Below are positions 1-64,000 of a DNA stretch of 64,000 bases, piece by piece. Origin of the DNA: Haliotis asinina (taxonomy: Eukaryota > Mollusca > Gastropoda > Lepetellida > Haliotidae); NCBI RefSeq assembly GCF_037392515.1, contig NC_090280.1, forward strand, positions 62,013,504 to 62,077,503, read 5' to 3'. The position numbers and the translations under genes are program-made. Under the pieces are notes generated by a model. It saw nothing but the letters and a program-made list of their open reading frames with translations. It was not told where the DNA came from and did not search any database. How positions within the stretch are numbered: the stretch's first letter is position 1; each line of letters opens with the position of its first letter.

Positions 1-66
1 GAATATGCCAGTGCATTTATTAAGTCAGACTAGTGAGGCAAGCGGTCAAGATGCAAACTATTTACT

Positions 67-202
67 GAGTGCTTTTAGCAATATTCCAGCAATATCACAG
101 CAGCAGACATCAGAAAAAGGTTTCACACATTGTAGCATGTCTGGATCTTTGGTGGAACAAGTGAACGCTTTAATAATTAGGCTACCTCACTGCTCCTGCA
201 AA
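67..202 (-). repeat. SINE-A (tRNA-derived) copy, partial
   Basis: The reverse complement carries the A-box-like TAGCCTAATTATTAAAGC and the body ending AATATTGCTAAAAGC that recur through the window. The tail beyond this is lost and the copy is diverged. It lies in the intron before the terminal exon at 433. Confidence 0.75.
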
Positions 203-432
203 GTGCTGTGAAACCATAACATGGTTTAAGACAGATAAATCACCGGAATCAACAGATTTGTCATTTCATATTTTTCTCGTGTTAGAATTATTTCCTGATA
301 TTTTCATGCAGTTTTTGTCACATATTAAAAGATTTTAGATTCCAATATTTTTAGATCTCATTACTTAAGACCAACCTAGATTTAGAGCACAATGAGCAAT
401 TCTTTTGTAATAATCCCTTTTCTCTCTTTCAG

Positions 433-545
433 TCCAAGACATGATTGACCACCCTTATGAGACTCGCTCCGACAGTTTCTACTTCGTGGAAGAGAAGCTG
501 ATCATGCACAATAAAGCAGACTACGCCTACAATGGTGGTGCCTAG
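433..545 (+). CDS. Terminal coding exon of an unrecognised gene (5' part outside window)
   Basis: A strong 3' splice site (TCTCTCTTTCAG, ending at 432) opens a frame of 37 codons that ends at TAG (543-545). The peptide runs [37 protein letters not shown]. It reads like a conserved, mixed-charge C-terminal tail with no membrane segment. The exon starts in phase 1: the first two bases complete a codon begun in an upstream exon that must lie before position 1. I cannot name the family with confidence. The gene runs on the plus strand and is convergent with THOC6, whose stop codon is about 9.3 kb away. The exon is supported by its splice signal and clean frame only. Confidence 0.6.
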
Positions 546-3051
546 TGAGATAGGTCTCATCACATCTCTCTTAACTGACAGTCAGGACTACTTGTATAGA
601 TCAGACAGACTCCACCCTTCCTGATTCTACAGGGAGGGTCAGCAGAAGCTGTCACCTATCTGACACAACTAAAGATATGGAAATGTATAAACTTGTAACA
701 AAATGTCATGCTAAGAAAAACTGAAATATTTTAAGCCTGATTTGTTCTCTTATCAATAGTTCCAACTTTTGCTTGAATTGAAATTCAACATGACATCTTG
801 GTTGTAGCTGTGTTGTTATCCTGATATAGACTGGTTCTAGGTTATTTTCACATGTCAAACAGGTTTCATCTGCGTAATGTTACACACATTATTAATTGTG
901 ACAAAAATCGTTTAAGCTGTTTTTGTTTGTGATCAGTTGCATACTTTTACAGAAATCCTACCTCGTGCTTGGAGTAATTTTTTTCATGCAGAAACAGATA
1001 GCAATATTCATACCAAAGTTTGAGTGAAAACATGTTGTCTTTACTTGTTGGTGTTAGGCTAGATGTACATTCTTCTCTACACAGAGAATGACTATGATTC
1101 TTATGATGTTTATGATGATTAGGGATGCCACAGTACATTGATGCATCAACACTTTTTCAATTTGATATTGTATCATCATTTTTGATTCTATGAGAGTTAT
1201 GAATGGTTACTTTTCAAACTCAAAGATGGAAAATTCAAACTTTTTTATCTGTGACTATCATTAATGTTCATCTTTTAAAACAATGATTTTTATAAAATAT
1301 GAAGTATTAATGTCAAAATGTAACTAAATTTACGGAATAATGCCGCAAAAATAGGTATCGTGATACATGTCGAATTGTGACTTGGGTATCATATTCATGA
1401 AACACATGTATTTTGACATCCTTAATAATGATGAATATTGTAAAAATCACATGTACAAAGACTGGCATAACTTTTATGAAGAGAATCGCCTCTCAAGTTA
1501 TCATCTACATGGAAAAATGTACTGAGAATCATCTGAGCCTTGGCTCTTTTTTCCTGCTATCGAAGAGTAATTTTATTTCATGCATCCTAGGCCAGACTTT
1601 TAGGGGTTTTTTTCGTTTACAGATCTGTGCTCCCCAAATGCAGGCTGACAGGTCAACAAAATATTCACAGATGATATATTTTTGTTTTTCGCAATTTTTC
1701 AGTATTGTTTTTGTTTTGAAAATATATAGTAAATCGTCAACAGGTCCTAATTAAATTATTTTAAATCATTTGTTTGTTTTTTTATTAATAGGGATAGTGA
1801 ATTTTTCTTTTGAACATTTCAGTGATATCTAATTCAAGTTTTACAAAAGAATGTTTGACCTTGTATATGTCACTTTCCTTGTGACAGCTATTCTCTGATC
1901 TCATCTAAAACCATCCCTGTATAAATTTAGAGATTCCGGTTGTGTTACATGTGTTCTTGCAACTGACATCTGTTATTTAATTCCGTTGATCTGGACAAAT
2001 GTGAAATATTTGCTGGATAATTTAATTCCTTGTTTAATGTGGATATTTTCACCAGTGGTTGGGGATGTAATAGAATTTATTTTGTGATGGTATTTTCGAG
2101 TGACAGTAGTCTCAAATGTGAGTATTTATTGGCACATTGTTGTACATTTCTGATTGCATGCATTATATTTATGTTTGCTGTCCTTTGCCTCAGTATTACT
2201 GTCTCCACACATGGCCATGTCAGAGATCTCCCCTTGTATGCAGTAGTCACTGACAAGTCTCAAAGGTCATGGAAACCTGTGTTCTTTGAGGCATTGGTAG
2301 ACAGTAAATATATCTTACCAAACACTGATCACATGTAGATCTCATATCATATTTTAGTCGGAATCTGTAAGAATACTGCATACTTTTAGTCTGTTCATTA
2401 GCAGATGGCAGAAAACTAACTTATACCCACTAGATCTGTTTCATTTGGAAAACTTCACAAATGACCAGAGACATTTGAAATTCGTTGAAATTCTTGATGT
2501 ACTTGTTTGTACAAATAGTAAAATTCATGACAGATTTAATTTTCGTAATTTAAAATAACTTGTCAGAAAACGTGTGATGTCCATACAACTTTAAGGATTT
2601 CCAACAAATATTATGGCATACAGGATTTATAACAAAATGGACATACAAAAATCCCGTGGAAGAAACCCTTGATATGACATTTGAGAGCCTTTTAAAGCCT
2701 TGAAAAGACCTTGAATTTTCGTATGTCCTGTCGTGTGAACCATGTACTGACATCACTGTGTGGGTCACTGTTGGTGACCTTGAGAAAACTTAGTCTGTGT
2801 CGTGACTGGTTGCAAGACTAGAGATGAGGTTTGTGACATGGCCCCAATGCATTCACATTCCATTCCTGTCAGGGGTTTGTTTTGTGTGTTCTAGTTCATT
2901 CTTCTTACTCATTGCTAGTCCGAAACGATTCACAATACGATACATATCAATAAATTGTTCAAAGTAGTATCCATATGAGCAGAGAGTGTCTGTATTCCAG
3001 TTTGCCTATGTGCAGGTAAACAGAAAGTACTTCTCATGGGTTATGTTCTCG

Positions 3052-3229
3052 TTCTTTTGGGGTGTTGGGGTAGCCTAATGATTGAAATGTTCACTCATCA
3101 TGCTGAAGACCAGGTTTGATTCACCATATGGGTTTAATGTGTGAACCCCTTTTCTGGTGTCGTCCCACAGCACCCCTTACACACACCCCCACCATGATTT
3201 TGCTGGAATATTGCTAAACCATACACACT
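3052..3229 (+). repeat. SINE-A copy
   Basis: This copy has the tRNA-like head (GGGGTAGCCTAATGATTGAA), the B-box-like CAGGTTTGATTC, the body word CTTTTCTGGTGTC and the 3' part TTGCTGGAATATTGCTAAA. It is plus-oriented with a CAC-rich end. Confidence 0.85.
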
Positions 3230-4725
3230 CATATTGTTTTATGATAACATAATGGTGATCTAGGCTATGACTGTAACAAGCCTATGTTCAGATCTTCTCA
3301 GCATTGCAAACAGCTTTTGAAAGGGGAACCAGAATGTAGTTTTTAGACCAGTAAATGCATGTGTTAAAATGTGAAGATTATCGTATCATTTTGGCATAAC
3401 ATTAGAGTGCATTTGTGAATCGTTTCCACATTGTAACATTATCAGTTCTACTCTGTTAAAAGATGCAAATCTGAAATCCGCAATTTCCTTTCCTTTTGTG
3501 TGATGTGTTTATTTCTTATTTAATTGTATTGCAATGACTCCAGGAATTGGAAATAATCAGTTCAGAATTCAGTTTTATTGTTCTGTGTTGATGAATGTAT
3601 TCAACTGTGCCTGTACTTAAATACAACTGTCATGAAATACATGCTCTGACGTGGGAGAATCCAGACAAAATATATCATGTTTAAACTGTCATCTTGTAAG
3701 TAATGTTCAGATGAAATCATTGAATGATTTGAAGTTGGTATGTTGTTAGTTGGATAGTCACTATATGTACTTTCGTGCAGTAGTTGTCTCCCCTTGATTT
3801 CTGTCCAGTTTGATGAAAGAGTAAGCGAAAGTTCATGCCACCATCTTGTTGAAGGTTCTCAGACTGTGAGACAATCGTCAATCATTTCCAACATATTTCT
3901 CAGGAGTGTACAAAGATGTGGGACGCCATGATGATAAATGCGTTCACTGTATTTCTCATACCTTGACATGATATGGCTGAAATATGCCAATTTGACTATA
4001 AATATTAACTCACTCAATTGGCACAACAATCTAAAATAGAGAAACATAACCATTCATTTAAATCCCTTGTAGGAATATTTTAAGTTAGAGGTATGGAATA
4101 TTAAAAGTTGTATCCAGGTATCAGCACTGGTTATTTGTGTATCAACACATGGAATTTCTCACTTGTCTTTCCTGTGTGTCTGATGTTACTTCTAGGATCA
4201 TATGAGGGTCTGTGACGGACTCAAAGAGTAATGGTCATCATACTTATGGTTCTTATTGTTAAACATCCGCTAAAAAAGAGCATAATATTGCAACCGAAAG
4301 TTCACAGCGCTTGGTTAGAATCGCCTTGCACAGTTCATAGGTGCTTTTAAGTTTGCTCAAATTCAAGGTGCAATGAGAGTGTTTTAAAATCAAAACTGGA
4401 CATTGATTGGAAAAGATTTCAAATTCAGTATTTAATGGTGTCACAGGAACAGTGCCAAGATTTGATGAAGTCAACTGTTTTTCATCTAATTATTGAGAAA
4501 TATTAAGTTTGAATCTACTCAAATATTTTTATGAAGTTGAGGTCATACAAAGTACGACTGATGAGACTGAGATACTTGCTTTTGTTGACAAAGTTTGTTG
4601 TAGCAGGTTAATGTTGTGGAAAATACTGTTCAGTTATCCTTTCATACCTAGAGATGTTGCTGTGCCATGCTTGTTAGACTGAAGTTGTTCACATTGCTCA
4701 GGGGCTTGCCATCTGTTACAGGGAA

Positions 4726-4815
4726 GCAGTGACGTAGGGTAGTGGCTAAGGCATTTGTTCACCACACCGAAGACCGGGGTTTGATTCGCTATGGCTACAA
4801 TGTGTGAAGTAACAT
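4726..4815 (+). repeat. SINE-A-like head, diverged
   Basis: AGGGTAGTGGCTAAGGC followed by GGGGTTTGATTCGCTATGG keeps the A-box/B-box spacing of the SINE-A head. Only ACAATGTGTGAAG of the body remains. Confidence 0.55.
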
Positions 4816-5911
4816 TGGCATAAATGAATAAACTCATGGACTTTCTGTTACAGGGGGATGGGGTCAAGAGAAGATAATGCAAAAGCAGTTTAAGATTTCT
4901 TTTTCGTAACCTTCCAAAATATATGTATATTTTTATCAAAGAGATAGTCATGTATTGTAGATTCCCTTTGCGCGCCCTTATATAATACATGACAAGTCCC
5001 TGAACCAGAAATAGAAGTTAGAGTACTTGATCTTTTGTAACTTCAGTTTCAGAATTATTGTACAGCTTGATTTTAGCTTCACTCAAAATGTGAATGACAA
5101 ATTGTGCCTTTATCCTACACACAAAGCAATTGTTTGCTCTAGTGGGGAATTGTTTGAAAGAATACACATTTTGTGTATATAGGAGAAGCCTGTTGAAATG
5201 GATAGCTGCATGATAGTGGACGTTGTGCTCGAGACATTTGTTCTTAAAATCAATATGGGAATCCTAAGTTATTAAGTCTGTTCAGGCAAGTTAGAGTGTA
5301 ATATTGTTGATAAATGCATCTATCAAAATGGCAGGAAATGTTTTAGATATTTTTAAGAGAAACGGAGAAGGGCAGATAATTTTGTGTCCAGAAAGGCAAA
5401 CTAATCCACCTGAACCTGTTGACAACAGTGTATTACAAACGTGAGTAGGGTCCTGACCTGCTGTTGTTGAAATGAATTACCTAGATCTGACATTGCTCAT
5501 CATTGTCCAGTTGTAGTTGTTGCCATGTGGCATACATTTCCTTTCCATGTTTCAAGATGGTAATGTCAAATATAGTCCTTTGTATTTCTAGGAATTTTTA
5601 TTTGCCACTGGACCATTTTTGTCAAATACTTAGCCCATGTATCCTGATAATGACAGTACAGTACAGTTTAAGTTACAAAATTAAATAACCATTTTATGAG
5701 TGGAGTGCATGTGCTTTTCTTTCATTTTGTTCAGAAAGTGATGGTTTTGATGCCCTACAAAAATTGTATTTTTGCAACCTCAAGGATATGTTATATGTAG
5801 CACTGAAGACATATTACCATTGCAGTAAGTTGTATGGTCAAGCGGGGTCTGTCGGGACACATTTACTCAATTGTTCTTGCTCAGCAGCTGTTCCAGGACT
5901 TCCTCCCCTTA

Positions 5912-6048
5912 CGGGGCAGTGGGGTAGCATTATGATTAAAGTGTTGGTTCGTCACACTGAAGATGCAGGTTCAAATCACTACATGGGTACAATGTGTGAA
6001 GCCCATTTCTGGTGTCCCTTGTATGATGTTGCTGGAATATTGCAATCT
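5912..6048 (+). repeat. SINE-A copy
   Basis: GGGGTAGCATTATGATTAAA, CAGGTTCAAATC, ACAATGTGTGAAGCCCATTT and TGCTGGAATATTGC appear in the family order. The tail is lost. Confidence 0.85.
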
Positions 6049-7078
6049 GTGCATCATCGTGATGCATGAGTACATGACTGGGAGGACCAGTATTCAGTGG
6101 AGATGCCGACTTGCGGCCCTTCCATCATCTTGTGATGCTGCAGGTCCATGCTGTATGGATATCAACTCCCTCAAATACAGATGTCATTTTGTGTCGTCAT
6201 AATCTGTGTCATTTTGTCCTTGACATTCAACACAAGGACTTTAAACACCTGATGGTGAAAAGAGCAGGATAGTTGCAAAACTTCACCAAGGTCAAATTAG
6301 ATTTGCCATGTTCATATTTGGTCGTCATACCCATGGTTTTACCAAAGTGTTCAATTTAAATGGCCAGCATCACTTTGGGATCCAACCCAAATTGGTCTGG
6401 TATGCCAATGCTGAAATACCATTCAAACCTGACCTGGTTGTCTCTCATCATGATGTGAACCAAACTCATTTCCGTTACTTATGCATTGGACAGGTTTGTG
6501 GGTGGTCGATTGATTAGGGTGTTTGCTTTGCACACAGATGACCCATTCTAGTGCGTGTTCCGCCTTTGTAAAACTGCCATGTTGCAGAAAGCTGCTTGTA
6601 ACCATATACTTGCATTCCACTGACAAGGACACATATTCTATTTGAACATTGCTGTTCCACCCTTGGATGACCCCCATGTGACACTGGCTGGCTTGCACAA
6701 ACCATTGTTCTTGTCCTCCGTGTGCTGGACCATCTGATCCATTCATCCAGTTCCAAAATACATGAGCTGGGACTGTTAATTCCTATACTTCATGGGAGTG
6801 CTCATGCTTCTGAAGTTAAATGCTTTTTTCGATTACTTTGATCTCGTTTAAATCAGACTGTTTAATTTGAAACGATAAAATAACACCTCTCTAATAAATT
6901 GCCTCAGATTGTCCCTGAGTGAACTTGGGCTGCCCTATCAAAACACAGGATGTATAGATGGCACTGTCCTTGCTAGTGTGTATAAAATATCTGTACAATA
7001 TGGGATTATTTTCTTATTACATTCTGAGTCCCCGATTCTGTGGAGACTTATGGTTGTGTCCTCAGGTCTTCACAGGAA

Positions 7079-7253
7079 AGGGACGTGGTAGCCTAGTGGT
7101 TACAGCATTTCCTCATCACGCCGAAGACCCAGGTCTGATTACCAACATGTGCACAATGTGTGAAGCCCATTTCTGGTGTCCCCTGCCGCAGTATTGCTTG
7201 AATATTGCTAAAGGTCGCATAAAACTAAATGCACTCACTCATGCACTCACACA
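7079..7253 (+). repeat. SINE-A copy, near full length
   Basis: The order is GTAGCCTAGTGGTTACAGC, CAGGTCTGATTACC, GCCCATTTCTGGTGTCCCC, AATATTGCTAAAGG and a CACTCACTCA-type tail. The B-box is mutated. Confidence 0.88.
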
Positions 7254-8367
7254 GATGTATCATGTTGAGAACTGATGACAGTTTCCACAAATTTATCTTG
7301 GCAGTTCTAACTCAATACTGAAGTATCTTGTAATGCTAAGCCTGCTTTAGGTAACATGGCCCTGACTTAGTATAAGGATTATTTAGGATTTACATTTACA
7401 GTGGACATTTAGTTTTAAGCCTCAATAAATAGCTTTAACATTTTAACAGTTTCAACCTGGATATGAAGAAATTGGGCTCAAGCCATTTGTATGCACCATC
7501 GTATTACAGTCGTCCGTCCATCGCACACCTGCACTGGCCACTGACCCACAGCACAAGGAAGGATAGCCATCTGAAGTTTCATCCCTTCTCATCTAGTTGT
7601 ATTGGTCAGCACAATGACCTATCTACCAGTGTCACTTTGTTATTTATCTCCAGATACACTGGTCAAGTGAAAGTCTTGTTGCAGGATCATATGATTGGTA
7701 GTTAATTATGTAGAAATGTTTGTGTAGATAGTTGTTTTTTTTTGCATATTTGTGTTGTTTAATCCAAACTCTATACTGGTCACACACCTGATGCTACCTG
7801 TCTGGGAAACTTTGTTGTATAGTAATTTACTTACCTTTTTAGTGCTGGGTGCTCAACTGATCGATATCTGGTGAATTAACAATTTTTGGAGGGCAGGGGC
7901 AAAATATATAGAAATGTACACATTTTGTTTCATAATACCGTTCATCGTTTCTGGATTCATAAAGCAGATATTGATATTTTTCTACAGTATATTTAAGTCA
8001 CAAATTATTAATAAACATTCCATTAGTAGGGTCGTATAAGGATTATCAGGACATTGTACTGAGGTTAATGTTATTAAAATGATTCATGTAAGGGGTTAAG
8101 GAATGTGTTGAAGATTTGCATTGACATGATAGAAATATTAGTTGGGGGTGTATGCTGAATGCACTCTGCAGCAGATACTTAAGTTGTTCTGACATGCTGT
8201 ACTGTAGAGCCCAGTGAGCAGTGTGTGAATTGTGTGTTCCACTGATTTTATCACATGTGTATACCTTTGAAGTATGTTGTGGTCGATATTATTTAACATT
8301 ACTTACAGTGTTTTGTATTGTGATTTTAATATGATTTTATCTTTTATTTTATCAATGTTGATTTGTT

Positions 8368-8587
8368 CATGATGTATTGCCACACATGTAGACTCTCTTC
8401 TCCACGTGGAGTGACACCTGCAGAATCGCCTACCACATGATCAGATCTCAAAGACTCCTATTTCAGTAAAGGTTCCATGATGTATTGCCACACATGTGGA
8501 CTCTCCTCTCCACATGGAGTGACACCTGCGAAATCCGCTACCACTTGATCAGATCTCAGAGACTCGTATTTCAGTAAAGGTTCCATG
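8368..8587. repeat. Tandem duplication, unit about 108 bp
   Basis: Two head-to-tail copies start at 8368 and 8476, each opening CATGATGTATTGCCACACAT and closing near AGTAAAGGTTCCATG. They differ by scattered substitutions, so the duplication is not very recent. No coding content was seen. Confidence 0.85.
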
Positions 8588-9832
8588 CAGGGAGTAATAC
8601 CTGGAGTTGGATGATTTGAATGGATACAGTGTTAGAACTGTTATGTGGTAGGCAGTCCCCGTGGGTGTGAATGTTCCATACTGTACATTGTCGAACATAT
8701 CTGTCATCATTGTCATGTTATATTGCAGCTTTATTTGCAATTAAATATGAGAATTCTCAACAGATTGTCTGTAGTTTGTACATACTGAGTGAGTGAAAGT
8801 TGTTTTTACCACATCAGCAATTTTGCCGCTATTCACAGCAAAAAGAATGTTTTATGTTGCAATATTTTAAGGATACAAATAACAGGGATCGTGAAATTCT
8901 CAGGCAAATAACTCACATTCAAGGGTAAAGCCAGACTATTGAGATAAAATTCTATATTCTCTCACACAATTTTGATTTCTGTGATTGTGCAGATGGAAAG
9001 GGTAAAGGAAAAAACACATCACAAAGCTAATCACTGAGGATTTATTATGTTCACTTTTTATTTCATTTGTGTTGGTTACAGTTAAAACCATTTTGACCTG
9101 AAATTTCTATTCCTGTGGTTGAAAGAAATATTTTAGTCATAGTTGTTGTAGATTCAGTGGAGCAAGATGTCCATAACCACCAAGTTAACAGATTGTTTTG
9201 TTATAATGTCACACACCATTTTTAAAGGAACAGTGAGGATGATAGTTCACTTATCTAATCATAAAACCAGATTTGGACAGCTTTGTTTCTGGTCTTGCCA
9301 TCTATAAAAATCTAATATCAGGTAATTTCTTTTTGTCAAAACAAAGACAACATGTAAATCCGTACTATGAAATGTGTTACAAATGTGGAAGCAAGAAAAT
9401 GAAATTATGATCACATGTACGACAGTGAATAATGATGTAGACAACAAACATTTACATGGACAAGGCTAAGAGAAATGTCACCTGTAACAGTGTTCTGAAT
9501 TTTCAGGGTTTGTTCATGAGTAGAGCTACAGGGCAGTCAAATGGGCGTAGAAACGGAATGCATTGTTTTGTTAAATATCGGAAACAGTCAGATCAGCAAT
9601 TCAACATCATGGTTATTGAACGCCATATTTTCTTCCCTTGTCATCCCCGTTTACAATGTGAGGTTTTAACACAAGCACTAGATGTTTCAAGTGTATGTTT
9701 TGAAAGACAATTTGATCACTGTTTTGATGGTGGTCAGTTCTAAAACCGGATTGCCCAAATTTTAAGAGTGGGATGTGTACAGACTTTGTGCACTGTGTGC
9801 TTGCCCTTTCTGTCTTCTGTCCATGTTGTCTA

Positions 9833-12800
9833 TTATGTCTTGAACTTAAGAGAGAAAGCTTTGTATCCAAAGTTAGTGCAGACATCTATCATGGCACTGC
9901 TGCCCCCAACACTGAGCACCTGGAAACAAGGGAGAGAGGTTAGGCCACATGTGTCCACTGACATTATGTCTGATGCTCCAGTCAGACTGGGAACAACACT
10001 GGGCACCTGGAAACAAGGGAGAGAGGTTAGATTAGGTGTGTCCATCTATAATGCGGTGGTAATGAATTCTTCAAAAGTTTGCAATGTTTAGGTCACAGAC
10101 ACCTTCGTTTGTTTTCTGCCATAGTCTAATCAAAATTAGGCTTAGAAACTATTAAACATGGCATCTTAGAAAAGAAATACAGTTCGTTCTACCACCATCC
10201 ATAGTGTAATAAAGCACACTTTCGCCCTGATCTCGTGCTTTAACAATAATAGTTCAGGGCAAAAGTGTGCATTATTACACTACATGGTGGTAGAATGAAC
10301 TGTATTTATTAATCATGAAACATCATGCCAAAAGTATTATTTATCTTCGTAAAAATAGTTAATGTCTTGGTAAACAGAATTAGAAACTTGTTAATTGTGA
10401 ATAAATATGTTTAGGATTATTTCAAAATCTTAGCAAAGTGTATTATTCAAAATTTGAGCCACAATATTTCAAAAGGGTTTTTTCCTGGCAATGATCATGA
10501 TGGGTATCCTCAGCGTGAAAAAACACATCCACAAACATTACCTCAACATCTCCATCCACACACCAAAACACTGACTCTGTACTCACCCACTTGCATTCAT
10601 GTTAATAGACATTCTATGATATATGATCAAGAAAAGAAAGCAAAGGTTTTCACATTTGTCAGTAACCTCTGTTTCAAAGTCTCAGGTTGTGTTAACCATA
10701 ACTTCTTTTAGAGGCTATCTATATTGGACAAATATTGAAAGATACTAATATATCATGGATCCACAACTTATTTTTACAGTGTCTGTTGTTTGCTTAATAA
10801 CCTTGTTAAAACCTACACTACGATGTAATACAGAGGCTGTTCATCCATATATTGTCATCCTCAGGTGTGTTATACAGAAAACCCTACAGTAAGAAGGGGA
10901 ATAACTCTGTCTAAAAATCATCACATTAAGAATTACTGGCAAACAAGATGTTGGACCGGCATAGAGAGTGCGTTTACGAGAAGTAGGCTGTGCATGTCAG
11001 TGAGCAAACCTACTGGGTTTGTGAAAGGTAGAGCAGATGCATGTGCAGTGCATACCTATGAAATTGATTCCACACGTAGTTGTACACACCTTGCTCAAGT
11101 GGTTAGTGTAGCACTTGATCACAGACAACGGGGGACCCTTCGCTGACAATTGGTAAGTGGGCGGCACTCATACAAGGTAATACAGGTCAACTGTCAGTTC
11201 CCTCAACTTATCCTTGTTTGCCAGTAGTTACTGAAGGAAAATACAAGCTTCTGACATAATCACTGATCTCGTCTCACCTTGTACTTGTCAGAGTTTTGGT
11301 TGATACTGACACTGAATACACTGGTTGGGGTACATGGCACCCCTTGCTTTAGTTCACCATTCAGGAACCAGTGGTTCACCATCGGCTGAGTTCCTCCCGA
11401 TATCAGCTGAAACCACAACAAGCATTCTCACAAATTATCCCAATAAACTTAATAGTTTAAGATGAAGTTAAAAGTGCCTTCCCATGATGAAGCTTGGTGA
11501 TTAATAAGAAAATCCAGTGACCAGTTCTTGAGATGTATCGTGTTGACAAGATTGACACTCAGGTGAACATGCTGAAATCATCAAAGTGTCTCCTTCAACA
11601 TTAAGTGAAGGTCACCAAAATCTACTGGGCCTTGCACCTTCCCTAGATGAAGCTTGATGTTGAATGTGAAGAAAATTCAGAGAATGGTTCTTGAAGTATC
11701 TCACTGACAAGCTTAACATGCAGCTTAACATGCTGAAATCTTCAAAGTGTCACCATGACCTTGAAAATTAAGTGAAGGTCACCAAAATCGACTGGGCACC
11801 TTCCCTAGAATAAGTTTGGTGTTGAATATGAAGAAAATTCTGGGAAAGGTTCTTGAGATACCTCACAGACAAGGGTAAAAGGTAAAAAAGTCCCCTTGTG
11901 ACCTTGAAATGAAGGTAAAGGTCACCGAACCTGACTGAGACCTGTCTTTTACTATGATGAACCTAGGTACCAAATATGAAAAGAATCTAGTGAATGGTTC
12001 TTAAGATATTCCAACTCATATGTACGGACAGACAGACGGAACCTAATACTACATACCCTGCTTCGCGCTTAACGCACGGTGGGGGATAACAAGCTTGTAG
12101 ATACAATACCAATAAAAATGTAGATTTATACAGCCAGGGTATTGTCACTCACCCATGTCAAAACAATGTCAGCCATTGCGCTGACCACTGATGTGACCAG
12201 TGGTATCCAATACTTCCACAAAATACTATCACCAATCCTAAAAGAACCTATGATATGACTAGAGGTGTAATGGTACACTGTGCCATGGTTCAATACACAT
12301 CGAGGTACACAGCTCTCAATATGGTATGGTTCAGTTCATTTAAATTAAAATTTAATAGGATAAACGTTTTTTTGTGGAAAGGCACTGTTGGTTTGGTTAA
12401 AATTCTGAGAAGAAATCTCCTTGCATATGGGACCCAAACAACAGTCCCTTACACAATTGCAGTCATCCAATCGAATTAGCATGAATTGTTGAGAAATGAT
12501 TGAAATTGTCGCTATATGAAGATGTCAATCAAATTGCATGGAATATTCCTATTGACATTCCAAAAGTAATGTGCGCGACGTGATAAGATGATATTTTCCA
12601 TACAAAACCCAAACGTACCATATTTTCAAAGTGAAATTTGGTGTACCAAACCCAAAACAAAACAGAACAAAATACCTTAGCATACCGTTTCAGCCCTAGA
12701 TATCATCTTTAGGAGAAACACAATCTGAGTTCAATTCAATCTATGGCGAGTATTTACAAAAAAAAAAGACCCTAGGCATATGCACATTAGTTCAGTATGT

Positions 12801-15800
12801 ATTCTGAATGGGACTTACTGTGTCATCATGGAATCGGGCGAAGGTCTGACAAACACCTGGTGTGTTGAATGTTGTGGTTGGCTGCAAGGACCTCATGTGC
12901 CACATCGCCAACTTCGGTCCACCACCACACACCTGGAAACCACATCAGATTTAGGGGTTAAAACATCATCCTTGTATCTACAACTAACACCCAGTAATCA
13001 CACTGACAAGACCCTAGAATTAGAATGTGATCCAGTTCATATTAGCCATTGAGTGCATTGCATTTAACATCGTTTTAAACAGTATTTCAGTACATCGTGC
13101 ACCCATTAAGATGTGGGTGGAGAGTGATCATCAGCTTATAAGAAGCTTCAGTTGCTGATGAGTGAGTGAGTGAGTGAGTGAGTGAGTGAGTGAGTGAGTG
13201 AGTGAGTGAGTGAGTGAGTGAGTGAGTGAGTGAGTGAGTGAGTGAGTGAGTGAGTCTTACGCCACACTCAGCCTGACCACCAGTCGCCTCATACGACAAA
13301 CATAGTCACCTCTCATGGCAAGCATGGTTTGCTGAAGGCCTATTCTACCACGGGACCTTCACAGGTCTCCAATTCCGAAGGTACTAGTGGAACATTATAC
13401 TCAGTACATAAATGAATATGGTCTCAATTCATTTTCATCAGCATCAAAGCTTTGGACATCATATATTTGGAAAAAGTTAATGACAGGAGTTAACACAGGT
13501 TGATGATGTTGTCATGGAAACTTACCATCCAGTCTTCTCCAGAGTCTAATGTCACACAGCCAAGCCATCTGCCCATCTCCGGTCGACTACACATCTACAA
13601 CAAGTTAACATGGCGACAGTTAGTGACCATGGTCACTAACCATGGCAAAGTCTGTGACTACAGTTACACAAACTGTAGATCTGCATTTGACATTACTTCT
13701 GTCATGGTAACCGTGATGACAGGCACACACACCAGACCATTCCAGCAGACTACATGTGTACAACATGTAACTTTGGTAACGTACAAGATCTTCTTACCTC
13801 ATGTTTGTAAGGTTCAAGTATGTGGACAGATTCACCAGGCGATCGCAGATCTGAATATTAAAAAAAAATTCAGCACAGGTGATTCATCAGCCATACTTTA
13901 GGACTTACATGATTCTCAGTTTTTTATTGTGTTCCAAGAATGTGTTTTTTATAATAATAACTTTACATTGATTAACATTTCAATATTACGAGTCACAAAA
14001 GCTAAAAGCGCTGAGTGTGATTTGAACTCAAATCCAGATATTGAGAGAGTGGGCTGACGACCTGCAATAGGAGTTCTGACCCTTTGTTCGTGTTTTTGCA
14101 TATGCTGCTTAAAAAAAGGACCGAGAAGCAGTTACATCTTTGTCTTCCGCCATTGCTTTTGCTGGATTTCTCCAGAAAGGAATGACAAATATATAACAGG
14201 TTGTTTCTGAAATGTATAGGGGACTTACACACGACTTTGAAGACTGCTTTGGATTTACACGTGTCAGTCTGGTAAGATGGTCGGCTGACCTTCTCAACTC
14301 AATTTTCAGTCAGAACATCAAATGAATCAAGACTGCAGTAATTATAGACATTCAGTTGACATTTTAGATTAGTGAACTTGTAATAATGCATTAGAAATCT
14401 GTGCTGTCATTCATAGTAACCTTTTTCTTTGTGTATTCAACATTTCATGGCATTGAATATTTTATGCTTGTGAGTGTTCTATTTCACTGCTTTAAAGGGA
14501 ATTCACAAATTCTTCAATGTACCAGTTGGACATGAATATTGACCTAGATCTTTCTATGCTTTGATCAATAATTCACGTCCCTCACATGTAACACTGCTTT
14601 GACCTGTAATTCACTTTACTCACGTGTGTAACACTGCCTTGATCAGTAATTCACATCCCTCAAATGTGTAACTCTGACCAGTACTTCACATCGCTCACAT
14701 GTGTAACACTGCCTTGATCAGTAATTCAAGTCCACTGACTGTTTACCACTTTGATCAGTAATTCAAGTCCGTTGACTTTCTACCACTTTGATCAGTATTT
14801 GACTACCTTGCTTGAAACCATGACAGATGTAGGCTAGTGTATGTGCAGTGCATGATGATGGAATCGATTCCACGCATAGCTGCACCCTTGCTCTTAACAC
14901 TCTCACATGCTTCACCAATCACACAAACTTGAACCTGGGGCCCCTTCGCTCGCAATGGCAAGCACCAGTGGGCATCACTCATACATATACATACGAGTCA
15001 ATTGTCAGGGTGGTGCTCAACTTACCCTTGTTTGCCAGTAATATACCTACCCCATATTCTGACAGATCCATCCTCTGATGCAGAGAGACATTCCCGAGCC
15101 TCGTTTTTCAGACACAAATGATGGACATAGTCTTCATGACCGCTTAGAGTTTGCTGCAACAAGAACATCACAAAGTCTAAAATATATGCCTTTTCCCCTC
15201 CAGCTATGAAGTTGTAAAAGATGTAATTTTGGCTGTGATTTGCAGAAATCATGGTGAGATTGAAAAGTCACTTCAGAAACATTACTGAGAAAATATGCTG
15301 TACTCCAAGCATGCAATAATTGCCAGTGTTTACAAATTTTAATCAACATGTTCTATAAATAATCAGTTGAGAGGAAACAGTTTGGGTTTTTTTTTTGTCA
15401 TCTTTGTGATACCTCCAGATTCCCGGTCTCCATGTCCCATACATGCACGTTGTTGTCACCACATCCTGCTATCAGCTTCTGACTGCCCTCCTGGACAACA
15501 ACCAACATGCCTTGATTATGAAACAATGACTCAAAGCAGAGTTGAACACAACTAGCTCACCCACCTAACCCAGAGTGGAGATAAACCAAACTAACTACCC
15601 ACCTCAACCAGAGAAGAGTTCAACCCATCTAACTCGCCCACTTCACACAAAGTAGAGTTGACCCCAACTAACTCACCCACCTGACCCAAAGTGGAGATGA
15701 ACCCAAATACCTCACTTGAAGCAGATCTGAACCCAACCAGTGTTCTAAATACCTGCTTGCCACTAGCAAAAAAGGTGGCTGACCTTTGCTCGGGCCTGCA

Positions 15801-18800
15801 TGGCTAGTGATGATTTAGGAACTGATTGTTTTCCCTGACAATCCTGACTTGCTAATTTTAGCAACAACATCATCCTCAAAAACATAAACAAATAGTCAGA
15901 TACAGGTTATTACAAATAACGATCTAAATCGTAAGTAGTAACACCATTGGTTAGTTCTGTAATGCTAGAGTATGACCCCTGTGATTCACCACTGGTTGAA
16001 AGCAAAACCCAGATGGCTATGGAGGCTTCTCCAACCCCAGGAATCTGAGAAAGTCAGAGATGATGAGCAGACAGATTTACATGCATATGAGGCAGAGGAT
16101 GATGAGGCCTAAACAGTTCAAGTTTCTGACTGTGACAGCTACTATGGTAGTGAGGCAGAGGTTGGTGAGGCCCTGACTGTGACAGCTACTATGGTAGTGA
16201 GGCAGAGGATGATGAGGCCTAAACAGTTCAAGTTTCTGACTGTGACAGCTACTATGGTAGTGAGGCAGAGGTTGGTGAGGCCCTGACTGTGACAGCTACT
16301 ATGGTAGTGAGGCAGAGGATGATGAGGCCTAAACAGTTCAAGTTTCTGACTGTGACAGCTACTATGGTAGTGAGGCAGAGGTTGGTGAGGCCTAAACAGT
16401 TCAAGTTTCTGACTGTGACAGCTACTATGGTAGTGAGGCAGAGGATGGTGAGGCCCAAACAGCTCAAGTTTCTGACTGTGACAGCTACTATGGTAGTGAG
16501 GCAGAGGATGGTGAGGCCTAAACAGTTCAAGTTTCTGACTGTGACAGCTACTATGGTAGTGAGGCAGAGGATGGTGAGGCCTAAACAGCTCAAGTTTCTG
16601 ACTGTGACAGCTACTATGGTAGTGAGGCAGAGGATGGTGAGGCCTAAAGAGTTCAAGTTTCTGACTGTGACAGCTGCTATGGTAGTGAGGCAGAGGATGG
16701 CGAGGCCCTGACTGTGACAGCTACTATGGTAGTGAGGCAGAGGATGACGAGGCCTAAACAGTTCAAGTTTCTGACTATGACAGCTGCTATGGTAGTGAGG
16801 CAGAGGATGGTGAGGCCCAAACAGCTCAAGTTTCTGACTGTGAAAGCTACTATGGTAGTGAGGCAGAGGATGGTGAGGCCCAAACAGCTCAAGTTTCTGA
16901 CTGTGACAGCTGCTATGGTAGTGAGGCAGAGGATGGTGAGGCCTAAACAGTTCAAGTTTCTGACTGTGACAGCTACTATGGTAGTGAGGCAGAGGATGGT
17001 GAGGCCCAAACAGCTCAAGTTTCTGACTGTGACAGCTACTATGGTAGTGAGGCAGAGGATGGTGAGGCCTAAACAGTTCAAGTTTCTGACTGTGACAGCT
17101 ACTATGGTAGTGAGGCAGAGGATGGTGAGGCCTAAACAGTTCAAGTTTCTGACTGTGACAGCTGCTATGGTAGTGAGGCAGAGGATGGTGAGGCCCAAAC
17201 AGCTCAAGTTTCTGACTGTGAAAGCTACTATGGTAGTGAGGCAGAGGATGGTGAGGCCCAAACAGCTCAAGTTTCTGATTGTGAAAGCTACTATGGTAGT
17301 GATGGCAACAGCTCAGATCCTTCCAGTGATGATGTCTTAAGTCCTAAAGATCATTTAACATGAAGATAATATGCCCCACCATGCGCCGTGCACATTTGTC
17401 TTTTCAGGAGCAGATCTTAAAACTGTTCAATATTTCTTCACTAAACTTGGCACACAGATAGGTCTGGTGGTGTATCGGTGCCTTTTGGTAGTTTCAGAAT
17501 TCTGAATTAAATAATTCTGGCATTTCCATAGCAACAAGGTTTACTTTGTATGGCTATTCTTAGAGTCTGTCCCATCAATGTCAGAGGCTCAGAGTTAATA
17601 GTCTGAAACAATCAATTTGTGAAATGAAAGTTTGAACTGTTCTCATATGTTCTCTTTATTGTCTATCATGAATTACTCGAGCCAGTAAGGTGTCTGAACG
17701 GCCAGTGACATTTTTGGGTCACTAGCCCTGCTGGCTCATCCACCTCACCCAAAGCAGAGTTGAACCCAAATACCTCACCCATCAGACCCAACCCAGAGTT
17801 GAACCAAACTACCTCACCCAAATGACCTAAACCAGTGTTGAACCCAGCTACCACACAACTGAATCAAAGTGGAGTCGAACCCAACACTCACTCACTCACT
17901 CACCCATTCATTCACTCAGCCCTGACGACTACCCACCTGCTGGTCCATCACTATGGAGTTAACTTCTGGGTTGGTAAACACCCCTCTGAAATAAAGTAAG
18001 CACGTATAATTATCATAATAACAATAATGATCAACAGAAAGCAAAGATATGCTCATGTCATGTATAAACATGACAGAGGAACCCAGTTATCATAATATAA
18101 TCAGTAGTTGTCTAGATACTCTGCAAAATTCCATTTACATGAGATAGCGGTTTTCCCTTACGATAATAACAAAAATCGATGAAAAGAAGGATTAAAAATA
18201 CAGTCAGACCTTTATAAAAAATGTTCGGATAGTGAAACATTCATACTGCTGAAACCACAACATATGCACCAAGTTACTTCCCCTTAATATCTCTCCTTAC
18301 TATTGATACATGAGGAAATCAAAACAAAACATCAGAGACAATCACAGGATTTAATACACACTGTTTCACTCACACATTCGACTTACAAAAGTAGTCTTTA
18401 ATGGTGGGCTGCTGCAAAGGTTGTTTTAAAGAATTGAGCATGCCCATTGCTTTATCTGCATTTTCGAAGTCACCCTGGCACTCGTAATACATAATATTAC
18501 TGCAGTATGAATAATACCAGCATTAATCGGTTGAATACAGGATGTAGTGTTGGGTGGAAGGAAGTGTACTTTGACATTCGTCAGCTTCACAGGTTTGCAA
18601 CTGTGGGTGGCTGTGTTGTTCACGAGAAGTATGACGCACGGCCATCTGACTTACACTGTCTATCAAAAATTCTAAGAGTGAGTGAGTGAGTGAGTTTGGT
18701 TTTACGCCGCTTTTAGCAATATTCCAGCAATATCACGGCGGGGGACACCAGAAAATGGGCCTCACACATTGTACCCATGTGGGGAATCGAACCCGGGTCT

Positions 18801-21800
18801 CCAGCGTGACGAGCGAACGCTTTAACCACTAGGCTACCCCACCGCCCCAAAAGTTTGCAGAACATGTCACAGGTCATCCACGCCTTCATGTTTCTTAATT
18901 TGATAACGAAATTTGAAGCGGTAAAGCCAACCACAAGAATAACCAAAATCACTGATTCCTAATTTTGAACCCAATTCCAGGCCTGTCTCAGTTAACATGT
19001 GTTCATTTCTGTCATTTAAAGATAAAGTGCTTCCTCTAATTTGGCATGTTTAGCATTTCATTCCCTTATGAGAGATGGAGAATCTTCCGAAATATTTATC
19101 CACTTATCCTTACTTTTCCAAATATCCGAAAGAGTAGTTCTGCCAACAGAATGACCGAATTCTTCACCAAAATGTTTACTTAAAAAATTGAAACTGGCTT
19201 TTGGATTTCTTCTTTGTATAGGCAAATCTCTTTTTTTTGAGCATCAGTAATTTTGAAGCACTTACGCTTAGCAGGCTGGTTAGCCATAGTGAAAACGCAT
19301 TGCTTTGTGAAATGTTTACCCGTATTTCTAGTGGAATATTTTAACAACACATATTGACACTTCTCACTCAGTTTATTTGGAGTAAAAGGTGTTAAAGGTT
19401 AACCACAAAACTGGACTGGTCAGGCTTTATGATGAAGGGATTAAAGGGACGAGTCACTGAGTCACTAAACAAGCAACATGTCACTTTGGGTGGACCAGTC
19501 AGCAGCGCGGTCAACTTCAATTGTTCAGATTAACGCAGCTGTTTACAACTTAATTCGTCCAATCCGTTCCGATTGACCTGGAAACTGAATTATTGGTCTG
19601 ACAAGGTGTCGATTATGTAGAATATATAGGGGGGATGATTTGGTGTCCAGTGAGTAGCATTCGGAAGTTGGTGGATTTGGATTAATGAGGACCAGATTAC
19701 CGCGGCCTGACAGTAATTATCAATTGTGAAAAAAAACCAAATTGTATTAATCTTGATTTTGCTGTTTTAGTACAACACACTTGAATGAAGTAAACTAGCC
19801 ATTACATATTCACGATCAAACATGCACAACTGCGTAAAGCTATGCATATTGTATTGATAGTTTTGTATTCATCACTTCGTTACATATTACTGTAACCTGT
19901 CTATGAATAACTCTTAAAACTCATCATATTAAAAATGTATGTATTTCGATTATAATTGATAATCGTTCACAAGTTGATAGTGGATTTTGTTTCCGAATCC
20001 CAAAACTATCATGAGTGTCTGTAAACAATTGGCAGTCCACAAACGTCCAGACAATCAAGAACATAGATTCATGCAAGTTGGGACATCATGACATGTGATT
20101 ACTAAGTCTCCCAGCCTTACCACAGGAACTATTTACAACCGTTGCCATGGAAATACTTACCCAGCATTTCCCTGGGTAGATGGCAAGCTCTCATGTCACA
20201 GTACAAAGATGCTATTCTAGTCTTAGAGATATATCACAAATTATGACATGAAGACACTTGTGAGAAATGAAAATGATATTCTACTTAATAACTATAACAT
20301 TAAATTTTAAAAAAAAAACATTTAACATAACACAAATTGATATACCTACTTTTTGGGCAGAGAAAATGACCAGGTGATTTTAGGAGCCTGAAACGTACAA
20401 CAATACATGACTCAATACATTACCGCAAATCTCAGGTTTAAGTGAATGAGTGAGTGAGTTTAGTTTTACACTGCACTCAGCAATATTCCAGCTATATGTC
20501 GGTGGTCTGTAAATAAGTAAGTCTTGACCAGACAATCCAGTGATCAACAGCATGAGCATCAATCTGCTCAACTGGGAGTCGATGATGTATGTCAACCAAG
20601 TCAGGGAGTCTGACCAGCAGATCCTGTTAGTCGCTTCTTACAACAAGCATAGTCACCTTTTATGGTCTCAGGTTTGAAGTACAAATGAAACATATTATTT
20701 GATTCATTTCATTTCCCCCATTATTTCATGAAGTAAAATCATAAACATTAACTTTAAAAAATATCTATATAAAAGAAAAGGTATCTGAGACCCACAAGGT
20801 ATGCCCAGTCCCACAATACCTTATTCAAGATGTCCGCCCACCTCCATGCACATATATCTCCTTCCCCAGCACTAGGAAAAAAGAGAATTAGTAAGAAAAC
20901 CTGGAAGTACAATACTGAGATTGGCAAAGACAGATTTGGACCAGTCATTCAAGTAGAAAACAATCAATCAACTATTAGATTTTCATCTGGCTACTTTTAA
21001 ATAAATGCCTACGTACTAGCTCTGAAAGGCAATGTTCAATGTAAACTACACTAAGTCATATATAATACACCAGGCACACACCTAAACCCATGTCACTGAA
21101 TCAAAACCCATGTCTCAGCTAGAGTTTCTTCCCTTTATCATTACAAAAAAGACACGACTCTGGATTAAACAAATGATTAACATTTAATGTTTGTAAAGCT
21201 TATAAAATGACCAATAGCAAGCACAACAATACATGTAAATAAATTCAAGGCATTGCAAAGTCTCTTGTTGTTGATTTTCCAGGAACATTGTACAATGTCA
21301 CAGTCACACCAAAAAGTCCTTCATGGTCATTTGTGTGTGTGTTACCTTTTTCATCGAATTCTAGACATCGATGATTTTACCCGAGTGATATCTCGTCTCT
21401 GATTGACTCGAAATAGGTCACCAGACTTTCCAGATAATTCTTTGCCTCTGTCGAACTCGGTGGCACCGGTGCTGGATCACTTTCCTCCTCCTCTTCCTGA
21501 CAATCGTCAGTTGGTTGAACTATGTCAATGATTTCACTGTCCGTGAGTGGCTCGCATGTTGTTTCACTGTCTTCTTCGCGACATATTCTTCTGCACTCAC
21601 AACATCCGATGAAGGAAATTCATTCAGGATGAGTCTCAGTTCTGACAATGCAATGTCATCTTCATTCACAAAATCTGAATCACCATCATGAGATATTATG
21701 TCCACATGCCTGTAGCAGTTCCTAATTCTTTTCACACTGACTTCATCCCAACTGGTTTTCACAAAGAGAAGTGAATGTCTCAAAGTCAGAGTCTGATTGC

Positions 21801-24800
21801 GTCCTTCCTCAGCACAGGTGATGTAATGCCTGATAAGCGACCTTTTGTATTAGGCCTTGAAAGTCCGAATTATGCCTGCATCCATTGGTTGAATGTGTGA
21901 TATGGTATTTGCAATGTGATCGAAGCACATTTATGGCTTGCAGCAATGTCTAGAAGCAAAATCACTTTAAGTCCATGTGAACGCATCTGTCTGTCAAAAA
22001 ATTTCAGCCAATCAGAAAAGAGCTCACTGGTCATCCACGCCTTTGAGTTATGTCGGTATCTCACGCACACTTCTGGATTAAAATCACGTCCGAAACATCG
22101 TGGTCTCCTTGCTTTACCGATCACAAATGGCTTAACTTTCACAGTTCCACTTGCATTCGCACACAATGCCACAGTTATTCTGTCTTTCGAACGTTTCACG
22201 CCAGCAGTGGCTTTAGTTACTAATGTGTAATTTGGTCCTAATCTGTAGAAAAGTCCCGTTTCATCAATGTTGAAAATTGTTTCGGCATCGTACTCGCTCA
22301 AAACTTTCTTCACTTCCTCTCTCCCCGCGAGGACTGCAGTCTTGTCGGCACTGGCTGCTTCTCCCTGGAGCACTTGCTTCGATATAGAGTGTCGAGATTT
22401 GAATCTGGCCAGCCATCCACGAGAGTACACGAAATCCGTAATTGACAACTTGTCACCGAAAGTCTTTAGCTTTTAAAATTAATATCTCGTCATTAACAGC
22501 TACATTCTTGCTGGTCATTTCGTTCATCCATAAAAAGAGCACCTCCTACATTTTCTGATGTTTGGCGTTTCTTGCTCGAGACAGGGCTGCGGAGTCTTCA
22601 GGAATGGTAAGCCATTTCTCCTTGCTCTTCAATATGTCCCTAATTGTAGATCTCCCCACTGAGTGTGCAAATATTTCACCAAAGTGTTTACTTAGGAAAT
22701 CTAAACTTGCTTTAGGATGTTCTTCTTTATACCTTGCAATCTCTCTTTTCTCAAATGCGGTTATCTTGTTCCGTTTTCGCTTGGAAAGTTGACTCGCCAT
22801 GTTTGCTGATACGTGTCGAACAAACTGTGAATGTACAGCATCTTCAGTCGGGAACTTTTAATGTCTCATTAAAACAACATCCCTTAATTGACATTTCTCA
22901 AAAGTTAACAAGAGTTCATCATGTCAACTCAATGTTTATTGTTCCCAATGACTGAGTGCAGTTACGAAAACATCGCCCGAGAAGCAAGGGAGGCGCTGTT
23001 ACGGTTCGTGAACATGATTTACAGTGTCCGGACAATGAAGCAATTTACTGGTTACAGCTATTCATTGTCCGGTTCCGGAAACCGAATTTCCGGATTACCG
23101 AGGCAAATTATATAGGCATTAATTGGTAACAAGCTAAAATCTCCGGGAGACGAGACATCCGGATTATCAGTGTCCTGACTAACGAGGCTTCACTGTAGTC
23201 CAGTAAGATTATAAAAACTGCTACAGATGCATTCTCATCATCAATAATGAAGACACTTAACTGCACCAACCTTATGAGGAGATTGCTTGTGGAGGAAAGG
23301 CAATAAACAGCACCATCCTCGCTGGCTGAAGTAAAGAAAACATCGACATGTAGAGCCATTGTGTATAGTGGTATAGGATCTTTTGGATCCCTCGGGCTGG
23401 AATTCAGATAAATCATTGCATCAGACATATTTTTGTGATTCTAAAGAACAAAATGATGCAAGAAAAACATCAGCAATGGAGACACTGTCTGTACAGGTAG
23501 AGATTGAGCATCTTCTGCATCCAGTGGGTGGGTGGGGGTGGGGGCATTTCCTCTAACATTTGTACCAAACATGGTTCAGCATCCATGCCTCCAATAGCCT
23601 ATGACTAGGTTTTCTTTATTAATTATTTATCCATTTTACCCATTTTACCACCAACTGCCCTGAATGCAATGTGAAAGTCAGTGGGTATATCAAACACAGA
23701 CTTACCCTTGAATGTGAAGACTGGATTGTACGAGGCTTCATCAGCATCAGGAGAAAGACTAGAGGATAAACTGTAAGCATACAACAACATGCCATGAGAT
23801 AGCACTGAGTGGACACGTCACAGGCCATGAGATATTACTTACTCGACATGTAACATGCCATGAGATAGCACTGAAACCACATGTAACATGCCATCAGATA
23901 GCACAGAGTCCACATGTAACATGTCATGAGATAGCACTAAGAGCACAGGTAACATGCCATGAGAGAGCACTGAGTGGACATATAACATGCCATGAGATAT
24001 TACTGAGTGGACATGTAACATGCCATGAGATATTACTTACTCAACATGTAACATGCCATGAGATATTCTGAGTGGGCATCGAACATGCCATGAGATAGCA
24101 CTGAGTGGACATGAGACAGCACTGAGTGGACATGTAACATGCCATGAGATAGCACTGAGTGAACATGTAACATGCCATGAGATAGCACTGAGTGGGCATC
24201 TAACATGCCATGAGATAGCACTAAGAGCACATTTAACATGCCATGAGAGAGCACTGAGTGGACATATAACATGCCATGAGATATTACTGAGTGGACATGT
24301 AACATGCCATGAGATATTACTTACTCGACATGTAACATGCCATGAGATAGTACTGAGTGAACATGTGACATGCCATGAGATAGCACTGAAACCACATGTA
24401 ACATGCCATGAGATAGCACAGAGTGGACATGTAACATGCCATGAGATATTACTTACTTGACATGTAACATGCATGAGATATTACTGAGTGAACATGTAAC
24501 ATGCCATGAGATATTACAGAGTGAACATGTAACATGCCATGATATAGCAATGAATTCCACTGAGTACTTTAATCTGTACTGTTTGAAAACTGTTCCAGCA
24601 TTTCGGTATGTTGTGCAAACCTGTTATTGAGTAATGAGTGAATATTTTACAACACTCTTAAAGATATTCCAGCAATGTCACAACAGGGGTCACCAGAAAT
24701 AGGCTTCACACTTGTACCGATGTGGTGAATCAAACAGACATCTTCAGTGTGACAAGCAAATGCCTTAACCACTAGATTACCCCACTGACCGTTGTGGAAG

Positions 24801-27800
24801 TGGTTTACCATCCTTATGTCAAAAGTTTAATTGGATATAACCATTTTTAAGAATACTGATTAGTCCTGACCCTATCAATAATCTCTCAGGCAAGCAAGAT
24901 CCGTCGATCAACCAATTATCTGATCGATCGCCCCAACACTAGTAATGCTTCTGTTCATGTCTGACATCGCTCCAACAAGACAAGGACTATGGCCACATCA
25001 TACTCCTTTCAGGTGACATCTATAATGATTTATTGCAATGTGACTGGGAAAAGGAGTGCTTGCTCTGATGCAGAAAACCAACCTACTTGACACACAAATT
25101 ACCTCAAATATGCTGTGAACTTAAAAGCTTGTGTCATTCTTCACATAACGCTACTGGGCCCTAAGTTCAGATAATCTAAGTTTGTAATTTGCTGTTGTTT
25201 ACTTAGTTCACTATTTGCCAGTTTGATTGAGTGAGTGAGTTTAGTTTTACGCCGCTTTTTGGCAATATTCCAGCAATATCACGGTGGGGGACACCAGAAA
25301 ATGGGCTTCGCATATTGTACCCATTTGGGGAATGGCATGACGAGCGAACGCTTTAACCACTTGGCTACCCCACCGCCCCATTTGCCAGTTAACTGCTAAG
25401 TGCTGAATAAATACCTGACCTGCCTTACCTTGTTTTTTATCATTATTAAACAATCACAGTCAACGTCTTGATACAAGTTCCATACTGAAGCTGACTCCCT
25501 AAAACTCCATGACTCCCTCTCATGACACCCAAGGAGTCATGATGACTCCTCAATTTTCATGTCTAGGGCAAAGACTGGAAAAGACATTTTAACATGTACT
25601 AGCTTGTCTGACTAAACTGTCTGACTACCCTGTCTGACCATCAATTACTACAACAACATGTGAAACAAATACTTACTTAAACACTGCAATCTGACCATAA
25701 TTGTTGGCAGCCACAAGATATTTCCCACAAGGAGAGTAACACTGTGAGAAGACAGTTGTGTGGAGGAACTGGCGCACAGACAAGCCTCGGTCCTGAAATA
25801 TACAATTTGAGCATGTTGAGGGGATAGTTACTTCATTGTGCAGACTAATGCTCTAGCTGTTGATCAATGGATTGTCTGGTCCACACTCGATTATTTACAG
25901 ACCACTGCCATATCGCTGGAGTATTGCAGAGTGTGGGTTAAAATTTAACTCTGTATAAGTAATTTGGGGGGGCTGGCTAGAAAGACTTATCATCAGCAAT
26001 GTTGTCAATGGAATCATTATAACTGATTATCAACTTGAAATTGTGGAATCATGAATATCATCCATGGATTATTGTGATGACATAATTTTTATATTTACTC
26101 AGTAAAAAACACAAAGTTATGTCTTTATTTATGGGCTGCTACTAAAGTATGTTCAGGACAGTGTTATGTTAATAATCCAAGCCAGCACATCACCACCCAC
26201 TACTCATGTGAAAAATATTGATTTCTTTCAGATGTTAGAGGGATATTTGCCCAAAGTTATTGATTGATAATCAATTGATATTCATTTCACAATGGCAACA
26301 TAACTACCTCCATGTTGATCACTTTACACTCATTCTCATTTCTCAATAAATGGGCGCATTTGACCATATCAAAAGCCGAAAAATAAAGCTAATTTTTATA
26401 CTACCAAGGATTGACTTGGGCAGCGATATTATGATTTTTTCATATCAATTCCAATAAAATCACACTAAAATGTATTTGCAGCGATTTAAAATCGCATCCT
26501 GCTCACCAGTACAATTAGAAATAGTAAGGTGTTTAAATCTATTTTACTGAGAAGGGTTTTGTCACCATTTTGTTCTGTCAAACATATTCCCATTGCTTTG
26601 TAACTATTTTAAATCTTTGAAACATAACTTCCTGTGTGGAACTTCGAATGTAGTTACACATGGCTATATAAAACAAGCAGCGCTGCAAGGGGTATGATAA
26701 ACTCTGAACTCTGTGCGACGCTATACAGAGTTGGTGTTCAAATGCCTACCAAAAAGCACCTGCTAACGAGACCATCTCATTCGATACAAAAGTTTTGAAA
26801 GACTACAAATGAAAATGAAGAAACAGCTGAAATGGTGAACTTGATAAAAACCAGAAAACAGACACCAGTGGTAATGCTGTAATTTATTGCAATTCATGAT
26901 CGGTTGTCTTGAAGTTGCTTAAATACACATGACAATGTCTTATTTGTTGTTTATTCCTTTTCTTACAAATGATCATAAATAGTTAAATCTCTTAAGATTT
27001 GAAGAAAACTAATGTTTATGGTCCCTAGTAAGACTGTATCTCATATCTTTACTCAGCCATGTTTATCCCTGCCATAACTATGAGTTTATTTCAGTGTGGA
27101 GCATTTTGGACATAATATACAACAAGAGTTGGCAAGTAATCTTTGTTTTAAACACATTATTTTGTGACTCAAAGTAATGCTTCAAGTTTCCAAAAATGTA
27201 GCTAAGCAATGTATGTTACAGTGAAAGGGATTCTTCAATACACAAATTAGTATTAAACAAAATTCATTAAAGATATATTTTCCTCTTTCTTACCATAGTG
27301 GAGAATATTGTGGTGATGAAAAAAAACAAATAACTGTCATGAATATCAAACATGAGTTGCAGTTGAGACATCCAAAGGACACTTACCTTTTCAGCCAAGA
27401 ACCATATTTGTGTAACATCAAACTACATTATGTGGTTTGTGTCATGTTCACTAAACATGCTAATAAATACAAATGTTTTCAATACAAATGAAGCCTTCGA
27501 TGTGTTCATTTCTTAAATGGATTCACTGATCATGTATATACATGAAATGTAACATACATTATTGCCTTTGTGTCACAGTTCTGAAATAATGAATTCTCAA
27601 ACAAATATTGCCTATTTCACTTCAACAGACACAACACATTAAGATAAGGTAAATGCAACATAAATCGTTTCAAGCAACTCTATTAATATTTTCAAATTCG
27701 TGACTTCGTAACATGTTTGACACTACATAATCCAACCATGATGCTCATTCATACCAGACATTTTAAAATGTTTATTTTAATGTGACTGAAACATGGAACT

Positions 27801-28414
27801 GTGCAATGAAATTTATATGGACAGTAAAGTATTATCTTGTCTTATCTCAAAGCCCAAATCGCTCACTTCCTCACATCTCCTAAAAGGATATTTCAACTCA
27901 TTATGATTCCTCTCCATTTGCTTGAAACACATTTGAAATGCATGTTACCATCAAAAGCATTTCATAACATTAAAGATTATGAAAAGGATGTTTTGATACA
28001 TTTGATTTAAATGTCTATGAATAACTGGATGCTCACACACACACACACACACACACTCAAGCTTTTACCTCGAAAGTTGATTAAATGACCATTGAAACTC
28101 TCGTGAAAAAGAGTGAAAATGAACTGTGCACCTCCATACCCACTCCTAATCACTAAAAGCTGTATCCGCCAATCCTTGTCGATATAAAACACATTTTACA
28201 CAGTCTGACTCTGACCGGTCTCTGTTAAGTGAAAACAAGAACTGAGGTTTAGAAATTTAATTTATCATTCAACACATAATGAATTGAATATGCTGATAAA
28301 GTTACTCTAATTAGTATTAACTGCTACATGTCTTTGAAACCCACAACTCTGAGCATATAGAGATTATACTGACTGTTGCACAGTGTTATAGCATCAACTT
28401 ACCTCTGTCGGCAT
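9833..28414 (-). CDS. THOC6: THO complex subunit 6 (THOC6), 14 coding exons
   Basis: THOC6 is a WD40-repeat subunit of the THO/TREX complex, which couples nuclear mRNA processing to export. Coding exons in transcript order: 28403-28414, 25677-25792, 23706-23770, 23271-23325, 20820-20871, 20161-20189, 17937-17985, 15413-15490, 15051-15153, 13798-13850, 13526-13594, 12819-12932, 11278-11406 and 9833-9919. They sum to 1011 nt (336 aa plus stop; human about 341 aa), and all phases agree. The protein starts [20 protein letters not shown] and has [19 protein letters not shown] near the N-terminus, [84 protein letters not shown], and ends [15 protein letters not shown]. These match human THOC6 blocks in order. 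Exon 6 (29 nt) has the weakest acceptor. The first coding exon is only 12 nt. Exon 14 has a duplicated acceptor (see findings). Confidence 0.95.
9920..10031 (-). other. Duplicated 3' splice site at the last THOC6 exon
   Basis: On the minus strand two identical 24-nt tracts (each containing CTCTCCCTTGTTTCCAG) end in AG at 10007-10008 and 9920-9921. Each is followed by a similar exon start (GTGCCCAGTGTT and GTGCTCAGTGTT). The 87 bp between them have no stop in the THOC6 frame, so use of the upstream site would insert 29 residues. Confidence 0.85.
10175..10307. repeat. Palindromic foldback / MITE-like element
   Basis: The left arm (AAATACAGTTCGTTCTACCA) and the right arm (GTGGTAGAATGAACTGTATT) are inverted repeats of about 55 bp separated by a spacer of about 18 bp. 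The inner arms include CACACTTTCGCCCTGA and its complement TCAGGGCAAAAGTGTG. It lies in THOC6 intron 13. Confidence 0.8.
11025..11228. repeat. Interspersed repeat R200, copy 1
   Basis: This shares with 14828-15042 the ordered words ATGTGCAGTGCAT, GATTCCACRCRTAG, CCCTTCGCT, CACTCATACA, TTGTCAG and CTTGTTTGCCAGTA. The class is unknown. It lies in THOC6 intron 13, about 50 bp from the exon-13 splice donor. Confidence 0.75.
11480..12090. repeat. Composite repeat with four internal subrepeats of about 150 bp
   Basis: The module TGAAGGTCACCAAAAT, then CTTCCCTAGATGAAGCTTG, then GAATGGTTCTTGA recurs about four times with divergence. It ends GGACAGACAGACGGAACC and a G-rich stem. Repeats built of such AAGGTCACC and ACGGACAGACGG blocks are common in mollusc genomes. 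I cannot assign a transposon class. It is in THOC6 intron 12. Confidence 0.65.
13157..13256 (+). repeat. (GAGT)n microsatellite
   Basis: About 24 uninterrupted GAGT units. It abuts a SINE-B remnant whose tail is GTGAGTGAGT, so the microsatellite most likely grew from that tail. Confidence 0.97.
13257..13370 (-). repeat. SINE-B copy, internally deleted
   Basis: After the GAGT tail come TTACGCCACACTCAGC, then GCCTGACCACC, TCGCCTCATACGACAA and GGCCTATTCTACCACGGGAC. These are the two ends of SINE-B with the central block missing. It lies in THOC6 intron 11. Confidence 0.85.
14555..14815. repeat. Minisatellite, unit about 48 bp, about 6 copies
   Basis: The unit is of the form TTGATCAGTAATTCACATCC followed by CTCACATGTGTAACACTGCC. 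Copies vary by substitution and small deletions. It lies in THOC6 intron 9. Confidence 0.85.
14828..15042. repeat. Interspersed repeat R200, copy 2
   Basis: The second copy of the repeat at 11025-11228, with the same ordered words ending CTTGTTTGCCAGTAA. It stops about 8 bp short of the THOC6 exon-9 splice donor. Confidence 0.75.
15530..15740. repeat. Minisatellite, unit about 40 bp, left part
   Basis: Degenerate copies of GAGTTGAACCCAACTAACTC plus CCCACCTGACCCAAAGTG. It resumes at 17736, so the intervening 2 kb appears to be an insertion. On the THOC6 sense strand each unit reads TCAGGTGGGTGAG, close to the exon-7 donor CAGGTGGGTAG. Confidence 0.8.
15741..17735 (+). mobile_element. Unclassified insertion carrying a decayed coding-like array
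   Basis: This 2-kb block interrupts the 40-bp minisatellite. It contains unique flanks, a 63-bp array (16085-17300) and a plus-strand reading frame that leaves the array and ends in a Ser/Asp-rich tail. No transposase domain or clear terminal inverted repeats were seen, so it may be a non-autonomous element, a degraded transposon or a retrocopy fragment. It lies in THOC6 intron 7, antisense to the gene. Confidence 0.5.
16085..17300 (+). repeat. 63-bp tandem array, about 20 units, encoding a 21-aa acidic repeat
   Basis: In one plus-strand frame each unit reads [16 protein letters not shown] followed by QTAQV. In many units the first Gln codon CAA is TAA, often with a linked C-to-T change five bases later. 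Three units (junctions near 16165, 16283 and 16706) lack 16 bp and shift the frame. The last unit runs into unique sequence, [20 protein letters not shown] then VLSPKDHLT and a TGA. This suggests an old coding repeat that has decayed into a minisatellite. Confidence 0.8.
17736..17935. repeat. Minisatellite, unit about 40 bp, right part, plus CACT tract
   Basis: Same unit as 15530-15740, followed by CACTCACTCACTCACCCATT. It begins directly at the exon-7 donor of THOC6. Confidence 0.75.
18201..19713 (-). mobile_element. Tigger/pogo-type DNA transposon, copy 1 (degraded)
   Basis: Terminal inverted repeats are CAGTCAGACC at the left and GCGGCCTGACAG at the right, flanked by TA. The minus strand holds the transposase start [19 protein letters not shown] at 19287-19231 and a DDE-domain fragment [19 protein letters not shown] near 18564-18510. 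Most of the catalytic domain is deleted and the frame is broken. A SINE-A copy is inserted at 18672. It lies in THOC6 intron 6. Confidence 0.85.
18672..18848 (-). repeat. SINE-A copy, full length, reference-quality
   Basis: The reverse complement reads GGGGTAGCCTAGTGGTTAAA (A-box), then ACCCGGGTTCGATTCCCC (B-box), GGCCCATTTTCTGGTGTCCC, ATATTGCTGGAATATTGC, TAAAAGCGGCGTAAAAC and a CACTCACTCAC tail. It is the least diverged copy and shows the tRNA origin clearly. Confidence 0.95.
20440..20660 (-). repeat. SINE-B copy
   Basis: GTGAGTGAGTTTAGTTTTAC, CAGCAATATTCCAGCTATAT, CCAGACAATCCAGTGATCAA, TCAACCAAGTCAGGGAG and TTAGTCGCTTCTTACAACA occur in the family order. It lies in THOC6 intron 5. Confidence 0.92.
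21100..23195 (-). mobile_element. Tigger/pogo-type DNA transposon, copy 2 (longest coding remnant)
   Basis: The right terminal repeat is ACGAGGCTTCACTG followed by TA. No clean left repeat was found. The minus strand encodes an N-terminal HTH block (22800-22549: [38 protein letters not shown]), then a second DNA-binding block and the start of the DDE domain (22448-21873: [35 protein letters not shown]). The second catalytic Asp is in LLLDIAASH, where the family usually has DNA. An acidic C-terminal tail ends [10 protein letters not shown] near 21384. There are at least three frame breaks, so it is inactive. It lies in THOC6 intron 4, in the gene's orientation. Confidence 0.92.
23790..24560. 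repeat. Minisatellite, unit about 31-33 bp, about 23 copies
   Basis: The unit is CATGCCATGAGATAGCACTG then AGTGGACATGTAA, with variants ATATTACT and AAGAGCACA. Longer segments are repeated inside the array, indicating segmental expansion. It ends about 20 bp before the THOC6 exon-3 acceptor, in intron 2. Frames read from it are artefacts of the repeat. Confidence 0.93.
24629..24794 (-). repeat. SINE-A copy
   Basis: GATATTCCAGCAATGTCACA, TCACCAGAAATAGGCTTCAC, GTGAATCAAACAGACATC and CTTAACCACTAGATTACCCC occur in the family order, with moderate divergence. Confidence 0.85.
25227..25380 (-). repeat. SINE-A copy
   Basis: GAGTGAGTGAGTTTAGTTTT, TTCCAGCAATATCACGG, GGGACACCAGAAAATGGGC, GCGAACGCTTTAACCAC and GGCTACCCCACCGCCCC are all present. 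It has lost about 17 bp around the B-box. Confidence 0.92.
25850..25960 (+). repeat. SINE-B copy, 3' part
   Basis: CTGTTGATCAATGGATTGTC, CACACTCGATTATTTACAGA and CATATCGCTGGAGTATTGC match the 3' half of SINE-B. It lies in THOC6 intron 1. Confidence 0.8.
28033..28056. repeat. (CA)n microsatellite
   Basis: About 11 perfect CA dinucleotides in THOC6 intron 1. Confidence 0.95.
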
Positions 28415-28580
28415 ATTGTTTACGTTTTGATTCCTGCCGCCATACATGTGCTGCGCGAACTTCCGGTAAAGGGAGGTAAATATATGTACCCTATTGGCTA
28501 CACTGGTTACGTAACGACCCGAGACATACGTTCAGCGGCTTTTCGAGGAGTGTCTTCTCTCCCCTTATACAGGCCCCCTG
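28415..28580 (-). promoter_or_regulatory. THOC6 promoter region with module PM, copy 1
   Basis: Upstream of the THOC6 ATG on the minus strand come an ETS-type site ACCGGAAGTTCGCGC (about 28454-28468), a CCAAT box (28493-28497), the palindrome TTACGTAA (28507-28514) and a 39-bp core (28507-28545). The core is identical to one at 47786-47824. A hairpin pair GGGGAG/CTCCTC with one mismatch follows. Proximity to the start codon and the motif content support a promoter. No transcript start can be seen. Confidence 0.6.
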
Positions 28581-28861
28581 TTCTGATCAATTGTGTGTAA
28601 TACAAGAGAGCATATTGAACATGAGTTCCATCTTGTTGTTTGTCCTTTCATTAGGTTACTTTGTACTTAAGTACTAGGTATATACATTTTTCATTCATAT
28701 TCTACGTGCTTCTCCCTAAAAGTCATCATCATACCCTTGTCATAAATTATGAACGGTCCCCAACAGAGATTATATCTCCGTTCTTTGACCTGTTGTCCGT
28801 TTTCAGGCTACATGTAGACGTTGTTTTGCATCTGTTGACATAACATTTTTTGTAGTCGTGT

Positions 28862-29018
28862 GTGAGTGAGTTTAGTTTTACGCCGCTTTTAGCAATATTC
28901 CAGCACTATCACGGCAGGGGGACACCACATATGGGCTTCATACATTACACACGGAAATCAAACCCGGGTCTTCAACCTAACGAGCGAACGCTGTAACCAC
29001 TCGGCTCCCCAAACGCCC
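28862..29018 (-). repeat. SINE-A copy
   Basis: GTGAGTTTAGTTTTACGCCG, TTTAGCAATATTCCAGCA, AATCAAACCCGGGTCTTC and GCGAACGCTGTAACCACT are present. Confidence 0.92.
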
Positions 29019-29080
29019 TTTTCAGATTTAAATAGCGACGACCTATCGTTGATCATGATCAATTAGAAAACTTGCCGACG

Positions 29081-29142
29081 ATGGTGTAGCCAAGTGGTTA
29101 AAAGCGTTCGATTGTCATGTCGGTTCGATTCCCGATTACAAC
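29081..29142 (+). repeat. tRNA-like SINE head without body
   Basis: GTGTAGCCAAGTGGTTAAAA, then GTCGGTTCGATTCCCG, give A-box and B-box at tRNA-like spacing. The SINE-A body does not follow. It is either a truncated copy or a different SINE with the same head. No acceptor stem closes, so it is not a functional tRNA gene. Confidence 0.6.
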
Positions 29143-29547
29143 TATAGTTTGGCATGAAATGCACGTGGACACGGTTTGTTTTGGGTTTTTAATTGTTGTT
29201 TTTTTATGTTTTGTTTGTCGTTTTTTTTGTGTGTGTTTTTAAATAACACTTCATCCAATGATCCAATCGATCTCAAACTTTGAAAGTGGATGTTTTGTCG
29301 GATAACCTAATCAAATTGTAAATCACCGATTTTATGCTTTTGTATTTAAGAATCTGTCCATGTAACTGTCAACAAAATAATCAACAGTACGCAGACTGCT
29401 TGCAGAGGGAGGGAGCCAATGACCTGTAACAGCGGCAGTGTTGGGTCAGAAAGGTAAATGCACATGCAGTTCATGATAGTTACCTGTTCACTGCACAGTG
29501 ATAGACCGTTAGGATTATTTACATTGACTACTTCTAGCTGTCATCAT

Positions 29548-30840
29548 GAAAGCTTATTCAGATGATTCTAAACGTTTAAATAGAAAGGTGTTTAAATTTT
29601 TTTAAAAAGAGAGCACACGTAGCAAACCGATTTATAAGGTGTCGGATTACACGAAACGAAGTTTTGATCTTGGCATGAAAAAGAATATCGTGCTAAAAAT
29701 TGTGAGAAATAAACCAACAACCAAAAAACAAAACCTTGTGCAAAAAGGTAGGCATCCAAGGTTAGATTCTTTTGACACCAGGGTCATCAGATATGCCATT
29801 CGCTGGCTATTTGCTAGAAATGAACACCTGTACACAAGAAAGTTAAAACACATCCTTGCAGAAGATCATGACATTAATGTTTCTAGGGTTATGCTGAGCA
29901 ACCTACTGCTCAAATCTGGATACAAGTACAAGAAGGTAGCCAATCAGATAACGTGTAATGTGTTAGAGATCTGATATTGCGAAAACAGGGTGTAACTTTC
30001 TGAGAGAAATTAAGCAGACAAGAGAGGATGGGTTCGAAACTATATATGTGGATGAGAGCTGCGTCAATGCAAACCATATTGCTTCCAGACAGTGGCTACC
30101 CACTCATCCCAGTGATGGCAGGAAAACACCAACAGACAAAGGTGAATGTTTAATCGTTTTTCATACTGGTTCCCATCGTGGATTCCTACCTAGGTGAGGT
30201 CAAAGAGCACAGATGGTAGGGATTATCATACAGAAATGAATTCAACGGTTTTCACACAGTATGTTGAGGAACAATTGTTGCCAGCTCTGCCTGACAAAGT
30301 CTTTTTGTCATGGACAAAGCTCCCCATCACAGTGTTCGAGATCCAAACACAATAGGTGCCCAACTTCCAATACACGGAAGCCAGATATGCAGCAATGGCT
30401 AACAAATAACAATACACAATTTTCAATTAAGGCCACTAAACCACAGTTGTACCCTTTGATTGAAACTAACAAACCTCCACCCACATACATCATTGACAAC
30501 ATGCTACGCCAACACGGCCATAAGGTCTTGAGGTAGCCACCGTGCCACTGTGATCTCAACCCAATAGAACTTATCTGGGGAAACAGTGACCTGGAAAAAT
30601 CAGTCATTCAAGTTGAAAGATGTCAAGCACAATGTCAACACTGCTGGATGTGACATTGACATTGCACGCTGGCTTGCATGTGTTGAACATGTCAAGAAGG
30701 TGGAGAAAGAGTGCTGGCTCAAAGATGGCTTGAAGGGGCAAACAGTTAATCCAGTTGTCATTCGTCAGAACACTGATGACTCCTCTGTGGTAGAATGGAG
30801 TGAACTTGATGTCGTTTACTTCTGTAATTATATTTACAGT
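29548..30840 (+). pseudogene. IS630/Tc1-mariner-superfamily (DDE_3-type) transposase, broken
   Basis: Plus-strand blocks occur in the order seen in these transposases. They are an N-terminal region (29639-29971: VRNKPTTKKQNLVQKGRHPR, VSRVMLSNLLLKSGYKYKKV), ETIYVDESCVNANHIASRQW near 30040 with the first catalytic Asp, KGECLIVFHTGSHRGFLP near 30140, VMDKAPHHS near 30310 with the second Asp, and HCDLNPIELIWG near 30545 with the final Glu. Several frameshifts and in-frame stops separate the blocks, so it is dead. Terminal inverted repeats were not identified. Confidence 0.85.
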
Positions 30841-30935
30841 TAATAATAGTATTCATCCAGATATGCTCAAAGAAATACACATTTTCTTAACAATGACAAC
30901 GCTGACTAATTCCAAAGACTTCTAGTGTAACATGA

Positions 30936-31195
30936 AACACTCAGCAATATTCCAGCTATATGGGGGCGGTCCGTAAATAATCGAGTCTGGACCAGGCAAT
31001 CAATTGACCAACAGCATGAATATCGATCTGCACAAATGGGAACCAATGACATGTGTCAACCAAGTCGGTGAGCCTGACCACCCGATCCCTTTAGTCGCCA
31101 CGTACCTCAAGCATAGTCGCCTTTTATGGCAAGTATGGGTTGCTGAAGGCCTATTGTACCCCGGATCTTCATGGGTCCCGTAGTGTCGAAGCTGA
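30936..31195 (-). repeat. SINE-B copy, near full length
   Basis: It runs from CACTCAGCAATATTCCAGCT through GTCAACCAAGTCGGTGAGCC to GAAGGCCTATTGTACCCCGG and ATGGGTCCCG. Only the GTGA tail is missing. It defines the 5' end of SINE-B. Confidence 0.93.
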
Positions 31196-31499
31196 AAAGG
31201 GCCGACGTAAATATACTAACATCCATAGGAAACTTGGCAGCTACTGAAAAGAATTAAAATTGTAGAAAGACAGATACTCTTAAATAAACGTGACCATGCC
31301 AGCCAAATCCACCCCAAAACCCAAAACCCCAAACGCCCAAGAATACGGGTCCGCTTTATGACTGCAGTTTTTTACTCGGTTGTTTTGAAAATGTGAGTGT
31401 TTGCAAAAAGCTCGTGATTTTCGTGTCTAGAAATTCCACATGCACAAACAGAATAAAAACTTCAGTTCACATGCTATAGACGCAGTATTCAAGAAACAA

Positions 31500-31645
31500 T
31501 TGACACATGTCATCGACTCCCAATTGCGCAGATCGATGTTCATCCCTGGATTGTCTGGTCCAGACTCGATTATTTACAGACCACCACCATATAGTTGGAA
31601 TATTGCTGATTGTGGTGTAAATCTAACCTCACTCACTCACTCAGA
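31500..31645 (+). repeat. SINE-B copy, 3' part with tail
   Basis: GACACATGTCATCGACTCCC, GTCCAGACTCGATTATTTAC, GTTGGAATATTGCTGA and a CTCACTCACTCACTC tail are present. Confidence 0.92.
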
Positions 31646-32359
31646 TTTACACTGAATATTGTAGTTATGTTCTTTAATTATTACTATCACTAAAAGGGTT
31701 TTCTCAGATGTTGCATAGAATTTGCTCCTGATATGACGATCAGGACTTAGATGCGAATTCAATTAAATCCTTTTTAACTCTAAATAATACAACGTGGACA
31801 GAACGATTCAACTGTCTTAGTTTTGTCTCCATTAATGATAAACTTGTTCATTTCGCAGATTGATAGTTTACCTTTCTGTGCATTTGAAAAGGAAATAAAA
31901 GCAAAGCATGAAAGTCAAGACTGTTTTACACAAGTGAACCAGGACGTGTTTTGTTTTCGGCCCTAATGGTTGTGCGTACAATGTGCTTAAATCGAATGAA
32001 CAGGGAGTCGGATATAAACGGAAGAAATCACCTACTGTGATAATATTTGTCAGATGAAAACTTTGAGAATACATTAATACAACTGAAGGAAGTCACTTTC
32101 CCAACACCATGTAAACAGAACATCAATAACTTCAAAGATAACAATACAATTTAATAACATTTGTATAATACAATATGGAAGAGCAAACACCACACATATA
32201 ACTGCGGACATTTTATAGAGATTAATAGTGGCACCTTTTCAATTTCATAAATAGCACAGGTGTAAATTCGAAAATATCACAAATTTATACTTGTAAAGAT
32301 GAAAGCACGTTACTGAATGTCTATAGCCTCAGCCAGCCTTGACTTTCATGGCGACTGTT

Positions 32360-32716
32360 TTAGCGGAGGAGGTGGCGCACCCCGACGAAGAGCCTGGCGA
32401 TTTTTGACTTCTTTTTCGGCTTTGTGGTTACATTGATAACGCTGACATTGGACGTGTGGGAAAGTCCAGACAGTGGCAGACGTGAAGAACTCAGTCCTGC
32501 AAAACACACATCGCTGGCTACTGATGTCTGGCACATATCTCCCTCAGCAGACGACAAGGCGGCCGTTTCGAAATCTTTGACGGTAACTTCCTTATCATCG
32601 AGATGTTTGTGATTTAATGACTTGCTAATGTGTGTGGAAGGATGCGTGGAATGGTGGCGACTAGTCCTTGTTCGTCTGGACAGGACTGGGTGTAGCTTTG
32701 ACTGAATCACTGGCCC
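32360..32716 (-). CDS. Candidate terminal exon of an unrecognised gene
   Basis: On the minus strand a good polypyrimidine tract and acceptor (TGTTTCTTCTTCAAG) opens 118 codons in phase 0 that end at TAA (32360-32362). The peptide is Ser/Thr/His-rich (TRTSRHHSTHPSTHISKSLN) with an acidic middle (KDFETAALSSAEGD) and a basic C-terminus (KPKKKSKIARLFVGVRHLLR). No domain is recognised. It is weakly supported. The only nearby candidate start, a short exon at 37754-37775, ends in phase 1, so at least one unseen exon would be needed to join them. Confidence 0.35.
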   Translation of the reverse strand, partial: GPVIQSKLHPVLSRRTRTSRHHSTHPSTHISKSLNHKHLDDKEVTVKDFETAALSSAEGDMCQTSVASDVCFAGLSSSRLPLSGLSHTSNVSVINVTTKPKKKSKIARLFVGVRHLLR

Positions 32717-33394
32717 CTTGAAGAAGAAACACAGAATTACACACATGGGTGTTCATTATACGAGGGGCTTCTTCCGCCTACTCCCATTTGTGAGAACTCC
32801 CATTTGTTAGACATTGGAGAAAGTAATTAGCAAAGAAAACACGCATTATTCCCCTATCTGTTAGAATAGATTATCCCTAGCTATTTAGGTTGTAGCTAGC
32901 TAATTAGTGTTGAGTTATTTAACTGCACCTTGTTTGTAACAGACGTTTTATTTTATGAAATCTCATTAAAACACTGAAAAAAGTCCGGTTTTGATAAATT
33001 TGCAGTTATTGTCAAATAAACTGATGTTTAGCGGCATTTAGTACTGGACAGTATAATAATATAATGTGGAGTTCATCACTGACAGATGATGTATATGGTT
33101 ATATCTTTCAACGTCCTGTTTCAGTGGGTGACCTATGGTTTGAATTTAATTAACCAGAGTCTTGTGCGTTGATTAACCTATTAATGAACTGTGCCTCCTG
33201 TAGGGATGTGGAAGTACCACCTATATTCACTGAACCAGTGTAACAAATGGGAGGACACCGCGTGTTCAGTATGGACAGTTTACTGTCTCACATTACTTCA
33301 AATTTAAACAAATGGATTTAAGAATACTTTGAGGAGTTTTTGGTACAGATTTTTATAATCAATTGTTACACCACGGACACCCGGGATAGAATTG

Positions 33395-33552
33395 ATTTTC
33401 AGTGTCGTATGCGGCGACTAATGGGATCCGGTGGTCAGGTTCGCTGACTTGGTTGACACATGTGATTGGTTCCCACTTTGCTTAGATCAATGCTTATGAT
33501 GCTGACCAGTGGATTGTCTGGATGTTGTTCGGTACGGTGTTAAACAACGCAC
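33395..33552 (+). repeat. SINE-B copy, central part
   Basis: GGCGACTAATGGGATCCGGT, TTGGTTGACACATG, CAGTGGATTGTCTGG and GGTACGGTGTTAAAC are present. Confidence 0.82.
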
Positions 33553-33635
33553 ACACAGACACACCTCAAACATACGAAAGCTAATACAAACACGCATAAA
33601 ATCAATATGATTCGGGAATGCAGAGGAAACGGTTC

Positions 33636-33759
33636 TATACTGACAGCAAAAGAAACGCAATTTTCGAAAAAATGAAACCTCAAAAAAGTAAGCGTTCATG
33701 TTTATGTCTTCTATTTAAAAACGTTACAAAACGTTGCATTTCTTTTCCTGTCCAGTATG
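33636..33759. mobile_element. MITE-2 copy, Tc1/mariner-like ends
   Basis: The left end ATACTGACAGCAAAAGAAAC and the right end TTTCTTTTCCTGTCCAGTAT are inverted repeats of about 25 bp flanking about 75 bp. A related element is at 51317-51446. Confidence 0.8.
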
Positions 33760-34170
33760 TATAAAATCCCTGCTTCCAGTAAATATAAAAATTTGCGTCT
33801 GTTACCCAGAATACATACCATAACTTCCTGTGTACCACGTTCAGGATCACCAATGTTCACTAGGTGAGAATTCCGTTCACCAAACAACTGCTCACCATCT
33901 GAAAATAAGATTTACTTCAATCATAACATTAATCACAACCTTCGATGAGTCATCAATTAAAGGGGAAGTGTACACCAAAAACGTGGGGTTTTTATCTTTT
34001 GAAAAACTAAACGAAAGCTTAAAGATATGATATGTCATTATAATCCCTTTGTTTTCCGAGCTAAACAGGCCAGGGTGAACGTGTAACGTGAGTTTCTAAA
34101 AACAGTTCGGAAACTTTGCATCGGCGTTCGGGTTTCCATATTTTCCAACACATCTTAGCAACATTAGGAT

Positions 34171-36871
34171 CATCGACGACGCGTGAGAATGACCATCGAC
34201 GACGTGTGAGAATGAAAATCGACGACGTGTAAGAATGATCATCGACGACGTGTGAGAATGATCATCGACGACGTATGAGAATGATCATCGACGACGTGTA
34301 AGAATGATCATCGACGACGTGTGAGAATGACCATCGACGACGTGTGAGAATGACCATCGACGACGTGTGAGAATGATCATCGACGACGTATGAGAATGAC
34401 CATCGACGACGTGTGAGAATGATCATCGACGACGTGTGAGAATGATCATCGACGACGTATGAGAATGATCATCGACGACGTATAAGAATGATCATCGACG
34501 ACGTATGAGAATGATCATCGACGACGTGTAAGAATGATCATCGACGACGTGTAAGAATGATCATCATCGACGACGTATGAGAATGATCATCGACGACGTA
34601 TAAGAATGATCATCGACGACGTGTAAGAATGATCATCGACGACGTGTAAGAATGATCATCGACGACGTATAAGAATGATCATCGACGACGTATGAGAATG
34701 ATCATCGACGACGTATAAGAATGATCATCGACGACGTGTAAGAATGATCATCGACGACGTATGAGAATGATCATCGACGACGTATAAGAATGATCATCGA
34801 CGACGTATAAGAATGATCATCGACGACGTGTAAGAATGATCATCGACGACGTATGAGAATGACCATCGACGACGTATGAGAATGACCATCGACGACGTAT
34901 GAGAATGACCATCGACGACGTGTGAGAATGACCATCGACGACGTGTGAGAATGATCATCGACGACGTGTGAGAATGATCATCGACGACGTATGAGAATGA
35001 CCATCGACGACGTGTAAGAATGATCATCGACGACGTATGAGAATGATCATCGACGACGTATGAGAATGACCATCGACGACGTGTGAGAATGACCATCGAC
35101 GACGTGTGAGAATGATCATCGACGACGTGTAAGAATGATCATCGACGACGTATGAGAATGATCATCGACGACGTATGAGAATGATCATCGACGACGTGTA
35201 AGAATGATCATCGACGACGTGTGAGAATGATCATCGACGACGTGTGAGAATGACCATCGACGACGTGTGAGAATGATCATCGACGACGTGTGAGAATGAT
35301 CATCGACGACGTGTAAGAATGACCATCGACGACGTATGAGAATGATCATCGACGACGTATAAGAATGATCATCGACGACGTATAAGAATGACCATCGACG
35401 ACGTGTGAGAATGATCATCGACGACGTGTAAGAATGATCATCGACGACGTGTAAGAATGATCATCGACGACGTATGAGAATGACCATCGACGACGTATGA
35501 GAATGATCATCGACGACGTGTGAGAATGATCATCGACGACGTATGAGAATGACCATCGACGACGTGTAAGAATGATCATCGACGACGTATGAGAATGATC
35601 ATCGACGACGTGTGAGAATGATCATCGACGACGTGTAAGAATGATCATCGACGACGTGTAAGAATGATCATCGACGACGTATGAGAATGACCATCGACGA
35701 CGTGTGAGAATGATCATCGACGACGTGTAAGAATGATCATCGACGACGTATAAGAATGATCATCGACGACGTATAAGAATGATCATCGACGACGTGTGAG
35801 AATGATCATTGACGACGTGTAAGAATGATCATCGACGACGTGTAAGAATGATCATCGACGACGTATGAGAATGACCATCGACGACGTGTGAGAATGATCA
35901 TCGACGACGTGTGAGAATGATCATCGACGACGTGTAAGAATGACCATCGACGACGTATGAGAATGATCATCGACGACGTATAAGAATGATCATCGACGAC
36001 GTATAAGAATGATCATCGACGACGTATAAGAATGATCATCGACGACGTATGAGAATGACCATCGACGACGTGTAAGAATGATCATCGACGACGTGTAAGA
36101 ATGATCATCGACGACGTGTGAGAATGACCATCGACGACGTGTGAGAATGATCATCGACGACGTGTGAGAATGATCATCGACGACGTATGAGAATGATCAT
36201 CGACGACGTATAAGAATGATCATCGACGACGTATAAGAATGACCATCGACGACGTGTGAGAATGATCATCGACGACGTATGAGAATGACCATCGACGACG
36301 TGTGAGAATGACCATCGACGACGTGTGAGAATGATCATCGACGACGTGTAAGAATGACCATCGACGACGTGTGAGAATGATCATCGACGACGTGTGAGAA
36401 TGACCATCGACGACGTGTGAGAATGATCATCGACGACGTATGAGAATGACCATCGACGACGTGTGAGAATGATCATCGACGACGTGTGAGAATGACCATC
36501 GACGACGTGTGAGAATGATCATCGACGACGTGTGAGAATGATCATCGACGACGTGTGAGAATGATCATCGACGACGTATGAGAATGACCATCGACGACGT
36601 GTGAGAATGATCATCGACGACGTGTAAGAATGACCATCGACGACGTATGAGAATGACCATCGACGACGTATGAGAATGATCATCGACGACGTGTGAGAAT
36701 GATCATCGACGACGTGTGAGAATGACCATCGACGACGTGTGAGAATGACCATCGACGACGTGTGAGAATGACCATCGACGACGTGTGAGAATGATCATCG
36801 ACGACGTGTGAGAATGACCATCGACGACGTGTGAGAATGATCATCGACGACGTGTGAGAATGATCATCGAC
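34171..36871 (+). repeat. 23-bp satellite, about 117 tandem copies
   Basis: The unit is ATGATCATCGACGACGTGTG plus AGA. Nearly all variation is confined to three sites: ATGATCAT/ATGACCAT, ACGTG/ACGTA and TGAGA/TAAGA, all transitions. Phase is kept with very few indels; one extra ATC occurs near 34563. Each unit carries three CpGs, in contrast to the AT-rich surroundings. Unbroken minus-strand frames of up to 100 codons are a by-product: three units are 69 bp, and the T/C site switches TGA to TGG. Confidence 0.98.
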
Positions 36872-37317
36872 GGTCTGATGAAACAAAATCGAAAAATATG
36901 CGTGATCACTTTTTAAAAATTTAGTTCTCCGAGTAGTATGTTTGATATTTACATGTCAAAACATACACTAGATAACGCGATGAACTGTGCAATCTGTCGA
37001 AAGTATCGAAATGTACGATGCATGTGTTTTTCAGTTGTTTTGCCTTCCCTGCAATGAGTGGAGAATATCACAGATGAGGGCATTTCCGAAGCGCACGTGT
37101 CTCCGTGGTGTATTAAAGGAGGGATATATATTTTAAGATTTATATATGAAAGTAGAAAACTCAGACGCATTCACCAATGGTTTTGTAGGTCTGGTGTATA
37201 TACGTTTTTAATTTTCATAAAGAGGTTAGTGTCAGAAAGACAACAGATGTCAACGTTAATGTTATACTTTTATTCCACTGTACACAGAAAAACTAACGCT
37301 GTAACGCTCTTTGCACA

Positions 37318-37608
37318 ATGTATACGTTTTGCGGTGTTATCAGAGTGGCACTGGGCACTTTCACCAGTGACGTCAAGATTCCAACGAACATCAGCAATGG
37401 TGTGTTTATTTTGGAAGTAGAACTCTTGGTAATTGTTCGAAATATGAATCAATATGATGCAAAAGCTAAATGCTATACTTTTGATATCCACCCAGTTTGG
37501 GCAATGAACTACTGGAAAAATACTTTTCAAGCTGAAACAGTGCAAAACAAGGTTGTGTATTATGGCGTAAACGTGTTCGATAAAGGGTTTACAAAGTATA
37601 ACGTTTGA
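37318..37608 (+). other. Orphan open reading frame, 96 codons
   Basis: The peptide contains VRNMNQYDAKAKCYTFDIHP and WAMNYWKNTFQAETVQN, with protein-like composition and no low-complexity. No splice context, domain or family is recognised. It may be a chance frame or a degraded coding fragment. Confidence 0.2.
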
Positions 37609-37753
37609 GTAAACTTGATTGAAGGAAAGGAAAAGGCCACACTTCTTTCACATGTATTACTAGTAGATTCAACTAGGAGCTGAATTATATCCAAGTATAA
37701 TAAATGTAACGATAAAATGCTCATTGCAAATACAGGAAACAACACCCTCTTAC

Positions 37754-37775
37754 CTCGTCTCGTCCTGTGAACCAT
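37754..37775 (-). CDS. Possible first coding exon (7 codons)
   Basis: On the minus strand ATGGTTCACAGGACGAGACG AG is followed by a consensus donor GTAAGAG. It would encode MVHRTRR and end in phase 1. Four TGACG motifs lie 26-70 bp upstream. This is a hypothesis from local signals only. No continuation exon in the right phase was found. Confidence 0.25.
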
Positions 37776-37800
37776 AGCTGAAGGGGATCAGAGCCGTAAT

Positions 37801-37843
37801 TGTGACGTAACAATGACGTGACGTGACAACAACTGTGACGTAT
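37801..37843 (-). promoter_or_regulatory. Cluster of CRE/ATF-type motifs
   Basis: Within about 40 bp are TGACGTAA, TGACGTGACGTGAC and TGACGTAT: four TGACG cores, the binding motif of CREB/ATF bZIP factors. A perfect TGACGTCA lies at 37368-37375. The cluster sits just upstream of the possible exon at 37754-37775. Confidence 0.5.
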
Positions 37844-38213
37844 ATGCTACCTGTAGCTGATGCTGAAGAGCAATGACATCACACAGGGTGGCTGCGACAT
37901 TTATAAACAAAGCGCGGACGTTCGTGAAGACACCTAGTAACTGTTGCTAACGCTGCGGTCTTCAGGCTAGACAAGGACAGATTACTCAGTTTCACTAGCG
38001 TTACTCTTTCATAATAAAGTGCAGTTGCCATATTAACGTTTGTAAGATATGAATCATTGGCATGAAACAAGAATTCGGTAGTTCTGGTTACTTCGAATTG
38101 AAAATATCGGATATTACACAGTTCGAGAAAACCTGAATGTTTTTTTTCCCCCATGTCCTCTCCAATTTTCACCACGAAGCAGTGGCGCAGCATATTGGTT
38201 ACATATATTACGT

Positions 38214-38216
38214 GTG

Positions 38217-38256
<40 letters not shown>
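38214..38256. repeat. (TG)n microsatellite
   Basis: GTGTGAGTGTGAG leads into about 16 perfect TG units. Confidence 0.95.
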
Positions 38257-38274
38257 CATGGTCCTCATCCACAG

Positions 38275-38525
38275 AGTGAGTTTAGTTTTACGCCGCACTC
38301 AGCAATATTCCAGCTATATGGCGGCGGTCTGTAAGTAATCGCGTCTGGACCAGTCCAGTGATCAACAGCAAGAGCATGAATCTGCGCCATTGGGAACCGA
38401 TGACGTGTTAACCAAGTCAATGAGCCTGACCACCCAATCCCGTTAGTTGCCTCGTACGACAAGCATAATCGCCTTTCATGGCAAGCATGGGTTGCATATT
38501 CTATCCTTCACGGGTCCACGATGGA
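38275..38525 (-). repeat. SINE-B copy, near full length
   Basis: GAGTGAGTTTAGTTTTACGC, CAGCTATATGGCGGCGGTCT, GTTAACCAAGTCAATGAGCC, TGGCAAGCATGGGTTGC and TTCACGGGTCC are present. Confidence 0.94.
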
Positions 38526-38743
38526 TACACTACAGCTGGATCGTGTTCTGAGTTAAGTATATTGATTTCCGAACATTGTGAATGAATGCTAGTATATTCA
38601 AAGCCAGACAGTTACTCAATATATTTTTTATCAGAAGCGAGCCTCATTTGTTATATACTAGATTACTGTACATCAGGCCACAGTACTGACTGATAAGGAC
38701 TTTTTGATTGGGAACTGCTTTGTCTCCAAACACAGATCATAGT

Positions 38744-38955
38744 GATGAGTGAGTGAGTGAGTTTAGTTTGAGGCTGCACTCCGCGATATTCCGGCTATTT
38801 GGCAGCCTGTAAACAATCGAATTTGACCAGAGAATCTTGTGGTCAACAGCATGAGCATCAATCTGCGGAAATGGGAACAGATGACACGTGCCTGACCACC
38901 CAATCCCGTCAGTCTCACTTATGACAAGCACAGTCACCTGTTGTGGCAAGCATAA
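38744..38955 (-). repeat. SINE-B copy, diverged
   Basis: GAGTGAGTGAGTGAGTTTAG, GCGATATTCCGGCTATTTGG, GGTCAACAGCATGAGCATCA and CCTGACCACCCAATCCCGTC are present. Confidence 0.88.
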
Positions 38956-39104
38956 ATAACAAAAAGAATTCCAGTGTCTACCTGCTTTTCCAGTGAAGTG
39001 GTTAAGTTCAAGTTTACACCACTTCTTGTGCTCCTCCTCCTTTTCCCCAATATTCTTATTTAACCGCTATTTCAATTCTCAGCAATGAACCGTCAGTAGA
39101 TACT

Positions 39105-39226
39105 ACTCCAGGTATTAGCAATGCCACCAGAAATGGACCTCAAACATTACACCCATGTAGGGAATCAAACCCAGTCTGCCATTGTGACAAGCAAATGCTT
39201 TCACAACTCGACCTTCTATGATGATG
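39105..39226 (-). repeat. SINE-A remnant
   Basis: CACCAGAAATGGACCTC, CATGTAGGGAATCAAACCC and GTGACAAGCAAATGCTTTCA match the SINE-A head and body. Confidence 0.7.
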
Positions 39227-39304
39227 CTCTTAAGTTTCCAAAACCATGAATATAAGAAATGAGAAACAATGAGAGAATAACTTTCACACGTCACTCTATT
39301 GATA

Positions 39305-39405
39305 ATGGAGTCTGGCTCCGGGCAGTCCAGTGATCAACAGCATGAGCATCCATCTACACAGTTGCATACACCAGATCCCACTGGTCCTCTTAGACAAACA
39401 TGTAC
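39305..39405 (-). repeat. SINE-B fragment
   Basis: GGAGTCTGGCTCCGGGCAGT, CCAGTGATCAACAGCATGAG and CCAGATCCCACTGGTCCTCT match the SINE-B middle. Confidence 0.75.
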
Positions 39406-40579
39406 TAGTATAGAGAAACATGTATCCTTAGTTTTTGTACTATTTATTTTCACGACATAATGTCAGGATGCTTTTGTTACAGCACAAACTGTATCTTTCA
39501 CTGAATGCCTACAGTATATATTAAATATCATTCAACAACAATGTGGTAACAATCTAAAAAACTTAAACAAATATCTAACAAAAAAATATAGAATTTCAAC
39601 ATTCATCCAATTTCACAAAAATTGGATCTCTTACCCTCAAGGTGATAACCTAAGGAAACTTCAAGGGCGTGAGAGCATGCTCAATGGTTTCAGACTGGTT
39701 TCAGCATTATCCAAGCAATAGCTCCACAGACTAAGCCATTTTAATTTAACTGAACATCTAATGTTCAAAATGTGTAATTCACGAATACAATATATTTTAT
39801 GTATAAGTACACAAAATAGGCACCTCATAATAAGGAGACATTTCCTTTGTCACTGTACACAGACAAAATTGAAAATAAACAGGGATAGCTATCCACTAAA
39901 CTAATTTCTGTAACATCAGTCTTTGAAGTAAGATGTTTGTATTTGTCCATATTTCTCCCTACTGACACTATTTTGGTTATTCTAGCATGTTTTCATTGAA
40001 AATGGTTATGTTTGAGTACCAACTGTACCAACAAAATCTTCAAATTATAAGACAAAATAGTCCCTATAAATAATAACAAGAAATACTTGTAAAAGACACA
40101 AGAAATAGTGCAATGGCATTTTATCTTGAACTATACTTAACCTAATAATGCAAATACAAATACATCCTCTTTACAAAAGCGGTCACTACTGCAACTTAGG
40201 CATGTAATGTATGACTAAGGAGAATAATAATAAATTTAATAGTTCAAACAAAAATATTTTCACAATTTTTTAAATCCGCAACAGGGAATATCCAAGTGTT
40301 GAAAGTTGAAGCACCTTGTATTAACAAATAGGCACCTAAATATCAGCTGAATAAACCTATCCATTTCAGAAAGTCCAAAATAGTATAGATTATAAATTAA
40401 AATGTTCATGAACAAATAACAATCTAATGGAGATAGGTCCTGACAACAAACATACTACTCTGAACAGAATAAACCTGACACTTTTTCTGTGGAAATAGAC
40501 AAGATACAAAAAATATATAATTCCTTTAAAACAGCACAAGAAACCAGTTGACAAGTTTCATGAGATATAAACCATTAGT

Positions 40580-40775
40580 GTAGTGAGTGAGTAAGTTTAG
40601 TTTTATGCCACACTCAGCAATAAGCCAGCTATATGGTAGTTGTCTGTAATTAATGAAGTCTGGACCAGACAAGCCAGGAACGAACAGCATGAGCATCGAT
40701 CTGTGCCACTGGGAACCCATGACATGAGTCAACCAAGTTAGCAAGCCTGATCACCCAATCTCATTTGTCGACTTA
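40580..40775 (-). repeat. SINE-B copy
   Basis: GTGAGTGAGTAAGTTTAGTT, CCAGCTATATGGTAGTTGTC, GAACAGCATGAGCATCGATC and GTCAACCAAGTTAGCAAGCC are present. Confidence 0.9.
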
Positions 40776-40789
40776 GGCTGACATGTATG

Positions 40790-41345
40790 AAGGGGTATCA
40801 AAAAGTTCCAATTATCATCAAGACATTTTCAGCATGGAAATTTTAATTTGATTTCTTGGCCTTGAGAATTCTCTATATAGTCACCATCCAGTGTGACAGA
40901 CGTTTCCCAACATTTCTTGACCATGTGCAGACCACTGAAATAGACTCCCTAATTTCATGGAAAACCAACACTCTGCCTCTTCAATGACCTCACTGGTCTT
41001 GTCAAAATGAGGTCCACATCTTGGCTCATTTGTCACAGACATATGATCTGTTTGAAAATTCCTTTTCTATCTCACAACAATGTCAGAAGATGGGATATCT
41101 TCACCATAAACCGATTTCATCTCCTCTTGATTCTGACGGGCAGTGCAACCCTTCAATCGCAAAAACTTCATAAGCATGGGGTTACTTGTGTTAAGGATCA
41201 ACTACAAGAAGACTGAATACAGTGAAGGAAGTTGTTTCTGGTCCATTAACTAGATAAGGATCACTGAAGCTACCTTATAATTTTTCAACATCATTTCTCA
41301 ATATATTCATGGCGACAACTAAATGTTTTTATATCCCCTCGTATT
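40790..41345 (-). mobile_element. Mariner-type DNA transposon, internally deleted
   Basis: The left end GGGGTATCAAAAAGTTCC and the right end (reverse complement ACGAGGGGATATAAAAA) resemble mariner terminal repeats. On the minus strand fragments such as TNEPRCG and a C-terminal block TLDGDYIENSQGQEIKLKF recall the ends of mariner transposases. The catalytic core is gone and frames are broken. It is non-functional. Confidence 0.65.
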
Positions 41346-42624
41346 GAGAACAAGCATAGTTGCCTCTTGTGGCCATTGGTGTAAGCGATATGCTGTGGAT
41401 TAACATATAATGATCAAACTTTCTTGTACAGGAACAGACAATTACATAATTCTAAAATCCCTGAATAGCAAAAGGCAGTAGTCAACCTGATGTGTGTCTG
41501 TGCAAAGATGTACAAAACAATTCTCAATAGTGTTACTGTTATAAATAACAGAAAGAAATGATTACAAACTGAAAGACAGACAAACTGATATCTACATCCC
41601 CTAGAACCTGATACATGTGCTGAAAAAGTAGCTTGAAAGAATGTTTACATTGAAATCTACTAAACAAAAGGCATTAAGGGCTGAATGAAACGTTTGTCTA
41701 CCAATGTAAACATTTCAATGAATTGTTTGGCACAGTCATTAAGTCTCTAAAGACAAGACTCAAAGATGCCTTGTGCGGCCAACTAATCTACCCTATCTCC
41801 TTGCAACTAAAATAGTAACACTCTGCTTGGGGTACAATGATAGACAAACAGCAAGGACACACTATTTCAGCCTGATCCTCTTTATTGTTTTTGTACATAT
41901 TACTTGTACTTTCTACAAAGAAAGAAACTCAGACATCTGGCAATTGAAAGTTTGCATTTTAAGTCTGTCAGGCTTTGTTAGTACTCTCTGGAAACAAAGA
42001 GCTTCAGATTTCTAGTAACTGGTCGTTTTTGTTTAAGGCAGGTGGATTTAATAAGCACTTTTTACAAACCGAGAGTTTCAGACTTTGAGTGATGGGTCAT
42101 TTTGATTTGTTTGTTTTGAGACAGTTTAAGTAGCACTTTCTACAAACCAAGACTGATTTTCTGCAGTCTAAGTAAACTTATTCTCAGTACTAACAGTCTA
42201 ACAAAACCTTATCGGAGGTAGCGTCATGTAACCTGTGAGACTGACCTATCAGAACACAGCTTACCAAATCGCGAAAGTGCACATTCGCACATATGTTTTG
42301 AACTTTTTATCTCGAAAATGTTCGTACCCAAATGATTCCGACTGCTATTTAGCGTACGCTCACTTCCAGGTGATGCACACGCGTACGTACAACCATGACA
42401 ACGCTGAGTAAGCAGTCGCTGAAAATAGTGTTTTTAGCAATATTCAAGGATGTTATCTTGCGGAAATATTTGCTAATGGTAACCATGTCAACAGAAACCC
42501 CAAAGCGTATATAATGCAGGTCAAATAACTGAGTTATATGCGGATTTTTGTTTGTGGAGAGTGACCTGAATATTTTGAAAGTCCCTCCGATCCCTAAATA
42601 GTAGCCGTTGTGTGACTGGTTAAA

Positions 42625-42630
42625 TTTATT
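42625..42630 (-). terminator. Candidate polyadenylation signal for LRRC47
   Basis: The minus strand reads AATAAA about 194 nt after the LRRC47 stop. It is a single hexamer in AT-rich DNA, so support is modest. Confidence 0.35.
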
Positions 42631-42823
42631 TAACCGTCTTGTGTTTGATTGGACAGTCATTGGTCGCTCAAAGGTTACCTGATGCAACCTTCTACCAGGT
42701 TTTGTTAGACTCAGTGGTGGAGTGTAACGTAATACACTGAGACTAAGTTTACTTTGACTGGATTTTCTGCAGATGGCTGCAGCTTAACGAAAACATGTGT
42801 TTCAAACACCATAGATGACAATG

Positions 42824-47192
<4,369 letters not shown>

Positions 47193-47752
47193 GCTTTTTG
47201 GGATGATTGTAGTTGTCAACACCAATCAACAATATATTTGTCGAATTCAACAAACGCATATAATTTCCGCCCAAATAAACAATTTATTTAAATTTATCAA
47301 TGTATGCATACTATGTGTTGCACGTAAACTTTATAAGTTCACACTAGCATGATAGTTACAGATGTATAGCATTCAGCATATATTATTAGTTGAAGAAGTC
47401 ATCGGTAAACATGTTTTCCAAGCGGAACTCAGGGGAGATAATTCAAGGGGCCCTGTTTAGGTGTTTGGTTTCAGTTCTCCTGATATATATTATTGGCGAG
47501 CTTATAGTTACACTGACATCTTGACCAACATAAAAATTTTGCTTATGTTGACTAGGTAGCCAAATATCTGTTTCTCATTAATGTCTGTTAAAGATTTGTA
47601 GTCATCAAAAGCATCAAAATACAAAATATGTAAATTCCTCCCTCCCAGGACACTATGTCTATGCTTTGAAAACTACACGAAACAAAATTCTTGTTTGACT
47701 GGCATTACGTTTGCCCGTTGATCATGTATCTCAACAAAGATTAATTATACCA
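47193..47752. promoter_or_regulatory. LRRC47 5' flank
   Basis: This holds the 5' UTR and proximal promoter of LRRC47 by position only. No TATA box is evident. 47225-47360 contains TTTATTTAAATTTATC-type AT-rich DNA and 47420-47460 is more GC-rich. Confidence 0.35.
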
Positions 47753-47840
47753 GGGAGCCTGTATAGAAGGGGAGAAGAAACTCCCCGAAAAGCCGCTGAA
47801 CGTATGTCTCGGGTCGTTACGTAATCAGTGTAGCCAATAT
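47753..47840 (+). promoter_or_regulatory. Promoter-like module PM, copy 2
   Basis: It matches the THOC6-upstream sequence over about 90 bp in inverted genomic orientation, with a 39-bp identical core at 47786-47824. It has the perfect hairpin GGGGAGAAGAAACTCCCC (47769-47786), TTACGTAA (47817-47824) and a CCAAT box (47834-47838). Read like copy 1, it would drive transcription rightwards, away from LRRC47. No plus-strand gene is visible there. Confidence 0.6.
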
Positions 47841-48039
47841 GGTGGCAGCGTAGTATCTAAGATTGAGTCCGGTGTATTTTCAACAGCCTATTAAGTTCAC
47901 TGAGTGTTATAACAACTGAAATCCAACATGTATAAGACAGGTTAACTATTTCTTACTTCAGTGTAAGTCAAATAATGGGCATTAGTGTCCGTATTAGGAC
48001 AGTAGATTTGTAGTAAAGTTTCAGGTCGGAAAGTTATAG

Positions 48040-48445
48040 CTTCTATTCTCGATTCACCGATAAAAACTTCTTTCACACATTCGTTTAATTTTTAGAAGGA
48101 GAACATACCTTTAGTTGAAAGGTATTCGCAAGTAATGGTGACAATTTTATGACTTAAATGTTGTTAGAGTGTAATTGAGGTGTGTGAAAAACATGACATT
48201 TCACCATTGAAATGCTATATGCCGTTGTTTGAGTATTCCTAGTTACTTCCTCAAAAACATCTTTCACATGCACCTTTAATTCATATGAGGGGAATATACT
48301 ATCAGATGAAATGTGATTGCAAGTAATAGTGATAGTTTCATAATCTAAAAAGGAATGTTAGGGTGTATTTGAGGTGTGTGAAAAATGTGACATATCGCCG
48401 AATTGATCTGATTCGCCATTGTTGCTTGAGGGTTATAGTTCCATC
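48040..48445. repeat. Diverged tandem duplication, unit about 190 bp
   Basis: Shared ordered words include ATTCACCGATAAAAACTTCT / CTTCCTCAAAAACATCTTTC, TTCGCAAGTAATGGTGAC / TTGCAAGTAATAGTGATA and TTGAGGTGTGTGAAAAA in both halves. It lies about 200 bp past module PM copy 2. Confidence 0.7.
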
Positions 48446-48780
48446 ACTTCTTTCTTTCTTGTTGATCTTATTATTTGACAAAACTGGAAAGGTGTTTTAG
48501 AACGCTTTGTGACAGTTTTACACTTTATCTTTTAGGGCAGTGTGACAGTGTCAGTTAACATTTTGTTAATGTCCATTCCATTCCCCACATGCAACAAGTT
48601 TCAAAGTAGACAACTGATGTTAACACGTGTTATCGCGATACTTTAACATGTCTTGGGAGGGAAAGCCGCGGTGTATCATTTATTCTTTCATTCATTCACA
48701 TATGTACTTCTTTCTTGTATTCTTTTACTGTATTTCGTTCATTCATTCACATAATTCTTGCTCTTAATTATTACTATAAT

Positions 48781-48801
48781 TCATTCATTCATTCATTCAT
48801 T
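48781..48801. repeat. (CATT)n microsatellite
   Basis: About five CATT units, with further TTCATTCATT tracts at 48684-48750. Confidence 0.85.
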
Positions 48802-49054
48802 GTAAAAATCATACTGATACAATAAACTGGCTGTGAAGTTTCACACCAAGAGAAAAATATTGCAATAAGTATTGTTTGATAAGCATATTGTGATATACTA
48901 GTATGATCCTATGTGGTACTAAGTTGCAATTCTTTCACAGGGGCTGATCAAAAGATGTTGATAAGACAATATGGCCCTGATGGGTAATACCCTGGTTACA
49001 AGACCCATGAAACAACATACCAGTATACTGTACCTAGTGCTGCTAATTATTCAG

Positions 49055-49128
49055 GGTTGGTGGAGGAGCCTAGAGGGGAAAGTGTTCACCTGCCATGCTT
49101 AAGACCAGGTTTGATTCCCCACTCCCTA
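49055..49128 (+). repeat. SINE-A head remnant
   Basis: GGAGGAGCCTAGAGGGGAAA, TGCTTAAGACCAGGTTTGAT and TCCCC match the head only. Confidence 0.55.
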
Positions 49129-49904
49129 TTAATTAATTCAGTACTTCACAGTACAACAGTAAGGATGTCTCGCATGTGTGTTCCTGGCTGCTTGTACAAG
49201 CCCAGTTTTATAAACACTAGCTGACACTGAGATACCATGCCACAGTTAAGCCTGAATATCCACTAACACACATTAGACTGACTTCATGCCCTCCAGTCCT
49301 TAATAAACATGAATACAAGTCCCATATAATATTGCTTTTTGGTATGATAAGGATCAAATCTGTGACCTTTCATTCTCCGGGCAGACAGTCTTACCACGAT
49401 ACCTCTGAAGTGGTCTCCGAGGAGTAGATATAATCACTGTTATTGTTTTACTTAATGTGGTATTCCTGGTAAACAAAACAAACAAATTTATGGACAAATA
49501 ATTAATGGCAGCAAAGGAAAACATCAAGTTGTGAAAATATGTTTGCATTTATTTTTAAAAAACAAAAACATTTTACAAACAAAAAATGTTGTCATTAACT
49601 GAAAAAAACAGTTGTGCTTGTTATCTGGGTTAACCATGTACCTTGGTACAATTCAGGACTGAATAAACATAGTCAATCGTGAACAATCAAACCACATTAT
49701 GGCTTTACAATACACAACATAATAAACCTGTAAACATACATGTATATAGCGAAAGTGTGCATTTCATGGAGTGTGTGAGAATATATGGAATTACACAGCC
49801 TTTAGAAATATTTCTGTAGGGAACACACGAAATAGGCTTGCACTGTGTCCACCGTTTAACCACAGCAAAAGTGAGTGAGTTGTTCTATAGCGCTAAATGA
49901 CAAG

Positions 49905-50095
49905 TCTGTACCTAATCCAGTTTTTCCAAGACAACCAGACAATCCAGTGACCAACAGCTGGAGCATCGACCTACGTGACTGGGATACAATGACAGGTGTC
50001 AACCAACTCAGTAAGCCTGACCACCTGATCCCATTATCATGGGTCACTGAAGATCTTTTCTAACCAGGATCTTCACTAGTTTACTACGGCAAGAG
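49905..50095 (-). repeat. SINE-B copy, partial
   Basis: CCAGACAATCCAGTGACCAA, GTCAACCAACTCAGTAAGCC, TGACCACCTGATCCCATTA and ACCAGGATCTTCA are present. Confidence 0.85.
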
Positions 50096-51316
50096 ATGTC
50101 ACAACCATTTATCAAAGTAGGCACTCTTGCTTCAGGAAGACAGACGCGATGAAACTTAGGCGAGGATGCAATACACTGATCACAAGCTTACCCTCGCCTT
50201 TCAGCTCAACATAGAATAGACTTAAAAAGTGTGTGTGACTTGAACCATTTTGACTTAGCTCAAGATTACTGAGTAGGGGTAGCATGACAAATCTAGATGC
50301 AACAAACAAGATTCAAACCCACCATCATCTGTCTGGAATGTGCAAGGGTCACAACTCTGTATAGCACCTATGACTGGGCCACACTCTGATATCAACATTA
50401 ACACATTATATTAACAGGCACTATATCACACTACCCTTCTCTAAAAATAAATAATGCATTTATCTCAATAATACTAAGTATCAGCCCTCATTGAAGCTAG
50501 TATTTAACATATACATATATATACCAAAAATAAAGCATTCAGATTACAATGCTGAATTATAAAGTCTGAATGACAGAATGTAATGCTGCATTAAATTGAC
50601 TGAACGCTATTTCAAGCAAACCCCTTAGAGTTATGTCTCTTGGAATGCTCCCTACAAATGTCCTAAGCATAACTTGTGATGGTAACTGAGTTTAATGTAG
50701 AGGGGCAGACACATCAATAGTTAGCCCCAAATGAGGATTGTAAACTTAGTCCCAAATGAGAATTGTAAAGTTAGCGCCAAAGTTTTCGACAACACCAAAC
50801 TTTTTTATGTATGGAGCATCTGTTTAACATTACATATGGCAAGTGTTTCCTGGAAGCGGTTCTCCTTATATTTCAATTATTGATTTCAGACAGGTCATAA
50901 GGAATGATAAGTCTTTGATTGCATCAAGAGGTAGTTAAATGAGTGAAATGCCTCAACATGTATAAAATAGTGTAAAAATGTGTGACATTGTGCCTTCAAT
51001 TACATTTTTCAAAGATCTAACGTGGACAAATTAATACAAGGGCCAGACTTCTTCCTTATGGTTTTATCTGGTACTAAAGAGGCTTTCAAAGAAACACTGG
51101 CGACAAAATTTGCCTAAAATTGTTGTTTTAAACTTGTTGCTGTTTTTGTGGAGGTGGTCAGTAAAACTGAAAATACAACTGGTTTGAGATGTGATAGTAC
51201 AAAAACTAAAATTTCACACCCAAAAGCATGATAACCTGTTCAGTTAGCTTATGGGAAAATAATCCACCATGACCTCTATATTTTTTCAATCCATCAAGCA
51301 ATCAGGATTGAAACTA

Positions 51317-51446
51317 ATACTGAGCAGCAAAAAGAAATGCAACTGGGGCTCTTCGTCAAGTTTCCAGACAGAAGACCTAAACATGAATGCAAACTTTTAT
51401 GCATACTTTTTTTTCAAAATTTACGCTTCTTTTGCTGTTCAGTATA
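51317..51446. mobile_element. MITE-2 copy, Tc1/mariner-like ends
   Basis: The left end ATACTGAGCAGCAAAAAGAA and the right end GCTTCTTTTGCTGTTCAGTA are inverted repeats of about 25 bp flanked by TA. Same family as 33636-33759. Confidence 0.82.
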
Positions 51447-53864
51447 TAACGTCTGGCCTAAAATATTGTGGCATTTATGAAAATACATCACATGATAGTT
51501 TTATTGTAAAAAGTGTGCACATATATAAGTGTAAATGGTATGTATCCATGAGGGGAAATTAATAAAAAACCTACCCATGTATATTTATCTGAACAGATTA
51601 TTATTTATTATTATTTACACATTACATACTTGATTGTATTTTACATATTAACAGGTGGAAAGACGAGGGGTACACATGTGCATCTTGGTAAATATATAAA
51701 TACAAATAAATTTTGTTATCCTACTAGCATGAGACAATGCATATAAAACCATGACAAATTGTATAAAAATTATATGTTATAATGATTTATGAGAAGAACA
51801 AAGAACAAAGATCTCCATGAGATTTACAAGCAAAAACTGACGGAGGAGACCAAGTACCATCAATGCTGTAGTGTTACTTTAAGTCTCCCACAAAGAAGAG
51901 GTAAGGCGTGTAAACTCACTTTAGCACTTGAAAATAATTTAATTTTTAAATGGATGAATATCTATTTACACACTGTTATGGGCAAAAAACATTAGCACAA
52001 TTACATGAGCTGTATTTACACAGGTGAGAGTTCAAATCTTTGCCCTCTGCACAAAAATGACCAGCACCTTTTCCATTTTTTACCTGCAAACAAAACTTCT
52101 TCACTATAGCATGCTCTCAGTTTTTGTGCTGTAACACTATTGAAGGCATTGTGCATCTGATTAAATACATACTGTATATAATCTGATACATATAATCTGA
52201 TTATACACACACTGCTAAGGCTAGACCATTTTCATTTCTCCTTTTTAAGATTTTTTTTCGTCAGGAAATCTAAAGGAAGGAGGGGAAAAAATCACCAGTC
52301 ACAGCAAAAACCCACATCAGATTTTTAAATCATTGGTTTTCACACATGCTGAGATGCTTGAAGCATGAAATGTCATCTGAAATATTAGACAAACCTCGGT
52401 AGCCAAAGAGCTCTAGATATGAAGTTTAAGGATTGTTATACATTCCAAAATAATATGCCGAAAACCCAGGCAGACATCAGAGCCTAGACTTTCAAAGTTC
52501 TTAGCACTAAAATAGTCGTGAGTGCCATACTTTGACTGTCTCAGTGCTATAAGAACTTAAAAATCTAGGCTCAGGGCTGGTAATTTCCAGCTGTTATCTC
52601 AGCCCCAAGTGGATTTAACCAGACCAGACAATCAAAAGAGAATAAGATATCAACTCTGTATTAGTTGCAATGAATAACTTAATGAAGCTGTGATGTGCAT
52701 CTACTAATAGTTTTAGTGATAATATACACTATTCATGAAAACTTTTAGACTCACTAGAGTAAATGTAGCCTCCTAAATTTTGCCAAGTATTTGATACTCC
52801 TTAAAGGCAATATTTTCACATTAACTGATGTACTGTAAAAGGAAATTGTAATGTTGGAAACGTTTTTGTCATGAGTTCAATGAATGATGAAACTCAGTAA
52901 GAAATGGCAAATTCTTGACAAAATGCCACTGTTCCTGTGTACTGTTTTTGCACATACTTTTCAGCAATTTGATGCATGATCCTTGTGTATTTCATCTTCA
53001 TGAGGTTTCTAGTTGGTTCCTCCAAGTTATTGGAGCATTCATCCTCAATGTAACCACACATATATACATAACATATAGTGAATTTAAGTAAGCCTAAACT
53101 TTGAGTGCTTTGAGCTTGCAATACAAAAGTTCAATCTTCAAACAGTATTTAACAAGTTGAAATGTAACCCTCAATTTGAGAAACAGATTTTAAGATATGG
53201 TGAATTTAAACATATGTATGGAACATGTTATTTAAAATTTTTACCAGACCTTTGGGTCGGTTAGATGTAAATTTAGACCATCTGTCAGAAATCTAGCCCC
53301 TCTCTGGAAGTCGGACAAACCTTGTTTCATGCACTGTGCAAATAGTACTTTATCAGGTGACACACTTTTCGCATTACGTCACACTGTATTGACATTACTA
53401 CACCATTCTAATCTGCCGATTAGTAATCAATCGTAACCTTGGTAACTGACGTCATGATGAATGTCAGTTGTCATTGCTAAACTCTGCAACACTCCATTTT
53501 ATGGGTTGCAGTTGCTGCATTTGGCTAAGATCACTGGTGAAAGAATCACGGTTAATTTCCATTCTCAACAGTGACATAGCATCTTGACTTTGTCCACAGT
53601 CCCACAATGCACATGAGACATGTTCATCTCACTCGTCAGCTTCATCTGAATGTACTGATCTGAATATATAGTGTAAGTTGCAATGTTCATATTGTTCCCT
53701 TTGGTTTACAATAATCTCATAAGTAATCAAAATTTGAAGAGGAGATATCTAACCCATATGTAAACTGTCTTCAAAATGTTTATCATATGTTTTAATGGTA
53801 AAGGGAGAAAAACATAGAGCGGCAGATGCACTAATTATTAGCCCCAAATGAGGATATATACCAT

Positions 53865-53993
53865 ATACTGGACAAAAATTTAGGGATATTGGTATTTTTA
53901 TGGCTGATATTTTATCAATATGTCAATGAATAAATATATCATTATTCACAATTTCAAATTTTACAAATAGCCCTAACTATTTTTGTCCAGTAT
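53865..53993. mobile_element. MITE-1 copy
   Basis: The left end ATACTGGACAAAAATTTAGG and the right end AACTATTTTTGTCCAGTAT are inverted repeats of about 27 bp around an AT-rich core. Confidence 0.85.
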
Positions 53994-54244
53994 ACATCAA
54001 ACAAGTCATGCATTAATTGGAACGATGTTCATAAAAATATATTTTGACACACAATGTTTATCTGAAAGTGAACAAATGAAAGATAGGTTATGTTTTCTCA
54101 GAACGGCTAATCACAAGTATAACCTGGGTTACATAACACATATTTCTTTTATGTTGTTCAAACTTATTATAATGGATTAGTTAAAAAATGATACAAAATT
54201 AACCTGGGCTAATATTGTGGCATTTACTGTTTATTTCAAATATA

Positions 54245-54384
54245 TGGAGGAGTGGGGTAGCCTAGTGGTTAAAGCATCCACTCGTCACACCCAAGACCTG
54301 GGTTCGAATGCCCATTTCTGGTGTCCCCTGCCATGATTGATCCAGAACATTGCTAAAAGCTGTGCAAAACTCATGCACTCACTC
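54245..54384 (+). repeat. SINE-A copy
   Basis: GGGGTAGCCTAGTGGTTAAA, ACCTGGGTTCGAATGCCC, ATTTCTGGTGTCCCCTGCC and ACATTGCTAAAAGCTG are present. About 20 bp is deleted after the B-box. Confidence 0.93.
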
Positions 54385-54631
54385 CAATATGGCACTGCAT
54401 GGCTAAACAAAAGATGTAATGATGATGTAAACTACACTGTCCATCTCTTCAGAGTCAACACTGGCACGTGTAAATTCTCAATACTGGTGATCTGATCATC
54501 CAGACAATAACGCCTGATTTCTGAATCTCAAAATTGAATATCATTGGCAAGATACTTGTGTAAACAAATATAGCTGCTGTATTGTCATGGATATACCTTA
54601 TACCGTCAATTCTAGTGGCACTATAGTACAA

Positions 54632-54776
54632 CCGTGAGTGAGTATAGTTTAATGCCACATCTAGCAATATTCCAACAACAGAGTAGGGGCACAACAGATA
54701 TGGGCTTCACACCCATGACGGGACTCAAACCTTGGTCTTTGGCATGATGAGTGGGTGCATCAGGGTAACCCATCTC
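54632..54776 (-). repeat. SINE-A copy
   Basis: GTGAGTGAGTATAGTTTAAT, TAGCAATATTCCAACAACA, TATGGGCTTCACACCCATG and GGGACTCAAACCTTGGTCTT are present. Confidence 0.88.
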
Positions 54777-55503
54777 CCCTGTATCACTAAAGGGTTTTTT
54801 GTTGCATGGATGTCTTCCTTGACTTAAATGTAACTATCTCAGTGAGGAAGGTGAATTTTTTGATTGAGCAGTCAAAGGCCATACAAGGCTCACGTGCTGG
54901 AGCCTTCAATGGAGGTCTCCTCAGCTCTTCACACAGAGAGGAATCATATTAGAATAAAACATCTGATTCTGCAGAGATTATACCCATAAAGACACAACTC
55001 TTAGGATGAATATGTCTTTTTTGAAATTTCGTATGGATGCCAGGGATGGGTGGATAATGAGTTGGACCTGGGTACCCATCTCACCTGTTGTGAATATAAT
55101 ACATTGTTAATATACTGAAGAACTTCAGCCTCTGAGTTGAAGCATTGCCACTTCTGACAAAATTGATGTCTGGAATTAACATAATGGGTATCAGGTCAGG
55201 GTAGGGTAATAGGGGTGGGCTAAACAGGTAGAAACTTTGGACCCATCCAGCCCTAGAAGAGGCCAAAATTTCTCAATCACTATGTGATATTCAACAGTCA
55301 CGCAATGACACAAGAATCTGTATCTGAAAGTCATACTCATAAAATAAAGTTAGTCTATGAACCTAATATTTATCTTAATCAGATCATTCACACACTGAAA
55401 CCTCCAGCTTTCCTGGCTTCTAATTCAGTTCAACAACATCTTTAACAGCAAACACTCCATTTACACACAATGAAGATCTTCACACATCAGTATCCACACA
55501 ATG

Positions 55504-58500
55504 CTAAGATGACATGTCAGATGTCGTTCTCTGTATGGAATGGCGTCCATCTTTCTCATCGTTCATAGTTGCTTCTGCCTGAAAAGTCACTGGGGAATCT
55601 GCTTGTAACCTTTCTTGAGTCTCTACACCAAGTTTAAACACTTTGGATACAACAATAAACAAAATAAGTCCCACTAGCTCCACTCCAGCTAGTAGGTAGA
55701 AGTAGTAGTCGAGGTGACACGCTTGGGTGAACACTTCGTCTGACATTGTGCAAGGCAGACGGCAGTTGATGTCACCGTAATCGGAGGAGTGGAACCACGT
55801 TCCAGTGCTGTAGAAGCCGGAGATGATGGCGGTACCGAGGAAGCTGCCAATCCCGGAGAAGAGGTAGAAGAGACCCATGATGATGCCCTTCATTGACTTG
55901 GGGGCCACGGAGTAGGCAAACTGCAGACCTGTAACACATGATGGAATTGTCTACACATCAAATGAGATCTGAATCCAGATGACAACAAAGCTGCTTTTTG
56001 TCATCTCATGACCAGTAATCTTTTCCATAATACTAGCACATGAATCTGGACCTGTTTGTACAAAAATAATTACAGACTTCATGACCAAGTAGTTATGACA
56101 AAAATAGTTAGGGATATATGTAAATTCATTGACAATCTGATGAAATATCAATCATATAAATATCAATATCCCTAAATTATTTTGTCCAGAATATATCATC
56201 CATTACACAGGGACACACCTGACATGGAAAAACAGACTCCATGCCTAACTATAGCCATATGAAAGACTCAGTAGTCACAAAAGGAGAATGGAACGACAGA
56301 TGTACCTGCCACGCTGGTGAACACCCCACTGGTGCCCATAATTTCATACAGAGGGACGTACCTGCCACGCTGGTGAACACCTCACTTGTGCCTATCAGAG
56401 CATACTGAGGGATGTACCTGCCACGCTGGTGAACACCTCACTGGTGCCTATCTAAGCATACTGAGGGACATACCTGCCATGCTGATGAACACCTCACTGG
56501 TGCCTATCAAAGCATAATGAGGGACATACCTGCCATGCTGATGAACACCTCACTGGTGCCTATCAAAGCATAATGAGGGACATACCTGCCACGCTGGTGA
56601 ACACCTCACAGGTGCCTATAATTTCATACAGAGAGACGTACCTGCAACTCTGGAAAACCCCTCACTGGTGCCTATCAAAGCATACTGGGGGACGTACCTG
56701 CCATGCTGGTGAACACCTCACTGGTGCCTATAATTTCATACAGAGAGACGTACCTGCAACTCTGGAAAACCCCTCACTGGTGCCTATCAAAGCGTACTGG
56801 AGGACGTACCTGCCATGCTGGTGAACACCTCACTGGTGCCTATAATTTCATACAGAGAGACGTACCTGCAACTCTGGAAAACCCCTCACTGGTGCCTATC
56901 AAAGCATACTGGGGGACGTACCTGCCATGCTGGTGAACACCTCACTGGTGCCTATAATTTCATACAGAGAGACGTACCTGCAACTCTGGAAAACCCCTCA
57001 CTGGTGCCTATCAAAGCATACTGGGGGACGTACCTGCCATGCTGGTGAACACCTCACTGGTGCCTATAATTTCATACAGAGAGACGTACCTGCAACTCTG
57101 GAAAACCCCTCACTGGTGCCTATCAAAGCATACTGGGGGACGTACCTGCCATGCTGGTGAACACCTCACTGGTGCCTATAATTTCATACAGAGAGACGTA
57201 CCTGCAACTCTGGAAAACCCCTCACTGGTGCCTATCAAAGCATACTGGGGGACGTACCTGCCATGCTGGTGAACACCTCACTGGTGCCTATAATTTCATA
57301 CAGAGAGACGTACCTGCAACTCTGGAAAACCCCTCACTGGTGCCTATCAAAGCGTACTGGGGGACGTACCTGTCACACTGGTGAACACCTCACTGGTGCC
57401 TATCAAAGCATAATGAAGGACTTACCTGCCACGCTGGTGAACACCTCACTGGTGCATATCAAAGCATACTGGGGGACGTACCTGCCACGCTGGTGAACAC
57501 CTCACTGGTGCCTATCAAAGCATACTGAGGGATCTGCCAGAGGATGCTCATGTCTGCTGCTTGATACGTCGTGTTTCCTGTGAACAATATCAGAATTAAA
57601 AATACCAATATCCTCTGTTTTCCAAACAACATATCCTCCACATCGATGGCCTTGGAGGAATTGGTAATACTGCTATTACCAATGATACAGAAAGGAAAAT
57701 TGCAAAACACTGGATCCGCTGGATCAAGCATAGTTGTCACTTTCTAGATCGAGAAAAAGGCGATCAAAGTGTGTTTTCTTACCATGCTTCGAAAACACGG
57801 TTTTTAAAATGACAGCTATGAGCTTTTTGACTGATTGCTGATGATACACATCATCTATTTCTCGCTTTCACTGAAAAAAGTTATATGGGTGACAGTTTGC
57901 CCCTTATGCAGCCAAGCACAATCTGCCTGCTCAGAGGTTTTGTGATAGACTCAAAGATCTCCATTTAATAAAAACGAAAAATCAATAACCCTGACTTACC
58001 GATTGTCTGAAATATGGAATTGTTTTCGCAGGGATGATCAGGATATGGCCAGAATGCCTTCAGTCGGTAGTTCTCCACTACTCCAGCCACTATCATTGCC
58101 GCCATTGCAAATGCCATTCCAACAATGATACGCTTGGTCATTCCAAAGGGGTGTCCGGCCCTGGCGAGACGAGGGTAGATGACTCGGTCAAACAATGGTA
58201 GCAGCAGAATAAGGAAGACAACATCAAACAAGGAGAACCAGGCGACCACCAGCTGAAAACATGAAGAATGAAGAAAGACATATTTCATTATTACTGTTGC
58301 TTAAAATCACATGCAGCTATTTTCCATTTACGTTTTTCTTGTTTTTTGTAAGCCAGAAAGTAATGGAGTCATAAAGAAACAGCAGACTGTACAAGAGGAT
58401 GAGAAGGTCCTAAGTATCCCCCACCCCAGTGTTCTGTTCATATCTTGACAACTGTTCATTCATATATAGTGACCTGTGAAGGTTCGGGGTAGAATAGGCA

Positions 58501-61500
58501 TTCAGCAACCCATGCTTGCCATGAAATATGACACTGCTTGTCGTAAGAGGCAACTATTGCAATTGGGTGGTCAGACTCGCTGACTTGGTTGGCACATGTC
58601 CTTGGTTCCCTATTGCGCAGATCTGTCCCATTGGGGACAACGTACACTAAGTCAAGTAACACATGACAAGGGTGACAAAGGACTTGTAACACAGTTTCTG
58701 TTTTTGAACTCCATCAACTCCATGTCCTAAAAATATGTACCAAATTTGGTTTCCCTACCTATAATGATCACTGAGAAAATCTGTCACCATTGAGATACCA
58801 GGCACGAAGTCAAGACACGCATAACAAGGGCCATAACTCAGTAACAAATTGTAACACAGTTTCTGTTTTCAAACCTACATCAAGGCATTTAAGTCCTGAA
58901 AACACTATCTGCCTATAAACTCGTCATCTCTGTTCTCAACATCTCAGACAGATGCACAGACGGAGCACAACCTATGCTCAGGTGTAATACAGGATAACCA
59001 ACTTTTCAGGCAAGGTATAGAAGCCCTCTCAGCACAACCTCTATCTTCAGCAACTGAGCAACAGGATTAAGAGCCCATGTTGGTGACAAATGACACTGTA
59101 TCCCAATTTCATAGACCGGTGCTCATGCTGTTGATCACTGGATATTCTGGACCAGATTTGAGTATTTACACACAACTAAAATATTGACAAACAAAACATA
59201 CACAGAAATACAACAAGAGTCAGGATTGGATTAAGTCCTGAATTTGTCTACTGACTTTGTAGACTGACCTGTGTGTGTGGTGGTTTAGTATCAGACTCGT
59301 TCAGGTCAATCATAAGTTTCATATGTAGGCCCTGAACTAGGAACGTTGTCTGCATCTGAAAAAGTAACAAAATATATACAAAGGCTTATGTTTCTTCCTG
59401 GTGTAAAAAGAAACAAAAGATTGTGTGTGTCATATTTCACCCCAAACTACAGTCAAACCGCGTTAATCCGAACACTTCTGATTTTCATCAAAACCGTTCA
59501 GATAGTGAAACATACGGACTACTGAAGCAAACACCACTTCAGGAGAGTTACTTCCCTTTGACATACTGAGACAAGAACACACGAACGGATACATGTATCA
59601 AATGACTTTATTACAGTTTGTAGACATAACAACTTGAATATTAACATAACAATCAATAAATACAATGTCTGAATAGATTATTTATAGTATTACACATACC
59701 AATTATGAAAGAATCACACATGTTGAGCATTGTCTCCAAGTTTTTGTCATCTCCAACACACTCGAAATAGTTTATCATGGAGTCCATACAGGTTCTCATT
59801 TGGCGGACAGTAGGAGCTGATGTTTCTCTTTGTATCTACAAATTTCTCTCTTTTGTGCGGCAGTAATTTCACATCGTTTACGCTTAGGGGCGGGACTTGC
59901 CATTGTGACTGACAGGTGTCAAGTGCAGCTGACCTCATTTTGACTCGATCGGTATTTTATACAGCAAGGAAACATGTCAGGTATTACTCTAACTAAACAA
60001 AAGTGAAACCTATTAACTGATTAAAATCACAAAATAATGACATGCTCAACTCAGAGGTGTCACATCAGTTAACAATTACAATTGAAGTCAGCCGATGTAG
60101 ACCAGCGCTAATCACAGACGTGCACGAGGTAAGACTATTATCCGAACCTTTTTGATGTACCGCCGGATTAATGAAGCAAAACCATGTGTAATTAGCCAAT
60201 CTGTTACCGCTAATTAACGTTCGGATACGGAGACTGAAGCATCGGATTACTGAATCAACAGGTAATGAGTTTATATAGTAAACAAGATTGGTTACAGCCA
60301 GCTACTGTATCGCGGGAATCGGATTGTCGGGGTCCGGACTAACGCGGCCTGACTGTACATCACAGATATCAATAACCAATAGGACCGACCCTCTTCCAAC
60401 CCACTCCTAATCATACCCTACTAGTCACTTTTTTCTTACCTGTCTGACTGACTATTCAATATCCTGTGCTACCCATCTCACCACTACTCATATTACCTGA
60501 AAGTACACCTGTATTACACATATCATCACTACACCTAAAGGTATTACCTGGAAGTACGACTGCATTTCCTCTCTCCTCTACTCTTTTAACATACAGATAC
60601 ACCTGTATTGCCCATCTCACCACTACTCCCGTTACCTGGAAGTACACCTGTATTACCTGTTTGCCCTCTACTCTTTAAACATAGAAGTACACCTGCATTA
60701 CCCATCTCACCACTACTCCCATGTTACCTGGAAATACGCCAGTATTACCCATCTCAGCACTACTCTTTAAACATAGAAGTACACCTGCATTACCCATCTC
60801 ACCACTACTCCCATGTTACCTGGAAATACGCCAGTATTACCCATCTCAGCACTACTCTTTAAACATAGAAGTACACCTGCATTACCCATCTCACCACTAC
60901 TCCCGTTACCTGGAAATACGCCAGTATTACCCATCTCAGCACTACTCTTTAAACATAGAAGTACACCTGCATTACCCATCTCACCACTACTCCCATGTTA
61001 CCTGGAAATATGCCAGTATTAGCCATCTCAGCACTACTCTTTAAACATAGAAGTACACCTGCATTACCCATCTCACCACTACTCCCATGTTACCTGGAAA
61101 TACGCCAGTATTACCCATCTCAGCACTACTCTTTAAACATAGAAGTACACCTGCATTACCTATCTCACCACTACTCCCGTTACCTGGAAATACGCCAGTA
61201 TTACCCATCTCAGCACTACTCTTTAAACATAGAAGTACACCTGCATTACCCATCTCACCACTACTCCTGTTACCTGGAAATACGCCAGTATTACCCATCT
61301 CAGCACTACTCTTTAAACATAGAAGTACACCTGCATTACCCATCTCACCACTACTCCCATGTTACCTGGAAATACGCCAGTATTACCCATCTCAGCACTA
61401 CTCTTTAAACATAGAAGTACACCTGCATTACCCATCTCACCACTACTCCCATGTTACCTGGAAATACGCCAGTATTACCCATCTCACCACTACTATTACC

Positions 61501-61930
61501 TAAATAACCTACATAACTCATGCATGTGTTTCTCGAACATTTGACTGTCCTTTCCTCTGCACTCCTCCCTCGTAACAAATAGTAAACAGTGCCAATATTT
61601 TAATCATTTGCTAAAGACCATTTTTATTTTTATGACAAAAATTCAAAAAAAGTCTCACAGAGCTGGTATGACATTTTGATTACGATCAACGTTTCATTGA
61701 GTATGAAGACCTGTTTTACCTAGAGGTACGCCTGTGTTACCTAGAAGTACACCTGTATTACCTGAAAGTACACCATCCAGTAAGGGATGAGCACGGCAAA
61801 CACACACAGGATCTTCTTCAGCTCCTTCACATCCTCCACCAGGGAGTCGTGGAATACTCCTCCATGACGATGCTTGGCATAGTCCAGGAAACTCAACCTC
61901 TCGTGGCTTGGTTCGGCCTCGTCAACCATC
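55504..61930 (-). CDS. SLC15A4: SLC15A4-like proton-coupled peptide/histidine transporter, C-terminal five exons
   Basis: This belongs to the POT/PTR family (SLC15), whose members carry di/tripeptides and histidine with protons; SLC15A4 acts in endolysosomal membranes. Exons in transcript order: 61762-61930, 59269-59355, 58000-58252, 57482-57577 and 55504-55928. They give 1030 nt, about 342 aa, with matching phases, and open in phase 2, so the N-terminal half lies beyond the right edge. Family blocks are [34 protein letters not shown] then [54 protein letters not shown] and [20 protein letters not shown]. Six hydrophobic segments fit membrane helices. The tail after about residue 295 of this part is polar and Ser/Thr-rich (QRTTSDMSS), with no ending like human SLC15A4. 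Closest match is SLC15A4; SLC15A3 is the alternative. Two introns begin with minisatellites made of exon-junction copies (see findings). Confidence 0.92.
56094..56194. mobile_element. MITE-1 copy, left end damaged
   Basis: TGACAAAAATAGTTAGGGAT at the left and ATATCCCTAAATTATTTTG then TCCAGA at the right match the ends of the element at 53865-53993. The outermost left bases are missing. It lies in the last intron of the SLC15A4-like gene. Confidence 0.75.
56297..57538 (-). repeat. 56-bp array of exon-intron junction copies (22 units)
   Basis: On the gene's strand the unit is 46 nt identical or nearly so to the end of exon 57482-57577 (CAGTATGCTTTGATAGGCAC through CCAGCGTGGCAG) plus 10 nt of intron beginning GTACGT. 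The genuine exon end is the first unit. A second variant with GGGGTTTTCCAGAGTTGCAG alternates with the first over 56586-57368, making a 112-bp higher-order repeat. Each unit keeps a GT donor after GCAG or ACAG. Confidence 0.95.
58476..58630 (+). repeat. SINE-B copy, 5' part
   Basis: GTGAAGGTTCGGGGTAGAAT, CAGCAACCCATGCTTGCCAT, TGCTTGTCGTAAGAGGCAAC and GACTTGGTTGGCACATGTCC are present. Confidence 0.9.
58635..58995. repeat. Interspersed repeat with duplicated module
   Basis: TGTAACACAGTTTCTGTTTT occurs twice (about 58685 and 58850) with AAGGGCCATAACTCAGTAAC and ACAGATGCACAGACGGAGCA. It is related in style to the composite repeat at 11480. Class unknown. Confidence 0.5.
59085..59190 (+). repeat. 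SINE-B 3' fragment
   Basis: GGTGCTCATGCTGTTGATCA, CTGGATATTCTGGACCAG and GAGTATTTACACACAACTAA match the SINE-B 3' half. Confidence 0.75.
59450..60355 (-). mobile_element. Tigger/pogo-type element, copy 3 (internally deleted, clean ends)
   Basis: The terminal repeats CAGTCAAACCGCGTTAATCC and (reverse complement of the right end) CAGTCAGGCCGCGTTAGTCC are flanked by TA. The minus strand retains only the transposase start, [20 protein letters not shown] from about 59904. The rest is lost, leaving a 906-bp non-autonomous copy. It lies in an intron of the SLC15A4-like gene. Confidence 0.92.
60450..61500 (-). repeat. 92-bp dimer array derived from another exon-intron junction (about 11 dimers)
   Basis: Each dimer (90-92 bp) has two related halves of about 46 bp. 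On the gene's strand they read GTAATGCAGGTGTACTTCTA and GTAATACTGGCGTATTTCCA. The unit near 60490-60508 reads GGTGTACTTTCAGGTAATA, an exact 19-bp match to the end and donor of exon 61762-61930. Central units are highly homogeneous; the low-coordinate end is more diverged. Confidence 0.93.
61715..61761 (-). repeat. Short junction copies directly after exon 61762-61930
   Basis: Directly after the donor the intron reads GTAATACAGGTGTACTTCTA, GGTAACACAGGCGTACCTCT and AGGTAAAACAGG: two further imperfect copies of the exon end and donor. They link the real exon to the array at 60450-61500. Confidence 0.85.
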
Positions 61931-61949
61931 CTGAGGGTACAAATAGCAA

Positions 61950-61978
61950 TAACAACAACAATAATAATAATAACATTG
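61950..61978. repeat. (AAC)n/(AAT)n microsatellite
   Basis: AACAACAACAATAATAATAA followed by TAACA, about 20 bp upstream of the exon acceptor at 61931. A second (AAT)n tract is at 62286-62308. Confidence 0.9.
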
Positions 61979-64000
61979 TCATCAGGCTCCCCATTGTTCT
62001 CGGTGCCCTTGGTTTGGCAGATTAGGAGAGTGCCCGGGTTCTCCACCGGGAGCACAGCCCTTCTGACAATCTGAGTAATGCAGAAGTCTGCAGTGTTGGG
62101 GTGCCTTTATATTCTCCAGAAAGTTCTTGGTAGGTTCGACTAGGCAGTGTTTCCTGGGAGAAGTCCCATTCGCTGTGTGGGCTGCGTGTAGAGGGGGTGA
62201 GGGCCCTGAGCTGATGATGAGCCTTACCAGCCTGACCGTGCCAGGATCACCCAAACCCTCTCTGCTGCATATCAATCTTTATCTGTAAAATAATAATAAT
62301 AATAATAATTCATTTGTACAGCACCTGGTATCCATCTGTCTAGTTGTTCACTGGTGCATTGTCATCGTATACCAGTGTTCCAACTGAATGGGGCTTTTTA
62401 ACGCCACAATCAACACTATTCAAACTATACAGAAATTGGTAAATAACTGAGATCAGAAAGTCTGTTTGATATTACAAGGAATGATTCAATCAACGGATAT
62501 TGATCACAATTGGTATACATGGTTCATGTTAGTTGTAGGTATCTTATGCCATGTCATGTGAATTTCACTGGTCCAAAACAATGAGTAGCTTGTGGCTTCG
62601 TGGAAAAGTGACAGGAATTTCTTCTGCTATCTAGGAATCCTTTAAACAATAGAAATAGTATTTGTCTGCTTATATGGTGCTCAAATCCAAGCACATTACC
62701 TCCTCACAGCACTACGTACATTACTAACCCTGTCATTGGATACCATCATACTATCTGATTCTTTTTCTACTACCTGGGAATCATACAGCCAAGCTGTCTG
62801 TTAGGCACTTTGAATGAATCACTCACATTGCCGGCACTTCCTCATGGATGCCCATTTTGCAACTGGTGAAAAGAGTCAATGTAGATTTAAATATCTTGTC
62901 CAAGGATACTACACAAATGTGCCTACATTTGGACCCAAACCCATATGCCAGGTTCTCTCCTCCCATACAAGAGAGTCATCTTAAATCTTATCCCCATCCT
63001 CTGTGTCTCCTTGTCTTCAGTTTGAGATAATGTACACATAATTTCAGATTGTGAGAACCATATTTATATCGCAACTAATTCAATACGATCACAGCAATCC
63101 TGAGTGTCTTGTTTGACCTGGAAAATGAAGAGACTTTCTATTATTGTGGTATTGCTATTTTCTTAAAGAACGAATAAACTCAATTTTTTGGTACTCTTGT
63201 TACCACTGCATATGAAAGACTTCTGGTTAGTCATAAACGTAACATCAACACTTGTTAATTAATACCAAGAGCTTCAAAGTTGCTAAAAAGCCGGCTGCTT
63301 CTCTCTCACCCCCAAACGAAACCAAAGACAGGTTACGTAACTCTGTCGCCATAGCCCTGCAGTGATGTCATAGAAGGAACGATTTTCAGTTAGTTGTATA
63401 GAAGATGTGTAGGAAGCTCATCATTTTGCCGATTTCTCCACGTCACCAAAGACATGCTGAATTGTTGTGTTGCCGTCAAATTGCTCCTTGGGATCGGGTG
63501 ATGGCGTCACTATGCAGTGACCTCGTAGTTTGTGCTTAAATTGGTTGTTTCTGTGTGCAAAGCGAGCATTGTGGAAGCCTGTGGTATGTACCAATCGGAT
63601 GGTTCGCCCCTTACCTCACTTCCAGGATAGAAAATGGAGTTCAAGTTTCATCGAGTTTATAAAATCAAGACTGCTTACTACACATTGCTCACCAAAAGGA
63701 TTTTGCATGAACATGCTTTCTTCCTCGGAAGCGAGGTTGTGGTCGAAGTGACAATATTATTGTGAGTAATATTATAGCGATCCTCGCCTCGATTCCAAGA
63801 GTGAAATTGTTATGTTATAAGCAATGTCATGTAAAATCCTAATGTCCATCAATAAAATACATATTTTACTACCAGTGAAAAGTAATTTTGATTTTGTAAG
63901 TTGGTGAAAACAAACTTAAAGAGCATTCATCCTAAGACAGGGCGTTGCCATTTTTGAAAATCATGAAGTCACAGGCTAAAGTCCGGGAGAATTATTGAGG
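61979..64000. other. Intron and/or upstream DNA without recognised exon
   Basis: This should be intron of the SLC15A4-like gene, since its earlier exons are missing. 61979-62285 is GC-richer and lies between two AAT tracts, like an inserted repeat. 62310-63030 resembles ancient interspersed repeats (TTTGTACAGCACCTGGTATC, CTTGTCCAAGGATACTACAC). 63031-64000 shows nothing I can name; TTACGTAA occurs at about 63345. Confidence 0.45.

Follow-up and report, generated by a model that had tools for sequence, protein, structure and literature searches.

When the end of an exon is repeated many times together with its splice donor, it is not obvious which of the resulting 5′ splice sites can be used if the encoded protein is to stay intact, how such an array comes into being, or why it is tolerated. 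A 64,000-nt stretch of the Haliotis asinina genome (hereafter the window) raises these questions for a minus-strand gene in which one exon end and the adjoining donor are present in 22 copies.

A minisatellite that begins inside a coding exon

Judged from its exons and their translation, the gene that hosts the array appears to encode an SLC15A4-like transporter of the POT/PTR2 family. When the five exons recognised in the window are spliced (Table 1; slashes mark splice junctions), they yield a single open frame of 342 codons, and the 342-residue product aligns with the C-terminal half of human SLC15A4 (8p6a, chain residues 292-562) with an E-value of 3.8e-69. The profile PF00854 is matched by the frame of exon 5 (E = 5.6e-15) and by that of exon 7 at a value below the cut-off (2.7e-4). 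Upstream of the window (locus L013) two more exon-like open frames resemble, by eye only, the first half of the protein, which is why the exons in the window are numbered 3 to 7.

The array starts 46 nt inside exon 6 and continues into intron 6 with no interruption between units, the last 46 nt of the exon forming the exon part of unit 1. TRF reports a period of 56 with 22.0 copies and 0% indels at 56302-57532 (score 1615); it also reports a form with a 112-bp unit (56298-57515, score 1918). With 22.0 head-to-tail copies of a 56-bp unit, the array is a minisatellite as commonly defined (head-to-tail arrangement, unit of 10-100 bp, many copies). The trinucleotides CAG/GTA are kept in all 22 units, the preceding base being G in 21 of them and A in unit 3. 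The original prediction had derived the array from the SLC15A4-like exon at 57482-57577, had given the unit as 46 exon and 10 intron nucleotides in 22 copies, and had placed GCAG or ACAG before each GT; splice signals and gapless SLC15A4 homology bear out the first point, TRF and cutting in exon register the second, and the base counts given above the third. Two diverged unit types alternate from unit 4 to unit 16, giving the 112-bp dimer, and the units on both sides are less regular. The two edges of the array have only a few bases in common. These observations confirm that a minisatellite grown from an exon-intron border of the SLC15A4-like gene is real, and it is unusual. In the literature searched (most subscription journals lying outside its scope) no listed paper concerned an array that had arisen from the end of an exon together with its donor.

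Arrays are difficult to assemble, and the locus might on that account be an assembly artefact, or else a pseudogene. We regard this as very improbable, because the five exons join to an open frame that aligns with SLC15A4, because the array is ordered, with diverged ends and a homogeneous 112-bp middle, and because the 1.143-Gb assembly (159 contigs) yielded no further close copy of the gene, its relatives standing at 39-42% identity.

Table 1. Exons, donors and repeat arrays of the SLC15A4-like gene in the window.
Feature	Position	Strand	Description and basis
Exon 3	61762..61930	-	Ends ...MVYFQ/; splice signals and SLC15A4 homology; 3′ end recurs in the following intron
21-bp repeats	61709..61774	-	About three repeats of exon 3 end plus donor; TRF, 3.1 copies
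92-bp array in intron 3	60470..61494	-	Units with diverged exon-end/donor copies (TTTCCAG/GTAAC type); 23-mer matching and control 23-mers
Exon 4	59269..59355	-	Splice signals and homology
Exon 5	58000..58252	-	Profile match, splice signals, homology
Exon 6	57482..57577	-	96 nt; flanks tcacag/ and /gtacgt; homology across both junctions
56-bp array	56296..57527	-	22 units of 46 nt exon end plus 10 nt intron, with CAG/GTA; TRF and cutting in exon register
Intron 6	57481-55929	-	1553 nt; last intron of the gene
Genuine donor (unit 1)	57472..57481	-	GTACGTCCCC; predicted U1 duplex -7.9 kcal/mol
Unit 2 donor	57416..57425	-	GTAAGTCCTT (CAG/GTAAGT); predicted U1 duplex -12.1 kcal/mol
Exon 7	55504..55928	-	Final coding exon, joined to donor 1; SLC15A4 homology; acceptor ttacag/

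The array multiplied the donor of an old intron

The junction between exon 6 and exon 7 made through donor 1 (VFTSVAG/LQFAYS) is gapless relative to human SLC15A4, and unit 1 is therefore the genuine end of exon 6. The age of the intron that follows can be judged from an SLC15 paralogue on contig C5, in which an intron (YAFVGASEVFASITG/gtgaga...ctgcag/GTCTCGAGTTC) is found at the identical position and in the identical phase; it is 270 nt long and is free of tandem repeats. Matches to two further relatives stop near residue 201-204, which is a statement about alignment ends only. By this comparison intron 6 is old and, since it is common to a paralogue that lacks the array, an existing donor was multiplied rather than an intron gained.

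This bears on the idea that the intron itself was created when a piece of exon with an AGGT was duplicated in tandem. Known tandem-duplication introns (PMC3443670, PMC4974935) resemble the present case in that a short AGGT segment is tandemly duplicated and the protein is preserved by splicing, and the AG/GT in every unit of our array has the geometry described for such gains (PMC3443670). However, in those cases an AGGT pair supplies the donor and the acceptor of a new intron, whereas our array consists of 22 copies of a donor that an old intron already had, and no intron was created. The acceptor that is used (55929/55928) lies outside the array, and the pyrimidine fraction before the unit AGs is poor (0.47 in all 22 units, versus 0.59-0.82 at five genuine acceptors). 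With the intron of the C5 paralogue at this position, and with donor and acceptor not both lying within the copies, we rejected intron gain, whose probability we put close to nil; it would require the paralogue to have acquired its intron independently.

Donor strength and the expected choice of donor

For all GT sites between 61929 and 55504 we predicted pairing with what we take to be the 5′ end sequence of U1. The 22 units carry 16 GTACGT, 3 GTATGT, 2 GTACAT and a single GTAAGT donor, the latter in unit 2, which has the best predicted pairing of all 588 GT sites in this interval. The view that the spliceosome faces some 22 nearly equal 5′ splice sites thus holds for most units, but fails for unit 2, which is the first competitor and a better U1 match than the genuine donor. 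The expectation that use of a later donor truncates the transporter agrees with the translations, as each of the 21 later donors leads into the same short reading and then a stop. If the transporter is made, the cell must therefore favour the first donor.

How the first donor could be favoured is suggested by work on competing donors. In minigenes with two identical CAG/guaagu donors and introns of 365 nt, only the upstream donor was used under exon definition (PMC9225289). The likeness to our locus is that identical donors follow one another after one acceptor; the difference is that the minigenes are engineered pairs, whereas here a natural series of 22 is found in which unit 2 is stronger than unit 1. 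The same study states that among natural human pairs of competing donors the stronger donor is dominant in 86% of events (PMC9225289), which favours unit 2 and argues against the use of donor 1. What speaks for donor 1 is its position, as exon 6 is only 96 nt long and lies between introns of 422 and 1553 nt. We therefore expect splicing to proceed mainly from donor 1, with some leakage to donor 2, which is predicted to pair more strongly with U1; this assignment of donor 1 rests on protein homology together with the published minigene and human database results.

The account that we consider probable is accordingly one of a minisatellite that was seeded at an old 5′ splice site and has become a recurrent, tolerated feature, donor 1 being used through exon definition and the array being spliced out. 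A segment of 56 bp spanning the existing donor would have been tandemly duplicated, by slippage or template switching, and would have grown to 22 units, partly in the form of the 112-bp dimer. Copies beyond donor 1 lie within the intron and leave the protein unaltered provided that splicing proceeds from donor 1. Exon definition would pick the donor closest to the acceptor of exon 6 itself, so that the array would be removed with the intron, and it is this preference for the upstream donor that would make the array tolerable. Leakage to unit 2 would give an exon of 152 nt, a frameshift and an early stop, presumably followed by decay of the mRNA. The same process would also have acted on a second donor of the SLC15A4-like gene and on the donors of other genes.

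Masking of the later donors by RNA structure was considered as a further means of favouring donor 1, and was rejected. Predicted accessibility is low for all 22 donors (0.000-0.032), with values of 0.012 for unit 1 and 0.014 for unit 2, and gives donor 1 no advantage.

Possible functions of the serial donors

The array might instead act as a regulatory decoy, the graded off-switch offered as an alternative in the original prediction: additional donors would vie with the genuine one for U1, and the share of SLC15A4 mRNA that is functional would depend on the length of the array. The conservation of CAG/GTA in every unit, the fact that unit 2 scores above the genuine donor and the shortening of the protein by any later donor would all fit such a device. 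There is also precedent for repeat number being able to matter: contraction of a repeat in intron 5 of dog LHX3 reportedly accompanies aberrant splicing (PMC3223203). That case is alike in being an intronic tandem repeat with an effect on splicing and differs in its unit, since LHX3 has six 7-bp repeats and the unit here comprises an exon end and a complete donor. A cryptic site linked to intron retention at exon 44 of the von Willebrand factor gene is likewise reported as an extra splice site able to disturb splicing (PMC8706089); that site is single and made by mutation, whereas ours form an ordered array that starts from the genuine donor. Against a decoy stands the modest degree of donor conservation. 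In the 56-bp array, conservation is mildly higher in the donor columns than over the remainder of the unit (2 of 56 windows are at least as conserved; P = 0.018 for the six invariant donor columns), but four other scored arrays, which were chosen by their donor motif, show no excess conservation of the donor window (ranks 34/58, 18/43, 19/46 and 17/35). Strong donor conservation was consequently discarded as evidence of function. Since similar arrays are moreover present in unrelated genes, we consider a decoy improbable.

Alternatively, the array could serve as a platform that recruits many U1 snRNPs and prevents premature cleavage and polyadenylation within the intron. This protection, known as telescripting, is an established role of U1 (PMC10404622, PMC5499120), and the distribution of candidate sites is suggestive: GT sites between 61929 and 55504 with predicted U1 pairing of -5 kcal/mol or better number 56 in the 56-bp array and 76 in the segment 60470-61790, compared to 28 elsewhere. 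The two introns concerned are short (about 2.4 kb for intron 3 and 1.55 kb for intron 6), however, and protection should count least in a last intron such as intron 6. A platform function is therefore hard to credit.

A third possibility is recursive or corrective splicing, in which the AG/GT borders of the units act as zero-length exons and mis-spliced units are removed later, leaving the mRNA unscarred. Excision of whole units between AG/GT borders would indeed give back the normal junction. The polypyrimidine tracts are nonetheless poor at the AGs of all 22 units, where the fraction of 0.47 falls short of that expected of ratchet sites, and recursive splicing was rejected as the main mechanism; we think it highly unlikely.

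Intron 3 also holds a donor-derived array

The original prediction was right about the gene, exon, register and copy number of the 56-bp array and about the truncating frame, but missed a related array in intron 3. This intron opens with the 21-bp repeats of the exon 3 end and its donor, and 214 nt beyond them lies the 92-bp array. A 23-mer placed over the exon 3 border recurs, itself included, at 16 places with up to 8 mismatches, and AG/GTAA is present in all of them. Its best match in the array (20/23) is attained by only 1 of 110948 control 23-mers from the window, while 4 of these controls attain 11 places at 16/23 or better and 55 attain 13 places at 15/23 or better. When the controls were centred on AGGTA, none of 90 reached either a best match of 20/23 or 11 places at 16/23 or better. 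The SLC15A4-like gene thus carries two arrays derived from donors. At the two remaining donors in the window, those of exons 4 and 5, no such array was found, the best matches being 16/24 and 13/24, respectively.

Donor-motif arrays elsewhere in the genome

Three copies of the donor motif CAGGTAAGT at a spacing of 20-50 bp gave 290 matches in the genome, compared to 56 for the reversed motif, many of these matches coming from a few long arrays. Among the matches listed there are at least 12 CAGGTAAGT clusters, all in the first 380 Mb, and all 12 were fetched. Two of the 12 examined arrays start at coding exons proven by spliced homology. The first belongs to a cysteinyl-tRNA synthetase gene (L052; 58-bp units, 10.3 copies) in which the spliced exons match PF01406 with an E-value of 2e-43; the Pfam match is continuous through the junction, the best PDB alignment is gapped just where the array exon ends, and this exon alone matches no family. 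The second lies in a DUF4487 gene (L048; 43-bp units, 11.6 copies; spliced E = 1.7e-14 over profile positions 275-349), which we take to be FIRRM-like.

Three more arrays start at exons by structure only. At L056 the array starts at the end of an open frame of 249 codons, for which PDB and Pfam searches found nothing and which may resemble DIPK2/FAM69. The remaining two, L047 and L057, are exon-like by acceptor, open frame and donor, and their peptides match no family. At L057 (C5:547000-556999, about 4288-7963) the array, apparently grown from the end of a small exon, contains 78 AGGTAAG, all 77 spacings of which are 46 bp, the donors being 78 exact CTCAG/GTAAGTA copies. Inspection by eye, for coding exons only, revealed no clear exon at the array edge of the other seven (L046, L049, L050, L051, L053, L054 and L055). 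L050 (C2:71622000-71631999) contains at 4412-7876 a 3.4-kb array of 32-bp units with GTAAGTATACCACGTG, which may have started at an untranslated exon. A second motif search gave 237 matches against 35 for the reversed motif; among those listed is L058, where an array follows an open exon of 51 codons that matched no family.

The occurrence of an intron 3 array and of arrays at exons elsewhere argues against a function special to the SLC15A4-like gene, and most likely such arrays recur in this genome and are for the most part tolerated, the 56-bp array not being a device of one gene. A further-reaching reading is that minisatellites in this genome arise preferentially at 5′ splice sites: site for site, arrays would start several times as often at genuine donors as at other copies of the motif, and many genes would in consequence have several to about 80 serial donors, possibly acting as U1 platforms or as length-dependent splicing dials. 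This depends on whether arrays begin at donors more often than by chance. Single copies of CAGGTAAGT number 12478 and those of the reversed motif 10565, and provided that the reversed motif serves as a fair baseline, genuine donors should make up about 15% of the CAGGTAAGT copies. Among the 12 arrays examined, 2 (proven) to 5 (including those by structure) start at an exon, which corresponds to 17-42%. A rough Poisson estimate, which assumes 480 genuine donors in 380 Mb (our own assumption, after subtraction of about 450 array-borne copies), gives P-values of about 0.22 for 2 arrays, 0.06 for 3 and 0.002 for 5. If the count is restricted to the 2 proven exons, arrays at exons are not significantly more frequent than expected (P about 0.22). 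The reversed 9-mer, on the other hand, forms 15 clusters genome-wide, 6 of which lie in the same 380 Mb as the donor-motif clusters, of which there are at least 12 among the matches listed. As a reversed motif without a role in splicing also forms arrays, and as 7 of the 12 donor-motif arrays are without a clear exon, the pattern in part reflects a general richness in minisatellites. Triples of the acceptor control TTTTTCAG gave 108 matches versus 41 for the reversed sequence, with 6 clusters in C1-C4. The excess of arrays at donors is suggestive only, a hint that is partly post hoc and that varies with the exons accepted, and we hold the further-reaching reading to be rather doubtful.

The window contains other repeats and open frames besides the SLC15A4-like gene. 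Its longest array consists of 117 copies of a 23-bp unit (34168-36872). A 63-bp array at 16088-17307 has long open frames on both strands, probably because its period is a multiple of three. In addition, we noted a transposase-like open frame at 21870-22472 (DDE_1, E = 5e-25; HTH_Tnp_Tc5) and, at 46182-47225, an exon of a leucine-rich repeat protein that is presumably LRRC47-like.

Implications

The SLC15A4-like gene offers a natural counterpart of the duplicated-donor experiment, with 22 sites in series here and 78 exact donors at L057, and the SLC15A4-like protein itself shows which donor must be used. It thereby allows the rules of exon definition and proximity to be tested in vivo, array length being what varies. 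If it were true that donors are favoured seeds of minisatellites, this would point to a mutational process associated with the borders between exons and introns.
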